DNA of 64,000 bases from Algicola sp. (GTDB lineage: Bacteria; Bacteroidota; Bacteroidia; Flavobacteriales; Flavobacteriaceae): the NCBI GenBank assembly GCA_018222915.1, contig JAAEZI010000002.1, positions 1 to 64,000 on the forward strand, given 5' to 3'. Made by a program: the position numbers and the translations under genes. The notes under the pieces are model-generated. The model saw only the letters and a list, made by a program, of their open reading frames with translations. It was not told the origin of the DNA and did no database searches. This document shows positions 1 through 64,000 of the stretch, piece by piece (the stretch's first letter is position 1; each line of letters starts with the position of its first letter).

Positions 1-14
1 AACAATTGATCCCT

Positions 15-3000
15 ATGAAAAAAAATTACGCCCTCATCTTAATAGTATTCCTATGTGCTGTTATGTCTTGTTTTGGACAAATAATCACTTTCGATTTTAA
101 TGGTTTAACTGGAGATGAAGTTTCTGCAACTTCAAATTTCAATGATCCAAATCTTAATACATCTACTATTACAAGAGGTGCCGGACTTATAGCTAATGGT
201 AATGCTAACCGATTCAATGCCACAAATTGGGCTCTCACTAGTATTGCTAATGCTGTTTCTGGTGATGACTATATGGAATTCACAATATCGCCATTATCTG
301 GATTTCAGTTTGAAATCACTACCATTGTTGTAAATTTTCAAAGGTCAGGAACTGGCCCTAGAGGTATTGCATTACGAAGTTCCTTAGATGGTTATGCTTC
401 AGATATAGATAATGAAAAAGTGATAGCAGATAATACTGCAACACAGGTTATCAATTTTACTGTAAACCATACGAATCAGACCTCTCCTGTAACCTACAGA
501 GTCTATGGTTGGGCAGAATCACCTTTTGGCACTGGAGGTTTTGAAGGCTCAGGAGATGATATAATTTTAAATGGTAATGTTTACACATCGTGTACCGACG
601 CCGTAGATTTCGCGAATATTCAATTCCCAAATACTCCCCAAACCATTATTGTAGGAGACAACTTCAACGTATATGCGCGCGCTTATGAACCTGTTGTTAC
701 ACCAACTGCTGGACCTCAGGCTAATATTACTGCTTGGATTGGTTACAGCACTAATAATACAAACCCGAGCACTTGGACGAATTGGGTGCCTGCGACCTAT
801 AACGTACAAGTAGGTAATGATGACGAGTATCTTGCTGATATTGGTGCAGCCATTACCGTTCCTGGCACCTATTACTACGCTAGTAGATTTCAACTCAATG
901 GCTGTGGCTATGAATACGGAGGAACTGCTGGAATATGGAATAACGACTCTGTTGAATTAACCGTCAATCCTGACCAAGTCAATTTCTGTAATGTGGATTT
1001 TCCAAAAACGGCTACGATTACAACTGGTGATAACCATTTTGTTTATGCGCAGGCTTACGAGCCTAGTGTGACTGATGCCGCAGGACAAGGTAGTAATTTA
1101 GAGGCGTGGATTGGTTACAATACCATTGGAATCAACTACCAACCATGGCAAACTACTGGTTGGACATGGGTTCCTGCTACCTATGATTCTGATGCCAATG
1201 GCATACAAAATGATCAATATGTGGCTGAAATTGGTTCTGCACTACCAGCAGGCACGTATTACTATGCGAGCCGTTTCCGACTTAATGGCAGCGAGTTTAG
1301 TTACGGTGGAATTCAGGCTGATAATACGGGTAATTTTTGGGATGCAACCAATAATAATGGGACACTATTTGTCAATGATCCTCCTGTTGCAGATGTTGTT
1401 ATTACAGAAATCATGTACAACACGCCAACACCAGGAAATGATTACGAATGGATTGAAATATGTAATTTAAACGGTGCACCTGAAGATATTAGTAATTATA
1501 CCATTGACGTGAATGGCACTGTGAGGTTTACGTTTCCAGGAAGCACAAGCATTCCTGCAAATAGCTGTATCACTGTTTTAATTGGATATGATGGAGGTAC
1601 AGTAACCATCGATTGTCCGTTTACTCCAGATTATTCAAATCCTCCAGGCACGACAAATTTCTTGCCTAATGGAGGTGCAACCGTTGAATTGGTAGCACCC
1701 AACACAACATCTGTGGCTGACATTGTGGTTTATGACGATGCAGATAGTAATGCTACGGATGGTAACGGTAGCTCCTTTCATGTGATTGATGCAACTCTAG
1801 ACAATTCTGATACAAACTCGAACTGGCAAGCCGTCATTACAGGAGGATCTCCAGGCAATAATACCTTGGTCTCTCCTTGTACCATGCCAGAATTGCAATT
1901 GGTCGATGCTTCAAATACAGATCAAGCCTGTGGTGCTTTTACTATCAATTTTGGTTCTCAAGCGACTGGATTTGATACCGACGTCACCTTTGATATTGAT
2001 AATGTTGGTTCGTCAGATTTAACGGTATCATCTCTTAATATTTCTGGAGCCAACGCTGGTGACTTTTCAATTGTGTCACCTGCTACACCTTTCGTTATTT
2101 CAGCAGGTAATACGCAAACGGTAACTATCAGGTTTACGCCAAGCGCTATTGGTCCAAGAGCAGCATTACTAACCATTAATAATGATGATAGTGATGAATC
2201 TGCGTGTACTGTTGATCTCGACGGAATTGGGACAACACCTCAACCTGAAATAAATGTGGAAGGTGATATTGGAGGTTTTCCAGACATTGCTGATGGTGAT
2301 ACAACACCAGCCGGTTTCGACAACACCTTATTTGCGGCGCAACTTATTGGATCGTCACAGGAAAAAACGTTTAGAATTCAAAATATAGGTACAGATGTAC
2401 TGAATGTTTCTAATATAACTGTAGGTGGAACTAATCCAGGTGATTTTACCATTTCTATTGCTCCAGCCGCGACGGTTGCTGTTTCTGGAGTTACTGTCTT
2501 TGAAGTATCCTTTTCACCTCTCGCAGCTGGTGTTCGAGAAGCGGATATCATCATAACCAATAACGATGCCGATGAAGGAACCTACACGTTTAGGGTAAGA
2601 GGTACAGGGAACTGTGTTGCCAATGCCATCACTATTTCCCCAAGTTCTGGACCTGTTGGAACCATTGTAACCGTTACAGGCTCCGATTTAAGTACTGCTA
2701 CTGCTGCTTTTAATGGTGTGTCAGCAACAGTAAACAATATCTCGAATACTGTAATGGAAGTCACGGTTCCTCCTGGTGCCTTTTCTGGTAATTTGGAAAT
2801 CACAGATGATTCAGGCTGTCCAGGTACAGCTGCTTTTGCTGTTATTGATAATCAAATTGGCTCCTGTGAAGGCGGTTCTGCTTTAAGTGAACTTTTCATA
2901 AGTGAAGTGACAGATGCTACTTACGGTAGTTTGACATACGTCGAAATTTATAATGCCACAGGTACTGCTATCAACTTAGCGAATTATGAAATAAGAGTCT

Positions 3001-5552
3001 ATGGCAATGGAAGTACAAGTACTTTTACATCACAAGCCTTAAGTGGCACCATCAATTCTGGCGATACATTTGTTCTTACAACTGGTACTTTTGGCGTATT
3101 AGGCAATGCTGTATGTTCAACACCAGGTGGTGACGGTTCTTTTGGAGACCAAGTAAGTAACACTGTTTCTGGTGTTAATGTGGTTACTAATGAGCATGAT
3201 TTTATCGGGCTTTATAATTCTGGAACGCTCGTTGACGCTTTTGGTGAGTTCGGTGTGAACAATTGGATGAATGGCACAGGTATTACAGGAGATAGAGGCT
3301 ATAATTTTAGACGTCTAAATACGGCTACTCCACTGCCTACAACCACCTTTAATGCAAGTGATTGGAATATTATCGATTGGACAGGTTCTGGGTCAACATC
3401 TTGTCAAAGTACGAATGATTATTCAGACATTGGGATTTACGATTTTTCCACAGGAACACCTCCTTCAATTACGGCTCAACCTAATTTACCAGCCACTAAT
3501 TGCGATTTAACTGCAACCATTAGCATTACTGCTGCTGAAGGGGTTTTAAACGGTAATCCACTTGTTTATCAATGGTATTTTAGCGCGCCTGGTGATGCTG
3601 GCTGGACTGCCGTATCGAATGGTGCAACCTATAGTGGTGCTACTAGTGATACATTAAATATTTTAGACGCACTAACACTTGATAATTACCAGTATTACTG
3701 TGAAGTGAGAGAAGACACAGCTACCTGCTACAAAGCTTCTAACGCTGTAAGACTCCATATTGATAGTACTGTTTGGGATGGAACGGATTGGACCAATTCA
3801 ACGCCTCCAGACTTAAATACTATTGCCATCCTTCAAGGTAACTATGATACAGGAACAAATGGTAGTTTTAGTGCCTGTCAGTTAATAGTTGATCCAACTT
3901 ATTTATTGACGATTTCAGATAACACCTATGTAGAAGTTCAAAATAATGTGACTGTAAACGGTGAAATTTTAGTGGAAACAGCTGGCTCTTTTGTACAAAA
4001 TAATAATAGCGGATTAGTGAACGGAGCCGTATTATCTGATAAGACAAGAATTACTGTAGAGAAGGAAACAGCCTTTATGAACTCACCTCAAGAATACACG
4101 TATTGGAGCTCTCCGGTATCTGGTGAAATCATAGGAGAAGGCTTAAATGAATCTGCCGCTGACAGACGTTTTTGGTTTAATGGTCAAAACTTTAGAGATT
4201 CTACACAAGAAACGAATAATGATAATACGTCTGCCCTTGGACAAGATGATATTGATGATGACGCCAATGACTGGCAATTTGCTAATGCAGGCATGACGAT
4301 GTTACCTGGTGTTGGTTATGCGGCCACTCATGATGCGGTCGGTTTTATTAATCCAGCGCAATACAAATACACGTTTGAAGGTCCGTTTAACAATGGTATT
4401 TATAATATCCCTATTTATCGAAATGATATTGAAACCAACGACAATAATTGGAACTTCATCGGTAACCCTTACCCGTCTGCCATTGATGCCGATGCATTTC
4501 TCTTGGCCAATGCTAGTATAGATCAAACAGTGGGTGCTACAAATGGTGCTATTTTCTTTTGGTCACACAATACAGGTGCTAATGCCACTACAAATGGTAA
4601 TGAAGTACTGAATTATGCTCAAAGTGATTATGCGATTATTAATGGTACAGGAGAAACAGCAGGAGGTGATGGTATTGTACCAGATCGCTTTATACCTTCA
4701 GGACAAGGCTTTTTTGTTTCAATGTCTGATGCTGCAGCATCATCCGTAGTCTCAGGAACCATTAGAACCACTGATGTTGTATTCAACAACAACATGAGGG
4801 TTACTGGTAATAACGCACAATTCTTTAGACTGTCTAATGCTAACACTAATAATAAGATTCGATTAGATTTAACATCTGATAATGGCATCTTTAACCAAAT
4901 ATTAATTGGATATGTAAATGGAGCTACTGATGGTGATGATGGCATGTATTATGACGCACGAAAGAACTTATCAGCAAATGCCAGTTCTGTTTTATACTCA
5001 TTGGATGGTATTAATAGCGATAAAAAGTTTGCGATTCAAGGGAAAGCTCCTAATAGTCTATCACTCGACGAAGTCATTCCGTTAGGCTTTTATACCATCA
5101 TTGATACACCTGTTATTTATACGTTGAAAATTTCACAACTTGAAGGTGATTTTATGAACGACAATACGGTCTATTTAAAAGATAACTTGTTGAATATTAC
5201 TCATAATTTAAGTGATAGCAATTATAATTTCACTTCTGAGGTTGGTGAATTTAATGCACGTTTCGAAATTGTATTTATGCCTGAGGCACTTTCAGTAAGT
5301 GAGAACGAAGTTGGTTCACAAGACTTAATCATTTATGACTTAGGTGATGGTGATGTTCAATTTTCAGTGGGACAACAGCTACGTATTAAAAACGTCCAAA
5401 TTATTGATTTGTTGGGAAGTATCGTTTATGATTTAACAGGAAAAAATGCCGTAGAGATCTACAATCTTGCCAGGTTAAGTCAATCAACTTATATAGCAAA
5501 AGTGACGCTTTCTAACGGACAAGTTATCACCAAGAAAGCCATAAAACTATAA
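15..5552 (+). CDS. Giant multidomain secreted protein with T9SS type A sorting domain
   Basis: The ATG at 15 begins a clear signal peptide (about residues 1-22, ending SCFGQ); an in-frame TTG at 6 would only add three residues. In order I see two tandem copies of an unnamed module of about 120 residues (from about 198 and 323, sharing AWIGY, VPATY, GTYYYASRF), a lamin-tail-like domain (about 457-560), two choice-of-anchor-D/ASPM-like modules (about 635-750 and 778-865), an IPT/TIG domain (about 868-940), a second lamin-tail-like domain (from about 956), an Ig-like segment (about 1148-1240) and a C-terminal sorting domain (about 1767-1845). It should cross the outer membrane through T9SS and stay at the surface or be released. 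No catalytic motif was recognised, so an adhesive or structural role is inference. About 1845 residues. Confidence 0.85.
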   Translation: MKKNYALILIVFLCAVMSCFGQIITFDFNGLTGDEVSATSNFNDPNLNTSTITRGAGLIANGNANRFNATNWALTSIANAVSGDDYMEFTISPLSGFQFEITTIVVNFQRSGTGPRGIALRSSLDGYASDIDNEKVIADNTATQVINFTVNHTNQTSPVTYRVYGWAESPFGTGGFEGSGDDIILNGNVYTSCTDAVDFANIQFPNTPQTIIVGDNFNVYARAYEPVVTPTAGPQANITAWIGYSTNNTNPSTWTNWVPATYNVQVGNDDEYLADIGAAITVPGTYYYASRFQLNGCGYEYGGTAGIWNNDSVELTVNPDQVNFCNVDFPKTATITTGDNHFVYAQAYEPSVTDAAGQGSNLEAWIGYNTIGINYQPWQTTGWTWVPATYDSDANGIQNDQYVAEIGSALPAGTYYYASRFRLNGSEFSYGGIQADNTGNFWDATNNNGTLFVNDPPVADVVITEIMYNTPTPGNDYEWIEICNLNGAPEDISNYTIDVNGTVRFTFPGSTSIPANSCITVLIGYDGGTVTIDCPFTPDYSNPPGTTNFLPNGGATVELVAPNTTSVADIVVYDDADSNATDGNGSSFHVIDATLDNSDTNSNWQAVITGGSPGNNTLVSPCTMPELQLVDASNTDQACGAFTINFGSQATGFDTDVTFDIDNVGSSDLTVSSLNISGANAGDFSIVSPATPFVISAGNTQTVTIRFTPSAIGPRAALLTINNDDSDESACTVDLDGIGTTPQPEINVEGDIGGFPDIADGDTTPAGFDNTLFAAQLIGSSQEKTFRIQNIGTDVLNVSNITVGGTNPGDFTISIAPAATVAVSGVTVFEVSFSPLAAGVREADIIITNNDADEGTYTFRVRGTGNCVANAITISPSSGPVGTIVTVTGSDLSTATAAFNGVSATVNNISNTVMEVTVPPGAFSGNLEITDDSGCPGTAAFAVIDNQIGSCEGGSALSELFISEVTDATYGSLTYVEIYNATGTAINLANYEIRVYGNGSTSTFTSQALSGTINSGDTFVLTTGTFGVLGNAVCSTPGGDGSFGDQVSNTVSGVNVVTNEHDFIGLYNSGTLVDAFGEFGVNNWMNGTGITGDRGYNFRRLNTATPLPTTTFNASDWNIIDWTGSGSTSCQSTNDYSDIGIYDFSTGTPPSITAQPNLPATNCDLTATISITAAEGVLNGNPLVYQWYFSAPGDAGWTAVSNGATYSGATSDTLNILDALTLDNYQYYCEVREDTATCYKASNAVRLHIDSTVWDGTDWTNSTPPDLNTIAILQGNYDTGTNGSFSACQLIVDPTYLLTISDNTYVEVQNNVTVNGEILVETAGSFVQNNNSGLVNGAVLSDKTRITVEKETAFMNSPQEYTYWSSPVSGEIIGEGLNESAADRRFWFNGQNFRDSTQETNNDNTSALGQDDIDDDANDWQFANAGMTMLPGVGYAATHDAVGFINPAQYKYTFEGPFNNGIYNIPIYRNDIETNDNNWNFIGNPYPSAIDADAFLLANASIDQTVGATNGAIFFWSHNTGANATTNGNEVLNYAQSDYAIINGTGETAGGDGIVPDRFIPSGQGFFVSMSDAAASSVVSGTIRTTDVVFNNNMRVTGNNAQFFRLSNANTNNKIRLDLTSDNGIFNQILIGYVNGATDGDDGMYYDARKNLSANASSVLYSLDGINSDKKFAIQGKAPNSLSLDEVIPLGFYTIIDTPVIYTLKISQLEGDFMNDNTVYLKDNLLNITHNLSDSNYNFTSEVGEFNARFEIVFMPEALSVSENEVGSQDLIIYDLGDGDVQFSVGQQLRIKNVQIIDLLGSIVYDLTGKNAVEIYNLARLSQSTYIAKVTLSNGQVITKKAIKL

Positions 5553-5578
5553 CAACAATTTAAGTACTACATGAGAGA

Positions 5579-5618
5579 GCGGTTTCAATATACTTGTTGA
5601 AATCGCTTTTCTTATTTT
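5579..5618 (+). terminator. Rho-independent terminator after the giant T9SS protein
   Basis: A 10-bp stem (GCGGTTTCAA pairing with TTGAAATCGC, one G-U pair) closes a 7-nt loop and is followed by a T-rich run. It sits between two convergent genes, about 27 bp after the upstream stop codon. Confidence 0.7.
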
Positions 5619-5668
5619 GAATACGGAAGCTATGAACCTTATTTTTTGGCTTCCATACAAATCTTATT

Positions 5669-8080
5669 TTACAAACTATATCGCAACGATACAATCAAAT
5701 TTCTTCCTGCAGCAGCTATTCCAGATGAATAGGTTTGATAGCGTTGATCTGTAATATTTTCTAGAGACGCTATAACGGTTGTTTCCTCTGATAATTGGTA
5801 TTGCGTTCTCAAATTAAACGTGTACCATGAAGGTGCAAAAGGGTTGCCATTGCCATCTAAAGCATAGATAAATGTTTTGGATTGTTCTGAAGGTGCCAAT
5901 TGATTGAAAGATAATTCACTATTATATTCTGCAAAGGCATCAATTCGCAATTTGTCTGTTTTCCAGATGAAATGCGTATTACCGAAATTTGGCGCGATAT
6001 GCCTAACTGGCACTTCAATGCCGTTGTCTTCTTCAGTACCACCAATAACATTATATTGAGATGTCACTTTCATCTGTTCCGAAACTTTTAATTGAACACC
6101 CAATTCAAATCCATAGATCCATGATTTTGAAACATTTTGAATGGCCTGAATATTGCTCAATTCGCCATCATATTCAATCTGCGACTCACCATTTAAAGTA
6201 AAATCACTTCTCACCAGGGCATTGTCCAAAAATGTATAATATGTCGCCATATCCATGATAAAAACATCATTAAAATTTAACAGCAGTCCCAATTCACCAC
6301 CATAGGCATATTCTGGCTTTAAGTTTGGATTTGGTACAACTACAGAGCCAGGTTCGGAGTCGAAAACTTTTCCGATATCATCAATATTCGGAGCTCTAAA
6401 GGCTGTAGAAGCATTTAATTTCCATTGGATCATGTCACTTGGTATCCACCTAATACCAGCGGTTCCTGTTAAGGCACCTGTATTCAGATTGGTACTTTCA
6501 AAAGGCAGATTTAAGAAAGCATTATTTTCGGAAAAATTAGCATTTGCTATAATATGATTGTAGCGCAATCCAGATTGAAATACAAAGGTCTCATGAGGCT
6601 TGTATTTAAAACTGCCGTAGGCGGCCAAAGATTGCCAATTTGATCCTGATGGATATCTCGAAACCGTTGGCGATGTCATACCAGTTTCAATATTGTTCTC
6701 TGTTCCCGATGAAGCCACATTGTTATAAACATACTCTAAGCCGTAAAACAGCTTGCTTTTTTTACTTAAGCTTTTTTCCAGATCTAAATTGAAGGAATAC
6801 GCATCCACTGCCTCTTCCCTTATGTTTTGAATTTGAGATCCAAAATCACGATCCGATCGGCTTTCTTGAAAATTTTGATAAGCCATGGTCGCCTGAATTT
6901 TATCGTATAAATTGGACAGACTACTTAACTTTGTTACTTGAAGATTACCCATGAACCAACGTTGCGGTCCGTAATTCCATTCAGCTGAACGTAAATTTTC
7001 TCCTCTATATCTTATAAGTCGATCATATCGCGCATAATCAGAGGTTGTTGAATAGAACAAGCCTACATCAAAACTCAAATCTTCTTGAGGTTCATATCGT
7101 GCCTTTTGCATAAAGTTAATTTGATCATAACCCGTAGGCACCTGAACAAGGGGATTATCATTTTGTACAATGGTATCGACACCATCAATTGTTTCTACAT
7201 ACTCTGGCCTTAGGTAATCATCAGGACCATATTTTCCCATTCTTAGGTCATCAAAATCAGTATAACTTACACTACTTAAAAACGCCCAATTCTTCAAACC
7301 AAAGTTCAAATCTATATGACCTGTTTTCTCGCGATTGGCAGTGGCATATCTTACCGTAGCATTGGCTTTGAAATATAGAGAGTCTCTATAGGATAATTGT
7401 GGTTTTTGCGTGTAAAAACTCATCACACCACCAATGGCATCACTCCCATAGACAACAGAACCAGCACCAAGCGTAATTTCAGTATTTTTAATAGCGAAAG
7501 GATCTATCGATATCACATTTTGTAAATTCCCTCCACGAAAAATAGCATTATTCATTCTCACGCCATCTACAGTAATTAATAATCTGTTAGTAGAAAAACC
7601 GCGAATCATAGGACTTCCACCACCTAACTGACTTTTTTGAATAAAAACATTACCCGAGCTTTCGAGCAAATCCGCACTAGTTTGTGGATTTTCAAACTGA
7701 ATATCCTTAGCATTAATATTAACTATGGTTTGCGGAATATCACGCTTACTTTGCTCAAACTTAGATGCCGAGATCACAATCTGAGTTAAATCTTCTACAC
7801 TCGCACTCAAGTAAACCGTAAAATCATCTGCAATAATTTCAGATTTTTTTAGTCCTTTTTTAGTGTATAGAATATTCTGAAAATATATGAGTTCATCTTC
7901 ATTGAACACCTCCAAACTCGCCTCACCATTGATGTTGGTGATTGCTGATTTTGTTTTGTTAGTATTAAAAAGCGTCACACCAGGAATAGGCTGATTTGTG
8001 GCTTCATCAAGCACCTTAATTGTTTGTGAGTGACCAATGAATGACAATGATATAATGAAAAATGAAATTAAAAACTTCAT
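5669..8080 (-). CDS. TonB-dependent outer-membrane receptor, haem/haemoglobin-receptor-like
   Basis: An 803-residue protein with a signal peptide (1-18), a CarboxypepD-regulatory-like domain (about 21-105), a TonB plug domain (about 115-225, with IRGF and VDGVRMNN motifs) and a C-terminal 22-strand-type barrel. The plug sequence GGGSPMIRGF followed by the VRMNNAIFRGG stretch, and the NPNLKPE motif near residue 580, resemble haem/haemoglobin TonB receptors, so haem or another iron source is a plausible ligand. That assignment is inference. It imports its substrate using TonB/ExbBD energy. The start lies 3 bp after the recO stop, so it is probably the last gene of porZ-recO-receptor. No partner SusD is present, which argues against a SusC glycan transporter. 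Confidence 0.85.
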   Translation of the reverse strand: MKFLISFFIISLSFIGHSQTIKVLDEATNQPIPGVTLFNTNKTKSAITNINGEASLEVFNEDELIYFQNILYTKKGLKKSEIIADDFTVYLSASVEDLTQIVISASKFEQSKRDIPQTIVNINAKDIQFENPQTSADLLESSGNVFIQKSQLGGGSPMIRGFSTNRLLITVDGVRMNNAIFRGGNLQNVISIDPFAIKNTEITLGAGSVVYGSDAIGGVMSFYTQKPQLSYRDSLYFKANATVRYATANREKTGHIDLNFGLKNWAFLSSVSYTDFDDLRMGKYGPDDYLRPEYVETIDGVDTIVQNDNPLVQVPTGYDQINFMQKARYEPQEDLSFDVGLFYSTTSDYARYDRLIRYRGENLRSAEWNYGPQRWFMGNLQVTKLSSLSNLYDKIQATMAYQNFQESRSDRDFGSQIQNIREEAVDAYSFNLDLEKSLSKKSKLFYGLEYVYNNVASSGTENNIETGMTSPTVSRYPSGSNWQSLAAYGSFKYKPHETFVFQSGLRYNHIIANANFSENNAFLNLPFESTNLNTGALTGTAGIRWIPSDMIQWKLNASTAFRAPNIDDIGKVFDSEPGSVVVPNPNLKPEYAYGGELGLLLNFNDVFIMDMATYYTFLDNALVRSDFTLNGESQIEYDGELSNIQAIQNVSKSWIYGFELGVQLKVSEQMKVTSQYNVIGGTEEDNGIEVPVRHIAPNFGNTHFIWKTDKLRIDAFAEYNSELSFNQLAPSEQSKTFIYALDGNGNPFAPSWYTFNLRTQYQLSEETTVIASLENITDQRYQTYSSGIAAAGRNLIVSLRYSL

Positions 8081-8083
8081 AAA

Positions 8084-8803
8084 TTAATTAAAAACTTGAT
8101 TGAATATTTGTAATGATTTTGGTTTTTTAAAACTGCCCAAATGTAATTCAAAATACATCAGTAACATATTCAGAAACGATTGTCTTTGTTTTGAATTCAA
8201 TTTGATATCATTTACTTCATCAAAATTCATGCCCAACAACTGCTTCAAGATGATAAAGTTTTCCCCAGAAACACTGTATCTTGAGTCCTTTTTCGTTTCA
8301 AACAAGCCGTTATTTAAATTGAAATAAGTAGCATCCATATTAGTGGTGTCTGGATAGCATCCTAAATGCTTGGTCAAATTGATTAAAAAGAGTAAATGGA
8401 AATTTGAAAATTCATCTTGCACATCTAGCCATCTAAAGGTCGTTTCCAAATAGTTATACAGTGATGGGTTCTCTTCTTCCTCACGGAGAACGGAAGACAA
8501 AACTTCAGACAGAAACATAACGATAGAACTCTTTAAAATATGTGTATGTAGGCTTTCAAAGGCATAGTCTAAACGAACTTCCTTGATTGTCTGAAGCGTC
8601 TTTGTTTGCTTGTAATTTTCTTCAATCTGTAGTTGAGATAACAGCTGATAATAAGCCGCTTTAGAGGTGCCTTTTTTACTATTCAGAACCCCTCTCAACA
8701 TGTAACTTACTACACCTCTATGCTTCGTAAAGCATTTAACAATTAGGTCGTTGTCTTTATATCTTAATTTGGAAAGTACAATGGCCTTAGTCTTTATGAG
8801 CAT
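8084..8803 (-). CDS. recO: DNA repair protein RecO
   Basis: A 239-residue RecO homologue. The N-terminal OB fold (about 1-80) begins with the typical LIKTKAIVLSKLRYKDND pattern, followed by the helical C-terminal domain. RecO works with RecR to load RecA onto SSB-coated single-stranded DNA in the RecF recombination pathway. It is translated between porZ (5 bp upstream) and the TonB receptor (3 bp downstream), which points to a single transcript. The recO-porZ neighbourhood is, to my knowledge, common in Flavobacteriaceae and has no obvious functional logic. Confidence 0.93.
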   Translation of the reverse strand: MLIKTKAIVLSKLRYKDNDLIVKCFTKHRGVVSYMLRGVLNSKKGTSKAAYYQLLSQLQIEENYKQTKTLQTIKEVRLDYAFESLHTHILKSSIVMFLSEVLSSVLREEEENPSLYNYLETTFRWLDVQDEFSNFHLLFLINLTKHLGCYPDTTNMDATYFNLNNGLFETKKDSRYSVSGENFIILKQLLGMNFDEVNDIKLNSKQRQSFLNMLLMYFELHLGSFKKPKSLQIFNQVFN

Positions 8804-8808
8804 ATGAA

Positions 8809-11193
8809 CTACTGTCTTATAATGAGCAATTTTAGGACTTTGGTCTCGAAGGAATCTAGATCAGAAATCAGAAAGAGGTAGACGCCAGAGGCCACGATAT
8901 TTCCTCTTAGGTTTTTACCATTCCAAATCCCTGTTCCGCCATCGATAGCAAAATTATAATTTGCTTTTGAAGATCTTTGGTTGATTCTGGATTGCGCTTC
9001 TGCAACAAGATTGCCTTCAATATCGGTAATTTTCACATTGACGTTTTCGGTTAAACCTGAAATTTTAATGCCTTTATTGATATTATTTAAATCATCAAAA
9101 CCTAAAATATTATATTCAGGTCTTACAGGATTGGGATATACATAAGCCTCATCCAAAGTCTCCTTAGGTTTTGTGCCTCCCGAAGAAAATGATACAATGC
9201 CTTTTGACGTTGCTATATATACTTTACCAGACTGCGGGTCTATGGAAATATCTGAAATTGAATTGGAAGGTAAAGGTGAGTTATCTTTAGTAAATTGGTA
9301 AATAGTTTCTTGACCGTCGGGAGAAAAATAGAAAATTCCTGAATCTAAGGTCCCAACCCACTTGTTGTCGGAGCCATCCACTTTAATGTCTGTTATGAAT
9401 TGATTCGACAATAATTCGGTAGGAATCCCATTCTCTAAAATGACAATCTCATTCACGCTCGGATCAGGATCATTTACAAAATTTGAAGTATTATACAACA
9501 CCCTAAGGCCTTTAATTGTTCCTATCCAGAGTTGGTTACGACTATCCAATGCAATTGCCTTAGCGTAAGGAGACGGCATATTGTGTTCTTCACTAAAAAC
9601 ATGATTACTTTCTCCTGTTTCTGTATTATAGCCAATCACGCCATTAGAGTAACAGGCAATCCATTTCATTCCACCATTTCCAATCTCGATATCAGAAAAT
9701 CCTTCCTCCCCAAATAAAGGATCTGCTATAATATTCGATAAACTATAACCTTGCCATTGATTGGATGATGGATCGTAAGACTTCAAGCCTCTGTCTACTT
9801 TACTAGTTAACGTCCACATAATCCCATTTCTGTCAAATTTTGAAGCTGATTGCCTTATACTTATTATATTCGGGTTGCCTTCAACCACCAAGGATTCTAA
9901 TCCACTATTGGTTTGGTCATAGAGCACTGTGGCTTCCTCATTATTCATTTCCAGAATCCCTTGTTGGAATGAACTAATAAACACTTGTTCCGTATTAAAA
10001 GGATTGATAGCGATGTCAACAAGATTCCTCGCGTTTAGTAAGCTATCAAATGGAATATTATTCCAAAGCTCCTCCCTAAAAACACTCACACCTCTTGACC
10101 TCAGTGGTGCTGGATTAAAAGAAGTGGTGTAATCTCCATAGGTCACCCATAAGGTATTGTCACCTGCTTGAAGTTTAAAGGCACTATTGCTGGATGGTCC
10201 TTCTGGTAAAATGACCTCATATTCCTCTGGAAAACCATCTATTGTTTTTAAAACACCCGTGGTTCCTGTTCCAATATACAAATCGTTTTCAGAGATTGTG
10301 GACGCCGTAAAGTTGGTGTTGTAATTCTCATTGGTTGAGGCCGACTGCAATTGCACAAAGTTTTCGTCATAAACAAAAACTTCCTCTGTTAAAGTAACAA
10401 CTAATTTACCATCAACAGACCGAATATCTGTTACTAAATCTGCAAAATTAAAAATAAGACTTAAATTATCGTTCACAATTTCAAATAGTCTGTTATTAAG
10501 TCTCATAACATAAAGCTTACTTCCCACGGTTTGAATAGCTTTAAAGTTACCGAATGATACTGTAGTCCATTGCTGGTAATCTATCAAATTAGGATTTGAC
10601 AAAGAGGCTTTGCGGATGGCTGAATTAGAGTCACATGCTGCATAAATAGCGTCTTCATAGATCGTAATCTCCTTCACTCCAATTTGACTTCCACCATCAC
10701 CGATAAAATAGGTATCACCAAATTGTAATTGGTTTAAGTCATATACTGAAATCCCATAATCTGTTGCAATGTAGACAAGCCCAGTATCATCTTCATAAAA
10801 ATGATTAATAACCTTCAAAACAGGAGAAATAGACTCCTTATCTAAAATATCAACTACAGAAAGTAGATCTTGTTCTCCATCAAAAACTATTTCAATCAAT
10901 CCCGTTTCATAACCAACCATGAGTAAGTCAAAAGCCTCGCTATACATAATGGTTGAAATCGTTTCTCCAGACAACCCATCAACAGTAGTAATGGTCTCTA
11001 TCTCATTGGTCAACAAATCGTAACTAAAAATAGCGTTTTCAGAAGCTGCAAAAATCTTATCGTTGCCTTTACTGATATCTTTTATTTCAGCGTAAGAAAA
11101 ATACCCTTCCCATAGTGTTGAAAAATCTTGAGAAATACCTTCAAAAGAAATCAGCACAGTTAGGAGGAATAAGTATCTTTTAAACATGGTCAT
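8809..11193 (-). CDS. porZ: PorZ-like T9SS cell-surface component (beta-propeller protein)
   Basis: About 794 residues. Either ATG (11193 or 11187) gives a short signal peptide ending SFEGISQ; the longer TTG start at 11205 is unlikely. The body is built from repeating WIG/WVG-containing blades of the two-component-regulator-propeller kind, matching the two seven-bladed propellers of PorZ. From about residue 681 comes a C-terminal sorting-like domain starting YVYPNPVRPE. In Porphyromonas, PorZ is part of the surface attachment complex and supplies anionic LPS to the sortase PorU. Assignment rests on length, architecture and the adjacent recO. An unrelated propeller sensor is the alternative, but no kinase domain is present. 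Confidence 0.8.
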   Translation of the reverse strand: MTMFKRYLFLLTVLISFEGISQDFSTLWEGYFSYAEIKDISKGNDKIFAASENAIFSYDLLTNEIETITTVDGLSGETISTIMYSEAFDLLMVGYETGLIEIVFDGEQDLLSVVDILDKESISPVLKVINHFYEDDTGLVYIATDYGISVYDLNQLQFGDTYFIGDGGSQIGVKEITIYEDAIYAACDSNSAIRKASLSNPNLIDYQQWTTVSFGNFKAIQTVGSKLYVMRLNNRLFEIVNDNLSLIFNFADLVTDIRSVDGKLVVTLTEEVFVYDENFVQLQSASTNENYNTNFTASTISENDLYIGTGTTGVLKTIDGFPEEYEVILPEGPSSNSAFKLQAGDNTLWVTYGDYTTSFNPAPLRSRGVSVFREELWNNIPFDSLLNARNLVDIAINPFNTEQVFISSFQQGILEMNNEEATVLYDQTNSGLESLVVEGNPNIISIRQSASKFDRNGIMWTLTSKVDRGLKSYDPSSNQWQGYSLSNIIADPLFGEEGFSDIEIGNGGMKWIACYSNGVIGYNTETGESNHVFSEEHNMPSPYAKAIALDSRNQLWIGTIKGLRVLYNTSNFVNDPDPSVNEIVILENGIPTELLSNQFITDIKVDGSDNKWVGTLDSGIFYFSPDGQETIYQFTKDNSPLPSNSISDISIDPQSGKVYIATSKGIVSFSSGGTKPKETLDEAYVYPNPVRPEYNILGFDDLNNINKGIKISGLTENVNVKITDIEGNLVAEAQSRINQRSSKANYNFAIDGGTGIWNGKNLRGNIVASGVYLFLISDLDSFETKVLKLLIIRQ

Positions 11194-11256
11194 TATTTTT
11201 GTCAAATATATTTATAACTAACGACTTTTTCTTGATTATCATATATAGTTAGCAAA

Positions 11257-11287
11257 TAAAAAAGCCCTCAGAATAATTCTGAGAGCT
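11257..11287 (-). terminator. Terminator of gdhA
   Basis: Read on the minus strand, the 11-bp stem AGCTCTCAGAA/TTCTGAGGGCT (one mismatch or wobble) has a 3-nt loop and is followed by a run of T. It begins about 25 bp after the gdhA stop. Confidence 0.75.
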
Positions 11288-11311
11288 CTCATTTTCTTCA
11301 AAAAATAATTA

Positions 11312-12655
<1,344 letters not shown>

Positions 12656-12694
12656 TTATTAAAGTATTAATAATCTTTGTTGATTTTTACACCG

Positions 12695-12702
12695 CAAAGA
12701 TA
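12695..12702 (-). promoter_or_regulatory. Candidate -7 element of the gdhA promoter
   Basis: The minus strand reads TATCTTTG, an exact match to the Bacteroidetes -7 consensus TAnnTTTG, 40 bp before the gdhA start. No good TTTG -33 box was seen at 19-21 bp upstream, so the call rests on one element. Confidence 0.45.
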
Positions 12703-12814
12703 CATTATCTTTAAAATGTAAGCATATTTTTTTTCATATTCTCAATGGTTTCATAATGAAATTTTCATTTTATGATATATATCTGTTTTTTAATACACTA
12801 CATTTTTTTATTTG

Positions 12815-12845
12815 TTTGGTAGTTAAATCGGTTTTTATATATTTG
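12815..12845 (+). promoter_or_regulatory. Promoter of the outer-membrane protein gene at 12878
   Basis: TTTG at 12815-12818, a 19-bp spacer, then TATATTTG at 12838-12845 match the Bacteroidetes housekeeping promoter (TTTG, N19-21, TAnnTTTG) exactly. The start codon lies 32 bp further on, in a very AT-rich gap shared with the divergent gdhA. Confidence 0.7.
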
Positions 12846-12877
12846 TTAACAAACAAGCCCTCTGTAAAATTAGACCT

Positions 12878-13693
12878 ATGACGCTTAATTTTAAACAATT
12901 ATCATTTGTCTTAGTTTTTATACTAAACATAAATGTAGGTTATTCTCAACTCGGTTTTTCTCATGAAATAGGCGTTATAGCTGGGCCAGTAGCTTTTCAA
13001 TCTGATTTTGGAGTTAGAAAAGACCTTGAAACCAATGCTGGTAATACAGGTATTGGTATTGGTATCGTACACTATATCAATTTTGCCTATAGAGCTGATT
13101 GTAACTGTTATTCTACAGATACTTTTTTTAATGATCACTTTAAATTACGTAATGAAATTTCTTGGAATAAAACATCTTTGAACCATTTTGGAAAGTGGGT
13201 AGATGCCTCGAGAACCAGTGCTAATGCTGATCGTTTGCGTGCTCATACAGGCGTTGCACAGAATTTTGACATCGGTACTCAAATTGAGTTCTTTCCTAAA
13301 AGTATTCGGTCATTTCAAGCCTTTAGTTATTCATTTGCACCATTCGTGAGTCTAGGAGTTCATTTTACCTCTTACAACCCTGAGGTAGAGACTACCTATG
13401 GAGATGGTAATATTGAAAACATGAATAATTTTTATAGTTTTTGGGCAGATGCAGCCAACCCAAATACCAATGAAGATCCTTTTTTATTTAATGGAAGCGG
13501 AACAACTTGGTCTGTTGTAGGCAGTGTTGGCACACGTTATAAGTTAACGGTACTCTCTGATTTGATGTTAGATTTAAGATGGCAATATTTTTTCCATGAT
13601 GAAGTTGATGGGCTTGACCATAATTTAAGCTCTAACAAGGCGAATGATTGGCTCGTGTGGCTCAACTTTGGCTACATTTATTATTTAGATTAA
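12878..13693 (+). CDS. Secreted/outer-membrane beta-barrel-like protein, THC0290_0291-like
   Basis: A 271-residue protein with a signal peptide (about 1-23, ending VGYSQ) and an alternating pattern of polar and hydrophobic residues with many aromatic strand ends (LNFGYIYYLD at the C-terminus), as in small outer-membrane barrels. It resembles a flavobacterial family that I recall being labelled THC0290_0291; the function is unknown. A CNC pair around residue 73 is unusual for such a barrel. It has its own strong promoter and terminator, so it is a single-gene unit. No substrate or partner can be inferred from the neighbours. Confidence 0.7.
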   Translation: MTLNFKQLSFVLVFILNINVGYSQLGFSHEIGVIAGPVAFQSDFGVRKDLETNAGNTGIGIGIVHYINFAYRADCNCYSTDTFFNDHFKLRNEISWNKTSLNHFGKWVDASRTSANADRLRAHTGVAQNFDIGTQIEFFPKSIRSFQAFSYSFAPFVSLGVHFTSYNPEVETTYGDGNIENMNNFYSFWADAANPNTNEDPFLFNGSGTTWSVVGSVGTRYKLTVLSDLMLDLRWQYFFHDEVDGLDHNLSSNKANDWLVWLNFGYIYYLD

Positions 13694-13706
13694 TCAAACA
13701 ACACTT

Positions 13707-13756
13707 TATACCATAAAAAAAAGACCAAAATTAATTGGTCTTTTTTTTATGGTATA
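13707..13756. terminator. Bidirectional terminator
   Basis: A nearly perfect inverted repeat spans 50 bp: ATACCAT, an A-run, AGACCAA, an AATT centre, and the mirror half with a T-run. With A and T runs on both sides it can end transcription of both converging genes (12878-13693 plus and 13770-14909 minus). Confidence 0.85.
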
Positions 13757-13769
13757 TTAGAAGATTGAA

Positions 13770-14909
13770 CTATCCAATAGCTTGTTTTAAGTCGGCAATT
13801 AAGTCTTCTTCATCCTCAATTCCAACACTCAATCGAATGAGAGAGTCGACCACACCTGTTTTCTCTCTTTCTTCTTTCGGGATACTCGCATGTGTCATAC
13901 TCGCCGGATGTCCAGCTAATGATTCAACACCACCTAAAGATTCAGCTAATGTAAACACTTTCAGATTTTCAACAATTTTAATGGCCTCTTCATAATTATT
14001 TCCTTTGGTCGTGAAAGATACCATACCTCCAAAATCTTTCATTTGTGCTTTTGCAATATCATGATTTGGATGCGTTTCGAATCCTGGCCAATAGACGTTC
14101 TCTATTTTGGGATGGTTAGCTAAAAAATGAGCGACTGCTTTACCATTTTCACAGTGACGTTGCATTCTAATATGTAAGGTTTTAATCCCTCTTAAAGCTA
14201 AGAAGCTGTCTTGTGGTCCGCAAACAGCACCACTCGCATTTTGAATAAAATACAAACGATCTGCTAGATCTTTGTCCTTGACAATAAGCGCACCCATGAC
14301 CAAATCACTATGACCTCCTAAATATTTGGTCGCAGAATGCATCACAATATCGGCACCAAGATCTAGTGGTTGCTGCAAATAGGGTGTCGCAAACGTATTA
14401 TCAACGGCCAACAAAACTTGATGTTTTTTAGCTATTTCTGAAGTAGCCTTAATATCTATGACATTCATCATTGGGTTGGTTGGTGTTTCCACCCAAATCA
14501 ATTTCGTCTTATCATTGATATAGTTTTCAATATTTGAAGCGTTCTCCATCCCAATAAAATGAAACTTTATTCCAAATTTTTTAAAGATGCTACTAAACAA
14601 TCTGTAGGTCCCACCGTACAAATCATTTGTAGAAACGACCTCATCACCTGGTTCTAATAATTTAATAACAGCATCGATGGCTGCTAGTCCAGAACCAAAA
14701 GCAAGACCATAATTACCATTTTCAATACTCGCTAGTGAATTTTCTAAAGCACTTCGCGTAGGATTACCACTTCTAGAGTATTCAAAGCCTTTATGACCTC
14801 CTGGTGTAGACTGTGCATATGTTGATGTTTGATAAATCGGTGGCATCACACTTCCATAAGCTGGATCATGCTGTTGTCCGCCGTGTATTGTTTTTGTATT
14901 AAATTTCAT
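13770..14909 (-). CDS. metB: Cystathionine gamma-synthase/lyase family PLP enzyme
   Basis: A 379-residue Cys/Met-metabolism PLP enzyme. Typical signatures are the KTIHGG start, PPIYQTSTY, FEYSRSGNPTR (about 43-53) and the PLP lysine in HSATKYLGGHSD (about Lys196). The family includes cystathionine gamma-synthase (MetB), which joins cysteine to an activated homoserine, and cystathionine gamma-lyase, which cleaves the product. Sequence alone does not separate these well; the lone position without other met genes gives no help. The symbol is therefore provisional. It is expressed as a single gene from a canonical promoter about 75 bp upstream. Confidence 0.88.
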   Translation of the reverse strand: MKFNTKTIHGGQQHDPAYGSVMPPIYQTSTYAQSTPGGHKGFEYSRSGNPTRSALENSLASIENGNYGLAFGSGLAAIDAVIKLLEPGDEVVSTNDLYGGTYRLFSSIFKKFGIKFHFIGMENASNIENYINDKTKLIWVETPTNPMMNVIDIKATSEIAKKHQVLLAVDNTFATPYLQQPLDLGADIVMHSATKYLGGHSDLVMGALIVKDKDLADRLYFIQNASGAVCGPQDSFLALRGIKTLHIRMQRHCENGKAVAHFLANHPKIENVYWPGFETHPNHDIAKAQMKDFGGMVSFTTKGNNYEEAIKIVENLKVFTLAESLGGVESLAGHPASMTHASIPKEEREKTGVVDSLIRLSVGIEDEEDLIADLKQAIG

Positions 14910-14986
14910 AAAATAATTGCATTGTTTTTGAAAGTCCTTAAGCTCATATTCTGGCTTAAATCATTTCGGTTTTTAGTAGTGAACAA

Positions 14987-15017
14987 CAAATTTAAGGTTT
15001 AATTCGTTCTATTCAAA
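14987..15017 (-). promoter_or_regulatory. Promoter of the metB-like gene
   Basis: On the minus strand TTTG (15017-15014), 19 bp, then TAAATTTG (14994-14987) match the Bacteroidetes promoter exactly. The implied leader of about 70 nt contains a 6-bp hairpin (TTAAGC/GCTTAA, 14938-14959). Confidence 0.65.
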
Positions 15018-15038
15018 TCTATATAATACCTTTATTGA

Positions 15039-15785
15039 ATGTTTAACAAAATCTATGGTGATTTGAAAAAAGCGACGCTATTATTTTCTTTTCTAATCTT
15101 GGTTGTTTCTTGCAATAAGGAGGTTTCTATTAACTTTTCCGAAGAAAACAAAGAAAGTTCAGAACCAGCTATTATAGCTATAAATTATCCAAAAGCTGAA
15201 GGCACGAAGGAGGTTGCCCAGCGTATCAATGATGCCGTAGAAGGCTATATTGTCAACCAAACTAATTTACAAGCCGATTCCTTATCACACCTATCGATTG
15301 ATGACGCTATTAAAAGGTTTCATAACAGTTATAAAACCTTCAATTCCGACTTTCCTGAAACCTCCTTACCTTGGGAAGCTCTTATTGATGGCGAAGTCAC
15401 TTATCGTTCCGCAGACGTCATTTCCATTGCCATTAATTCTTATCTCAATACAGGTGGTGCTCATGGAAACACCCATGTTAAGTTTTTAAACTTCAACCCT
15501 CAAACTGGCAAACAATATTCAAAAAATGACCTCATAGACGACCTTGATGGACTCTCAAAAATCATAGAGGAACACTTAAAGAAAGAGATGATTTCAAAAA
15601 CTGACAATCAGCCAATGGAAGACGCTTTCTTCGGAAAGGATTTTCAACTTCCAGAGTCGTTAGGTTTCAGCGATGAAGGATTAATAATTCTCTACAATCC
15701 TTATGAAATTGCCTCCTATGCACAAGGCATAATTGAGTTTACCGTTCCTTTTGAAGCGGTTGGTCAGTTTTTAAACATTTACTAA
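15039..15785 (+). CDS. Lipoprotein with DUF4163/DUF3298 (RsiV/PdaC-like) domain
   Basis: A 248-residue protein with a lipoprotein signal ending LVVSC (Cys about residue 25). The body shows the PdaC/RsiV-like arrangement: an N-terminal DUF4163-like half, then [16 protein letters not shown] and a [16 protein letters not shown] stretch typical of DUF3298, ending with a YEIASYAQG segment. Homologues include the lysozyme-binding anti-sigma factor RsiV and a peptidoglycan deacetylase domain, but this protein has neither the sigma-binding tail nor the deacetylase part. Its function is unknown. Its 3' end overlaps the convergent antiporter gene by 4 bp. Confidence 0.75.
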
Positions 15786-17029
15786 TCTGCTTCCCTTGAA
15801 AGGCGCTTGATAATAGGTTCTACAGTTAAACCTTGACCAATAATGGAAAAAACGACGATTATATAAGTAATTAATAAAAATAATTCTCGATGCATTTCGG
15901 GTGTAAGACTTAGCGCGAGTGCTATAGATATGCCACCTCTTAATCCTCCCCAAGTCATAATAACATTGGTATGCTTGACAAATTGTAATTTCTTGTCAAA
16001 GAATTTAATAGGCAACCACAAAGAGACAAATCGACTTAAAAGCACTAATGGCACCGCAATTAATCCCGCCAATATATAGTCAAAATCGAAGGTCAGTACA
16101 AGCATTTCCATACCAATCATTACAAATAGAACAGTATTGAGTAATACATCTATAAGTTCCCAAAATTTATCTACATAGGTCTCAGTGATTTGAGACATGG
16201 CCGATTGTCTTACCGTATCATTACCTACTATTAAGCCAGCAGTCACCATAGCCAATGGCGCTGATAAATGCCAGTGATGCGCTAGTAAACTTCCTCCCAT
16301 AACTGTAGCCAAGGTAATAATGACCTCCACTTCATAATCGTCAATAGACTTGAGTAATTTATAAGTAATGTATCCCAATACCAATCCCAATGCGATACCT
16401 CCAATCACTTCCTGACCAAATAATTTCGCAATTTCATCAAATTCGATGGCAGCTTCAGGCTTGGCAGCTATGGCAAAAATGGTTAAAAACACAACAACGC
16501 CCACGCCATCATTGAACAATGATTCTCCAACAATCTTAGTCTCTAGTTTTTTGGGTGCACCAGCTTGCTTTAAAATACCGAGTACTGCAATAGGATCGGT
16601 AGGAGAAATAAGTGCTCCAAAAAGCAAACAATAAATAAAATGGACTTCTAAACCGATGATTTGCAGCAAATAATACATGAGTATCCCTACCAAAAATGTG
16701 GACACCAAAACACCCAATGTTGCAAATACCAGAACAGGCCATCGCTGCACTTTTAATTGATTGAAGTTCGTATGAAGTGCTCCTGCGAACAGGAGAAAAC
16801 TCAACATAATATCAAGAAGTACCGTTTTAAAATCAATTTGAGAAATAAATGCTTTTTCCCTCAGTAATAAAGTATTATCAAATTGACCAATGGCAACAAC
16901 CACAACCGTAAATATGATGGTAATTAGCATTAAACCTATGGTGATAGGTAGTTTTAAGAACCGTACATTGATATAGCCGAAAAGTGCTGATAAAACAATG
17001 AGAATGGATGCAATAGCATAATATTCCAT
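15782..17029 (-). CDS. Cation:proton (Na+/H+) antiporter, CPA1 type
   Basis: About 415 residues, mostly hydrophobic, with roughly 12 membrane helices. Characteristic motifs are [13 protein letters not shown] and [14 protein letters not shown], which carry the conserved Asp residues of the CPA1 exchanger core. I chose the ATG at 17029 ([12 protein letters not shown]) because it starts directly before the first helix and avoids overlap with the upstream DinB gene, whose stop is at 17034; a longer start at 17056 would overlap it. It exchanges Na+ or K+ for H+ at the inner membrane. No C-terminal regulatory domain follows the last helix, unlike many NhaP-type exchangers. Confidence 0.9.
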
Positions 17030-17033
17030 AAAT

Positions 17034-17489
17034 CTAGAGTGATTTTTTAAGTGCAAGAATGTAACCTAAATGAATCCCTTCATGAAAGTTATTAAATTCA
17101 ATAGCTTCCAATACATTGGTAAGCGTGTTTTTAGTGGTTACCGTGTATTCATGATAGGTTTTAAAAATGTCATTTTCATAATCTTCCTTCGTTTTCTCAA
17201 CCGTTGAAAACAGCAAACCTTTAATCTCATCCACTTCAGCCTGTGTCAAATCACGCTCGGGTTTTGTGCCTTTTTTAAACATCTCGATCATGTCCTCACT
17301 AATGATGGGAGGCACACCAGATAATTTATAAATTAAAGATTGTTGAACGGCAATAACATGCGCAATATTCCAAATGATATTGTTGTTGAATCCTTTAGGA
17401 ATTCTATTCAACTCTTCTAAGGAATATCCCTCAATAAAAGACTTCAATACGGCTCTGTTTTTTAATGTGATGTCAAATGCCCAATTCAT
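17034..17489 (-). CDS. DinB family protein
   Basis: A 151-residue four-helix-bundle protein of the DinB/YfiT type. The expected metal-ligand histidines are visible: [10 protein letters not shown] (about residue 43) and [11 protein letters not shown] near the C-terminus (HxxxH, about 136-141). Family members include metal-dependent thiol transferases such as bacillithiol S-transferase; the substrate here is unknown. It lies 4 bp before the antiporter start and is probably co-transcribed with it. Confidence 0.85.
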
Positions 17490-17595
17490 ATGCGTAAATT
17501 TTTTCTAAAAGTAATTAATTTTACTTTTAAATCCGTTTTCTTTGTATGGTCAAATCAAAACACCTGTTCTTTAGAATAGAATTTCACTAACAGCT

Positions 17596-17955
17596 ATGAG
17601 AAAAATATACTACCTTAAAACCTGTAATACTTGTATGAGAATCATTAAATCCTTGGATTTACCTAATGATGTCAGCTTTCAGGATATTAAGGAAGATGAA
17701 ATGACCGTAAAGCAGTTGGAGTCTCTGAGAGAACTTTCAGGTAGTTACGAAGCATTATTCAGTAGAAGAGCGAAACTTTACAAAGAAATGGGATTAAAAG
17801 ACCAAGCCTTATCAGAGGCAGATTACAAACATTACATTTTGGACCATTATACGTTTTTAAAGCGTCCAGTTCTCGTTTACGATAATCATATTTTCATTGG
17901 TAATAGCGCCAAAACTGTAGAGGCAGCAAAAGCCTTTATCCACAACAATGAATAG
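17596..17955 (+). CDS. ArsC/Spx-family thioredoxin-fold protein
   Basis: A 119-residue protein of the ArsC/Spx/YffB family. It has a TCNTC (CxxC) motif at residues 10-13 and the family's KRPVLVYD-type motif (about 93-100). ArsC members reduce arsenate with glutathione, and Spx members bind RNA polymerase. The CxxC pair resembles Spx, but Spx is a Firmicutes protein, and flavobacterial homologues are uncharacterised. Its stop overlaps the start of the following DMT transporter by 8 bp, so they are translationally coupled. No arsenic genes are nearby. Confidence 0.8.
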   Translation: MRKIYYLKTCNTCMRIIKSLDLPNDVSFQDIKEDEMTVKQLESLRELSGSYEALFSRRAKLYKEMGLKDQALSEADYKHYILDHYTFLKRPVLVYDNHIFIGNSAKTVEAAKAFIHNNE

Positions 17956-18841
17956 CCGTGTTTTTGCTATAATTGCACTCTTTATGGTGCAACTGTTGTA
18001 TGGCCTCAATTACACATTCGCGAAAAATGTGATGAATGAAAACTTCATCAAACCGTTTGGTTTTGTTTTGTTAAGAGTTGCTGGAGCCACAGTGCTATTT
18101 TGGTTAATAGGTGCGTTCTATAAAAGTGAACCCATCGAAAAGAAGGACTACCTTACCATTTTTTTTGCCGCTGTGTTTGGTGTTTGTGTGAACATGCTAT
18201 TATTTCTAAAAGGTCTGGAATTTACGACTCCTATTCATGCCTCGGTTATTATGACCATCATTCCAATCATCATCTTAATACTCTCCACTTTCTTTCTGGA
18301 TGAAAAATTGACCAAACTTAAATTATTTGGTGTATTCTTGGGCTTTTGTGGTGGTTTACTATTAACGGCCTTAGGAACATCTGATCGCGCAGGAGATAAT
18401 GTCACTCTTGGCAATTTATTGATTTTCATCAATGCCATTTCATACAGTATTTACGTCATTATTGTAAAACGACTAACTTCTAAATACCATCCATTTACCT
18501 TCATTAAATGGTTGTTTCTATTTGGTTTAATTTTAGTTATTCCTTTCGGCTATAGCGAATCAATGGAGGTTCAATGGGATACCTTCTCACCTTACATTTG
18601 GTTTTCAGTAGGTTTCGTAATTATAGGAGCTACTTTTGGAACCTATTTTTTAAATCCTTTGGCCCTAAAATCATTAAAAGCTTCAACCGTAGGCGTCTTC
18701 ATTTATCTGCAACCTGTAATTGCCGGACTCTTTGCCTTGATCATGGGTGTGGACTCTATTGATGCTGTAAAAATTGCAGCCATGTGTTTGATCTTTTCAG
18801 GCGTGTATTTAGTGACTAAAAAACCGAAAGTATCAACTTAA
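17948..18841 (+). CDS. EamA/DMT-superfamily transporter
   Basis: A 297-residue inner-membrane protein with about ten hydrophobic helices arranged as two EamA repeats (about 5-140 and 155-290). The second repeat contains the typical GVFIYLQPVIAGLFALIMGVDS segment, and the first contains the related SVIMTIIPIIILILSTFF helix. Family members export metabolites such as amino acids or purines; the substrate cannot be read from the sequence. It overlaps the upstream ArsC-like gene by 8 bp and the convergent thioesterase gene by 9 bp. Confidence 0.87.
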   Translation: MNSRVFAIIALFMVQLLYGLNYTFAKNVMNENFIKPFGFVLLRVAGATVLFWLIGAFYKSEPIEKKDYLTIFFAAVFGVCVNMLLFLKGLEFTTPIHASVIMTIIPIIILILSTFFLDEKLTKLKLFGVFLGFCGGLLLTALGTSDRAGDNVTLGNLLIFINAISYSIYVIIVKRLTSKYHPFTFIKWLFLFGLILVIPFGYSESMEVQWDTFSPYIWFSVGFVIIGATFGTYFLNPLALKSLKASTVGVFIYLQPVIAGLFALIMGVDSIDAVKIAAMCLIFSGVYLVTKKPKVST

Positions 18842-19309
18842 ATCTTTTGGTTTTTTACCCGATTGACGCATATCAGATTTGGTCAAAATTTTAAAGTTTT
18901 CAGCTTTTGGAAATGTTTTCAATGACTTCTGAAGCACTTCAGACAAAGGCGTCAAGCTTCTTGTTTTTAAATCAATCCAACCTCCAGAAATATCACAGGT
19001 GGCCAAATGTTGCCCCTTTTCATTGTAAAAATTATGCTCAAACCTGAAAAACATGCCATCTTCACTCAAACCTGAAACTGCCAAGGTCACTGTTAAGGTT
19101 TGTCCTAAAAAGGACTCTTTAAAATAATAAATCTGCTCAGAAAAAACCACTGGACCAATACCGTGTTCAATAAGCTGTTTCATAGAAAAGCCATGTTGGT
19201 TTAAAAAGCCAACACGTGTATGACTCATAAAATTGATGTAAGCCGAATTTGCCAAATGGCTGTTGGCATCGACATCACTCCAACGTATTTCAAAATCCTT
19301 TTGATACAT
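18833..19309 (-). CDS. Acyl-CoA thioesterase, hot-dog fold (4HBT family)
   Basis: A 158-residue single hot-dog domain protein. The N-terminal IRWSDVDANSHLANSAYINF contains the Asp and the H-x-x-N arrangement of the 4-hydroxybenzoyl-CoA/YbgC thioesterases. It should hydrolyse an acyl-CoA thioester in the cytoplasm; the acyl chain is unknown. It stands alone, converging on and slightly overlapping the DMT transporter gene. Confidence 0.87.
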   Translation of the reverse strand: MYQKDFEIRWSDVDANSHLANSAYINFMSHTRVGFLNQHGFSMKQLIEHGIGPVVFSEQIYYFKESFLGQTLTVTLAVSGLSEDGMFFRFEHNFYNEKGQHLATCDISGGWIDLKTRSLTPLSEVLQKSLKTFPKAENFKILTKSDMRQSGKKPKDLS

Positions 19310-19413
19310 ATTTTCACTTTAAGTTGGCAAAGATATTGATTTTGGATAATCTACATTCATCATTTATTACTTTATGATTTTCGTTACCTTTGCTCAACTT
19401 TTAAAATGTGTTC

Positions 19414-20271
19414 ATGATACAGTCAATGACAGGTTATGGGAAATCCGTAATTCAACTTCCAACCAAAAAAATTTCAATTGAGATCAAATCACTCAATAGT
19501 AAAAACCTCGATCTTAATACACGCATGCCTTCGTTATATCGCGAAAAAGAGCTAGAGATTCGAAAACTTATTGCTTCTAAATTGGTTAGAGGAAAAGTAG
19601 ATTTCTCGTTGTATATGGAAATTACAGGTGAAGAAACCTCGACTCAAATCAACAAGACTGTGGTGATGCAGTATATGAAACAGCTTAAGGAAGTTGCAAA
19701 CGGTGAGGATACAGAGTTATTAAAAATGGCGATTAGATTACCTGATGCCGTAACGACAGAACGCGATGATATTGATGAAGATGAATGGAAAGCAATCGCC
19801 AAAACTATTGATGATAGCTTAACGAAAATACAACAGTATCGCCTTGATGAAGGTTAAAGTTTGGAAACAGACTTTCAAGACCGCGTTCATAATATCGCAA
19901 CACTTCTAGATCAAGTGATCGCTATGGATCCTGAACGCATTGATGGTGTTAGGGAACGATTAACAAAAGGCATAGCAGACATCAAAGAAAAAGTAGATGA
20001 AAATCGCTTTGAACAGGAACTGGTATATTACATTGAAAAGTTTGATATTACGGAAGAAAAAGTACGATTGAAAAACCATTTGGACTATTTTATAAAAGCC
20101 TTGCAATCTGAAGATTCCAACGGAAAAAAACTAGGTTTTATTTCTCAGGAAATGGGACGTGAAATTAATACCATCGGTTCCAAGTCGAATTATGCGCCTA
20201 TGCAGAAACTAGTCGTCCAAATGAAAGATGAGCTCGAAAAAATTAAGGAACAATTATTGAATGTGCTTTAA
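19414..20271 (+). pseudogene. yicC: YicC/YloC endoribonuclease interrupted by an in-frame stop
   Basis: The reading frame starts at the ATG at 19414 (MIQSMTGYGKS, the hallmark N-terminus) and runs to 20271, 286 codons, the normal length of the family. A single TAA at 19855-19857 (codon 148) breaks it after the sequence LDEG. The same frame then continues SLETDFQDR with the conserved C-terminal half (KVDENRFEQELVYYIEKFDI and QEMGREINTIGSK). There is no frameshift. CAA to TAA is the simplest origin. YicC proteins are metal-dependent endoribonucleases whose C-terminal domain is conserved. A TTG at 19861 could restart translation of a 136-residue fragment. It could also be a sequencing error or suppressed stop. 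It precedes gmk and nadD. Confidence 0.8.
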
Positions 20272-20293
20272 TAAACCATCATAAATCAAATTC

Positions 20294-20884
20294 GTGGCAG
20301 AAATAAAAAATAAAAAAAGAGGTAAATTGATTGTGTTCTCGGCACCTTCAGGTTCAGGTAAGACAACGATTGTGAGACATTTGTTAAAACAAGAAGAGTT
20401 GAACCTGGAATTTTCAATTTCAGCAACCTCAAGAGAAAAACGCGGACAAGAAGTCAATGGGAAAGATTATTACTTTCTAGACATTGCGGACTTCAAAAAC
20501 AGGATTCGCAACGATGAGTTTTTAGAATGGGAAGAAGTCTACAGAGATAATTTCTATGGCACTTTAAAAACTGAAATCGAACGCATTTGGGCGAAAGGTA
20601 AAAATGTGATATTTGATATTGATGTTTCGGGAGGTCTGCGAATCAAACGTAAATTTCCTGAGGAAACCTTAGCTATTTTTGTGAAACCACCCGATTTAAA
20701 TGAACTTATAAAACGACTGAAAAGACGAGGTGAGGAAAGTGAAGACAAAATTAGCATGCGTGTCGCAAAAGCACCAGCTGAACTGGCTACAGCACCTTTA
20801 TTTGATGTCATTGTCGTGAATAAGGACTTAGAAGATGCTTTGGAAAAATCGTATCAACTCGTCTCTGATTTTATTAAGAAATAG
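20294..20884 (+). CDS. gmk: Guanylate kinase
   Basis: A 196-residue enzyme that phosphorylates GMP to GDP with ATP. The P-loop APSGSGKTT lies at residues 17-25, followed by the GMP-binding SATSREKRGQEVNGKDYYF region and the lid. The start is a GTG at 20294, as no ATG or TTG exists between it and the P-loop strand. It lies 22 bp after yicC and 3 bp before nadD, in a conserved cluster. Confidence 0.95.
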   Translation: MAEIKNKKRGKLIVFSAPSGSGKTTIVRHLLKQEELNLEFSISATSREKRGQEVNGKDYYFLDIADFKNRIRNDEFLEWEEVYRDNFYGTLKTEIERIWAKGKNVIFDIDVSGGLRIKRKFPEETLAIFVKPPDLNELIKRLKRRGEESEDKISMRVAKAPAELATAPLFDVIVVNKDLEDALEKSYQLVSDFIKK

Positions 20885-20887
20885 GTT

Positions 20888-21466
20888 ATGAATATTGGTC
20901 TGTACTTTGGAACCTTCAACCCCATTCATGTTGGACATTTGACCATAGCCAATCATATGGCGGAATACAGTGACTTAGAAAAAATTTGGTTCGTCGTCAC
21001 ACCGCAAAGCCCATTTAAAAAGAAAAGCTCTTTACTTGATAATCGGCAGCGTTATGAAATGGTCTATCGCGCAACAGCAGATTACCCTAAATTAGAACCT
21101 AGTGATATTGAATTTAATTTACAACAGCCCAATTATACCATACACACCTTGACATATCTTCAGGAGAAATATCCTGAGCATCAGTTTTCATTGATCATGG
21201 GCGAGGATAATTTAAAGAGTTTTCACAAGTGGAAAAACTACGAGCTGATTTTAGAACAGCATCACATTTATGTATATCCTAGAATTTCTGAAGGTCACAT
21301 TGAAACCCAATTCAATAATCACAAAAAGGTGCATTTTGTAAATGCACCTATTATGGAATTATCTTCTACGTTCATCCGAAACGCCATTAAACATGGTAAA
21401 AATGTGAGACCTATGCTTCCAGAGCACGTCTGGTCTTATTTGGATGAAATGAATTTTTATAAATAG
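20888..21466 (+). CDS. nadD: Nicotinate-nucleotide adenylyltransferase
   Basis: A 192-residue NadD that adenylates nicotinic acid mononucleotide to deamido-NAD. It shows the nucleotidyltransferase GTFNPIHVGH motif (residues 8-17) with its HxGH signature, and an LSSTFIRNAI motif (the family's ISST-IR element) near residue 158. Its start follows the gmk stop by 3 bp. Its 3' end nearly abuts a convergent lipoprotein gene (stops 3 bp apart). Confidence 0.95.
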   Translation: MNIGLYFGTFNPIHVGHLTIANHMAEYSDLEKIWFVVTPQSPFKKKSSLLDNRQRYEMVYRATADYPKLEPSDIEFNLQQPNYTIHTLTYLQEKYPEHQFSLIMGEDNLKSFHKWKNYELILEQHHIYVYPRISEGHIETQFNNHKKVHFVNAPIMELSSTFIRNAIKHGKNVRPMLPEHVWSYLDEMNFYK

Positions 21467-21469
21467 TTC

Positions 21470-22087
21470 TTAATAAGGGGTTCCGCCACCATTATTGTCA
21501 TCATCATCATCTTGATCTTCACATTCTGATAATAAGGCATCCACGTACATGGCCCATCCTCGTCCTGAGAATTGTTCACCTTCTGCCCAAGCAGTTTCTC
21601 CTCCTGTAGGTCCTTCAACTTCAGCGTGAGCTGCAAAACAGTAGTTGTCATCTAATTCTGCGAGACTAATAATATAAACGACTTCATAAGGTGTTACAGA
21701 ATCAGGCTCTGTATATTCAAATTGTCCTATTTGAGGATTTCCAGATCCAGTTAATGGAGCCCATTCTTCATCGCAGTTTCCGATACTTAAATGAGTTGTT
21801 CCAATCGTCCAATCGCCATTGCTCGAATAGGTAATCACTAGATTATCACCATCGATATCAACGGTTACGGTTCCGGCGACATGGTGTTGTCCTGCCATAA
21901 GATTTGTTTCAACACAATGCTCATCATCATCTTCTGATGTTGTGATGACAGTTTCTGTGACAGCCGAAGCGTCAAATTTTGGTTGCTTTCTGTTAGATTC
22001 CAAAAGATCATCGTTTAATGACTCGTTAGTACAAGAAAAACACAAGCATAAAAACATGAGACTTATTGGTAGGTAGATTTTTTTCAT
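21470..22087 (-). CDS. Hypothetical lipoprotein with acidic C-terminal tail
   Basis: A 205-residue protein, not recognised. The signal peptide ends in a lipobox at CLCFSC (Cys about residue 19). The mature part is strongly acidic, has scattered cysteines (SIGNCDEEW, NYCFAAHAEV, LSECED) and ends in a run of five Asp residues followed by NNGGGTPY. The central part reads like beta strands (GTVTVDIDGDNLVITYS). It may bind cations at the cell surface, but that is only a guess from charge. It is a single-gene unit. Confidence 0.65.
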   Translation of the reverse strand: MKKIYLPISLMFLCLCFSCTNESLNDDLLESNRKQPKFDASAVTETVITTSEDDDEHCVETNLMAGQHHVAGTVTVDIDGDNLVITYSSNGDWTIGTTHLSIGNCDEEWAPLTGSGNPQIGQFEYTEPDSVTPYEVVYIISLAELDDNYCFAAHAEVEGPTGGETAWAEGEQFSGRGWAMYVDALLSECEDQDDDDDNNGGGTPY

Positions 22088-22222
22088 AATATGATAATAG
22101 AATTTGGGGTTACAATTCTAAAATTATACAATCAACGTTTTAATACTAAATTTATTAGATGAAATGCATTAAATTTTTAGAAATTGAAGTATTTTCTTAC
22201 AGATAAAAACATCTTATAGATA

Positions 22223-22582
22223 TCAAAAATGGTAATAGGCGTCTTCAATATGTTCTATAGACGTCCCTTTTTTATTGATGACAATGGCAATGATATCAAA
22301 ACGGACTTCTAAATCTAGTTCATTCGATTCTATAAAATGATTGACTGCTTTTACAATCCTTTGCATTTGTTTAGGTTTTAAGAATTGCTGAGGGTCGCCA
22401 AAATAGGCACTTGTTCTTGTTTTCACCTCAACAACAACTAATTGGTCCTCTTTTTGCGCTATAATATCGACCTCTGCTTTTTGGTAATGATAATTGCGAC
22501 AGATTATTTTATAACCATTCTTCAATAAATGAGTAATAGCTATGTTCTCGCCCTGTTTCCCTAAGTCATTGTGAGTTGCCAT
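22223..22582 (-). CDS. YraN (UPF0102) family nuclease-fold protein
   Basis: A 119-residue UPF0102 protein. The N-terminal GKQGENIAITHLLKNGYKI and the EVDIIAQKEDQLVVVEVKTR segment (about 37-56) give the D-(E)xK pattern of a Holliday-junction-resolvase or restriction-endonuclease-like fold. A nuclease role is suspected for the family, but the cellular role is unsettled. Its start codon directly abuts the stop of the HEAT-repeat gene, so they share a transcript. Confidence 0.88.
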   Translation of the reverse strand: MATHNDLGKQGENIAITHLLKNGYKIICRNYHYQKAEVDIIAQKEDQLVVVEVKTRTSAYFGDPQQFLKPKQMQRIVKAVNHFIESNELDLEVRFDIIAIVINKKGTSIEHIEDAYYHF

Positions 22583-23344
22583 TTAGTTGTTGTAGTTCTT
22601 ATCAATGTATGCAATGGCTTCATCCTGACTCAAAACGGCAAACTTTTTATAGCGATAATGAACGTCTACAATCTCGTCTATAGCTTCATTGACCAATTCG
22701 GTATTATTCCAAGTATTGAGGTGTGCAATCACTGTTTTTAAGCAGCCATTTTTGTAAGATATTTGTCCTAGCACGTGAACCAAGGTATCACGAACTCTCT
22801 TGGTCTCATCAAACTCTAGGAATTGTAACAACGGTAAAATATCTTGAGGATGTGTTCGTCCGCGAAGTTCAATGCCGTGGCAAATTTCTCTTCTTACTTC
22901 TTTATCCGGATGTTTAAGATAGGGTTTTGCCCATGATAATACAGGTTGCGGATTCACCTCACTCATTTTCTTTATAGATCCGATAACCGCATTACGAACT
23001 CGATGATGTTTATCAAATAATCCCTCCTCCATATAAGTTTGTATTTTATCAAAATGAAACTTCCCTATTTCTCCTGCCGAATTAATAACAGTTTGCCTCA
23101 CCAATTCATTTTCAGAAGTCATGAGGTGGTTCAAAACAGTGAATATTGTCTTCTTTAGTTTTGGGTTTTCATAAAATAACTTGCCAATCGCTAAATAGGC
23201 CGTTTTTCTTATATAGGTATCTTCATCAGAAAAATACCCTTGAATGCTTTCATACGTTTCTTGTTCCAAATCGACTAGAATGTTCCTAATTATTTGCTGT
23301 GTCAATTCCTGACGCTCCGATTTAGACAAGTCATAGAAAGCCAT
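22583..23344 (-). CDS. HEAT-repeat protein
   Basis: A 253-residue, wholly helical protein with about six HEAT repeats, each with a pattern such as DEDTYIRKTAYLAIGKLFYE, KHHRVRNAVIGSIKKM and DKEVRREICHGIELRG. It has no signal peptide and is probably cytoplasmic. HEAT solenoids bind proteins or nucleic acids, and some (AlkD) repair alkylated bases; I see no conserved AlkD catalytic residues. Position between an LD-carboxypeptidase and yraN suggests one operon but no shared function. Confidence 0.8.
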   Translation of the reverse strand: MAFYDLSKSERQELTQQIIRNILVDLEQETYESIQGYFSDEDTYIRKTAYLAIGKLFYENPKLKKTIFTVLNHLMTSENELVRQTVINSAGEIGKFHFDKIQTYMEEGLFDKHHRVRNAVIGSIKKMSEVNPQPVLSWAKPYLKHPDKEVRREICHGIELRGRTHPQDILPLLQFLEFDETKRVRDTLVHVLGQISYKNGCLKTVIAHLNTWNNTELVNEAIDEIVDVHYRYKKFAVLSQDEAIAYIDKNYNN

Positions 23345-23349
23345 AATGT

Positions 23350-24330
23350 CTAATCAAAGTTAAGCAGTGCTTGGTCCTTCTCTACTTTTAGTGATACCGT
23401 TCGTCCTAAGATCAAAGCTCTATTGTCTGATTCGTGTCCAGCTGGCATATTAAAAGCTATCGGAAAGTCATATTCCGATAAAGCATCTAAAATTAATTGT
23501 TCAACTGAAGTTCCCCAAAGCGTCGTATTCTTTCTAAGTTTTGACATATCGCCAACCACTACACCAGCACAATGATCAAAATAACCAGCGCGTTTCAAAC
23601 TCTGTAACATACGGTCGATATGGTATTTGTACTCCCCAATTTCTTCGATAAACAAAATTTTTCCTGTTGTATCTATACTCGTTTTTGAACCTAACATGGT
23701 GTGCAACATCGTCAAGTTTCCACCAATCAAAGGACCATGAGCTTCTCCAGTTCTATTATAGGTTGAGCCTTTGAGTTCATAATTGACGGGTGCACCAAAA
23801 ATAGTCGCTTTGAACGTGTCTAAAGTCTCTTTAATATCGTTTAAGTCCTTCGTTAAACTGACACACATCAAAGCGTGAATGGATTGATAACCTACATTGT
23901 GAACTTGACTGTGCAACGCCGTGATATCACTATATCCAATAATCCATTTAGGATGTTTTTTAAATGTCGTATAATCTAATTTATCTAAAATTCTAACCGT
24001 ACCATAACCTCCTCTCGCACACCATATGGCACTCACACTCGGGTCGTCTAATGCTTTTTGAAAATCTTCGCAACGTTCATTGTCTGTTCCAGCAAAATGA
24101 TTGGCCTGGTTAAATACATGTTGCCCAACAGTGGCATGCAATCCCCAACTTTCTAATAATTTTACTGCTTGGGTCACTTCATCATTGCGGTTTTTCAGAA
24201 TTCCTGAAGGTGCTACAATTGCGACAGTATCACCTGCTTTTAAATATGGTGGTTGTATCATTTCTTGTTGTGCAAATGTTTCATGAGCAATCATGCAAAT
24301 GAGAAACAATGTTATTTTCTTTAAAATCAT
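23350..24330 (-). CDS. LD-carboxypeptidase, peptidase family S66
   Basis: A 326-residue S66 serine peptidase that trims the D-Ala from tetrapeptide stems of peptidoglycan during recycling or remodelling. The nucleophile Ser sits in GYSDITALH (about residue 132), the catalytic Glu in FIEEIGEYKYHIDRM (about 228) and His in GHESDNR (about 295). Unlike the cytoplasmic E. coli LdcA, this one begins with an apparent signal peptide (about 1-20, ending ETFAQQ), so it probably acts in the periplasm. It is the first gene of a run with the HEAT and YraN genes. Confidence 0.88.
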   Translation of the reverse strand: MILKKITLFLICMIAHETFAQQEMIQPPYLKAGDTVAIVAPSGILKNRNDEVTQAVKLLESWGLHATVGQHVFNQANHFAGTDNERCEDFQKALDDPSVSAIWCARGGYGTVRILDKLDYTTFKKHPKWIIGYSDITALHSQVHNVGYQSIHALMCVSLTKDLNDIKETLDTFKATIFGAPVNYELKGSTYNRTGEAHGPLIGGNLTMLHTMLGSKTSIDTTGKILFIEEIGEYKYHIDRMLQSLKRAGYFDHCAGVVVGDMSKLRKNTTLWGTSVEQLILDALSEYDFPIAFNMPAGHESDNRALILGRTVSLKVEKDQALLNFD

Positions 24331-24460
24331 TTTAGTGCTTTCAGCGGCTTTTTGTCTAAGCTAACAAAAAAATATGAAAGGTGGCTTTACAAACAAAAAA
24401 AGGATTGCCCTTTCATCAAGACAACCCTCTCTTTTTGTAAAAAACTAGGTGTTATTTGAA

Positions 24461-25054
24461 CTAGTTTTTAAAGGCTTTAGATTTTGCTTTTGTTTCAGAA
24501 GAAAAAAGTTTGTCACCATTCACTACCTGACTGTCATAAGAACTTAAAGAGCCTTTGTAGTATCCAGAGAATGAAGCGCCTCCGTCAACAGTACCTTCAA
24601 ATATAAATTCGAAAGTAGTTCCATTGTCTAAAACTGTAAAAGTTCCTGAGGTGATGTCGATTGCCGAATAATTATCTACAGTCGTATTAATAAAAACTTC
24701 AGCATAAACATAAGTCCCAACATCAATATTATCACCAAAAGTATAGGTTCCTTCGGCTAAATTTTCTGAGTTATCCGTGAATAGTTCAAAATACACACCA
24801 GAAAAGGTCTCATTGACAGGCTGAAACTCTCCGTCGACATTATTGATTTCCGAATTTAAAAGAACAATATCAAAATTGTAAATCCCCTCTGAATAAGCTC
24901 CATAATCTTCAATAATACCAGCTCTTAATTGATATTCGGTATCTCCAAAGATCAATTTATTACTAGACGAATTCTGATTATCATCGTCATTTCTACAGGA
25001 AAAAGACAGCATACTTACTGTTATAAGTAAAACAAACAATTTTAGGCTTTTCAT
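24461..25054 (-). CDS. Hypothetical lipoprotein, probably surface-exposed
   Basis: About 197 residues from the ATG at 25054 (MKSLKLFVLLITVSML), which begins the signal; the longer frame to 25102 lacks one. The lipobox is LSFSC and the mature N-terminus CRNDDDNQN carries the acidic cluster at +3 to +5 that resembles the Bacteroidetes lipoprotein export signal. The rest is beta-rich with no recognised domain (a lipocalin-like barrel is possible: GTYTFGD, FIFEGTVDGGASFSGYYKGSL). Function unknown. Confidence 0.7.
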   Translation of the reverse strand: MKSLKLFVLLITVSMLSFSCRNDDDNQNSSSNKLIFGDTEYQLRAGIIEDYGAYSEGIYNFDIVLLNSEINNVDGEFQPVNETFSGVYFELFTDNSENLAEGTYTFGDNIDVGTYVYAEVFINTTVDNYSAIDITSGTFTVLDNGTTFEFIFEGTVDGGASFSGYYKGSLSSYDSQVVNGDKLFSSETKAKSKAFKN

Positions 25055-25174
25055 ATTTTGAGTTTTTAAGATTGAAGGTCTAAATATATATCTTTTGAAC
25101 ATGCCTCAAAACATTTACTTCATTTAATAGTGCATCGATTCGTCAATTCATTATTATTCACACGTCAAAATGTT

Positions 25175-25182
25175 TACTTTTG
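25175..25182 (+). promoter_or_regulatory. Candidate -7 element of the metG promoter
   Basis: TACTTTTG matches TAnnTTTG exactly and lies 19 bp before the chosen metG ATG at 25202, which would give a leader of about 10 nt. No convincing -33 box was found. Confidence 0.45.
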
Positions 25183-25201
25183 TAGCTTTAAAAAACATAC
25201 C

Positions 25202-27247
25202 ATGTCACAACGATATACCATTACGGCAGCATTACCTTATACTAACGGACCTATACATATTGGGCACCTAGCTGGTGTTTATGTCCCAGCCGATATTTAC
25301 GCTCGTTTTAAGCGTTTAACTGGGAATGATGTCGCCTTTATGTGTGGTAGTGATGAGCACGGAGTTCCCATTACTATTAAGGCCAAAAAGGAAGGTGTGT
25401 CACCTCAAGATATCGTGGATAAATACCACGCAATCATAAAACAATCCTTTGTAGATTTTGGTATTACATTTGACAACTATTCACGTACCACAGCTCAAAT
25501 ACATCATGATACGGCATCAGAGTTTTTCAAGACCCTCTATGAAAAGCACGAATTTGTAGAGGAAATCACTGAGCAACTCTATGACGAGGAGGCTAATCAA
25601 TTTTTGGCAGATCGTTTTGTAACAGGGACTTGCCCGAAATGTGGTCATGAAGAAGCCTATGGTGATCAATGTGAGAACTGCGGAACTAGCCTCAATGCAA
25701 CCGACCTCATCAATCCGAAATCTGCTATAACAGGTAATGTGCCAACACTGAAAGAAACCAAGCACTGGTTTCTACCACTTAATAAACATGAATCATTCCT
25801 TAGGGAATGGATTTTAAAAGGACATAAAAAAGACTGGAAATCCAATGTACTCGGACAAGTAAAATCTTGGATTGATGATGGTTTAAGACCACGTGCCGTG
25901 ACGCGAGATCTCGATTGGGGAATTCCTGTTCCTGTTCCAGGGGGTGAAGGAAAAGTACTTTACGTATGGTTTGATGCACCAATAGGATATATTTCAGCTA
26001 CCAAAGAATGGGCTGCTCGTGAAGGTAAGGATTGGGAACCGTATTGGAAAGACGACAACACGAAATTAGTACACTTTATTGGAAAAGACAATATCGTATT
26101 TCATTGCATTATTTTTCCGTCGATGCTAAAGGCTGAAGGCTCCTATATATTGCCAGATAATGTGCCAGCAAATGAATTCTTAAACTTGGAAGGTAATAAA
26201 TTGTCCACCTCAAAAAATTGGGCTGTTTGGCTTCCAGATTATTTAAAGGACTTTCCTAACCAACAAGATGTATTGCGCTATGCGTTGACAGCAAATGCGC
26301 CAGAGACTAAAGACAATGACTTTACGTGGAAGGACTTCCAAGCTAGAAATAATAATGAATTGGTAGCGATCTTCGGAAATTTTATCAACCGTGTGGTCGT
26401 GCTTACTCATAAATATTACGATGGTATTATACCTGAAGCCTCTAATTTTTCGGAAGTTGATGAGGAAACTTTAGCCGCGGTGAAAGCCTATCCCGATGTT
26501 ATTGCCAGTTCGATTGAGCGCTACCGTTTTAGAGAGGCGAGCCAAGAGTTAATGAATTTGGCACGATTGGGTAATAAATATTTGGCGGATGAAGAACCTT
26601 GGAAACTTATAAAAACGGATGAAGCCAGAACCAAAACCATTATGTTTGTTGCGCTTCAAATCGCTAGCGCTTTGGCGACATTGAGCGAACCGTTTTTGCC
26701 ATTTACTTCTGAAAAACTCAATCGTATTTTGAGTACCTCTTCCAATTCGTGGGATGAGATTTCAACCAAAACCACGCTGCTTCCTTCAGGACATCAAATT
26801 GGAAAAGGTGAATTGCTATTTTCTAAAATTGAAGATGCCACCATTCAAGAACAATTAGACAAACTCGAGGCCAACAAAAAAGCAAATGAGGCAGCCAACA
26901 AACAAATAGAGCCGCAAAAAGAACTTATCACATTTGAGGATTTTACCAAACTCGATTTGAGAGTAGGAACCATCATAGCTGCTGAAAAAATGCCAAAAAC
27001 CAAAAAGCTACTCGTGTTAAAAGTAGATACTGGTATTGATACAAGAACTATTGTCTCTGGTATCGCTGAAAGTTTTACGCCAGAGGAAGTGGTTGGCAAG
27101 CAGGTCACTGTTTTAGTGAATTTAGCACCTAGAAAATTAAGAGGTCTTGAAAGTGAAGGTATGATTTTAATGACCGAAACACCTGAAGGTCAACTCGTAT
27201 TTGTTAATCCGGATACGACCGTAAATAGTGGTTTAAAGATTAGCTAG
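25202..27247 (+). CDS. metG: Methionyl-tRNA synthetase
   Basis: About 681 residues from the ATG at 25202 ([16 protein letters not shown]); the open frame extends to 25130 but that part is not family-like. It charges tRNA-Met with methionine. The HIGH motif (HIGH at 19-22), a zinc knuckle with four cysteines (CPKCG and CENCG, about 143-163), and KLSTSKN (the KMSKS loop, about 333-339) are all present. A C-terminal tRNA-binding EMAP/Trbp111-like domain (about 578-681, starting [14 protein letters not shown]) mediates dimerisation. Complete, with its own promoter. Confidence 0.97.
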
Positions 27248-27358
27248 GTTTAAAAAGCTCTTAATAATTATTTTTCTAAATGAAGTAAAAATTAATTCAT
27301 TTGCATCATTTGACTTTAAGTTTCATGCTTACTTTGGTAATAACAAAAAAAGATAATC

Positions 27359-27832
27359 ATGAAACAATTTATAGCAATTTGCATAACCATCTGTTTTCTT
27401 TCCTGCGGAACGTCAAAAACCGTTAGAGCTTCTAAGAAAATAATAAAAGGAAATTGGACACTTACTAACATTTCTTATAGCGAAACAGGCACTTATAATG
27501 TGACGCTTTTAAATGATTCCAGCAAGGAATGTTTTGAAGGTAGTGATTGGCAATTTATTCCAAACAACAATACAGGTATCTATACCATTACTAAAAGCAA
27601 CTGTACAACGGGAGCACGCTACTTTAATTTCACCATTCAAGAGGTAGATGAAGTGACAGGCTATTATGACTTCCTGTTAAAACCTACTGATGAAAAAGGA
27701 AATTCTGATACGAATGTTGGTTTTCGTTTGAACTTATCATCACTTTCCGAATCTAATATGCAATGGCAACAAACACTCAATGTTGAGGGAGCGCCATTTA
27801 CAATAACTATGAACTTTACAAAAACACAATAA
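27359..27832 (+). CDS. Lipocalin-like lipoprotein
   Basis: A 157-residue protein with a lipobox ending FLSC at Cys16. The GNWTLTNISYSETGTYNV start, a SDWQFIPNNNTGIYTI stretch and the C-terminal MNFTKTQ resemble the small lipocalin-like lipoproteins (DUF5004/lipocalin_4 type) common in flavobacteria. It lies directly 2 bp upstream of the OmpA-family lipoprotein gene, so the pair form an operon, probably acting at the outer membrane. Ligand unknown. Confidence 0.72.
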   Translation: MKQFIAICITICFLSCGTSKTVRASKKIIKGNWTLTNISYSETGTYNVTLLNDSSKECFEGSDWQFIPNNNTGIYTITKSNCTTGARYFNFTIQEVDEVTGYYDFLLKPTDEKGNSDTNVGFRLNLSSLSESNMQWQQTLNVEGAPFTITMNFTKTQ

Positions 27833-27834
27833 TT

Positions 27835-28542
27835 ATGAAAACATTTTTAAATAAAATAGCCGTTATAAGTTTAACGCTTCTACTCACATTTAGTCTTACT
27901 AATTGTAACGCGGTAAAAAATGCGAACAACAAACAAAAAGGTGCTGTAATTGGTGCCACAAGCGGAGCCATTTTAGGTGCGATTATTGGTAACAATGTCG
28001 GTAAAGGTGGTAACGGAGAATTGGGTGCTGTAATTGGTGGTGTCGTAGGTGGTACTGCCGGTGTGATTATAGGTAATAAAATGGACAAACAAGCTCAAAA
28101 AATTGAGGAAGAAATACCAGGAGCTCAAGTAGAACGGGTGGATGATGGTATTGTTGTAACTTTTGATGAAAATAGCGGTGTTTACTTTGACACCGACAAA
28201 TCCAATATTAATAGTGCATCGCAGGCAACATTAAATAAATTAGCTGGTATTTTTGTGGAGTATCCAGATACCAATATCTTAGTTGTTGGACATACAGATA
28301 ACACAGGATCTGAAGATTATAATATGACCTTATCAAAAGATAGAGCTTATGCTGTGACCAATTATTTAACGAATAAGGGATTGTCAAGCGGTAGATTTAC
28401 AACTAATTGGTTTGGAGAATCACAACCCAAATATGATAATTCTACTGTAGAAGGACGTGCTAAAAATAGACGTGTCAATGTTGCTATTTTGCCAAGTGAA
28501 CAAATGATCGAAGAGGCGAAACAACAGGCGGGTGAAAACTAA
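27835..28542 (+). CDS. OmpA-family lipoprotein with glycine zipper
   Basis: A 235-residue protein with a lipoprotein signal (Cys23 in the LTNC lipobox). A glycine-zipper stretch with repeated GAxxG patterns (about 36-82) is followed by an OmpA C-terminal peptidoglycan-binding domain (about 105-228). In this domain the GHTDNTGSEDYNMTLSKDRA motif with the conserved Asp and Arg (about 152-171) should bind diaminopimelate in peptidoglycan. It anchors the outer membrane to the cell wall. Co-transcribed with the lipocalin-like gene. Confidence 0.88.
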   Translation: MKTFLNKIAVISLTLLLTFSLTNCNAVKNANNKQKGAVIGATSGAILGAIIGNNVGKGGNGELGAVIGGVVGGTAGVIIGNKMDKQAQKIEEEIPGAQVERVDDGIVVTFDENSGVYFDTDKSNINSASQATLNKLAGIFVEYPDTNILVVGHTDNTGSEDYNMTLSKDRAYAVTNYLTNKGLSSGRFTTNWFGESQPKYDNSTVEGRAKNRRVNVAILPSEQMIEEAKQQAGEN

Positions 28543-28560
28543 AAAGATGGAAGTTAATTT

Positions 28561-28590
28561 AAAGCAAGCTCATAATGAGCTTGCTTTTTT
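28561..28590 (+). terminator. Terminator after the OmpA-family gene
   Basis: A perfect 12-bp stem (AAAGCAAGCTCA with TGAGCTTGCTTT) with a TAA loop, followed by T residues. It lies 18 bp after the stop codon and overlaps the region just before the next start. Confidence 0.85.
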
Positions 28591-28613
28591 ATTATTACTA
28601 TTTTTGGTTTTCT

Positions 28614-29516
28614 ATGTTAAAAATAGCCTACCATCCCATCTATAAACACCCACTACCCGAAGGCCATCGATTTCCCATGCTTAAATACGAGTTATTGCCT
28701 GAGCAATTGCGCTATGAAGGTACTTGTACCGAAGCTAACTTTTTTGAACCCGAAGTACCAGAAGATACGCATATTCTTCAGGTGCATTCAGCAAGCTATT
28801 TAAACGATCTTAAGCAACTGACACTTGATAAAAGTGCGGCTCGTAAAATTGGTTTCCCACTGAGTGAAACATTGGTTAAACGTGAAGTCGTGATTGCTGA
28901 TGGCACCATAAAAGCGAGTAAATTTGCATTGGAACATGGCATCGCCATGAATATTGCTGGCGGTACACATCATGCCTACACTAGTCACGGTGAAGCGTTT
29001 TGTCTACTGAACGATCAAGCCATTGGCGCACGTTACCTTCAGAGAAGTGGCTTAGCAAAGAAAATTCTTATCGTAGATCTGGATGTGCATCAAGGCAATG
29101 GGACTGCTGAAATTTTCAGAAATGATGATTCGGTATTTACATTTTCAATGCATGGTAAAAGCAATTACCCCTTTAAAAAGGAAACCAGTAATTTAGACAT
29201 TGCTTTGGAAAACGACACGACAGATGATACATATCTTAACTTACTCTATGACACACTTCCGAAGCTTTTTTTAGAAGTGCAACCCGACTTTGTCTATTAC
29301 TTAAGTGGTGTTGATGTGATTGCTTCAGATAAACTGGGGAAACTGGGCATGACAGTAAATGGTTGTAAAGCACGTGATCAATTTGTGCTTGAGACCTGTA
29401 AAAAAAATCATGTTCCAGTGATGTGCAGCATGGGAGGCGGCTATTCACCAGACATCAAAATCATCGTAGAAGCGCATGCCAATACGTATCGATTGGCACA
29501 AGAACTTTATTTTTAA
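28614..29516 (+). CDS. Histone deacetylase-like (class II-type) hydrolase
   Basis: About 300 residues from the ATG at 28614 (MLKIAYHPIYKH); the open frame to 28575 runs through the terminator and is not used. It has the zinc-hydrolase motifs of the HDAC/acetoin-utilisation/acetylpolyamine-amidohydrolase superfamily: GGTHHAY (tandem His), DLDVHQGNGT (zinc Asp and His, about 155-164) and SGVDVIASDKLGKL (third zinc Asp). It removes acetyl groups from lysine or polyamine substrates in the cytoplasm; the substrate is unknown. It is a stand-alone gene. Confidence 0.88.
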   Translation: MLKIAYHPIYKHPLPEGHRFPMLKYELLPEQLRYEGTCTEANFFEPEVPEDTHILQVHSASYLNDLKQLTLDKSAARKIGFPLSETLVKREVVIADGTIKASKFALEHGIAMNIAGGTHHAYTSHGEAFCLLNDQAIGARYLQRSGLAKKILIVDLDVHQGNGTAEIFRNDDSVFTFSMHGKSNYPFKKETSNLDIALENDTTDDTYLNLLYDTLPKLFLEVQPDFVYYLSGVDVIASDKLGKLGMTVNGCKARDQFVLETCKKNHVPVMCSMGGGYSPDIKIIVEAHANTYRLAQELYF

Positions 29517-29526
29517 AAATCGAGGT

Positions 29527-30021
29527 TTAATCGTCTAAATTCCGAGTATTAGCCACTTCCCTATGAAGTTTCCAAATACCATCCGTTTTATCTTTTTTAA
29601 GAACAGCCAAAAACGTCGCTGTTAATTCTACTGATTTGCCCTCTTCATCGGTATAATAAGTGGAGCTCATTCCGAAATCATAAGCGATGCTGTCACTCAC
29701 AATAATGGTCTCTACGGGTCTCATGACTAAGCTATCATAATGGAATTGACCGGATGGATTTTTACGCAATTCTTTGAAAGGTTCCCAAGCACCACAACTA
29801 GGTGTTAAGGATTTCACATCTGGCGTGCCGTATTTTTGTAAGTCACTAAATCTATTTTCTCTGACGGCTAACTGAAAAGCAGTTCTTGTTTCTTCAATAG
29901 CAGCCAATTCTGATGCTATATCAATTCTTTGTTGTTCTGGCTGTTGAATTTCTTGTTGATCCGATTTTTCCTTACAGGAGACAAGCGCTAAAACTAATAA
30001 AAGAAGTCCTAAATTTTTCAT
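29527..30021 (-). CDS. Lipoprotein with NTF2/SnoaL-like domain
   Basis: A 164-residue protein with a lipobox LALVSC (Cys16), then a Gln/Glu-rich linker, and a C-terminal domain (about 40-160) with the alternating pattern of DUF4440/SnoaL-like (NTF2-fold) proteins, including DSIAYDFGMSSTYYTDEEGK, a TATFLAVLKK strand and the WKLHREVAN ending. Function unknown. It is convergent with the HDAC-like gene. Confidence 0.72.
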   Translation of the reverse strand: MKNLGLLLLVLALVSCKEKSDQQEIQQPEQQRIDIASELAAIEETRTAFQLAVRENRFSDLQKYGTPDVKSLTPSCGAWEPFKELRKNPSGQFHYDSLVMRPVETIIVSDSIAYDFGMSSTYYTDEEGKSVELTATFLAVLKKDKTDGIWKLHREVANTRNLDD

Positions 30022-30064
30022 TACGATATGGTTTAAGATGATTAATAAAACAATGTCATTGAGG

Positions 30065-32647
30065 TTAAGCTGAATTTCGACTGGCGTTTATATTTCCGAA
30101 GAGCGAACGTGTTACAATCTTTTCATAAATAGCTATTTGTTCTTGGTCTCTTTCCTCGGCTTTTTCCAATTCTTGAATTTTCTTTAAGGCATATTGTTGA
30201 ATGGTCAATAACGGTAAGACGATAGATTCCCGCACATCAATAGATGCCTTACCTGCTGGTTCCTCCTCCATGAGTTCTTTAGAGCCAGTGAGTTTCAAAA
30301 GCAGGCGCTTAGACGTTTCAAATTCTTCATAAATAATTTTCCAAAAACCGCCAAACTCCTCATCATCCGCCATGTATTTAGTGAGCTCAAAAAAGGATTT
30401 TGATAATGACATCATACTATTTTCAACTAAGGTCTTGAAAAAATTTGAACTATGATATAAATCTTTAACCTTCTCAAAATCACCCTGATCTTCATAATAT
30501 TTCAAGGCCGTTCCAACACCAAAAAACCCAGGAACATTTTGTTTTAATTGACTCCAACTACCCACAAAAGGAATAGCTCTTAGATCTTCAAATACTAATT
30601 TGTCGGACTTCCCGCGTTTTGATGGTCGACTCCCAATATTCGTTTTTGCATAATATTTTAAGGTACTCATACGCTCCAAATAAGGCACAAACATCGAGTG
30701 GTTTTTAAAATCTGAATAAGCCTTAAAACTCAAATTAGCCAAATCGTCCATGACTGAGATATTTTCCTTTTTCATGGCCAAATTAGTATCATTAAGTCGG
30801 TTCAAAATGCCAGAACTTATCAATTGTTCCAAGTTGTATTGAGAGGAATCTAAGGTCCCGAAATTTGAACTAATCGTTTGTCCTTGAATGGTCAATTGTA
30901 CTTCTTTATCTTCAATAGTAGGTCCTAACGACGCATAGAATTGGTGAGTTTTACCACCTCCTCTTGCTGGAGGTCCTCCACGACCATCGAAGAAAATAAC
31001 CGTAACATCATATTTTCTAGAGACTTCTGTTAGACGTTCTTTCGCCTTAAATATGCCCCAATTTGCCATAAGATATCCACCGTCTTTGGTTCCGTCACTA
31101 AAGCCTAGCATAATTGTTTGTTTGTTACCTCTCTTCTTAAGATGTTTTGCGTATGCTGGATTGGTATATAATTCCTCCATCACAGCTGGAGCATTTTCTA
31201 AATCCGTGATCGTTTCAAATAAGGGACCAATATCTATGGTAAGCGCATCATTGAATGCCACTAATTTTAACATGGCAAAAAGCTGCATCACGTGAAGTGT
31301 AGATTGGTTATTACTTATGATGTAGCGATTGGCTGCCTTTTCACCATTATTTTGTTGAATGGTTTTAATCGCTTTCATGGCATTAAGCGTTTTTAAAACA
31401 TCCTCATCCTCAAACATGGATACATCGACATCGCCTTTAATATTAGAAAGAATTTTGACTTGTTCCGATTCCGATAACTCATAATAATTCTTTGGAAAAA
31501 TGGTACTGCCAGCAGCCATAAGTCCATCTACCATTTTATTGAATACTGCAGCATGTGCACGACTATCTTGGCGAATATCCAAAGCTCCAAAGTGAAATCC
31601 GAATAAATGTGTTTTGTTGAGAAGGCTACTTATCTCATCCAAATAAAGAGATTGGTGTTCATTGATAACGACCGATTTAATAGCCTCTAATTCAGTCACA
31701 AAATCTGTCAATGTAATATCAGATTTTTCAGGTGTAATAAAAGCATTGTAGAGTTTTGCTTCCAAAACATTCAAGCGTTCCTCCACACCTCTAAACGTGA
31801 GTTTTCTTTTCAAACGCCTCACGTCTCTATAATAATTCTTAATAATTGTCTCACGGAGACGTTGTGCTACTTTCAATGTGATTTCAGGGGTCACAAATGG
31901 ATTTCCATCTCGATCACCACCTGGCCAAAAACCTATATTTATGATGTCGTTTTCTATGTGTCTACCATCAAAAATATTCTGTTGAATATAATCATAGATA
32001 CTTCCGAAGGAATAGTAAAATACGTTTTCTAGATACCAAATCAAACTGACGGCTTCGTCATAAGGTGTTGGCTTTTCGTGCTTAAAAAAGGGGGTTTTAC
32101 CCAATTGCGCCAACAAGTCATTGATGGTCAACAAGTCATTTTTTTTAATCGCTTTCGTTAAATCGGTAATAATGCCTAAAACGGCTCCAGGATAAAACTG
32201 CGTTGGATGTGCTGTGAGTACAATTCGAACTTTAAACTCTTCCAAATAATGCTTTAACTCCTCCAACTTGTTCTCTGACCTTGCAGATTCTTTAAGGCTT
32301 CTCAAAGTACCAATACCATCCATATTATTCACGATGGGAAATGCGGCATCCTCAATAGCATCAAATAAAACAACTTGACGCTCAATATACTGAATGAATC
32401 GAAACAATAAATTTATTTGGCTCTCCTTGGATCGTCTGGCTTGATATTTTTTAAAAAATGTCTCGACAATGGTGGTTGGATTGTCACCTGCTTTAAAACC
32501 TTTTTCGCAAGTCTCATGAAATAAAGGTAATAATACACCTGTTTTAGTGATGGTATCGAATGGCAAGGTCATGAAAATACTATTGTAAATTTGGTATTTA
32601 GACATCACATTTTGCCTGAATCGTGTTAATTTTGGCTGTGTAGACAT
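30065..32647 (-). CDS. ppc: Phosphoenolpyruvate carboxylase
   Basis: An 860-residue PEPC, close to the usual length, that fixes bicarbonate onto PEP to give oxaloacetate for the citrate cycle. The catalytic His lies in VLTAHPTQF (about 141-149), and the second motif is a glycine-rich loop DGRGGPPARGGG (about 553-564). GFSDGTKDGGYLMANW corresponds to the GYSDSGKD motif. The usual TAHPTE and GRGG-x-GRGGGP sequences are modified, and the C-terminus is RNSA rather than the usual QNTG, which suggests the divergent Bacteroidetes branch rather than damage. It is preceded by an AT-rich gap and is alone on its strand. Confidence 0.92.
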   Translation of the reverse strand: MSTQPKLTRFRQNVMSKYQIYNSIFMTLPFDTITKTGVLLPLFHETCEKGFKAGDNPTTIVETFFKKYQARRSKESQINLLFRFIQYIERQVVLFDAIEDAAFPIVNNMDGIGTLRSLKESARSENKLEELKHYLEEFKVRIVLTAHPTQFYPGAVLGIITDLTKAIKKNDLLTINDLLAQLGKTPFFKHEKPTPYDEAVSLIWYLENVFYYSFGSIYDYIQQNIFDGRHIENDIINIGFWPGGDRDGNPFVTPEITLKVAQRLRETIIKNYYRDVRRLKRKLTFRGVEERLNVLEAKLYNAFITPEKSDITLTDFVTELEAIKSVVINEHQSLYLDEISSLLNKTHLFGFHFGALDIRQDSRAHAAVFNKMVDGLMAAGSTIFPKNYYELSESEQVKILSNIKGDVDVSMFEDEDVLKTLNAMKAIKTIQQNNGEKAANRYIISNNQSTLHVMQLFAMLKLVAFNDALTIDIGPLFETITDLENAPAVMEELYTNPAYAKHLKKRGNKQTIMLGFSDGTKDGGYLMANWGIFKAKERLTEVSRKYDVTVIFFDGRGGPPARGGGKTHQFYASLGPTIEDKEVQLTIQGQTISSNFGTLDSSQYNLEQLISSGILNRLNDTNLAMKKENISVMDDLANLSFKAYSDFKNHSMFVPYLERMSTLKYYAKTNIGSRPSKRGKSDKLVFEDLRAIPFVGSWSQLKQNVPGFFGVGTALKYYEDQGDFEKVKDLYHSSNFFKTLVENSMMSLSKSFFELTKYMADDEEFGGFWKIIYEEFETSKRLLLKLTGSKELMEEEPAGKASIDVRESIVLPLLTIQQYALKKIQELEKAEERDQEQIAIYEKIVTRSLFGNINASRNSA

Positions 32648-32778
32648 TAAGTATCGTTTTCCATAAAGATAAGCAAGGACATTGGCTTAGATAAATAATT
32701 TGATGTTTTTATGAAATTCTTAAAATATTGACCTTAAATTGAAAAAAAATTAATGAATTTAACTTGGATTAATATTAT

Positions 32779-32806
32779 TTTTGTAGTATATTTTCTATAT
32801 TAAAAA
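32779..32806 (+). promoter_or_regulatory. 28-bp upstream element, copy 1
   Basis: This begins within the -7-like TATTTTTG (32776-32783) and continues TAGTATATTTTCTATATTA then AAAA. A second copy at 35743-35770 matches at 26 of 28 positions. TAGTATA and TATATTA flank TTTTC as an imperfect inverted repeat (6/7). It ends 35 bp before the start codon at 32842. Confidence 0.5.
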
Positions 32807-32841
32807 TCCGATGGCCCAAAACGACCACTAAAACTGTATCT

Positions 32842-35205
32842 ATGAACCTTATAAAACCTGCTTTTTTTACGTTAGTAACCTTCTTATCAGTTATTCATCC
32901 GTTACGTGCTCAAGCACCGAGTAAGCTTATTACTGCCTTTGAAAACTACACAGAATCACCGAGAGAAGTATCTTATTTACACCTTAATAAATCACTATTT
33001 GTCACTGGTGAAACCATGGGTTTTAGTAGTTATGTTTTCGATAAGTTTGAAAAAAAACCTTCGGTACTTACCACCAATTTATATTGCGTGATAATGGATG
33101 AAAACGATAAGGTCATCAAAAAGCAACTGATTAAAATAACCGATGGTTATGGGTCTGGACAATTTGATATCGATAGTACTTTGACCTCTGGTTCCTACAA
33201 AATAAAAGCTTACACCAATTGGATGCGAAATTTTGATGAACACAACTATTATGTGCAAAGTTTTCGTGTGATCGATCCTGAAAAATCGCAACGAACCAAT
33301 TCAAAGAATATTTCAAACCAGATAGATGCTCAATTTTTACCAGAAGGTGGGCATTTGGTTGCTGAGACACAAAACACCATTGGAGTTATTGTTAAGGATT
33401 CTCTCGGATTTGGAATTTCAAATGTAGAGGGAGTCATACTGTCTGAATCAAATAGTATCGTAGGAAAATTTAAAACCAACCAATTTGGAATAGGTAAATT
33501 TCTGTTGTTACCAAAAACCAATGAACGCTATGTTGCCCAATTAAAAATTGATCAAAATACATATGATTTTCCAATTCAAAAAGCAGCACCTAAAGGAATT
33601 TGCTTATCACTTGCTACCATTGGAGATAAAGTAGCTATTACCCTAAACACGAATGAAGCTACCCTTTCAGAAATTAATAAAACCCCTTATCAATTAACAT
33701 TGCATAATGGAAAAACAATTAAAAGTATCGAGGTTGATTTTTCAGATAAGCTTTCATTAACTAAGATTATTACTGCCGATAAATTATTTAAAGGCATGAA
33801 TGTTTTCACACTGTTTGACGATCGTATGAATCCTATTTTGGAACGTTTGTACTTCAATTATAATGGTATTGATATCATGTCCACCACAGATACGTATACT
33901 GTTACCAAGAATATGGATTCACTCATGGTGTCTCTACCAGTGAGTAAAAACACCAGCAGTACTGGTAAAGTAAGTATTTCTATTCTTCCTGAAGCGACTC
34001 GCTCTTATAATCATCACAATAATATTATTTCTCAAACCTACTTAAGACCTTATGTAAAAGGCATCATTGAAAACGCAGCATATTATTTTAAAAATATTGA
34101 CCGAAAGAAGAAGTTTGAACTGGATAACTTATTGATTACACAAGGTTGGAGTAGTTACAACTGGACAAGCTTGTTTAAAAACACACCAAAAATCACTTAC
34201 AATTTTGAGAATGGTATAAGCTTAATAGCCAACGTGAACAATCGAGAAACTGGTCAATATCTTATTTTTCCAACACGTTTAAACGGTTCTGAAATTGTGA
34301 CTATTGAAGATGACGACAAGAATTTTGTCGTTAGTGGTTTCTTTCCTTTAGAAAAGGAACAGCTAAAAATAGGAGAGTTACAAAAAAAAGCCAAAATAGG
34401 TAAGCCTAGTATTTATGTACAATTCGGTCCGTCCAAAATACATTCATTCGGAGTTGTAAATGATCCTATGAAACAAAAGCAACACACCTTTGTTGGTTTT
34501 TCTGATTCCCAATCCATCTTTCAATCCTCTTGGGAAAATATTGAACAATTGGATGAAGTTGTTGTAAATGCCAACAAAAAAGAAGATCGTATTGAAAAGT
34601 TAAAAAAATCCGCTTTTGATCAAATAGATGTCTTTGATGAAACTAAAAGGCGAGCATTTAGAAATTTTGCAAGTTATATTATCACTCAAGGTTTTAATGT
34701 AAGACAAAGTTTGGGGTCTATTGTCATTACAAATCCGCGTGCCGTAGGGTCTGCAAGAACCACGCCTTTGGTGTTTTTGGATGGTGTTTTACTCACAGAC
34801 CTCAGTGTTTTATATAATTTCGACATGTCCATTGTTGATTATGTTCAGATAAATAAATTAGGGTTTGGAGAGGGTATAAGGGGTAACGCAGGTTCTATTA
34901 AAATATTTACGGACCCAAGTATTTCAGTCATTAGTAAATATGGTAAAACATATCAAGCATACGATATTCCTTTAGCTTTTAGTAGAAAAAAACGCTTTTA
35001 TACGCCTGTTTACAACTCATATACGAGTGAATTCTATGAAAAATATGGTGTTATTGGATGGGTGAATGAAGCGACTATCGACAGTACCAATACGATCAAT
35101 TTCTCAATATTCAATACAGGTACAGATCGTGTCAAAGTTTTTATAGAAGGTGTGACGAATCAAGGTGACGTTATTTCTGAAGAAAGAATCCTTGATTTAA
35201 ATTAA
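32842..35205 (+). CDS. MG2-like protein with a TonB-plug-like domain, no barrel
   Basis: A 787-residue protein with a signal peptide (about 1-24, ending PLRAQ). The N-terminal half has bacterial macroglobulin-type patterns (SREVSYLHLNKSLFVTGETMGFSSYVF; LTSGSYKIKAYTNWMRNF). Near residues 570-700 a TonB plug-like domain occurs (LDEVVVNANKKE, then TTPLVFLDGVLLTDLS and YVQINKLGFGEGIRGNAGSIKIFTDP). There is no downstream beta-barrel, so it is not a normal transporter. Such fusions occur in Bacteroidetes. A role with surface or periplasmic proteins is inferred; the function is unknown. Confidence 0.7.
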   Translation: MNLIKPAFFTLVTFLSVIHPLRAQAPSKLITAFENYTESPREVSYLHLNKSLFVTGETMGFSSYVFDKFEKKPSVLTTNLYCVIMDENDKVIKKQLIKITDGYGSGQFDIDSTLTSGSYKIKAYTNWMRNFDEHNYYVQSFRVIDPEKSQRTNSKNISNQIDAQFLPEGGHLVAETQNTIGVIVKDSLGFGISNVEGVILSESNSIVGKFKTNQFGIGKFLLLPKTNERYVAQLKIDQNTYDFPIQKAAPKGICLSLATIGDKVAITLNTNEATLSEINKTPYQLTLHNGKTIKSIEVDFSDKLSLTKIITADKLFKGMNVFTLFDDRMNPILERLYFNYNGIDIMSTTDTYTVTKNMDSLMVSLPVSKNTSSTGKVSISILPEATRSYNHHNNIISQTYLRPYVKGIIENAAYYFKNIDRKKKFELDNLLITQGWSSYNWTSLFKNTPKITYNFENGISLIANVNNRETGQYLIFPTRLNGSEIVTIEDDDKNFVVSGFFPLEKEQLKIGELQKKAKIGKPSIYVQFGPSKIHSFGVVNDPMKQKQHTFVGFSDSQSIFQSSWENIEQLDEVVVNANKKEDRIEKLKKSAFDQIDVFDETKRRAFRNFASYIITQGFNVRQSLGSIVITNPRAVGSARTTPLVFLDGVLLTDLSVLYNFDMSIVDYVQINKLGFGEGIRGNAGSIKIFTDPSISVISKYGKTYQAYDIPLAFSRKKRFYTPVYNSYTSEFYEKYGVIGWVNEATIDSTNTINFSIFNTGTDRVKVFIEGVTNQGDVISEERILDLN

Positions 35206-35223
35206 TCAGATTCGAAGTCGCAT

Positions 35224-35252
35224 AAAAAAAGGCTTTCTAAGAAAGCCTTTTT
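35224..35252. terminator. Bidirectional terminator
   Basis: An A-run, GGCTTTC, a TAA loop, GAAAGCC and a T-run form a symmetrical hairpin between the convergent genes ending at 35205 (plus) and 35271 (minus). It can end transcription from both sides. Confidence 0.85.
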
Positions 35253-35270
35253 CATGACAAAGGGAATCAT

Positions 35271-35603
35271 TTATTTCCCTAGCATTAAGAGTTCATTACA
35301 AACGATTTCAGTAGTATATCGTTTGTTTCCTTCTTCATCATCCCATGATCGATTGGTCAATTTGCCTTCGATTGCAATCTCTTTCCCTTTGGTCACATAT
35401 TCTTCTACGACTTTCACAAGTCCACCACGAACTATGACATTATGCCAATAGGTACGCTCCACTTTCTGACCTTCTTTGTCTTTGTAGCTATCATCCGTTG
35501 CTAAGGAGAATTTTGCCATTTTGTTGCCATCTGAAAAATTAATGATTTCAGGATCTTGTCCTAATCTTCCAATCAACTGTACTTTGTTTCTAAGTGTGTT
35601 CAT
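35271..35603 (-). CDS. ssb: Short single-stranded DNA-binding protein
   Basis: A 110-residue OB-fold protein. NKVQLIGRLGQDPEI at the N-terminus and the WHNVIVRGGLVKVVEEYVTKG region are typical SSB features. It ends directly after the OB fold (NELLMLGK) and has no linker or acidic C-terminal tip of the DDDIPF type, so it cannot recruit partners through that tail. It is therefore probably a second, accessory SSB; the main SSB would be elsewhere. It stands alone on the minus strand. Confidence 0.9.
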   Translation of the reverse strand: MNTLRNKVQLIGRLGQDPEIINFSDGNKMAKFSLATDDSYKDKEGQKVERTYWHNVIVRGGLVKVVEEYVTKGKEIAIEGKLTNRSWDDEEGNKRYTTEIVCNELLMLGK

Positions 35604-35742
35604 AATAAAATTTTTAATGTTAAACAGTTAATACTATCGAGTTCTGATGTTTCGACATTGCAAATATGAATAGGGAATCTATGACTATTCGGTTATTACT
35701 TATTTAAAATCGTTTGTAAATGTTTGCAATTTTATATTGACA

Positions 35743-35770
35743 TTTTGTAGAATATTTTCTATATTAGAAA
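35743..35770 (+). promoter_or_regulatory. 28-bp upstream element, copy 2
   Basis: TTTTGTAG, then AATATTTTCTATATTA and GAAA; 26 of 28 positions match the copy at 32779-32806. It ends 22 bp before the ATG at 35793. It lies in an AT-rich gap that also holds the upstream region of ssb. Confidence 0.5.
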
Positions 35771-35792
35771 CGCGTTTCGTTTTTAAACTTGT

Positions 35793-36167
35793 ATGATCAT
35801 GGTAAAAAATCAAAATTCTCAGAGAACATGCCCAGAATGTGGTGAAAAAATAGTTGGCAGGATTGATAAAAAATATTGTAGCGATGCTTGCAGGAATACC
35901 TATAATAATGCGCTTAATAAAGACATTAAAAACCTCATTCGAAATACGCACAATCGTCTTAGAAAAAACTATCGTATTTTAGAAGAACTAAATCCAAACC
36001 AAAAGAAAAAAACATCGCGCGAGCGTATGATGGGCAAAGGTTTCGATTTCAACTATTTTACAAGTATCTATACAACTAAAACAGGAAATCAGTACTTTTT
36101 TGTTTACGACCAAGGTTATTTGGCCTTAGAAGATGATTACTATGCCTTGGTTAAACGAGAACGTTAA
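35793..36167 (+). CDS. Zinc-ribbon protein of unknown function
   Basis: A 124-residue basic protein. Four cysteines form a zinc ribbon at the N-terminus (CPECG at about 14-18 and CSDAC at about 30-34), similar to the DUF2116/YacG-type knuckles. The middle is helical and rich in Lys and Arg (RNTHNRLRKNYRILEEL), and the end reads YFFVYDQGYLALEDDYYALVKRER. Either ATG (35793 or 35799) could start it. It looks like a nucleic-acid-binding cytoplasmic protein, but this is inferred from charge. It has the 28-bp element in front. Confidence 0.75.
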   Translation: MIMVKNQNSQRTCPECGEKIVGRIDKKYCSDACRNTYNNALNKDIKNLIRNTHNRLRKNYRILEELNPNQKKKTSRERMMGKGFDFNYFTSIYTTKTGNQYFFVYDQGYLALEDDYYALVKRER

Positions 36168-36217
36168 TTTGTAACATTCCGAACCTTTTCCATACCTATT
36201 ATTTAGAATATTTATAC

Positions 36218-36907
36218 ATGGAAACTCCAATCATCATCCTTTTAATTCTGAGCGTCTTGTCTGGCATTATTTTTTTGTCCTATTATTTCAGCAGAAAAAA
36301 AGTTATCATCAGAACACTTTCTAAAATTCCACAAAAACCGTCGTCAAGTCTTAAAACCAATGAGCTTTCAAAAGTTAGTGGCAGAGCCTTACATATTGAA
36401 CAACCCTTATTGGCACCATACACGAACAGACCCTGTGTATTCTATCAAATAAAAATTCAACAGCGGGTAAGTACTGGCAAAAGTTCGCATTGGAAAACCT
36501 TAGTAGAAGAAGAAAAATGTCAAGACTTTTTTATTGACTCTAATGGTGACTTCGTCATTGTAACACCAGCTAACCATCCAAAAAATTACATTTGCTACTT
36601 GGTTAAAGATAAGAAACAGTCGTCAGGAACATTTAATGACCCAACTCCTAAATTTGTAAGCCTATTGAAACGATACCATATCAACCCTGAAACTTATTTT
36701 GGATTCAATAAGCGTCTTCGATATGAAGAGGGTGTCATAGAAATTGGAGAAATGATTACAGTAGCGGGAATCGCCAAATGGAAAACTCTGAACGAACCAT
36801 TACCTGAATATCCCTATTCCAAAATAGCGACACTAGAAAGTAAGAATAAACAAAAATTGATTATCACAGATTTGCTTGAGGTCTTACCAAAAAGGCATCA
36901 CAAATAA
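36218..36907 (+). CDS. GIDE-domain membrane protein
   Basis: A 229-residue protein with one N-terminal membrane helix (about 5-24) and a cytoplasmic part resembling the GIDE domain known from the mitochondrial E3 ligase MULAN/GIDE: SGRALHIEQPLLAPYTNRPCVFYQIKIQ then a TLVEEEKCQDFFIDSNGDFVIV strand pair (about 52-120). No RING finger is present, so there is no ligase activity to expect. Bacterial members are uncharacterised. It lies 50 bp after the zinc-ribbon gene and may be in one operon with it. Confidence 0.72.
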   Translation: METPIIILLILSVLSGIIFLSYYFSRKKVIIRTLSKIPQKPSSSLKTNELSKVSGRALHIEQPLLAPYTNRPCVFYQIKIQQRVSTGKSSHWKTLVEEEKCQDFFIDSNGDFVIVTPANHPKNYICYLVKDKKQSSGTFNDPTPKFVSLLKRYHINPETYFGFNKRLRYEEGVIEIGEMITVAGIAKWKTLNEPLPEYPYSKIATLESKNKQKLIITDLLEVLPKRHHK

Positions 36908-36911
36908 GGAC

Positions 36912-37376
36912 TTATTTCCAATTCTGTCCTTTGAGTTGTATGGCGGCTTTTAAAATATCCTTTTGACTAATTTGTCCAACAAGTTTGCCGTCTTCAACAA
37001 TTGGAAACCGTCGAATCTTAGACTCTAAGAATTTATTAGCTGCATCAAAAACATTCATATTGCCATCTATAGTTTCCACGTTCTTTACCATACGGTTTTC
37101 AACTAAGTGTTGTTCCATTGGCATGTTATAATACCTGCTTTCACTGATATCTTTTAGACAATCTCCTTCAGAGATAATTCCAATCAATTCATTATTGCTA
37201 TTTACCACAGGACCACCAGAAATCTTATGTTTAATCAAAGTTTGGATCACTTCTTCCATTTGTTGTTCCGGTTTGAATGTGATGAGATCGCGCGTCATAA
37301 AATCACTCACCCGAAATGCAGCAGCTTCAACAGTGCTTTGCTGCTTTCGTGCGCCTTGAAAACTTTTAATACCCAT
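36912..37376 (-). CDS. Two-CBS-domain protein
   Basis: About 154 residues from the ATG at 37376 (MGIKSFQGARKQQ); an upstream TTG at 37382 adds two residues. It contains a CBS pair: VSDFMTRDLITFKPEQQMEEVIQTLIKHKISGGPVV and VKNVETIDGNMNVFDAANKFLESKIRRFPIVEDGKLVG. Such modules bind adenosine nucleotides such as AMP, ATP or cyclic di-AMP and regulate partners. No fused enzyme or transporter is present, so it acts as a free subunit. It converges on the GIDE gene. Confidence 0.88.
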   Translation of the reverse strand: MGIKSFQGARKQQSTVEAAAFRVSDFMTRDLITFKPEQQMEEVIQTLIKHKISGGPVVNSNNELIGIISEGDCLKDISESRYYNMPMEQHLVENRMVKNVETIDGNMNVFDAANKFLESKIRRFPIVEDGKLVGQISQKDILKAAIQLKGQNWK

Positions 37377-37484
37377 AATCAATTATTTTGTGTTGCAACT
37401 AAAGTTACTGAAAATTAGTGAATTAAACTAACCTTAATATCCAAGAAGGAATTAGTAAATTTGCAATATTAATTATGATGCGGT

Positions 37485-38291
37485 GTGAATCAACAAATTG
37501 GTATTATTGGATGTGGTTGGTTAGGCTTTGCTTTGGCAAAGGTCTTTATTGAGAATGGATATACGGTACATGGATCAACCACCTCAGAATCCAAAATGAG
37601 TATCCTCCAAAAGGCTGGTATCCATCCGTATAACATCCAACTTACCTCAGATGGTATTACTGGTCCTATCCAATCGCTTTTATCGCATTGTGAAACGCTT
37701 ATCGTCAACATTCCGCCAGGTCTTAGAAAAGACCCTCATCATGATTATATCAAACAGATGACGCATTTCTTAGAAGCAATAGAAAGGGCTCCTACGAAAC
37801 ACGTGCTATTCATTGGTTCTACGTCTGTGTATGAAGACGCTACCCATTTTCCCATAATCACCGAAACTTCAGAGACATCAGATTCCAAAACGGCTTTAAA
37901 ACTTTTGGCCGTAGAGCGTCTATTTATGAGGAGTGAATATTTCCAAACAACAATCTTGCGATTTGGTGGTCTTTTTGGTGAGCAACGACATCCAGCCACC
38001 TATCTCTCGGGAAAAAGACAAATAAATAATCCCGAAGCTCCTGTCAATCTCATCCATAGAAGTGATTGTATTGCTATCATTTTAAAACTTATTCATAGAC
38101 ATCTTTGGGGCAACATATTCAATGCCTCGAACACATCGTCTTTAACGAAATCAGAATACTACACATCCATCTGCCAACACATGGGAATCCCAATACCACA
38201 ATTTGACCATCAATCAAAAAGTAAGGGTAAGAGAATTAATTCTGAAAAACTGGTACGCCTTTTGAACTATGAGTTTAAAATAAAACCCTAA
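37485..38291 (+). CDS. NAD(P)-dependent extended SDR/epimerase-like protein (YeeZ-like)
   Basis: A 268-residue Rossmann-fold protein. The N-terminus IGIIGCGWLGFALAKVF has the glycine-rich nucleotide-binding motif, but the second region of classic epimerases is altered: LFIGSTSVYEDATHFP contains the SVYE pattern (YxxxK is weak). It resembles the YeeZ/NAD-dependent epimerase subgroup, with unknown substrate. The start is the GTG at 37485; the nearby ATGs at 37475 and 37478 are out of frame. A TAAATTTG -7-like sequence (37456-37463) lies 21 bp upstream. Confidence 0.82.
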   Translation: MNQQIGIIGCGWLGFALAKVFIENGYTVHGSTTSESKMSILQKAGIHPYNIQLTSDGITGPIQSLLSHCETLIVNIPPGLRKDPHHDYIKQMTHFLEAIERAPTKHVLFIGSTSVYEDATHFPIITETSETSDSKTALKLLAVERLFMRSEYFQTTILRFGGLFGEQRHPATYLSGKRQINNPEAPVNLIHRSDCIAIILKLIHRHLWGNIFNASNTSSLTKSEYYTSICQHMGIPIPQFDHQSKSKGKRINSEKLVRLLNYEFKIKP

Positions 38292-38359
38292 TAATTAGGA
38301 GACTTTTAAGAATTTATGCCATATATTTTTTTAGTTTTGGCGCAATTAATTACAAAATC

Positions 38360-39049
38360 ATGAAAAAAATTATACTTCTAGTCACTGTGATGATGTCATT
38401 CAGTGCAACCGCTCAAACACAAAATGACCTTCTCAAACATTTTGAGGCTTATTACGAGCAAATGAAAGGTCAAGGAGATGTGCAAGGTATTATTAACGCC
38501 ATGACCCACTTGCAAATTTTACAGCCTTCTCAAGAACGATTGGATACGCTAGCTTATGTCTATGTATCTGAAGGCAGAAACCTTGAAGCGCTCAATACAT
38601 TAGGAATTGAAAAAAATCCAACAGACTCAAATATTAATACAGAAGTCAAAGCGTTGGCCCTTAAAGGGATTAACCAGCCTGCACGTGCTTTGGTATTTTA
38701 TGAAGAATTATTCAAACGTGAGTCTAATCCGTATTTAGCTTATGAAATTGCAGATTTAAAAACGCAGCTACAAGATTATGCTGGTGCTAAAGCAAGTATT
38801 GATTTTGGTCTTGCAAATGTCACACCAGATATGAAACGCGGTTATTATGAATCTCAACGTCCATATGAAGTATCTTTAAAAGGAGCATTGACTTATCTCA
38901 AAGCACTTGTCGTGTTTAACATGAACCAAACGGATAATCTCGATCAAGCTATTGGGTTACTTAATGAAGCGATGACTATGGACGCTAATTTTAATCTGGC
39001 TAAAATTAGCAAAGAAGCACTTGAAGCTCGTAAAGCCAAAAAAGAATAG
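38360..39049 (+). CDS. Secreted TPR-like protein
   Basis: A 229-residue protein with a signal peptide (about 1-19, ending SATAQTQ). The rest is helical with TPR-like repeats: RLDTLAYVYVSEGRNLEALNTLG, PARALVFYEELFKRES and a final NLDQAIGLLNEAMTMDANF, ending in a KAKKE tail. It probably sits in the periplasm or at the inner face of the outer membrane as a binding scaffold; partner unknown. A -7-like TAGTTTTG lies at 38332-38339. Confidence 0.75.
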   Translation: MKKIILLVTVMMSFSATAQTQNDLLKHFEAYYEQMKGQGDVQGIINAMTHLQILQPSQERLDTLAYVYVSEGRNLEALNTLGIEKNPTDSNINTEVKALALKGINQPARALVFYEELFKRESNPYLAYEIADLKTQLQDYAGAKASIDFGLANVTPDMKRGYYESQRPYEVSLKGALTYLKALVVFNMNQTDNLDQAIGLLNEAMTMDANFNLAKISKEALEARKAKKE

Positions 39050-39068
39050 AATACCTTCAGTTTAAACC

Positions 39069-39101
39069 AAAAAAAAGCACTCCAATTGGAGTGCTTTTTT
39101 T
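39069..39101. terminator. Bidirectional terminator
   Basis: AAAAAAAAGCACTCC, a four-base AATT loop, then GGAGTGCTTTTTTT: a near-perfect hairpin between the convergent TPR and M13 genes, able to act in both directions. Confidence 0.85.
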
Positions 39102-39112
39102 GTTAGTTCTAA

Positions 39113-41176
39113 TTACCAAATTCTTACTCGGTCTTCCGGAGCTAACCACATCTTATCCCCTTCTTTGATATCAAAAGCTTCATAAAAAGCATCGATATTT
39201 CTTAGTGGTTGTGTTGCTCTATAAATACCCGGCGAATGCGGATCTGTTTTTATCTGTGTTCTTAACGCATCTTCTCGAGTTAATGTTCTCCAAACGGTTG
39301 CCCATGACATAAAGAAACGTTGTTCCGGTGTAAAACCATCAATGTTTTCAGGACGGCCATTTTCTTCGAAGTATAACTGCAAGCCGTCATAAGCTCCAAG
39401 AACACCGCCTAAATCACCAATATTTTCTCCTAGTGTAAATTTACCATTGATGTTAACACTATCCAATACTTCTATCTGGCTGTACTGCTCAGCTAGGGCA
39501 TTACCTCGCTTAGTAAACTCTTCTAAGTCTTGATCTGTCCACCAGTTTTTCAAGTTTCCATCGCCATCAAAACGTGCTCCAGAATCGTCAAAAGCATGAG
39601 AAATCTCATGACCAATTACGGCACCAATACCACCATAGTTTACTGCCTCATCAGCTGTATAGTTGTAAAAAGGTGGTTGCAGAATTGCTGCTGGGAATAC
39701 AATCTCATTATTTAAAGGGTTGAAATAGGCATTCACCATTTGTGGTGGCATTCCCCATCGTGACTTATCAACTGGCTCTCCAATTTCAGAAAGATTCTTT
39801 TTAGAAGACCATTCACCAACGGCCATCATGTTTTCAGCAAAACTATTACCTTCCTTCACTTTTAATTCTGAATAATCTTCCCACTCATCAGGATAGGCGA
39901 TCTTTACAGTAAATTTATCTAATTTTTCAATAGCCTTTGCCTTGGTATCTTCAGTCATCCAATCCAATTTCTGAATTCTATTTTGGAAAGCTGTGATGAC
40001 ATTAGCAATCATTTTTTCTGCCTTTGCCTTAGCTTCTGGCGGAAACTTAGCGTCTACGTACAATTTACCAATGGCTTCACCTACGGAACCATCAACAGTT
40101 CCTAATGCGCGCTCATCGGCTGGACGCATTTGTTTAGCACCATTTAATTCCTTACCATAAAACTCCCAGTTGGCCTTTTCAATTTCAGTAGTCAAAAATC
40201 CTGCAGCGTTATCAATAGTACTCCAATCCATTAAAGTTTTAATATCTTCAATAGGTGTTGTATTTAAAAACTGGCTCATTTCAGCCATGTATTTAGGCTG
40301 CATCACATTCAGTGTATCTATTTGCTTTTCAATACCTAAATCGTCAATCATCTTGTTCCAATCAATAGCTGGACACATTTTTTGCAAGTCTGCTAGAGAC
40401 GTTGGATTATTAAAGTTACGAGCATCACGCATCGCTACTTTATCTAATCTTGGCTCAGCAAGTTTTGTTTCCATAGCTAAGACTTTCTCTGCTGCTGCAT
40501 CAGCCTCTTCAGGCGTATAATTAATATACTGGAGCATTCTAGAAATATGCGCGACATATTTTTTTCTAATCTCTTTGGATTTAGCATCCTGATCTAAATA
40601 ATAGTCACGTTGTAAGCCTAATCCACCTGCAAATACCCATGCCACATTCATGCTGCTATCATTAAGATCTGCGTTTGAACCGATCCCTACAAAAGGTGCA
40701 GAAACACCAATAGTAGTCGCATAAACCGTTTGCATATCTTCAATACTATTAATACCATCAATTTTATCTAGTAATGGCTGCAAAGGCTTAATTCCTGCTT
40801 CATTTCTAGCGACAGTATCCAACTCTGTTTGAAAAATAAGTAATGCTTTCTTCTGGTCTGTACCTTCTTCATATTTTCCAAGTTCTTTGGAAACATTCAT
40901 GATTTCAAGAACGTCTTTTCGCGTATCTTTACGCAATACTCCAAATCCACCCCATCGTGTTTCGTCTTCAGGAATCGTTGTCGTTTTAACCCAATTACCA
41001 TTAACGTAATTGTAAAAATCATCTTTAGGACTCACCGAAGGATCCATGTTATCGAGATTAATTCCTGGAATTGTCTCAACCATGGCAGTTTCTTCTTTGG
41101 GCTCTTCCTTACATCCAATAAATGCAAAAAGTCCCAACACAGAAACTACCAAAATACTTTTGATATTGGTTTTCAT
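39113..41176 (-). CDS. M13 family zinc metallopeptidase (neprilysin-like lipoprotein)
   Basis: A 687-residue M13 peptidase. The zinc motif GHEISHAFD lies at about residue 520, and the third ligand is in ENIGDLGG (about 583). The family's N-terminal helical PepO_N domain (about 55-420) and the C-terminal MWRTLTREDALRTQIKTDPHSP-type region (beginning VWRT) are present. The signal has a lipobox (FAFIGCKEEP, Cys22), so it is a lipoprotein that cleaves small peptides in the periplasm or at the surface. Complete. Confidence 0.93.
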   Translation of the reverse strand: MKTNIKSILVVSVLGLFAFIGCKEEPKEETAMVETIPGINLDNMDPSVSPKDDFYNYVNGNWVKTTTIPEDETRWGGFGVLRKDTRKDVLEIMNVSKELGKYEEGTDQKKALLIFQTELDTVARNEAGIKPLQPLLDKIDGINSIEDMQTVYATTIGVSAPFVGIGSNADLNDSSMNVAWVFAGGLGLQRDYYLDQDAKSKEIRKKYVAHISRMLQYINYTPEEADAAAEKVLAMETKLAEPRLDKVAMRDARNFNNPTSLADLQKMCPAIDWNKMIDDLGIEKQIDTLNVMQPKYMAEMSQFLNTTPIEDIKTLMDWSTIDNAAGFLTTEIEKANWEFYGKELNGAKQMRPADERALGTVDGSVGEAIGKLYVDAKFPPEAKAKAEKMIANVITAFQNRIQKLDWMTEDTKAKAIEKLDKFTVKIAYPDEWEDYSELKVKEGNSFAENMMAVGEWSSKKNLSEIGEPVDKSRWGMPPQMVNAYFNPLNNEIVFPAAILQPPFYNYTADEAVNYGGIGAVIGHEISHAFDDSGARFDGDGNLKNWWTDQDLEEFTKRGNALAEQYSQIEVLDSVNINGKFTLGENIGDLGGVLGAYDGLQLYFEENGRPENIDGFTPEQRFFMSWATVWRTLTREDALRTQIKTDPHSPGIYRATQPLRNIDAFYEAFDIKEGDKMWLAPEDRVRIW

Positions 41177-41280
41177 AATGTGTTTGAAAATTTAATTTGA
41201 TTAAAATTAGTTATTAATAAGAAGCCTGAAACTAAGAATTGTTACATATTAACAAAATATTAAGATATATAGAACCTTAG

Positions 41281-41808
41281 TTACTCGGGCTTTTGAATAT
41301 TGTTTTTTTCAAATTCTAACTTTTTATTGATCTGAAGCTTTAGATTGGATACCGTAATTAAAAACTCCTTAATTGCTTCAAGTTGTTCGCTCTTATCAAT
41401 ATTACTGATGGTTAACAAGCTATTTAATTTTTGCGCTTTGGTATCCAGAGCTGTGATTCTTGCCAAAATCTCTTTGGTTTGTAATGTGACTGGCATCTCT
41501 GTGCGAAATTCAGAAAAGAATGTCTTCACGATTAAACGCTCACCCTTAAAAAAATTGAGATCACCCTTTTTTATTAAATCTACCTGAGTTTCCAATTCCT
41601 GAAATTTCTGCCAATCAATCACCGCTTTATAAGCATCTTGACTTAATTCAAACTCTGTGTAACGAATACTCGCAATATCACTCTGACTAATCGTTCTGGC
41701 ATCCAACTGTTCTTGAGTTTCTTCAACTGGCTGTTGTTCTTTTTCATTTTTACAACTAGCTGTTAGCAAAAAGCAGATCAGGAATATGAATAGAATTATG
41801 CGCATCAT
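41281..41808 (-). CDS. Hypothetical lipoprotein
   Basis: A 175-residue helical protein with a lipobox ending LLTASC (Cys19) and a Lys/Glu/Gln-rich start of the mature chain. The remainder is amphipathic helix with frequent Leu heptads (DWQKFQELETQVDLIKKG; EQLEAIKEFLITVSNLKL), suggesting a coiled coil. I do not recognise the family. It follows the M13 gene's upstream region on the same strand but has a gap of about 100 bp. Confidence 0.7.
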   Translation of the reverse strand: MMRIILFIFLICFLLTASCKNEKEQQPVEETQEQLDARTISQSDIASIRYTEFELSQDAYKAVIDWQKFQELETQVDLIKKGDLNFFKGERLIVKTFFSEFRTEMPVTLQTKEILARITALDTKAQKLNSLLTISNIDKSEQLEAIKEFLITVSNLKLQINKKLEFEKNNIQKPE

Positions 41809-41926
41809 TAATAATCTTCAATTTCTCGTAAATATAGGCAATGCCAGTGTATCTCAAATGCAATTAACAAAAATTAATACCATGTTAATTTTAGCACTTT
41901 ATGTTTTCTAAGCTCTTAATTCTTGT

Positions 41927-41934
41927 TATTTTTG
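41927..41934 (+). promoter_or_regulatory. Candidate -7 element of the gene at 41959
   Basis: TATTTTTG matches TAnnTTTG, with TTTT (3/4 match to TTTG) 19 bp upstream. It lies 24 bp before the ATG. Confidence 0.45.
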
Positions 41935-41958
41935 AAGCATCATTTAACTACAGCTTTT

Positions 41959-42921
41959 ATGCCTAAAGTATTAATCATTGGTGCCTGCGGACAAATTGGT
42001 TCTGAGCTCACGTTCAAGCTCAAGGATATATATGGATCAGAAAATGTTGTTGCCAGTGATATTGGTTACAACAATTTGGATGTTGTTAATTCTGGAATTT
42101 TTGAAATAGTTGATGCGCAAGACTATAATTCGGTAAAGGTTTGCGTTGATAAACATAATATTGATACTATATACCTGATGGCAGCGATGTTAAGTGCGAC
42201 AGGTGAAAAATATCCCATGAAAGCTTGGAATTTGAATATGGATTCTCTGTTCCATGTGTTGAATCTAGCTAAAGATGGCTTTATAAAGCGTATTTTTTGG
42301 CCTTCAAGTATTGCCGTTTTTGGGCCTACAACGCCTAAGGTCCTTACACCTCAACACACCATCATGGAACCATCAACAGTTTACGGAATTACAAAACAAG
42401 TTGGAGAACGTTGGTGTGAATATTATCATAAAAAGTATGGTGTGGACGTAAGGAGTTTACGTTACCCAGGCATCATAAGCTGGAAAACCATGCCTGGAGG
42501 TGGCACGACCGATTATGCTGTGGAAATTTACCACCAAGCGCTTTTAGATGCGCATTACGATTGTTTTTTGAGTGAGGAAACGGAATTACCAATGATGTTT
42601 ATGGAAGATGCTATAAAGGCAACTTTAGATTTGATGCAAGCACCTTCAGAAGCCTTAACTGTAAGATCATCTTACAATCTAGCAGCCATCAGTTTTACAC
42701 CAAAAGAAATTACCGAAGCCATAAAAAAGCATATTCCCAACTTTGATATTTCCTATTCACCCGATTTTAGACAACAAATTGCGGATAGCTGGCCGAAATC
42801 AATAGATGATAGTAAGGCCAGAGAAGACTGGAACTGGCACCCTGACTATGACTTGAAAAAAATGACGAGTGAAATGATTGAACAGCTGCGAAAAAAATAC
42901 GCAAAACCAGTGACCGAATAA
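41959..42921 (+). CDS. SDR-type L-threonine 3-dehydrogenase-like NAD-dependent epimerase
   Basis: About 320 residues from the ATG at 41959 (MPKVLIIGACGQIGSEL); the extended frame to 41923 lacks homology. An NAD-binding GACGQIG motif (residues 8-14) and the YGITKQVGERW catalytic YxxxK (about 142-150) mark an extended SDR. The VASDIGYNN and RSLRYPGIISW motifs resemble SDR-type threonine dehydrogenases, which oxidise threonine to 2-amino-3-oxobutyrate. Assignment to that substrate is by similarity only. Confidence 0.83.
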   Translation: MPKVLIIGACGQIGSELTFKLKDIYGSENVVASDIGYNNLDVVNSGIFEIVDAQDYNSVKVCVDKHNIDTIYLMAAMLSATGEKYPMKAWNLNMDSLFHVLNLAKDGFIKRIFWPSSIAVFGPTTPKVLTPQHTIMEPSTVYGITKQVGERWCEYYHKKYGVDVRSLRYPGIISWKTMPGGGTTDYAVEIYHQALLDAHYDCFLSEETELPMMFMEDAIKATLDLMQAPSEALTVRSSYNLAAISFTPKEITEAIKKHIPNFDISYSPDFRQQIADSWPKSIDDSKAREDWNWHPDYDLKKMTSEMIEQLRKKYAKPVTE

Positions 42922-42922
42922 C

Positions 42923-42950
42923 AAAAAAAGCACCTAAAAAGGTGCTTTTA
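42923..42950. terminator. Terminator between convergent genes
   Basis: An A-run, AGCACCT, a short A loop, AGGTGCT and a T-run form a compact hairpin 2 bp after the stop of the SDR gene and 20 bp before the end of the next minus-strand gene. Confidence 0.75.
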
Positions 42951-42969
42951 ATAATTTCATATGGAGGAT

Positions 42970-43548
42970 TTAAATCGAAAAACGCTCGATAAATTGTCGA
43001 TCACCTGATGTCATTCTTACAAAATAATCTCCTTTTTCGTTTTTAGACAGAGCATATACACGTTTTAATATGGCTTCACCCTTTAAGGTATCCGTATGGA
43101 TCAAATTATCGTTATAAAATAATTCAATTTTCAAGGGCTCAGTGTCAAACGTCAATTGCGAAATAAACAACTGGTGATTATCTCTTCTTACGACAGGCTT
43201 GAAAATTTTCGTTTCCATTTGCTCCAAAAAAGTGACTTTGCTGGATTCAATTTTGAAAGGGGAAACAATTATGACAAAATCCTTGATAGTTTCAACAGTA
43301 TATAAGCCGTCTTTCAATTTTGATAAATCAAATTTTTGTGAATAGGTACAGTTCTTATCAATGGTTTCTCGGTGTAACACTGTGCCACGATCATCCTTGA
43401 TGACAAATTCATGTCCTTTTCTAACATTTGAAAACTGAACTATAGTAATTGAGTTCTTGAATGTGGCAGTTTTAATTTCATTGGCGTAGCTTAACATCAT
43501 GGTCAATAGCATAGCAACAGTAAGCATCTTTTTAAATGTTTTCATCAC
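42970..43548 (-). CDS. Hypothetical secreted protein
   Basis: A 192-residue protein with a signal peptide (about 1-23, ending LSYANE). It appears to be made of two immunoglobulin-like beta domains: the first has VIKDDRGTVLHRE, then SKLKDGLYTVET, which resembles the fold of T9SS C-terminal sorting domains, and the second ends GDYFVRMTSGDRQF. Because this pattern is not followed by a KxxIKL-type end, it is not a normal sorting signal. Function unknown. Either of two adjacent ATGs could start it. Confidence 0.68.
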   Translation of the reverse strand: MMKTFKKMLTVAMLLTMMLSYANEIKTATFKNSITIVQFSNVRKGHEFVIKDDRGTVLHRETIDKNCTYSQKFDLSKLKDGLYTVETIKDFVIIVSPFKIESSKVTFLEQMETKIFKPVVRRDNHQLFISQLTFDTEPLKIELFYNDNLIHTDTLKGEAILKRVYALSKNEKGDYFVRMTSGDRQFIERFSI

Positions 43549-43722
43549 GTTTGGGTTTTAATGATTAACACGACAAATGTAGGGTGTTATGCAAGCATAG
43601 AAAACAACAGATTTGCCATATTTATGTGTTATTTTAACAGGCATGTTGCTGATTTTTTACAATGATGTTAATTTAGCATATTTTTAGGCTAATTTTGAAT
43701 AGATTATTGTCATTCAATGATG

Positions 43723-43730
43723 TAACTTTG
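43723..43730 (+). promoter_or_regulatory. Candidate -7 element of the AraC-type regulator gene
   Basis: TAACTTTG matches TAnnTTTG and lies 16 bp before the ATG at 43747. The nearest TTTG (43694-43697) is 25 bp away, longer than usual. Confidence 0.4.
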
Positions 43731-43746
43731 CAGTGAAATTTGAAAT

Positions 43747-44619
43747 ATGATACATAGAAAACCTACTTTAGAAAAAATAAGTCCTGATTTTGGAAGCTCG
43801 GTATTTGTAAAGAAGAGCACGTCCGATCATAACGATCGCAAGCCCTTTTGGCATTTCCATCCAGAGATTGAATTGATTTATGTGGATAAAGGACAAGGTA
43901 AAAGGCATATTGGCAACCACCTTTCATATTTTAACAATAGCCAATTGCTATTAATCGGTTCTAATTTACCACACAATGGTTTTACGGATCGATTAACCCA
44001 AAACGGCTCGGAAGTACTCGTACAGTTTATGCCAGATTTTTTAGGTGCCTATTTCTTTGATATACCTGAGATGACGCATATCAATACGCTTTTTGAACGT
44101 GCCAAAAATGGTATTTTATTTAAAACCGATACCAAGCGTCGACTTAAAAAGAAGATGCATAAATTAAATGAAGTCAAAGGAGTTGACCGCATCCTATTAT
44201 TGATCAAAATATTGAATGACTTAGCTCTGGCTGAAGATTATGAGATTCTTAATGCTGAAGGTTTTGTTTTCGAAACAGAATTACAAGACAGCACCAAGAT
44301 TGATATTATTTACAAGCACATTAACAGCCATTTTAAAAATCATATTTCGTTAGATGAGATTTCTGAGAAAGTGAGTATGACTGTGCCTGCCTTTTGTAGA
44401 TACTTTAAAAAATCTACTGGAAAAACCTTTACAAAGTTAGTGAACGAATATCGTGTTGTTCATGCGACTAAACTATTATCTGAAAGTCAAATGAGTATTG
44501 CAGATGTTGCTTTTGAATGTGGTTTCAATAATTTCTCGCACTTTAATAAGTTGTTTAAAGAATTCACAGGGAAAAATGCTTCAAAATATAGAAGTGAGCT
44601 CACACAAATGATGAAATAA
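43747..44619 (+). CDS. AraC-family transcriptional regulator
   Basis: A 290-residue protein with an N-terminal cupin-like sensing domain (HFHPEIELIYVDKGQGKRHIGNH, about 38-60) and a C-terminal AraC-type double helix-turn-helix (about 190-285), including MSIADVAFECGFNNFSHFNKLFKE. It probably activates genes in response to a sugar or small ligand. No target is clear: neighbours on either side are general housekeeping. It abuts the convergent HD gene (stops adjacent at 44619/44620). Confidence 0.9.
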   Translation: MIHRKPTLEKISPDFGSSVFVKKSTSDHNDRKPFWHFHPEIELIYVDKGQGKRHIGNHLSYFNNSQLLLIGSNLPHNGFTDRLTQNGSEVLVQFMPDFLGAYFFDIPEMTHINTLFERAKNGILFKTDTKRRLKKKMHKLNEVKGVDRILLLIKILNDLALAEDYEILNAEGFVFETELQDSTKIDIIYKHINSHFKNHISLDEISEKVSMTVPAFCRYFKKSTGKTFTKLVNEYRVVHATKLLSESQMSIADVAFECGFNNFSHFNKLFKEFTGKNASKYRSELTQMMK

Positions 44620-45279
44620 TTATTTTTCACCGTCCCATTCAGCATAAAACTGATCCAGAAAACCAAGCATGTAATTATGTCTTTTGGTAGCTATGGCCTT
44701 ACCAGTCTTAGTATTCATTCGATCTTTTAACAGTAATAATTTTTCATAAAAATGGTTGATGGTTGGTGCAGTAGATGCCTTATATGCTTCTTTGCTCATA
44801 TCCAACTTTGGCTTAATAGAAGGATCAAATAGCTTTCTATTTTTATAGCCTCCATAATTAAAAGTTCGTGCTATTCCTATAGCACCTAAAGCATCCAAGC
44901 GATCCGCATCTTGAACCACATCCAGTTCTGGAGATCTGAATTGTTGTTTTTCATTACCTCCCTTAAACGAAATATTTTCAATAATATGAACCACATGTTC
45001 GATGACCTTAGAATCGATATTCAATTGGAACAAAAACGTTCTAGCCATTTGAGGTCCTAAAGTTTCATCACCATTATGAAATTTACTATCCGCAATATCG
45101 TGCAGTAAAGCACCAAGTGATACGACAAAAGTATTGACAGATTCACGCTTTGAAATTAAAAGCGCATTGTGATAAACTCTTTGAATATGAAACCAATCAT
45201 GACCACCTTCGGCATCCTTCAAGGTGTTTTGAACAAAGGTTTTCGTCGCTTCAATTTGTTGGTTTTCAATAGCAGTCAT
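44620..45279 (-). CDS. HD-domain phosphohydrolase
   Basis: A 219-residue HD hydrolase. The ligands are HDWFHIQRVYHNA (first His, about 23-35), LLHDIADSKFH (the HD pair, about 58-59) and VQDADRLDALGAIG (distal Asp, about 127-140). It resembles the YfbR/YedJ-type predicted metal-dependent phosphohydrolases that act on nucleotides. Its start directly follows the plsC stop (45279/45280), so both are on one transcript. Confidence 0.87.
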   Translation of the reverse strand: MTAIENQQIEATKTFVQNTLKDAEGGHDWFHIQRVYHNALLISKRESVNTFVVSLGALLHDIADSKFHNGDETLGPQMARTFLFQLNIDSKVIEHVVHIIENISFKGGNEKQQFRSPELDVVQDADRLDALGAIGIARTFNYGGYKNRKLFDPSIKPKLDMSKEAYKASTAPTINHFYEKLLLLKDRMNTKTGKAIATKRHNYMLGFLDQFYAEWDGEK

Positions 45280-46020
45280 TTAATCAGTAATTACGGCATC
45301 ATGAATGGTTTTTTCGAGTGTTTTAATAAAACTTGTAGTATCTGTAATCTCACTTAATTTTATAGGTTGATGCACCTTAAATTTTATATGACTCCCAATA
45401 CCCATAGGAAATGCTCCATATCGCAATGTTTTCCAAGAATTATTAACTGTTAGAGGTACAATTAAAGCAGAAGGCGTGTTTCTAAACAACAACTCCAAGC
45501 CTTTTGTCTTAAAGGGTTTTGGATCACCATTTTTACTACGTGTTCCTTCTGGAAATATGACGGCAGCTCTTTTGGTATCCTCAATATAGCGCGCAAACGC
45601 TTCCATAGCAGGTAGTGCTTGACGCGGATTTTTCCGATCAATCAATACAGAACCACCATGTCTCAAATTATAAGATACGCTCGGAATGCCTTTGCCTAAT
45701 TCCTTTTTGGACACAAATTTGACATGATGCTTTCGCATATACCAAATAATAGGTGGAATATCATACATACTTTGATGATTGGACACGATGAGTAATGGTT
45801 GACCTTCTTCAATATGATATGGATTCTCCCAGCTAAATCGCGTACCCAAAACATTCAAACTTCTCATGATGAAGAACTGAAGTGCATCCACACTCTTTTT
45901 ATGTGCTTCATATCCAAAAACATTAAAGCAGACCCATTGTATCGGATGAAAAATGAGTAAGGTCAATCCGAAGCAGATAAAATATAAAACCGTTAAAGGG
46001 TAAGCTAGGAGTTTTCGCAT
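45280..46020 (-). CDS. plsC: 1-acyl-sn-glycerol-3-phosphate acyltransferase
   Basis: A 246-residue membrane-associated acyltransferase. After an N-terminal hydrophobic helix (about 7-27) come NHQSMYD (the HX4D catalytic motif, His82 to Asp87) and FPEGTRS (substrate-binding motif, about 156-162). It acylates lysophosphatidate to phosphatidate in phospholipid synthesis. First gene of a two-gene unit with the HD hydrolase. Confidence 0.92.
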   Translation of the reverse strand: MRKLLAYPLTVLYFICFGLTLLIFHPIQWVCFNVFGYEAHKKSVDALQFFIMRSLNVLGTRFSWENPYHIEEGQPLLIVSNHQSMYDIPPIIWYMRKHHVKFVSKKELGKGIPSVSYNLRHGGSVLIDRKNPRQALPAMEAFARYIEDTKRAAVIFPEGTRSKNGDPKPFKTKGLELLFRNTPSALIVPLTVNNSWKTLRYGAFPMGIGSHIKFKVHQPIKLSEITDTTSFIKTLEKTIHDAVITD

Positions 46021-46052
46021 AAGATAAAATTACGGTAATGCCCGAAATACAC

Positions 46053-46078
46053 AAAAAAACCACGATAAAATCGTGGCT
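46053..46078 (-). terminator. Terminator of the bacilliredoxin gene
   Basis: Read on the minus strand, GCCACGAT, a TT loop, ATCGTGG and a run of seven T form a hairpin 28 bp after the stop codon at 46106, before plsC. Confidence 0.8.
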
Positions 46079-46105
46079 TTATATTGTAAATCAAAATAGG
46101 TTTGA

Positions 46106-46516
46106 TTAGCAATGATCGTTGTAAGCATCCATGAGGTTTTCAGCAATCAATTCTGCTGGACGACCTTCAATATGATGACGCTCTAACATATGAACCAATT
46201 CACCATCTTTAAACAAGGCCATACTTGGCGAACTTGGAGGAAAAGGTACCATGTGAGCTCTCGCAGCATCAACCGCTTCTTTATCGACACCTGCAAAGAC
46301 AGTAACAATGTGATCTGGACGCTTTGCGTTTTGTAAACTTTGTCTCGCACCTGGACGTGCATTGGCAGCTGCACAACCACACACTGAATTTACAACGACT
46401 AAAGTTGTCCCTTCTTTAGATAGTGCTGTTTCTACGGCTTCTGCTGTGTGTAATTCTTCAAACCCTACTTTGGTTAGATCCTCGCGCATTGGCTTTACTA
46501 ATTCTGCTGGATACAT
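46106..46516 (-). CDS. BrxA/BrxB-type bacilliredoxin (YphP/YqiW family)
   Basis: A 136-residue thioredoxin-fold protein with the CGC active site (Cys46-Gly47-Cys48, in VVNSVCGCAAANARPG). The family removes bacillithiol from mixed disulfides in Bacillus; Bacteroidetes also contain bacillithiol genes, so the role fits, but this is inference. The end of the protein is DHC. It is a single-gene unit with its own terminator and a -7-like element. Confidence 0.9.
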   Translation of the reverse strand: MYPAELVKPMREDLTKVGFEELHTAEAVETALSKEGTTLVVVNSVCGCAAANARPGARQSLQNAKRPDHIVTVFAGVDKEAVDAARAHMVPFPPSSPSMALFKDGELVHMLERHHIEGRPAELIAENLMDAYNDHC

Positions 46517-46552
46517 ATATTTTTATTTTTTAATTCTATTAATATTAGACCG

Positions 46553-46560
46553 CAAAGATA
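46553..46560 (-). promoter_or_regulatory. Candidate -7 element of the bacilliredoxin gene
   Basis: The minus strand reads TATCTTTG, an exact TAnnTTTG, 37 bp before the start codon at 46516. No -33 TTTG was found at normal spacing. Confidence 0.45.
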
Positions 46561-46644
46561 CGTAAAATTAGTCTGTTTGTTTGTGTATTCAGTTGTCTGA
46601 TTTAATGGTACCATTCAAAATCTCTATGAGTAATTTAGAGAATT

Positions 46645-47049
46645 TTATCTCATGAACGTTAATAAAAATCCATCAAATGCGATACCATCATCCAGTACAA
46701 GTTGATTTGCTGTGAGCGTCATAATTTCTAAATTCAGAAAATCAACAGAAATGACGGTTGAAGTCTCTGTGCTTGAAACCGAATAATCGTATGTTCCACT
46801 GTTTAAACCACTGTACACCATTTCTGAGTCGCTGTTGTTAGTGATCATGACTTGTTCGTTTTCTGTGTCAAAATCCCAAACAATGGTGCCTTCTTCAAAA
46901 TCTTGATCTAAACCAACCAATCCACCAGAAATGTTAGTTAGAGACCATTGTCCATCTAATGTAGGTTCAATCACCACGGCTGCATCATCATCTGAGTTGC
47001 AAGATAAGGTTAGAAGACAGTATAGTAAAATAACTAAATGCGTTCTCAT
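46645..47049 (-). CDS. Small lipocalin-like lipoprotein, probably surface-exposed
   Basis: A 134-residue protein with a lipobox LLTLSC (Cys17) and a mature N-terminus CNSDDDAAV whose acidic cluster at +3 to +5 matches the lipoprotein export signal pattern. GQWSLTNISGGLVG and the beta-rich remainder, with alternating Val/Thr, fit a small lipocalin-like barrel. Its ligand is unknown. It is a lone gene. Confidence 0.68.
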   Translation of the reverse strand: MRTHLVILLYCLLTLSCNSDDDAAVVIEPTLDGQWSLTNISGGLVGLDQDFEEGTIVWDFDTENEQVMITNNSDSEMVYSGLNSGTYDYSVSSTETSTVISVDFLNLEIMTLTANQLVLDDGIAFDGFLLTFMR

Positions 47050-47137
47050 AGTGTGTAACTTTTATATAAAGATACAAATGTGATAAAAAGGTTGCGCGAT
47101 AACTTAACAATTGAGATAATTATCTACTAACAAATAG

Positions 47138-47145
47138 TATATTTG
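47138..47145 (+). promoter_or_regulatory. Candidate -7 element of the TerB/DnaJ gene
   Basis: TATATTTG matches TAnnTTTG exactly and lies 27 bp before the ATG at 47173. A weaker TTG is seen at 47111-47113, at a spacing of 24 bp. Confidence 0.45.
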
Positions 47146-47172
47146 AACATCACAAGAATTTAAGAGACATAC

Positions 47173-47958
47173 ATGAGTTTTGCAAAATGGATAGGAGGCG
47201 CTTTGGGTTGGTCATTTGGCGGACCTATTGGCGCTATAATTGGTTTAGCTATTGGAAGTATCATTGATGGCGCTTCTGATGGCAATGGGTTTTTATTGGG
47301 TGAAGGTGATCCTTACAAAAAACGCTCAAGATCATCAACAACACGATCTCGATCACAATCCAAGACGCGTCCGCAAACACGATCAGGTGATTTTGAAGTC
47401 AGTTTGCTTATTTTGGCTTCTGTTGTGATAAAGGCAGATGGTAAGCAAGACCAAAGTGAATTGGATTTCGTTCGTCAGCAATTTGTGAGCATGTATGGAA
47501 AAGAACGTGCAAATCAGGCGTTTAAACTGTTTAACAATATCAATAAGCAACAAATTCCTACCCGAAAAGTTTGTTTACAGATAAAATCCATGATGGATCA
47601 TCCGTCGCGCTTACAGTTATTGCATTTTTTGTTTGGAATCGCTAAGGCTGATGGTATGGTTACCGAAGATGAAGTGTCACAAATTTTCATGATTTCAGGG
47701 TATCTAGGCATTAGTTCGAGAGATTATGGCAGTATCAAAGCCATGTTTTACGACAGTCGTGGTAATGCCTATAAGATTTTGGAAATCACACCTGAAGCCA
47801 CAGATGATGAGGTGAAAAAAGCCTATAGAAAAATGGCTAAAAAATACCATCCTGATAAAGTGATTCATTTAGGTGAAGAACATCAAAAGGGTGCTGAAGA
47901 GAAATTTAGACAAGTCCAATTAGCCTACGAACAACTTCAAAAAGAACGCGGCTTTTAA
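47173..47958 (+). CDS. TerB-like and DnaJ-domain protein (DjlA-like)
   Basis: A 261-residue protein. The N-terminus is a glycine-rich hydrophobic stretch (MSFAKWIGGALGWSFGGPIGA, about 1-30), followed by an Arg/Ser-rich linker, a TerB-like helical domain (about 75-190) and a DnaJ domain (about 200-261) with the HPD motif (about 225-227). It should stimulate DnaK at a membrane or tellurite-type stress site, like E. coli DjlA. No dnaK is adjacent. A conserved architecture in Bacteroidetes. Confidence 0.85.
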   Translation: MSFAKWIGGALGWSFGGPIGAIIGLAIGSIIDGASDGNGFLLGEGDPYKKRSRSSTTRSRSQSKTRPQTRSGDFEVSLLILASVVIKADGKQDQSELDFVRQQFVSMYGKERANQAFKLFNNINKQQIPTRKVCLQIKSMMDHPSRLQLLHFLFGIAKADGMVTEDEVSQIFMISGYLGISSRDYGSIKAMFYDSRGNAYKILEITPEATDDEVKKAYRKMAKKYHPDKVIHLGEEHQKGAEEKFRQVQLAYEQLQKERGF

Positions 47959-48131
47959 ATTTTAGGGACTTCAAGTTATAGCTGATCCTACAATGCTAGT
48001 AGTACTCACATGTCATATGTCAATCATTCTTCTGACTCATGCGAACTAGTAATTTGGCATTTTTATTGCTAGTTTTAAAAAAATTAGGGAGACCTTTTCA
48101 ACTTTTGACCATTAATAAGTAAACAGCATGT

Positions 48132-48674
48132 ATGAGCGATCAGGACATTTTAGAACTTTTTAAAAAAGGTCAACGTGATAAAGCATTTAAAAAACTCTAT
48201 CGACTTTATCCCAGAATTGAGAAGCTAATCCTTTCCAAAGGTGGCAGTCAAGCCGACGCCAATGACGTATTTCAAGAAGCTTTGATTATTTTAAATAGGA
48301 ATCTGGAGACTTCAGATTTTCAGCTCACGTCTTCATTTTATACCTATTTATATGCGGTATCTCAATTTGTCTGGTCTGATCTTCAAAAGTCCCATTCCAG
48401 AAAAAATCTACAAGAGCTTAATGCCCAAGAAATTGAAATGTTTCAAGCCGTCATTGAGGAAAAAAAATACCAATTAGCCGAACATGCTTTTTCAAAAATT
48501 GGAAAACGATGTCAGCAATTATTACAACTGTTTTATCACAAAAGCATGTCTTTTAAAGACATTGCCGAAGTGATGCAATTTAAATCTTCAAAAGTTGCAA
48601 AAAATCAGAAGTATAAATGCTTGCAAAAAGCCAAAGACATTTACCAAACCCAATTGAAATCTGTTCAATCTTAA
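48132..48674 (+). CDS. RNA polymerase sigma-70 family (ECF-like) factor
   Basis: A 180-residue sigma factor with region 2 (about 20-85; the DANDVFQEALIIL segment) and region 4 (about 115-165; KSMSFKDIAEVMQFKSSKVAKNQKYKCLQKAK is a helix-turn-helix recognition segment). It is therefore an ECF-size factor that directs polymerase to a few promoters. The gene for the membrane protein at 48685 begins 10 bp later, an arrangement typical of a sigma/anti-sigma pair. Confidence 0.85.
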   Translation: MSDQDILELFKKGQRDKAFKKLYRLYPRIEKLILSKGGSQADANDVFQEALIILNRNLETSDFQLTSSFYTYLYAVSQFVWSDLQKSHSRKNLQELNAQEIEMFQAVIEEKKYQLAEHAFSKIGKRCQQLLQLFYHKSMSFKDIAEVMQFKSSKVAKNQKYKCLQKAKDIYQTQLKSVQS

Positions 48675-48684
48675 AAAGAAAAGC

Positions 48685-50841
48685 ATGGAAACGTATCAGC
48701 AACATATCGAAATCATTAACAATTATATCAATAACCTGTTATCAGCAAAAGCGCGTATAAATTTTGAAGCTAGACTTCAAAGCGATCAAGACTTAAATAC
48801 GCTTTACCAAGAACATGTCTTGTTTTTAAAGGGCCTAGAAAGAATCCCTTTGAAAGCAGATATTGTAAAAGCCCAGCGCGCATATTTAACTGAAAAATGG
48901 TTAAAAATTTCAGGTATCGCTATTATAGGTCTTGGTGTCTTGGTCGTACTGTATACCTTCGTTTTTCAGACTTCGGAAATAGATCCAACTCCGAAACATA
49001 AGCATGCAAACACGGTTGTCACAGATACTGTTTCCGTGAAAACTGAGACTGAAACAATCCAAGAAAGCAGCTCTGAGTTTGTTGTGAAAGATACCACGTT
49101 AATAGACAAAGAACAGCCACTCAACACGACTACTGAATCCAATACTTCTGGTGGCAATAAAGCTCAAATATCCCTTAAAAAGCGTCCAGAACGCATCAGG
49201 ATAAACACACAAAAAGACACGGTTGTTCGTTGTAAAGAAGGCACACTGCTTCGTATTTCAAAAGGGTCATTTAGGAATCCAATCACAGGTCTTACAGTTC
49301 AAGGAGAGATCACATTAGTGGTCTCTGAATTTTATCAACTTTCTGACATTTTATTAAACCATCTATCAACGGTTTCAGATGGAAATCAATTAGAGACAGG
49401 AGGCATGCTTCAATTGAAAGCTTATCAGCAAGACACATCTCTTGAGCTCAACTCAAATGAAACCATTGAAATAGCATTTCCAACGGCATCTAAAAAACCA
49501 GACATGCAACTGTTTACGGGTGAGTGGAACGATGACAACATTAATTGGAAATTAGAAAATGATCAACTTGAAAGTATTGAAGTGTCGGTAGAGGCGCCAA
49601 CAGAATCTGAAAATATTGAAGTGCCATTTTCGGTTGTGGAACAAGCGCCAACATTTCCAGGATGTGAAAATGAAGATGAAGCGGTTCGTAAACAATGTAC
49701 AATTGATGCCATAGCAAATTTTATTGACAGAAATTTCAATAAGGATATAGCTAATATACTAGGCTTAAGTGGTACTCAGCGCATCATGTCCGTATTTAAA
49801 ATTGATCGAGACGGCCAAGTTGTATTCATTCAATCGCGAGCGTCAGATCCAAGATTGAGTGATGAAGCAGATAGGGTGATTGCTCTCTTACCCCAAATGG
49901 TACCGGGTTTACAACGTGGTAAACCAGTCACAGTTCCCTACTCCTTACCTATCGTTTTCAATGTGAATAATCGCGTTCAAAATGTTTCTGGAAACATCAT
50001 TATGAGAGATTCGTCACAAAGTCAATCTAATTTTGGAAGTACTGTGGCAATGGACACAATATTCAATGAACGTCGTGGCATGGTAGAATTGATTAGAGAA
50101 GTGATGCATGACAAGGATTTTATCGTAGACTCTCTGTTTCTGCTTGAATGGGATCAATATAAACAGCAACGACTTATCAGAAATATTAGCCTAGAAACTC
50201 AACCAAATCGAATTGAAACGGCTTATGTTTTGAGAAAGGCGCTATTTGAGATGCCCAACACCAAATTTAAAATACTAGAGGATGATTCCATTACTAGAGG
50301 TGGTCATGTGATACGTGTTCCTTGGGACAAAACAAAAATACCAACAACCACACGTATCATGAATCTTGTTCCCAAACGCCTTTTTTACGCTGGAAATGAT
50401 GCTGTCACAACTGAAGAATTTGAATCGCGATTAATAGACAATAATGATCGATCTATTACTTCTAGAGATGCCAATTATTATGTATTGAAAACGTCAAACT
50501 TAGGTTGGATCAATTGTGACCGATTTATCAATGGTCGCACCAAGCGCATCAAATACAAAATAAAAATTAAGAATGCTGAAGGCGCTCAAATTAGCATGAT
50601 ATTTAAGTCGGTAAATTCCGTATTACCGAGTTGGAAAACCAATGGTTATTACGATTTTCAAACAGTTCCTGATAATCAAGATATTATATTATTCGCCATT
50701 AAAAGAAAAGCAGGAAAACTCTATTACGATTTAGTACCAACGAAAACAGAAGAACATCCAGACGTTAATTTTGATTTCAAAGAGGTTAGTTTGGAAGCTT
50801 TAAAAATAACATTGGATCAACTCAACAGTGACAAGAATTAA
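48685..50841 (+). CDS. Membrane protein with anti-sigma-like N-terminus and TonB C-terminal domain
   Basis: A 718-residue single-pass protein. The N-terminal 70 residues are cytoplasmic and short (INNYINNLLSAKARINFEARLQSD), like anti-sigma factors; a membrane helix follows at about 72-94. The periplasmic part has a ZU5-like segment (EGTLLRISKGSF onward, about 185-270) and a TonB C-terminal domain (about 317-430; TFPGCENEDE, then MVPGLQRGKPVTVPYSLPI), then an unrecognised C-terminal half. The TonB-type domain normally contacts TonB boxes of receptors. Translated 10 bp after the sigma factor. It could control that factor in response to an outer-membrane event. Function inferred from position. 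Confidence 0.72.
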   Translation: METYQQHIEIINNYINNLLSAKARINFEARLQSDQDLNTLYQEHVLFLKGLERIPLKADIVKAQRAYLTEKWLKISGIAIIGLGVLVVLYTFVFQTSEIDPTPKHKHANTVVTDTVSVKTETETIQESSSEFVVKDTTLIDKEQPLNTTTESNTSGGNKAQISLKKRPERIRINTQKDTVVRCKEGTLLRISKGSFRNPITGLTVQGEITLVVSEFYQLSDILLNHLSTVSDGNQLETGGMLQLKAYQQDTSLELNSNETIEIAFPTASKKPDMQLFTGEWNDDNINWKLENDQLESIEVSVEAPTESENIEVPFSVVEQAPTFPGCENEDEAVRKQCTIDAIANFIDRNFNKDIANILGLSGTQRIMSVFKIDRDGQVVFIQSRASDPRLSDEADRVIALLPQMVPGLQRGKPVTVPYSLPIVFNVNNRVQNVSGNIIMRDSSQSQSNFGSTVAMDTIFNERRGMVELIREVMHDKDFIVDSLFLLEWDQYKQQRLIRNISLETQPNRIETAYVLRKALFEMPNTKFKILEDDSITRGGHVIRVPWDKTKIPTTTRIMNLVPKRLFYAGNDAVTTEEFESRLIDNNDRSITSRDANYYVLKTSNLGWINCDRFINGRTKRIKYKIKIKNAEGAQISMIFKSVNSVLPSWKTNGYYDFQTVPDNQDIILFAIKRKAGKLYYDLVPTKTEEHPDVNFDFKEVSLEALKITLDQLNSDKN

Positions 50842-52001
50842 CCTCTAAATAAGAAAAAATCGTCTTTTATATCTTCAATTTGAGAGTCTTCATTGGTCAT
50901 AATATAATCAATAGCCAGAGACGTAAATGTGTCCCCTTTTGGTGTTAATGAGACCACTTGATTCTTGATAGTAATCATATTGTTTTTTAATGCTAAATCT
51001 AATACTGTTTTAGAACGTACCTTTTGCCAATTGATATGTTCGTTTAAGTGGTTAACATGTCGCTCTTTTTCATCGTCATGGTTTTTTAAATGCAGTAAAA
51101 ATGTCAACAAAGAAACTTCTGTTCGTTGTTGTTTCTCTCTATACAAAACGGCAATGATGCCTTTACTCGGAGCGAATAAATAGACCACTAAAAACAGGAC
51201 GCCAAGCATCGTTGTAATCGAACCTGCGATAGAAGCATCTAACCCATGTGCTAGCCAGTAACCTGCAATAGCACTAAACACACCAAATAGTATGGATAAA
51301 GTCAGCATTTTCTTCAAATCTGTAGTTAACAGATACGCTGTTGCTGCTGGAGTAATCATGAGTGCGACAACCAAAATGGCACCAACCGCATCGAAAGCAC
51401 CAACTGTAGTCACAGATGCAACACTCATTAAACCATAATGAATCACCATTGGAGAAAACCCTAATGAGGCTGCCAATCCTTTGTCGAAAGTACTCAACTT
51501 GAGCTCTTTAAAAAACGTGATTAGCAAAACAACTGTTATCAATAAAATGATTCCAATAATCCATAAGGATTTTGGGCCAACGTCTATGCCTGCAATAAGT
51601 AATCGGTCAAAAGGAGCAAAAGCCAATTCACCCAACAATACAGCATCGACGTCCAAATGTACATCGTTGGCATTTTTCGCAATTAGAATAACACCGATAC
51701 TGAAAAGTACTGGAAACACCAACCCAATGGCTGTGTCTTCCTTGACAAGTCCAGTTTTTTGAATATATTCAACCAAAACGACTGTAATAATACCAGTGAC
51801 GGCAGCCAGTAAAATTAATAATGGCGAGTTTAAATCTTGAGTGATAAAAAATCCGATGACAATTCCAGGTAAAATCGAATGACTAATAGCATCACTAATC
51901 ATAGCCATTTTGCGCAACACTAAAAATGTTCCAGGTATGGCGCAAGCTATCGCAACTAAGCTAGCGATGAGTTGTATTTCAAATTGTGCGCTACTCATCA
52001 T
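50838..52001 (-). CDS. Metal ABC transporter permease with winged-helix-like C-terminus (distal)
   Basis: A 387-residue ABC-3 family permease with about eight membrane helices (about 1-285), including MAMISDAISHSILPGIV. It transports zinc, manganese or iron with the ATPase and binding protein of the operon. From about residue 300 the chain is soluble and cytosolic (TFLLHLKNHDDEKERHVNHL..., ending DDFFLFRG), with a pattern resembling a degenerate winged helix (VLDLALKNNMITIKNQVVSLTPKGD). It overlaps the other permease by 11 bp and a convergent gene by 4 bp. Confidence 0.87.
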   Translation of the reverse strand: MMSSAQFEIQLIASLVAIACAIPGTFLVLRKMAMISDAISHSILPGIVIGFFITQDLNSPLLILLAAVTGIITVVLVEYIQKTGLVKEDTAIGLVFPVLFSIGVILIAKNANDVHLDVDAVLLGELAFAPFDRLLIAGIDVGPKSLWIIGIILLITVVLLITFFKELKLSTFDKGLAASLGFSPMVIHYGLMSVASVTTVGAFDAVGAILVVALMITPAATAYLLTTDLKKMLTLSILFGVFSAIAGYWLAHGLDASIAGSITTMLGVLFLVVYLFAPSKGIIAVLYREKQQRTEVSLLTFLLHLKNHDDEKERHVNHLNEHINWQKVRSKTVLDLALKNNMITIKNQVVSLTPKGDTFTSLAIDYIMTNEDSQIEDIKDDFFLFRG

Positions 52002-53118
52002 GTTTACTTAATTGATTATACAAATTAGAGGCCGTTTCGAAACCTTCAGAAGTTAAACTCCATGTGGTTCCCTCAAGGGTCACAAAATCTTTCTCTACTA
52101 ACTTTTTTAAAGTTCCTTTAGTAAATCCATGGAAGTTGTTCAGTATTTTAATTTCATGTGGATGTGAAATATTTTCATGTGTTTCAGCAATATGATACAT
52201 AAAAGCCAAGGTCTTATGTAGTTCTAAATCACGTCTGTTTTTTATAATTCGTAGCTGTTTAAATAAAATCCCTCGACTTGGAGAAAACACAAATGAAATA
52301 AAGACAAATACCGCAGCCACAAGTACGATAACTGGTCCCGTAGATAAATTATTTTGACTAGCGCTAATCGCCGTACCAAACACCCCAGAAAACGCCCCAA
52401 ATATAGCCGCTAAAAACACCATGATTGATAGGTTATTGGTCCATTGACGAGCTGCTGCTGCTGGCGCTAAAAGCATAGCGCTCATGAGTACAACACCTAC
52501 GGTTTGTAATCCTAGAACAATCGCCAAAACAATAAATGACGTGATCAAAATATCTATCGTTTTGGTGTTAAAACCTAACGTTTTGGCATAATCCTTATCA
52601 AAAAGCAAAATCTTGAATTCTTTCCAAAATAACAATAGCACAATGAGACACAAACCTGTAATTACGGCCATCATCCAAATATCACTTTCTACAAGTGTAG
52701 CAGCTTGTCCAAATAAATATTTGTCGAGTCCAGCTTGATTAGCATTGGGTTGCTTTTGAATAAAGGTGAGTAACAACATTCCAAAACCAAAAAACAAAGA
52801 TAAGATCAGTCCAAGAGCGGTATCCGACTTAAGGTGTGTTTTTGTTATTATTCCTCGAATCCAAAAAGTCCCAATCAAACCACTCACCAACGCACCCAAT
52901 AACAAGGTGTTACTATCTTTAGCTCCAGTAATTAAAAACGCAATCGCGATACCAGGAAGTGCCGCATGAGAGATCGCATCTCCCAAAAGACTTTGTTTTC
53001 TCAATACCGCAAAGCTACCAAGCATGCCTGTAACAGCTCCTAGAATAGCTGTCCCAATGGTGATTGTACGCAGCGTATAATCTGAAAACACTAAAGAAAA
53101 ATACTCTTGAATGGTCAT
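51991..53118 (-). CDS. Metal ABC transporter permease with winged-helix-like C-terminus (proximal)
   Basis: A 375-residue ABC-3 permease, about eight helices (about 1-285; SLLGDAISHAALPGIA is the conserved signature). The last 85 residues form a cytosolic domain with DtxR-type winged-helix features: helices KTLAFMYHIAETHENISH then a recognition helix FTKGTLKKLVEKDFVTLE and a wing WSLTSEGFETA. It is the first permease of a pair and likely forms a heterodimeric membrane channel with the second. Compare the permease-repressor fusion YtgCR of Chlamydia, where such a tail is cleaved off. Overlaps its neighbours by 1 and 11 bp. Confidence 0.87.
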   Translation of the reverse strand: MTIQEYFSLVFSDYTLRTITIGTAILGAVTGMLGSFAVLRKQSLLGDAISHAALPGIAIAFLITGAKDSNTLLLGALVSGLIGTFWIRGIITKTHLKSDTALGLILSLFFGFGMLLLTFIQKQPNANQAGLDKYLFGQAATLVESDIWMMAVITGLCLIVLLLFWKEFKILLFDKDYAKTLGFNTKTIDILITSFIVLAIVLGLQTVGVVLMSAMLLAPAAAARQWTNNLSIMVFLAAIFGAFSGVFGTAISASQNNLSTGPVIVLVAAVFVFISFVFSPSRGILFKQLRIIKNRRDLELHKTLAFMYHIAETHENISHPHEIKILNNFHGFTKGTLKKLVEKDFVTLEGTTWSLTSEGFETASNLYNQLSKHDE

Positions 53119-53855
53119 TATTCTTGGATACTTACTTTATAATTAATACCGTAAGTTTTGGTTAAGTTATCATCGTTAAAAATGTCTTTTACAGGTCCTG
53201 TGGCTATTTTCTTCACATTCAAAAACGTGACCCAATCAAAGTATTCAGGGACCGTTTGAAGGTCATGATGCACCACTATAACCGTTTTACCAGCTTTTCT
53301 TAATTCCTTTAAAATATTGATAATCGCAATTTCGGTTGTAGCGTCGACCCCTTGAAAAGGTTCATCCATAAAATAAATAGAGGCATCCTGAACAAGTGCT
53401 CTAGCTAAAAATATCCGTTGTTGTTGTCCTCCAGATAATTGACTAATCTGCCTGTTTTTAAAAGGTAGCATTCCAACTTTTTCAAGAGCTTCTAAAGCCG
53501 CTTTTTTTTCTTTCTGTCTCGGTCTCTTAATCCAACCTAAACTACCATACGTTCCCATCATAACCACATCTAAGGCTGTTGTGGGAAAATCCCAATCCAC
53601 ACTGCCTTTTTGTGGAACATAGGCCACCAACGATCGTTGCTTATTGTAAGGTTTACCATAAATGGAAACACTTCCAGCAATAGGTTTTAAAATGCCTAAA
53701 ATGGACTTGATGAGTGTTGACTTACCCGCACCATTAGGGCCCACAATAGCCATCAAGACACCTTCTGGAATTTCCAAATCAATATCCCACAATACTGGTT
53801 TGTAGTTATATGCTACCGTTAAATCATCTACTTGTACTGCTGTCCTTTTACTCAT
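53118..53855 (-). CDS. Metal ABC transporter ATP-binding protein
   Basis: A 245-residue ABC ATPase with Walker [10 protein letters not shown] (39-47), the LSGGQQQR signature (about 140) and Walker B IYFMDEPF (about 163). It powers the two permeases encoded downstream. It overlaps both neighbours by one base, a sign of tight translational coupling in the metal operon. Confidence 0.93.
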
Positions 53856-54763
53856 TATTTTAAAGCATTTACAATGGTATTCACGTTATATTCAAACATT
53901 CCTATATAGGTGCCCTCTACAGTTCCGGAGCTACCTAAAGCATCTGAGTACAAGGTTCCACCTATAACGACATCATGTCCTTTCGATTTTACCGCTGCCT
54001 GTAAGGCTTCTATAGTACGTTTAGGGACTGAACTCTCTACAAAGATAGCTTTGATTTTATTTTCAATAATAAAAGCCGATAAATTTTGTACATCTTGAAC
54101 GCCTGCTTCAGTTGCAGTCGACAAACCTTGTAATCCAACAACTTCAAAACCATAAGCCTTTCCAAAATAATTAAACGCATCATGTGCCGTCACCAATATT
54201 CTTTTATCCTTCGGAAGCGTCTGAATAACGTCCTCTATTTTGTCTTGAAGATTGTCTAATTTGTCAATATATGTTTTCTCGTTCGCCTCGAATACGTCTG
54301 AGTTTTCAGGACTTTGTTCAGACAAAACGGTAGTGACCTTTCTTGCAAATTGTTTAAAATAATTGATGTTAAACCAAACATGTGGGTCGTAATTAGATGC
54401 AAAATAATCGGAACCAATTAAAGTGTTTTTATCTAATTCTTCACCGAGTGCAACAGTCATTTTATTCAATTTCTCCATTTTCTCGAAGACCTCTACAAGT
54501 TTTCCTTCCAGATGTAACCCATTGTAAAATACAATATCTGCATCTACAAGTTTTGTAACATCGCCTTCGCTAGCTTTATATAGATGTGGATCAACACCAC
54601 TTCCCATCAAGCCTTTGACATTAACCTCGTCTCCACCTATGTTTTTCACTAAATCCGTTATCATGGTAGTGGTGGTCACAATGTTTAATTTGCCATTAGT
54701 TGGCGTTTCATTTTTACAATTGAACACCAAAACTAAAAGTAATATTACACTATATTTTTTCAT
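53855..54763 (-). CDS. Metal ABC transporter substrate-binding lipoprotein (TroA/ZnuA-type)
   Basis: About 302 residues from the ATG at 54763 ([16 protein letters not shown]); the frame to 54799 has no signal. The lipobox Cys16 anchors it to the membrane. Metal ligands by family alignment are His60 (GVDPHLY), His128 (YDPHVWF), His194 ([10 protein letters not shown]) and Asp274 (LYSDALG). A third-position His, rather than the Glu usual in Mn/Fe-binding proteins (PsaA, YfeA), is the pattern of TroA and zinc binders, though TroA also binds manganese. No His-rich loop of ZnuA is present. It delivers Mn2+, Zn2+ or Fe2+; the MntR-like regulator favours Mn or Fe. Confidence 0.88.
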
Positions 54764-54811
54764 TCTATTTTTTAAATTATGAATACTCTGAAAGCACAAA
54801 GTATGAAATGT

Positions 54812-55618
54812 TTATTTTTTATTTGGTACTCTACAACTAGCACCTAATCCCATTAAAATATCTTGACCCTCAGTGATACTTGTTCCAACATAAGCGTCTA
54901 ACTGCAAATCATTAGAAATCAAATAGGTCAACCCTGAATCCCAATAGTGGTTAGCAGCGCTATCTTCAGGTAAATCACCATAAAGCTCTGCGTATATTCC
55001 AAAGTTATCTGACAATTTATAACCATACGAAACGGAATAAATAGCAGCCGCCTCGGGAGAATCATTTCCCCATTGTGCACCTAAATTATAACCAAGGCTA
55101 GATCGCTCATTTAGAGTATGTGACAACGATAACCTAAAATCAACGCCTGTAGTTTCAGGCCGAAAATCATTTGAGGCAGTAAACAGTGGAAAAACATGAC
55201 CAATCAACGCTATTTCTGGTACACCATTAGCTTCTTCTGTAATGTCCACCTTAACGCCTAGTAACAAAGGAGATAATCCGCTAGTCACGTCGTCAAGTTT
55301 TGCACCATTCACCTTAGTAACACCTTCAACAAAATCCCAACCTACACGCAACTCCACATTATCTAAAATTCCATAACGAACAAGTGTTGTATTGTAGGTA
55401 TAACTTTCTATTTGTATAGTGCTGTCTTCAAAAGATTCATACAAGCCTCCTGACTCAATTTGAAGAACGCCCTTTCCAACAGTAGACGATGCCTCTGTAG
55501 CATCAGGTCGGTCGGTCACCAATGGTTCAGAAACATTGGTTGCTTGATCGTTTTGTGCGATTAGAGCACTACTATTAAGGGTCAAAAAAATAAAATGAGC
55601 AATCGTTTTATAACTCAT
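54812..55618 (-). CDS. Outer-membrane protein of the MetA-pathway-of-phenol-degradation-like family
   Basis: About 268 residues from the ATG at 55618 (MSYKTIAHFIFLTLNSSALIAQ is the signal); an alternative ATG at 55624 or a frame start at 55648 cannot be excluded. The mature chain (TDRPDATEASSTVGKGVLQIESG) and repeating beta strands ending GLGASCRVPNKK resemble PF13557 channels. It lies in the metal operon between the regulator and the binding protein, so it may be a channel for the same metal. That is inference; the family's ligands are poorly known. Confidence 0.7.
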   Translation of the reverse strand: MSYKTIAHFIFLTLNSSALIAQNDQATNVSEPLVTDRPDATEASSTVGKGVLQIESGGLYESFEDSTIQIESYTYNTTLVRYGILDNVELRVGWDFVEGVTKVNGAKLDDVTSGLSPLLLGVKVDITEEANGVPEIALIGHVFPLFTASNDFRPETTGVDFRLSLSHTLNERSSLGYNLGAQWGNDSPEAAAIYSVSYGYKLSDNFGIYAELYGDLPEDSAANHYWDSGLTYLISNDLQLDAYVGTSITEGQDILMGLGASCRVPNKK

Positions 55619-56264
55619 CAACATAAATAATTTTAGTGAAATCTTCATTCAGTACAATGGTATTAGAATCAATGGTAATTTGAGTCATCGCGTTGCCATT
55701 AAACTGTTTAGACACGGTTATTTTATTCCTATATTTTATCTGATTGTGTGTACAAAAATCGAAGAATTCCTTATCATCACTAATCAGCCTTGAGATCATA
55801 TAAGTTTTTCCTTCGCTTGCATCTGCCAGCGCTATCGATGTATCAACAGTTGTGATTTCACCTAAAGCGTTCGGTATGGGATCACCATGTGGGTCAAATT
55901 TTGGATGACCGAGATATTCACTTATTTTTTCCGCTAAAAGATCAGATGTTTGATGCTCCAATAGCTCGGCCTCTCGATGTATATCATGGAGAGACATGTC
56001 AAACATCTTATATAAAAAAGCTTCCCATAAACGATGCTTCCGAACAACATTCAAAGCCATTTTAGTGCCTTTATCGGTTAACTGCAAAGCTTGGTATTTT
56101 TCATAATTCAATAAATCCCTTGAGGCTAATTTCTTAGCCATATCAGTGGCAGCCGCATTGGAAATACCTAATTGTTTTGCGATGTTTCCCGGTTTAGTAT
56201 CCTTGATATCATGCTTATCATTATTATAAATGGCCTTGACAAAATTTTCAATAGCTACTGACAT
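55608..56264 (-). CDS. DtxR/MntR-family metal-dependent transcriptional repressor
   Basis: A 218-residue DtxR-family protein with an N-terminal winged helix (about 1-60; NIAKQLGISNAAATDMAKKLASRDLL contains the recognition helix), a dimerisation and metal-binding domain (about 63-140; LEH and EAELLEHQTSDL ligands) and a C-terminal FeoA-like SH3 domain (about 150-218). It is longer than B. subtilis MntR (142) and so is closer to IdeR/DtxR in layout. It represses target genes when Mn2+ or Fe2+ is bound. It heads the metal transporter operon and probably controls itself through the palindrome upstream. Confidence 0.88.
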   Translation of the reverse strand: MSVAIENFVKAIYNNDKHDIKDTKPGNIAKQLGISNAAATDMAKKLASRDLLNYEKYQALQLTDKGTKMALNVVRKHRLWEAFLYKMFDMSLHDIHREAELLEHQTSDLLAEKISEYLGHPKFDPHGDPIPNALGEITTVDTSIALADASEGKTYMISRLISDDKEFFDFCTHNQIKYRNKITVSKQFNGNAMTQITIDSNTIVLNEDFTKIIYVDEL

Positions 56265-56285
56265 TTCTTATTACTTTAATTATTT

Positions 56286-56316
56286 TTTAAGTATACTTAA
56301 ATATTTTACAAAAGTA
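56286..56316 (-). promoter_or_regulatory. Promoter and candidate DtxR/MntR operator of the metal operon
   Basis: The minus strand has TACTTTTG (56316-56309; -7 box) and, 7 bp downstream, the perfect 16-bp palindrome TTTAAGTATACTTAAA (56301-56286), which would cover the predicted start of transcription. The TTAA/TTAA half-site spacing resembles operators of the SloR/ScaR/MtsR branch of DtxR proteins. Binding would block RNA polymerase at +1, giving metal-dependent autorepression. Confidence 0.6.
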
Positions 56317-56381
56317 ACTAAAATTTTAATATTATGTTAAGGTGAACAGTACTTATATATGAAATTAATTAAATTCAAAGC

Positions 56382-56816
56382 ATGAAAACTTTCTATACCT
56401 TTCTCATTTTAAACGTCTTTGCTATTCATCAATTCAAGGCACAAACCGCTTTCGTAAAAGACTCATTGAGTGTGAGTACCACTATAAAACTGGACGAGAT
56501 TGCGCAACATGCCAATTATCAAGTTCAGTTAAAAAAAATCATTACAGATTCAAGATGTCCAAAAGATGTGATGTGTATAAGAGCGGGAGAGGCAACGGTT
56601 TTAGTAGGCATTTATAAAGAAGGAAAGCACATTAAAGATCGAGAAATCATTATTCATGCCAGCGGGTACGTTATGGAAGAAACCAATTTAGTCTTTCGTG
56701 ATTTAGATCAAAGTATTTATGGCGTGGCTTTAACACCCTACCCAAAAACAGAGGAAAAAATCCCTGATCACACCTATGAATTAGAAGTTGTTTTTCAGCC
56801 TAGAAGATCTCAATGA
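56382..56816 (+). CDS. Hypothetical secreted protein
   Basis: A 144-residue protein with a signal peptide (about 1-20, ending HQFKAQ). A conserved-looking central stretch ITDSRCPKDVMCIRAGEATV (about 65-84) with two cysteines forms a probable disulfide loop; such RCPxxxxCIxxGxA sequences recur in flavobacterial small secreted proteins. The rest is beta-rich. Function unknown. It is divergent from the metal operon and its end overlaps the FeoB-associated gene by 7 bp. Confidence 0.7.
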   Translation: MKTFYTFLILNVFAIHQFKAQTAFVKDSLSVSTTIKLDEIAQHANYQVQLKKIITDSRCPKDVMCIRAGEATVLVGIYKEGKHIKDREIIIHASGYVMEETNLVFRDLDQSIYGVALTPYPKTEEKIPDHTYELEVVFQPRRSQ

Positions 56817-56953
56817 CAACCACAATCATTCGTGCCACATGCCTTGGTTTTTACTTTTTTTCTGGAAGGAATTACGCCAAATTTCTGAAATAAATATACC
56901 ACAGCCGCAATTATTGCAATAAAAGTCAATATGTTTTGCACGATTGTATTCAT
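56810..56953 (-). CDS. FeoB-associated Cys-rich membrane protein
   Basis: A 47-residue protein read from the ATG at 56953, too short for usual ORF calling. One membrane helix (about 4-22) follows MNTIVQN, then a basic stretch SRKKVKTK and a tail CGTNDCGCH with three Cys and a final His, as in the FeoB-associated family (PF12669-like). It lies 30 bp after feoB on the same strand and probably assists iron delivery or FeoB assembly. Assignment rests on context and the Cys tail; known members mostly have similar size. Confidence 0.75.
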   Translation of the reverse strand: MNTIVQNILTFIAIIAAVVYLFQKFGVIPSRKKVKTKACGTNDCGCH

Positions 56954-56983
56954 GGTTTTTTGGTCGTTTTTATCATTAATTCC

Positions 56984-59083
56984 TTACTTTAACAATTGGT
57001 AAGCAACTAGTGCTACAACATAAGCAAAAGCACTCATTACTACCAATTGCAGCATAGGCCATTTCCAAGAATTCGTTTCTCTCTTCACAATAGCTAAAGT
57101 ACTCATACACTGCATGGCAAAGGCGTAAAATAACAAGAGTGAGATCCCACTTGCAAAATTAAACAATGGACCACCTAAAATGGGGTTGACCTCACCAGCC
57201 ATTCTGTTTTTTATCGTTTCCTCTTCATCACTTCCAACACTATAGATAGTTGCCAATGTCCCTACAAAAACCTCGCGAGCTGCAAAAGAACTGACAATAG
57301 CAATCCCTATCTTCCAATCATATCCTAGCGGTCTTATTGCTGGCTCAATGGCATGTCCTGCAATACCAATAAAAGAATGTTCTAGCTTATGAGACGCAAT
57401 CTTTTGCTGCAAATCTTCAGCAGAAAGATTTTCGGATGCGTATTGAGTAGTCACAATGTCCTCCGCATTATTGAACTGCTCGCCAGGACCATATGACGCC
57501 AAAAACCAAAGTACAATGGAAATGGCTAAAATGATTTTACCAGCTCCAAAAACGAAGGATTTTGTTTTTTCCAAAACTGTCAAAGCCACATTTTTAAATA
57601 ATGGTAATTTATAATTTGGCATTTCTACGACAAAAAATGTCTTACTTTTTATTTTTAAAACCTTATTCAATACCCACGCTGAAAGCACTGCTGCTCCAAA
57701 GCCAATTAAGTATAGTAACATGAGTGTCAGCGGCTGATAACCCAAACCAAATATGCGACCTTCCGGGATGACTAATTCAATAATTATAAGATACACAGGT
57801 AAACGTGCCGAACAGGTTGTAAATGGGGTCACTAGTATTGTGATAAGTCGTTCTTTCCAACTTTCAATATTTCTTGTGGCCATGATTGCTGGAATAGCAC
57901 AAGCCGTTCCAGATATTAAGGGTACCACACTTTTACCACTTAAACCAAAACGCCTCATAATGCGATCCATTAAAAAGACAACGCGACTCATGTAGCCACT
58001 TTCCTCAAGTACTGAAATAAATAAAAAGAGGAATGCTATCTGCGGTATAAATATGACAATGCCTCCAAGTCCCGGAATAATTCCTTCCGCAATAAGACTT
58101 GTAAAAGCACCACTTGGCATCACATTTTTGGTCCATTCACTCAGCGAGGCGAATGCGCTATCTATAATCTCCATTGGTACCTGAGCCCAATCGTAGATCG
58201 CTTGGAAAATGGTCAGTAATATGATAAAAAATATAAGGTAACCCCAAACTTTATGCGTTAATATTCTATCGAATTTAATGCGTAAATCCTTAGCAGAATT
58301 CAAATCTATCGTTTGCCCTTCTTTTAAAGTAGCATTTATAAACTGATATCGCTTAATGGTTTCTTTCTGCTGGAGCCGCTTTAAGTCTGCTTTACCTTTG
58401 GTTTTAAAACTATTAATAGCATCAATCTCATTTCGATCCGTTTTCCCAAAATTGACATCCTGTGTGATAACCAACCAAAGTTTGTAGAGCAATTGATTGG
58501 GAAACGCGTTTTTTAGCTTGTTAAAGTAATCTTGATCAATTTCAGAAGCATTCATACATGGTTCCACTGAAAGCTCTTTATAATTGGCAATCAATTCTTT
58601 TAAGGTCTCTATACCAACCTTCTTTCTTGTACTAACTAAAGCTATTTTTGTTTGTAATTGCGATTCCAAATAGGGAATATCCAACTGAATACCTTTATAC
58701 TGCATTCGGTCTGCCATGTTAATGACAAGAATTGTGGGAATCTCTAAATCTTTGATTTGAGTAAACAGTAGCAGGTTTCGCTTTAAGTTTTCAACATCAC
58801 TAACTACCACTGCGACATCAGGAAAATCCTTATCGTTTTTATTTAGAAGTAATTCTATGACCACATTTTCATCTAAAGACGAAGCATTTAAACTATAGGT
58901 CCCAGGCAAATCGATAATATGCGCTTTGACACCCCTTGGCAATTTGCAAATACCTTCCTTTTTTTCTACGGTAATTCCAGGATAATTACCTACTTTTTGA
59001 TTCAATCCTGTCAAAGAATTGAATACCGAAGTCTTACCAGTATTTGGATTTCCAATAAGTGCTACATTGATCTGTTTACTCAT
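56984..59083 (-). CDS. feoB: Ferrous iron transporter FeoB
   Basis: A 699-residue FeoB. The G domain has G1 GNPNTGKTS (11-19), G3 DLPGTYS (about 58-64) and INMAD (G4, about 121-125), followed by the helical domain and about eight to ten membrane helices with two Gate domains (about 280-690; VPLISGTACAIPAIMATRN is a typical Gate segment). It imports Fe2+ across the inner membrane, with GTP hydrolysis controlling activity. The start overlaps feoA by 8 bp. Confidence 0.95.
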   Translation of the reverse strand: MSKQINVALIGNPNTGKTSVFNSLTGLNQKVGNYPGITVEKKEGICKLPRGVKAHIIDLPGTYSLNASSLDENVVIELLLNKNDKDFPDVAVVVSDVENLKRNLLLFTQIKDLEIPTILVINMADRMQYKGIQLDIPYLESQLQTKIALVSTRKKVGIETLKELIANYKELSVEPCMNASEIDQDYFNKLKNAFPNQLLYKLWLVITQDVNFGKTDRNEIDAINSFKTKGKADLKRLQQKETIKRYQFINATLKEGQTIDLNSAKDLRIKFDRILTHKVWGYLIFFIILLTIFQAIYDWAQVPMEIIDSAFASLSEWTKNVMPSGAFTSLIAEGIIPGLGGIVIFIPQIAFLFLFISVLEESGYMSRVVFLMDRIMRRFGLSGKSVVPLISGTACAIPAIMATRNIESWKERLITILVTPFTTCSARLPVYLIIIELVIPEGRIFGLGYQPLTLMLLYLIGFGAAVLSAWVLNKVLKIKSKTFFVVEMPNYKLPLFKNVALTVLEKTKSFVFGAGKIILAISIVLWFLASYGPGEQFNNAEDIVTTQYASENLSAEDLQQKIASHKLEHSFIGIAGHAIEPAIRPLGYDWKIGIAIVSSFAAREVFVGTLATIYSVGSDEEETIKNRMAGEVNPILGGPLFNFASGISLLLFYAFAMQCMSTLAIVKRETNSWKWPMLQLVVMSAFAYVVALVAYQLLK

Positions 59084-59309
59084 TAGAAATTTCTATTAAA
59101 ATATGAATCGCGGTTTCTTTTCGTATGGCCAAATGGGTTCCATTAATATTCAAATACATGGGATCTGCAAAAGGCGCCACTTGAACTAGCTCAACAATAT
59201 TACCAGGTAGACAACCCATTTCCAAAAGTTTTAATGGCACATGAATTGAGGATACATCGGCAATTATGCCTTGCTGACCTCGTTTTATTTCTGATAATGT
59301 AACTTGCAA
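59076..59309 (-). CDS. feoA: Ferrous iron transport protein FeoA
   Basis: A 77-residue SH3-like protein (LSEIKRGQQGIIADVS; LLEMGCLPGNIVELV; GTHLAIRKETAIHILIE) that fits FeoA, the small cytosolic partner of FeoB. Its stop overlaps the feoB start by 8 bp. It begins the feoA-feoB-FeoB-associated operon. Confidence 0.92.
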   Translation of the reverse strand: MQVTLSEIKRGQQGIIADVSSIHVPLKLLEMGCLPGNIVELVQVAPFADPMYLNINGTHLAIRKETAIHILIEISNE

Positions 59310-59314
59310 GCTTA

Positions 59315-59343
59315 TTTAGATTGATTTTAAAGAAGCAAAAATA
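59315..59343 (-). promoter_or_regulatory. Candidate feoA promoter -7 element and imperfect operator
   Basis: The minus strand has TATTTTTG (59343-59336; exact TAnnTTTG) and then a 17-bp imperfect inverted repeat TTTAAAATCAATCTAAA (59331-59315), with 6 of 8 matched half-site bases around a central base. Its position after the -7 box mirrors the palindrome in front of the metal operon. Confidence 0.35.
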
Positions 59344-59381
59344 AAGGAAAAAGTTAGGGTAAAAAAATTGTGACCCTAAAA

Positions 59382-60050
59382 CTATTCATATTCCTTTTTT
59401 AAACGTTTAATATCTTGCAACAAGGAATCAACCGACGCAGGACTTATTCCATTATATAACCCTCTAATCTGCTTATCTTTATCTATGAGTGCGAAGTTTT
59501 CAGTGTGTACCATTCCGTAGTCTTCAGAGGTATCATCCTTAACTACCAAATAGGACTTTCTGGCCAAATCATAAATTTGTTTTCGATCACCAGTCACTAA
59601 GTTCCATTTTTTGTCAATAACACCTTTTTCAACGGCATAGCGTTTCAACTGAGCCACTGAATCTATTTCTGGCGTCACAGAATGTGACAACAACATGACC
59701 TCATCATCTGTTATAATTTGCTCTTGGATGCGCGTCATTTGATCGGTCATTATCGGACATATGGTTTGACAAGTCGTAAAAAAGAAGTCGGCGACATATA
59801 TTTTACCAGCATAGTTATCCTGAGTAATGGTATCACCATTTTGATTTATTAATTTAAAGTTGGCAATGGTATGATATTTCTTTTTATGCTGAATCGTACT
59901 GTCAACTAAAGAAGCATCTACTCTATTGGGCTGATAGATCGGTAATGGTTTCTCAATATCCAAAATGGAATAGATAATTGAAATAATAATCACGGAAACA
60001 ATGAAAAAGGCAATGAAGAAAAATTTAAATTTCTTTATGTAGTCTAACAT
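59382..60050 (-). CDS. SCO1/SenC family copper-dependent assembly protein
   Basis: A 222-residue SCO protein. A membrane helix (about 11-31) anchors the thioredoxin-fold domain in the periplasm. The copper site is TTCQTICPIM (CxxxC, about 94-98) with the distal His in VHTENFAL (about 182). SCO proteins deliver copper to CuA of cytochrome c oxidase subunit II or act as thiol reductases. No oxidase genes are in the window. It lies upstream of feoA on the same strand with a gap of 72 bp and no strong terminator. Confidence 0.9.
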   Translation of the reverse strand: MLDYIKKFKFFFIAFFIVSVIIISIIYSILDIEKPLPIYQPNRVDASLVDSTIQHKKKYHTIANFKLINQNGDTITQDNYAGKIYVADFFFTTCQTICPIMTDQMTRIQEQIITDDEVMLLSHSVTPEIDSVAQLKRYAVEKGVIDKKWNLVTGDRKQIYDLARKSYLVVKDDTSEDYGMVHTENFALIDKDKQIRGLYNGISPASVDSLLQDIKRLKKEYE

Positions 60051-60157
60051 GACTTGATTTTTAAGGCTTTACTGTAAGATTTGACTGCAAAAATACAACA
60101 GAATCCCAACAAATTGACTACATTTAACAAGCTATATTAAAAAGAAAAACAGAACTA

Positions 60158-62095
60158 ATGAAAATTCAATTACCCTTATTCTTGGTGTTACTCACTACAA
60201 TGTCTTATGCACAGGATTTTGATGAAACTTTAAATAGTGTTCGAGAAGCTGAAGCAAAATCTGCTCTTGGTCGCATGATGCAACGCGCTAACCTCAACAC
60301 GGGAAATTACGATCTAAAATACCACAGATTAGAACTAGATTTGGATCCTGCTGTTGCGTTTATTTCTGGTGAAGTCACGAGCTATTTTGAGGCAAAAAGT
60401 GCAATGAACACCATAACATTTGATTTGGCCAATAATATGACGGTCACACAAGTGATGCAACGTGATAATCTGTTAAGTTTTACACAAAATGCGAATGACG
60501 AATTAGTCATCACGCTACCTGCTACATTAAATACAGGTGTATTAGATTCTTTAACCGTGAGTTATTCCGGAAATCCCGTAAGCTCAGGTTTTGGTTCCTT
60601 TGAACAAACAACCCATAATGGAGATCCTGTTATTTGGACACTTTCAGAGCCCTATGGTGCAAAAGCTTGGTGGCCTTGTAAACAAGATTTGATTGATAAA
60701 ATTGATTCTATCGATGTCTTCATGACCACACCACAATTCAATGCCTCCAACGAAGCATATATTTCTGTGTCTAATGGCTTGGAGCAAAGTCAAGTGATTA
60801 ATGGTACAGATAAAACCACACATTTCAAACATCGCTATCCTATACCAGCATATCTTATTGCTATTGCTGCCACCAATTATGAAGTCTATTCTCATACTGT
60901 ACCAAATGGTGGGAACCCTTTTGATATTGTCAATTATGTGTATCCTGAAAGCCTAGTTAACGCTCAAGCCAGTACTGGTGTTACTGTTGATATCATGAAT
61001 CTTTTCACTAATTTATTTGAAACTTACCCTTTCGCCAATGAAAAATATGGTCATGCCCAATTTGGTTGGGGAGGTGGTATGGAACATACGACCGTCTCTT
61101 TTATGGGAAGCTTTAATAGGAATCTGATTGCACATGAGTTGGCGCACCAATGGTTTGGTAATAAAATTACCTGTGGAAGTTGGAAAGATATTTGGTTGAA
61201 TGAAGGCTTTGCTACCTATTTGTCAGGACTTACCATTGAAAGTTTAGATGGCAACGACGCCTTTACCACTTGGAAAGCGCAACGTACTAACAACATTACA
61301 GCAGCACCTGATGGTGCCGTATATTTGTCCGACACCGATACCTTGAGTGTCAGTCGAATTTTCAACGGACGCTTGAGCTACAATAAAGGCGCAATGGTAT
61401 TGCATATGTTAAGGAAGCAACTTGGAGATGCCAACTTTTATCAAGCGTTACAAGATTATTTAGTAGCTCCCAACCATGCTTATGACTACGCTAAAACTGC
61501 TGATTTTATAGCCATCGTGGAAGCCTCTTCAGGAACTGATCTTACTGAATTTTTTGATGATTGGTTATTTAATGAAGGCTATCCTAGTTACACCATCCAG
61601 TGGCATCAGCCAAGCACAAATATGGTGTCAATTACAATTAATCAAAGCCAGAGCGATCCATCCGTTTCGTTTTTTGAAGCACCAGTGCCTTTAAGACTGA
61701 TTGGCACCATGGGCGAAGAACTTGATTTAGTCTTGAACAATACAACAAACCAAGAAAACTTTTTGGAAGCCGTTAATTTTACAGTACAAGACATTTTGTT
61801 TGATCCTGAATCTGATTTAATCTCGAGAAACAACCAGGTGTCATTGGATGTTGAGGATCTCGAACTAGCCGAGAGATTAAAGTTATTTCCAAATCCTACA
61901 TCGACCATCCTTCACATTGAAAAGCCAAATGAAGTAGAGATCACTACCATCAAAATTTATAATCCATTAGGGCAATTAATCACAGAGATGCCTTGGCAAC
62001 CCAGTTTAGAAACCGCTTCATGGTCTTCGGGTTTATTCTTTATTCAATTTCAAACGAAAGAGCGAATAATTACTAAAACAGTGTTAAAAAAGTAG
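60158..62095 (+). CDS. M1-family aminopeptidase with T9SS sorting domain
   Basis: A 645-residue zinc aminopeptidase. The HELAHQWFG motif (His325 and His329) and the third ligand in NEGFATY (about Glu348) are present, and the exopeptidase motif reads GGMEHTT (about 306-312) in place of GAMEN. A signal peptide (about 1-19, ending MSYAQ) and a C-terminal T9SS domain (about 574-645; LFPNPTSTILHIEKP at its start) mean it is secreted or surface-attached. It is a degradative exoenzyme that takes residues from peptides. It has no ERAP-like C-terminal domain. Confidence 0.93.
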   Translation: MKIQLPLFLVLLTTMSYAQDFDETLNSVREAEAKSALGRMMQRANLNTGNYDLKYHRLELDLDPAVAFISGEVTSYFEAKSAMNTITFDLANNMTVTQVMQRDNLLSFTQNANDELVITLPATLNTGVLDSLTVSYSGNPVSSGFGSFEQTTHNGDPVIWTLSEPYGAKAWWPCKQDLIDKIDSIDVFMTTPQFNASNEAYISVSNGLEQSQVINGTDKTTHFKHRYPIPAYLIAIAATNYEVYSHTVPNGGNPFDIVNYVYPESLVNAQASTGVTVDIMNLFTNLFETYPFANEKYGHAQFGWGGGMEHTTVSFMGSFNRNLIAHELAHQWFGNKITCGSWKDIWLNEGFATYLSGLTIESLDGNDAFTTWKAQRTNNITAAPDGAVYLSDTDTLSVSRIFNGRLSYNKGAMVLHMLRKQLGDANFYQALQDYLVAPNHAYDYAKTADFIAIVEASSGTDLTEFFDDWLFNEGYPSYTIQWHQPSTNMVSITINQSQSDPSVSFFEAPVPLRLIGTMGEELDLVLNNTTNQENFLEAVNFTVQDILFDPESDLISRNNQVSLDVEDLELAERLKLFPNPTSTILHIEKPNEVEITTIKIYNPLGQLITEMPWQPSLETASWSSGLFFIQFQTKERIITKTVLKK

Positions 62096-62114
62096 TAAGG
62101 ACTATTGTGGATAC

Positions 62115-62145
62115 TTTATAATATGGTTTTAAAAATGTACTTTTG
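62115..62145 (+). promoter_or_regulatory. Candidate rseP promoter
   Basis: TTTA (3/4 to TTTG) at 62115-62118, a 19-bp spacer, and TACTTTTG (exact TAnnTTTG) at 62138-62145, 28 bp before the ATG at 62174. Confidence 0.45.
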
Positions 62146-62173
62146 TCCGTTCACAAAATTAACGCGACGTTAA

Positions 62174-63637
62174 ATGGAAATTGTAATTAAAATATCTCAA
62201 TTTTTATTGAGTTTATCCTTATTAATTGTTTTGCATGAGTTTGGTCATTACCTACCTGCCAAAGCTTTCAAAACGAGAGTTGAAAAATTCTTTTTATTTT
62301 TTGATCCTTGGGCAAAACGACGTAAAGAAAAAGAACTTGAAGCGTATAGAGCTCAAAAAAAAGAAGATTTAGAAGCGGAAGGCGAAACTTACAGTCCGTC
62401 ATTCTGGGATAAATATGAACCAAAGAGTCTCGCACTTTTAAGGAAAAAAATTGGTGGAACTGAATACGGAATTGGATGGTTGCCTCTAGGAGGATACGTG
62501 AAAATTTCGGGAATGATTGACGAGAGCATGGACAAGGAGCAAATGGCGCGTCCACCTCAACCTTGGGAATTTCGATCTAAACCAGCATGGCAACGTTTAA
62601 TTATTATGCTAGGTGGTGTTATCGTGAATTTTGTACTCGCTTGGTTAATTTATGTTTTTATGTCTGGATACTATGGTGATACAACTGTAGCAACCAACAG
62701 CATACAAGATGGCTACATTATTGAAAATCCGATATTAAAAAAAGTAGGACTTAAAACTGGCGATAAAATAGTCTCTGTTAATGGAGAGACCTATGAAAAT
62801 TTAGCTGACTTGAGTTACAGTTTTATTACTGCTGAAAAAGCGACAATAATTCGTGATGGTAAAACGATGACGGTTGATTTTCCAGAGGATTTTGCTGGTC
62901 AGTTAACCAAGTCTAAAAAAGAAGATGGTCCCTTATTACAATTGAGAACTCCTTTTTATGTCAATGAAGTTATTGACACGATGCAAAATGCTTCTGTTAG
63001 CTTAAAAGAAGGGGATTTGATTGTTGGTATAAATGACCAAAGACTTAAGTATTTTGATGAATTTGACGAGGTTCTTAAAAATTATAAGAATCAAACAGTT
63101 GAAGCTCAAATTTTAAGAGATGGTCAGGAAATGCCTTTCAAACTCAAAGTGAATAAGAATGCGAAATTAGGTATCCAAATGGGTGGTAGTTATGAGGAAT
63201 TTGATAAGTTAGGCTACCTAGATGTCGTTAGAAAAGAATATACGTTCTACGAAAGTTTTGGAGCTGGCACCACCAAGTTTGTCAAACAATTCAAAAAATA
63301 TGGCGAGCAATTAAAGCTCATATTCAATCCAAGCACTGGTGCATACAAAGGTGTAGGTGGGTTTTATGCTATTTACAATGTCTTTCCTGATACATGGAGT
63401 TGGGAGTTTTTCTGGGGAATCACTGCCTTCTTATCGATTATGTTAGGAGTGTTAAATTTATTACCTATACCAGCCTTAGATGGTGGTCATGTCATGTTTT
63501 TACTCTATGAAATGATTTCTGGTCGCAAACCAAGTGAAAAGTTCTTGGAACGTGCCCAAACTATTGGATTTCTAATTTTAATTGCTCTTGTTCTTTTCGC
63601 TAATGGGAACGATATTTTTAAAGCAATTACAGGCTAA
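62174..63637 (+). CDS. rseP: Site-2 protease RseP (membrane zinc metallopeptidase)
   Basis: A 487-residue S2P. HEFGH (His21 to His25) lies in the first helix and LDGGH (about 435-439) in the last, giving the zinc ligands. Two PDZ-type domains are in the periplasmic middle (about 175-320). A charged stretch (about 48-85; DPWAKRRKEKELEAYRAQKK) sits after the first helix. It cuts membrane proteins such as anti-sigma factors inside the lipid bilayer; its substrates here are unknown. The enzyme is longer than E. coli RseP (450). Confidence 0.93.
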   Translation: MEIVIKISQFLLSLSLLIVLHEFGHYLPAKAFKTRVEKFFLFFDPWAKRRKEKELEAYRAQKKEDLEAEGETYSPSFWDKYEPKSLALLRKKIGGTEYGIGWLPLGGYVKISGMIDESMDKEQMARPPQPWEFRSKPAWQRLIIMLGGVIVNFVLAWLIYVFMSGYYGDTTVATNSIQDGYIIENPILKKVGLKTGDKIVSVNGETYENLADLSYSFITAEKATIIRDGKTMTVDFPEDFAGQLTKSKKEDGPLLQLRTPFYVNEVIDTMQNASVSLKEGDLIVGINDQRLKYFDEFDEVLKNYKNQTVEAQILRDGQEMPFKLKVNKNAKLGIQMGGSYEEFDKLGYLDVVRKEYTFYESFGAGTTKFVKQFKKYGEQLKLIFNPSTGAYKGVGGFYAIYNVFPDTWSWEFFWGITAFLSIMLGVLNLLPIPALDGGHVMFLLYEMISGRKPSEKFLERAQTIGFLILIALVLFANGNDIFKAITG

Positions 63638-63713
63638 TCCTTTTTTATAGAACCAGTTACATTTGAGAAGTCCTAGTTCTTAAAAAAAATCAAGTTAAAA
63701 AATTAATAGTCGT

Positions 63714-63744
63714 TTTGCTATATATAAAAAATAATATATATTTG
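63714..63744 (+). promoter_or_regulatory. Promoter of tRNA-Asn
   Basis: TTTG at 63714-63717, a 19-bp spacer, then TATATTTG at 63737-63744, an exact Bacteroidetes promoter, 23 bp before the 5' end of the tRNA. Confidence 0.75.
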
Positions 63745-63766
63745 CGCTCGCTAAAGCGATAAACAC

Positions 63767-63840
63767 TCCTCTTTAGCTCAGTTGGTTAGAGCATCTGACT
63801 GTTAATCAGAGGGTCCTTGGTTCGAGCCCAAGAAGAGGAG
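63767..63840 (+). tRNA. tRNA-Asn (anticodon GTT)
   Basis: A 74-nt tRNA: acceptor stem TCCTCTT with AAGAGGA, D arm with AGCTCAGTTGGTTAGAGCA, anticodon arm CTGACTGTTAATCAG with anticodon GTT (Asn), T arm CTTGG TTCGAGC CCAAG, and G as discriminator. CCA is not encoded. A perfect hairpin terminator follows. Confidence 0.97.
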
Positions 63841-63849
63841 CAAAAGTCA

Positions 63850-63877
63850 ACCCGATACAAATGTATCGGGTTTTTTT
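63850..63877 (+). terminator. Terminator of tRNA-Asn
   Basis: A perfect 10-bp inverted repeat ACCCGATACA/TGTATCGGGT around AA, followed by seven T, 9 bp after the tRNA. Confidence 0.9.
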
Positions 63878-63888
63878 GTGTCTTATAA

Positions 63889-64000
63889 TTAAAATAAACG
63901 CAACTGCCCATCTTTATACTGGTCATGTAAACTCGTATTCAGTGGTTGTTTCATTCTATCTTTAAAATACTTTAATCGCGCTAAAGTCATCAGGTCGTTA
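63889..64000 (-). CDS. 3' end of an unidentified gene (truncated by the window)
   Basis: The minus strand is open from the window edge to the TAA at 63889-63891 (36 residues). The visible C-terminus (LARLKYFKDRMKQPLNTSLH, ending KDGQLRLF) is basic and helical. No family was recognised. The upstream part lies beyond the window, so its start and function are open. It converges on the tRNA. Confidence 0.5.
   Translation of the reverse strand, partial: NDLMTLARLKYFKDRMKQPLNTSLHDQYKDGQLRLF

Follow-up and report, generated by a model that had tools for sequence, protein, structure and literature searches.

The yicC locus and its in-frame stop codon

The window, the whole stretch of DNA that we analysed, comprises the first 64,000 nucleotides of contig JAAEZI010000002.1 of an Algicola sp. 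assembly and carries an interrupted yicC frame followed by gmk and a nadD-like gene (Table 1). The yicC frame runs from the ATG at 19414 to a final TAA at 20269–20271, with its 286 codons and unchanged length. Frame reading bore out the preliminary description, in which a single TAA had been noted in a full-length yicC frame without length change, with intact gmk and nadD downstream. The two sides of the stop are also conserved, as had been stated: PF03755 is recognized in the N-terminal half with 131.5 bits (cut-off of 25), and PF08340 in the C-terminal half, 3' of the stop, with 134.9 bits (cut-off of 27). The TIGR00255 cut-off of 167.5 bits is passed only when the stop is read as X (186.4 bits), and by neither of the open frames (66.6 and 111.2 bits). 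The gene is single-copy in the assembly, with no second intact copy. In its two-domain frame, its single copy, and the gmk and nadD genes that follow, the locus resembles other members of the YicC/YloC family (RNase CS; TIGR00255, PF03755 plus PF08340). The catalytic glutamates of the family are likewise present, though 3' of the stop. In contrast to the uninterrupted frame of the family, the window's frame falls into halves that each score below the TIGR00255 cut-off.

Table 1. Coordinates of the features at the interrupted yicC gene and its downstream neighbours
Feature	Coordinates	Strand	Evidence or remark
yicC (YicC/YloC family endoribonuclease) frame, interrupted	19414..20271	+	TIGR00255, 186.4 bits with X at the stop; cut-off 167.5
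In-frame TAA, codon 148 of 286	19855..19857	+	42 of 106 distinct relatives have AAA at this codon
N-terminal part, 147 residues, PF03755	19414..19857	+	TIGR00255 alone 66.6 bits, below cut-off
C-terminal part with catalytic glutamates, PF08340	19861..20271	+	TIGR00255 alone 111.2 bits, below cut-off
First in-frame ATG 3' of the stop, residue 171, at PF08340 edge	19924..19926	+	Possible, unproven restart
Hairpin of 8 pairs with four-base loop, starting within the TAA	19856..19875	+	-7.0 kcal/mol
gmk (guanylate kinase), intact	20294..20884	+	Domain and frame reading
nadD-like nucleotidyltransferase, intact	20888..21466	+	Domain and frame reading

Codon 148 and the state of yicC among relatives

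Comparison of codon 148 across relatives, as proposed in the preliminary description, revealed an internal stop in none of 109 related yicC loci, which comprise 29 from a genome collection and 80 from named records and represent 106 distinct sequences. The named relatives are Flavobacteriaceae, including Mangrovimonas, Psychroserpens, Gelidibacter, and Winogradskyella; identity over the C-terminal part of yicC reaches 85–88% in the best named-record rows, in a comparison from which the window's own genome and its nearest neighbours may have been excluded. Each species is represented by a single genome in the collection, so that the comparison is between species. A search of 57 genomes, the window's own included, gave yicC matches in 55, with an internal stop listed for the window's genome only and for none of the 54 others that matched. 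Among 397 genomes of the family, 387 gave a yicC match, and among the matches listed the stop occurs only in the window's own genome. A second search of eight genomes whose matches were weak, partial, or double yielded 12 matches, all free of stops. On these sequences, the yicC stop is private to the window's genome among the relatives examined. An ordinary pseudogene made by a point mutation would look similar, as its gene is dispensable, its stop is private, and its neighbours are intact; the case here bears no second lesion and is so young that sequence comparison alone does not separate it from a base error.

The rest of yicC is undamaged, with no decay beyond the stop. In the alignment of the 106 distinct relatives, 84 columns are invariant (31 before codon 148 and 53 after it), and not one of them is changed in the window, which indicates that the stop is either very young or not real; the lack of a second lesion is equally compatible with a base error and with a young mutation. 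Against the 13 of 29 relatives listed, both halves of yicC show nonsynonymous divergence (dN) similar to the values for gmk and nadD. Synonymous sites are saturated or close to saturation in comparison with these 13 relatives, which defeated dating of the stop by dN/dS.

Position 148 accepts 10 kinds of amino acid among the 106 distinct relatives, of which Lys (54), Ala (12), Gln (11), Glu (11), and Ser (6) are the most frequent. In the 29 genome-collection loci the codon is AAA in 14, AAG in 4, CAA in 4, and GAA in 3, with four others occurring once each. The TAA is one base away from each of AAA, GAA, and CAA. The most similar protein (L003) has AAA at this position, and its neighbouring codons GGT and AGT also match those of the window. 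In a tree of yicC, gmk, and nadD with 29 relatives, the window lies on a long branch with weak support for its sister (0.248), and AAA is thus the commonest codon of the relatives rather than an established parent. The C to T change of a Gln codon (CAA) that had been favoured earlier stands as a possible single step, though less likely than a change from AAA and hence not the likeliest one (Lys in 54 of 106 relatives, with AAA in 42, versus Gln in 11).

Predicted consequences for YicC and its dispensability

In a report on Escherichia coli YicC (PMC10793500), the enzyme is a hexamer that closes on RNA, and its activity was abolished by alanine at E216, E217, E252, E281, R30, R251, or R280, as well as by replacement of M5, N28, or F244 with alanine, while the E148A enzyme remained active; residues of both halves are needed according to the same report. 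Alignment and hand counting place the stop at Q150 of the E. coli protein. Hand mapping indicated that E. coli E216, E217, E252, and E281 correspond to E214, E215, E250, and E279 of the window's yicC, all after the stop, as are R249 (E. coli R251) and K278 (E. coli R280). Arg30 also aligns with a lysine, and thus the RNA-binding R30 and R280 of E. coli YicC both contrast with lysines here. Since the catalytic glutamates all lie 3' of the stop, the product of 147 residues would be without the catalytic set and presumably without ribonuclease activity. A C-terminal fragment, if made, would be without the N-terminal RNA-binding part.

No yicC match was found in 10 of the 397 family genomes, and among the 329 genomes with a completeness of 90% or more and a contamination of 5% or less, 5 were unmatched. 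The unmatched genomes include both members shown of genus g206, which have 1.2-Mb genomes that are 95 and 92% complete. As described in two studies (PMC10715208, PMC11510482), E. coli yicC has been removed deliberately, and a deletion of 103 nt within it arose in evolving lines; the effect may come via the adjoining rph-pyrE region, as one of them has it (PMC10715208). YicC is apparently dispensable. If real, the stop would be one more sign of this dispensability in Flavobacteriaceae. Its import beyond annotation is small, in that a gene caller would give two short proteins or a pseudogene.

Origin of the stop codon

The assembly is a draft of 94 contigs, 95.0% complete and 5.42% contaminated, with N runs. 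For the survey of interrupted genes, 864 kb of the genome (window included) was compared with ORFs from 1.2 Mb of genome G006 and 480 kb of genome G010, at an identity of at least 60% and a coverage of at least 70%, with the stop more than about 40 residues from the start and more than about 30 from the end; stops near frame ends were dropped by this distance filter. Internal stops were found in 3 of 262 distinct genes, namely the TAA of yicC, a TGA, and another TAA. The TGA, at base 76602 of contig C51 (L174), interrupts a conserved frame some 1138 residues long, about 250 nt before an N run of 232 bases. The second TAA, at C27:26074, is in a weakly conserved gene (local identity of 0.55) that is also frame-split, and one further gene of contig C27 is split at an N run. 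In the control, the ORFs of the window's genome were searched against the single-contig genome G006, and the 261 comparisons yielded four stops and one frame-split, all uncurated. The rate of interrupted genes is thus about 1% in both, which gives no sign of recoding or of decay of the genome and makes a very poor assembly unlikely. Within the window, apparent stops against G010 at r74 and r78 are upstream of the likely real starts, and those at r34, r37, r40, r48, and r71 were taken, by position alone, as chance frames overlapping real genes. Between 27359 and 32647, the window contains five consecutive ORFs of at least 120 residues that are unmatched in the compared G010 stretch and are flanked by matching parts.

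We consider that the stop probably reflects a recent nonsense mutation with loss of yicC function. A single-base change in this strain's otherwise normal yicC would have produced the TAA very recently, and translation would stop after 147 residues, keeping the N-terminal domain and losing the whole C-terminal domain. The ribonuclease, deprived of its catalytic glutamates, would be inactive, and the cell would tolerate the loss because YicC is dispensable. We infer a real base, an inactive fragment, and a small fitness cost. The similar low rate of interrupted genes in the single-contig control counts for this explanation; the absence of any interruption in three of four control comparisons (47, 61, and 62 genes) counts against it. 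Overall, the yicC stop is an ordinary thing. Inverted repeats can be sites of short-read errors, and one begins at the yicC stop. A consensus base error, or the base of a minor strain in the draft, would leave the organism's own yicC intact, and we regard this as a real possibility, clearly less probable than the mutation. The N runs and estimated contamination of the draft, the undamaged remainder of the gene, and the nearness of the TGA on C51 to an N run are consistent with such an error. However, the window itself is free of N, the first N run lying at 65029 in the 184 kb of the contig that was examined, and 28 other window genes that match G010 (two at below 45% identity) have no stop in the gene proper. 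In addition, the sole frame change away from an N run among the 262 genes compared is that of the weakly conserved C27 gene, and interruptions are as many in the control genome. Of the options offered in the preliminary description, recent loss of function and sequencing error both stand, while a suppressed stop is not supported: no tRNA with a TTA anticodon was found among the loci and pattern matches read in this assembly, which is about 95% complete, and the stop is unshared by the relatives examined.

Such suppression would require that translation continue past a real stop, owing to a suppressor tRNA or to the context of the stop with the hairpin directly after it, so that full-length YicC is made. 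It would agree with the tolerance of residue 148, with the conservation of the sequence after the stop, and with the TAA in one other interrupted gene, which is itself weakly conserved and frame-split. The stability of the hairpin is reached by 5 of the 831 24-mers of the gene and, at the aligned place, by 1 of 109 related loci, and the 121-nt stretch has a z of -1.94. The hairpin is the only feature favouring read-through, and it is weak. None of the 28 distinct tRNAs that ARAGORN reads has a TTA anticodon, the genome's clearest other internal stop is a TGA, and the lack of the stop in the relatives examined gives no indication of conserved recoding. We regard read-through to full-length YicC as very improbable. 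A variant in which a real TAA is bypassed at a useful rate with the help of the hairpin, yielding the N-terminal domain for the most part and full-length RNase in small amounts, is slightly more doubtful still; if true, it would act as a strain-level dimmer on YicC. Comparably improbable is a split enzyme, in which the C-terminal domain restarts at ATG 19924 or at the conjectural start codon TTG 19861 and pairs with the N-terminal fragment. The short gap between the two open yicC frames and the position of ATG 19924 at the edge of PF08340 would suit this arrangement. However, yicC is in two pieces in none of the 109 related loci, and E. coli YicC depends on residues of both halves, as reported in PMC10793500. 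The position of TTG 19861 is Leu in 105 of the 106 distinct relatives and that of ATG 19924 is Met (ATG) in 68, which indicates that both serve as ordinary codons in the intact gene and that neither arose as a new start. Partial yicC copies in seven further family genomes lie at contig ends or no more than about 20 bases from them; these odd matches, searched again together with genome G032, proved to be stop-free pieces that begin or end at or near contig ends (four confirmed), and the second match in G032 is a weak stretch inside a frame of 953 residues. The earlier proposal of a split enzyme started from TTG 19861 therefore finds no parallel in the related loci or in these partial copies. 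The recent nonsense mutation remains the explanation that we prefer.

The genome lists at least 30 tRNA family matches, and Trp, Tyr, and Ile, for example, are not among the matches listed. ARAGORN reading of 30 tRNA loci, in an assembly about 95% complete, found no TTA anticodon, and its scan of the whole 864 kb gave two tRNAs, neither with TTA. Pattern searches were also performed: the first pattern type was too restrictive for short gaps and detected 9 of 28 known tRNAs, and the widened type detected 27 of 28 (gaps of 13–40 in the test; 13–36 in the two genome searches together). TTA tRNA-like patterns occurred at 71 and 13 places, compared with 78 and 12 in the backward controls, and ARAGORN found no TTA tRNA at 18 of the 71 and all 13 of the latter, in a genome of which about 5% may be missing. 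Two tRNA-like candidates were rejected. One, at the end of contig C69 (L140), is a tRNA-Lys cut at its 5' side by the contig end, with the anticodon TTT by eye. The other, at C27:73903, is a 3' tRNA part that resembles tRNA-Met by eye and is reported as a gene by neither ARAGORN nor Rfam. This lone 3' part (C27:73903–73940, L161) is perhaps an attachment-site copy left by an integrated element.
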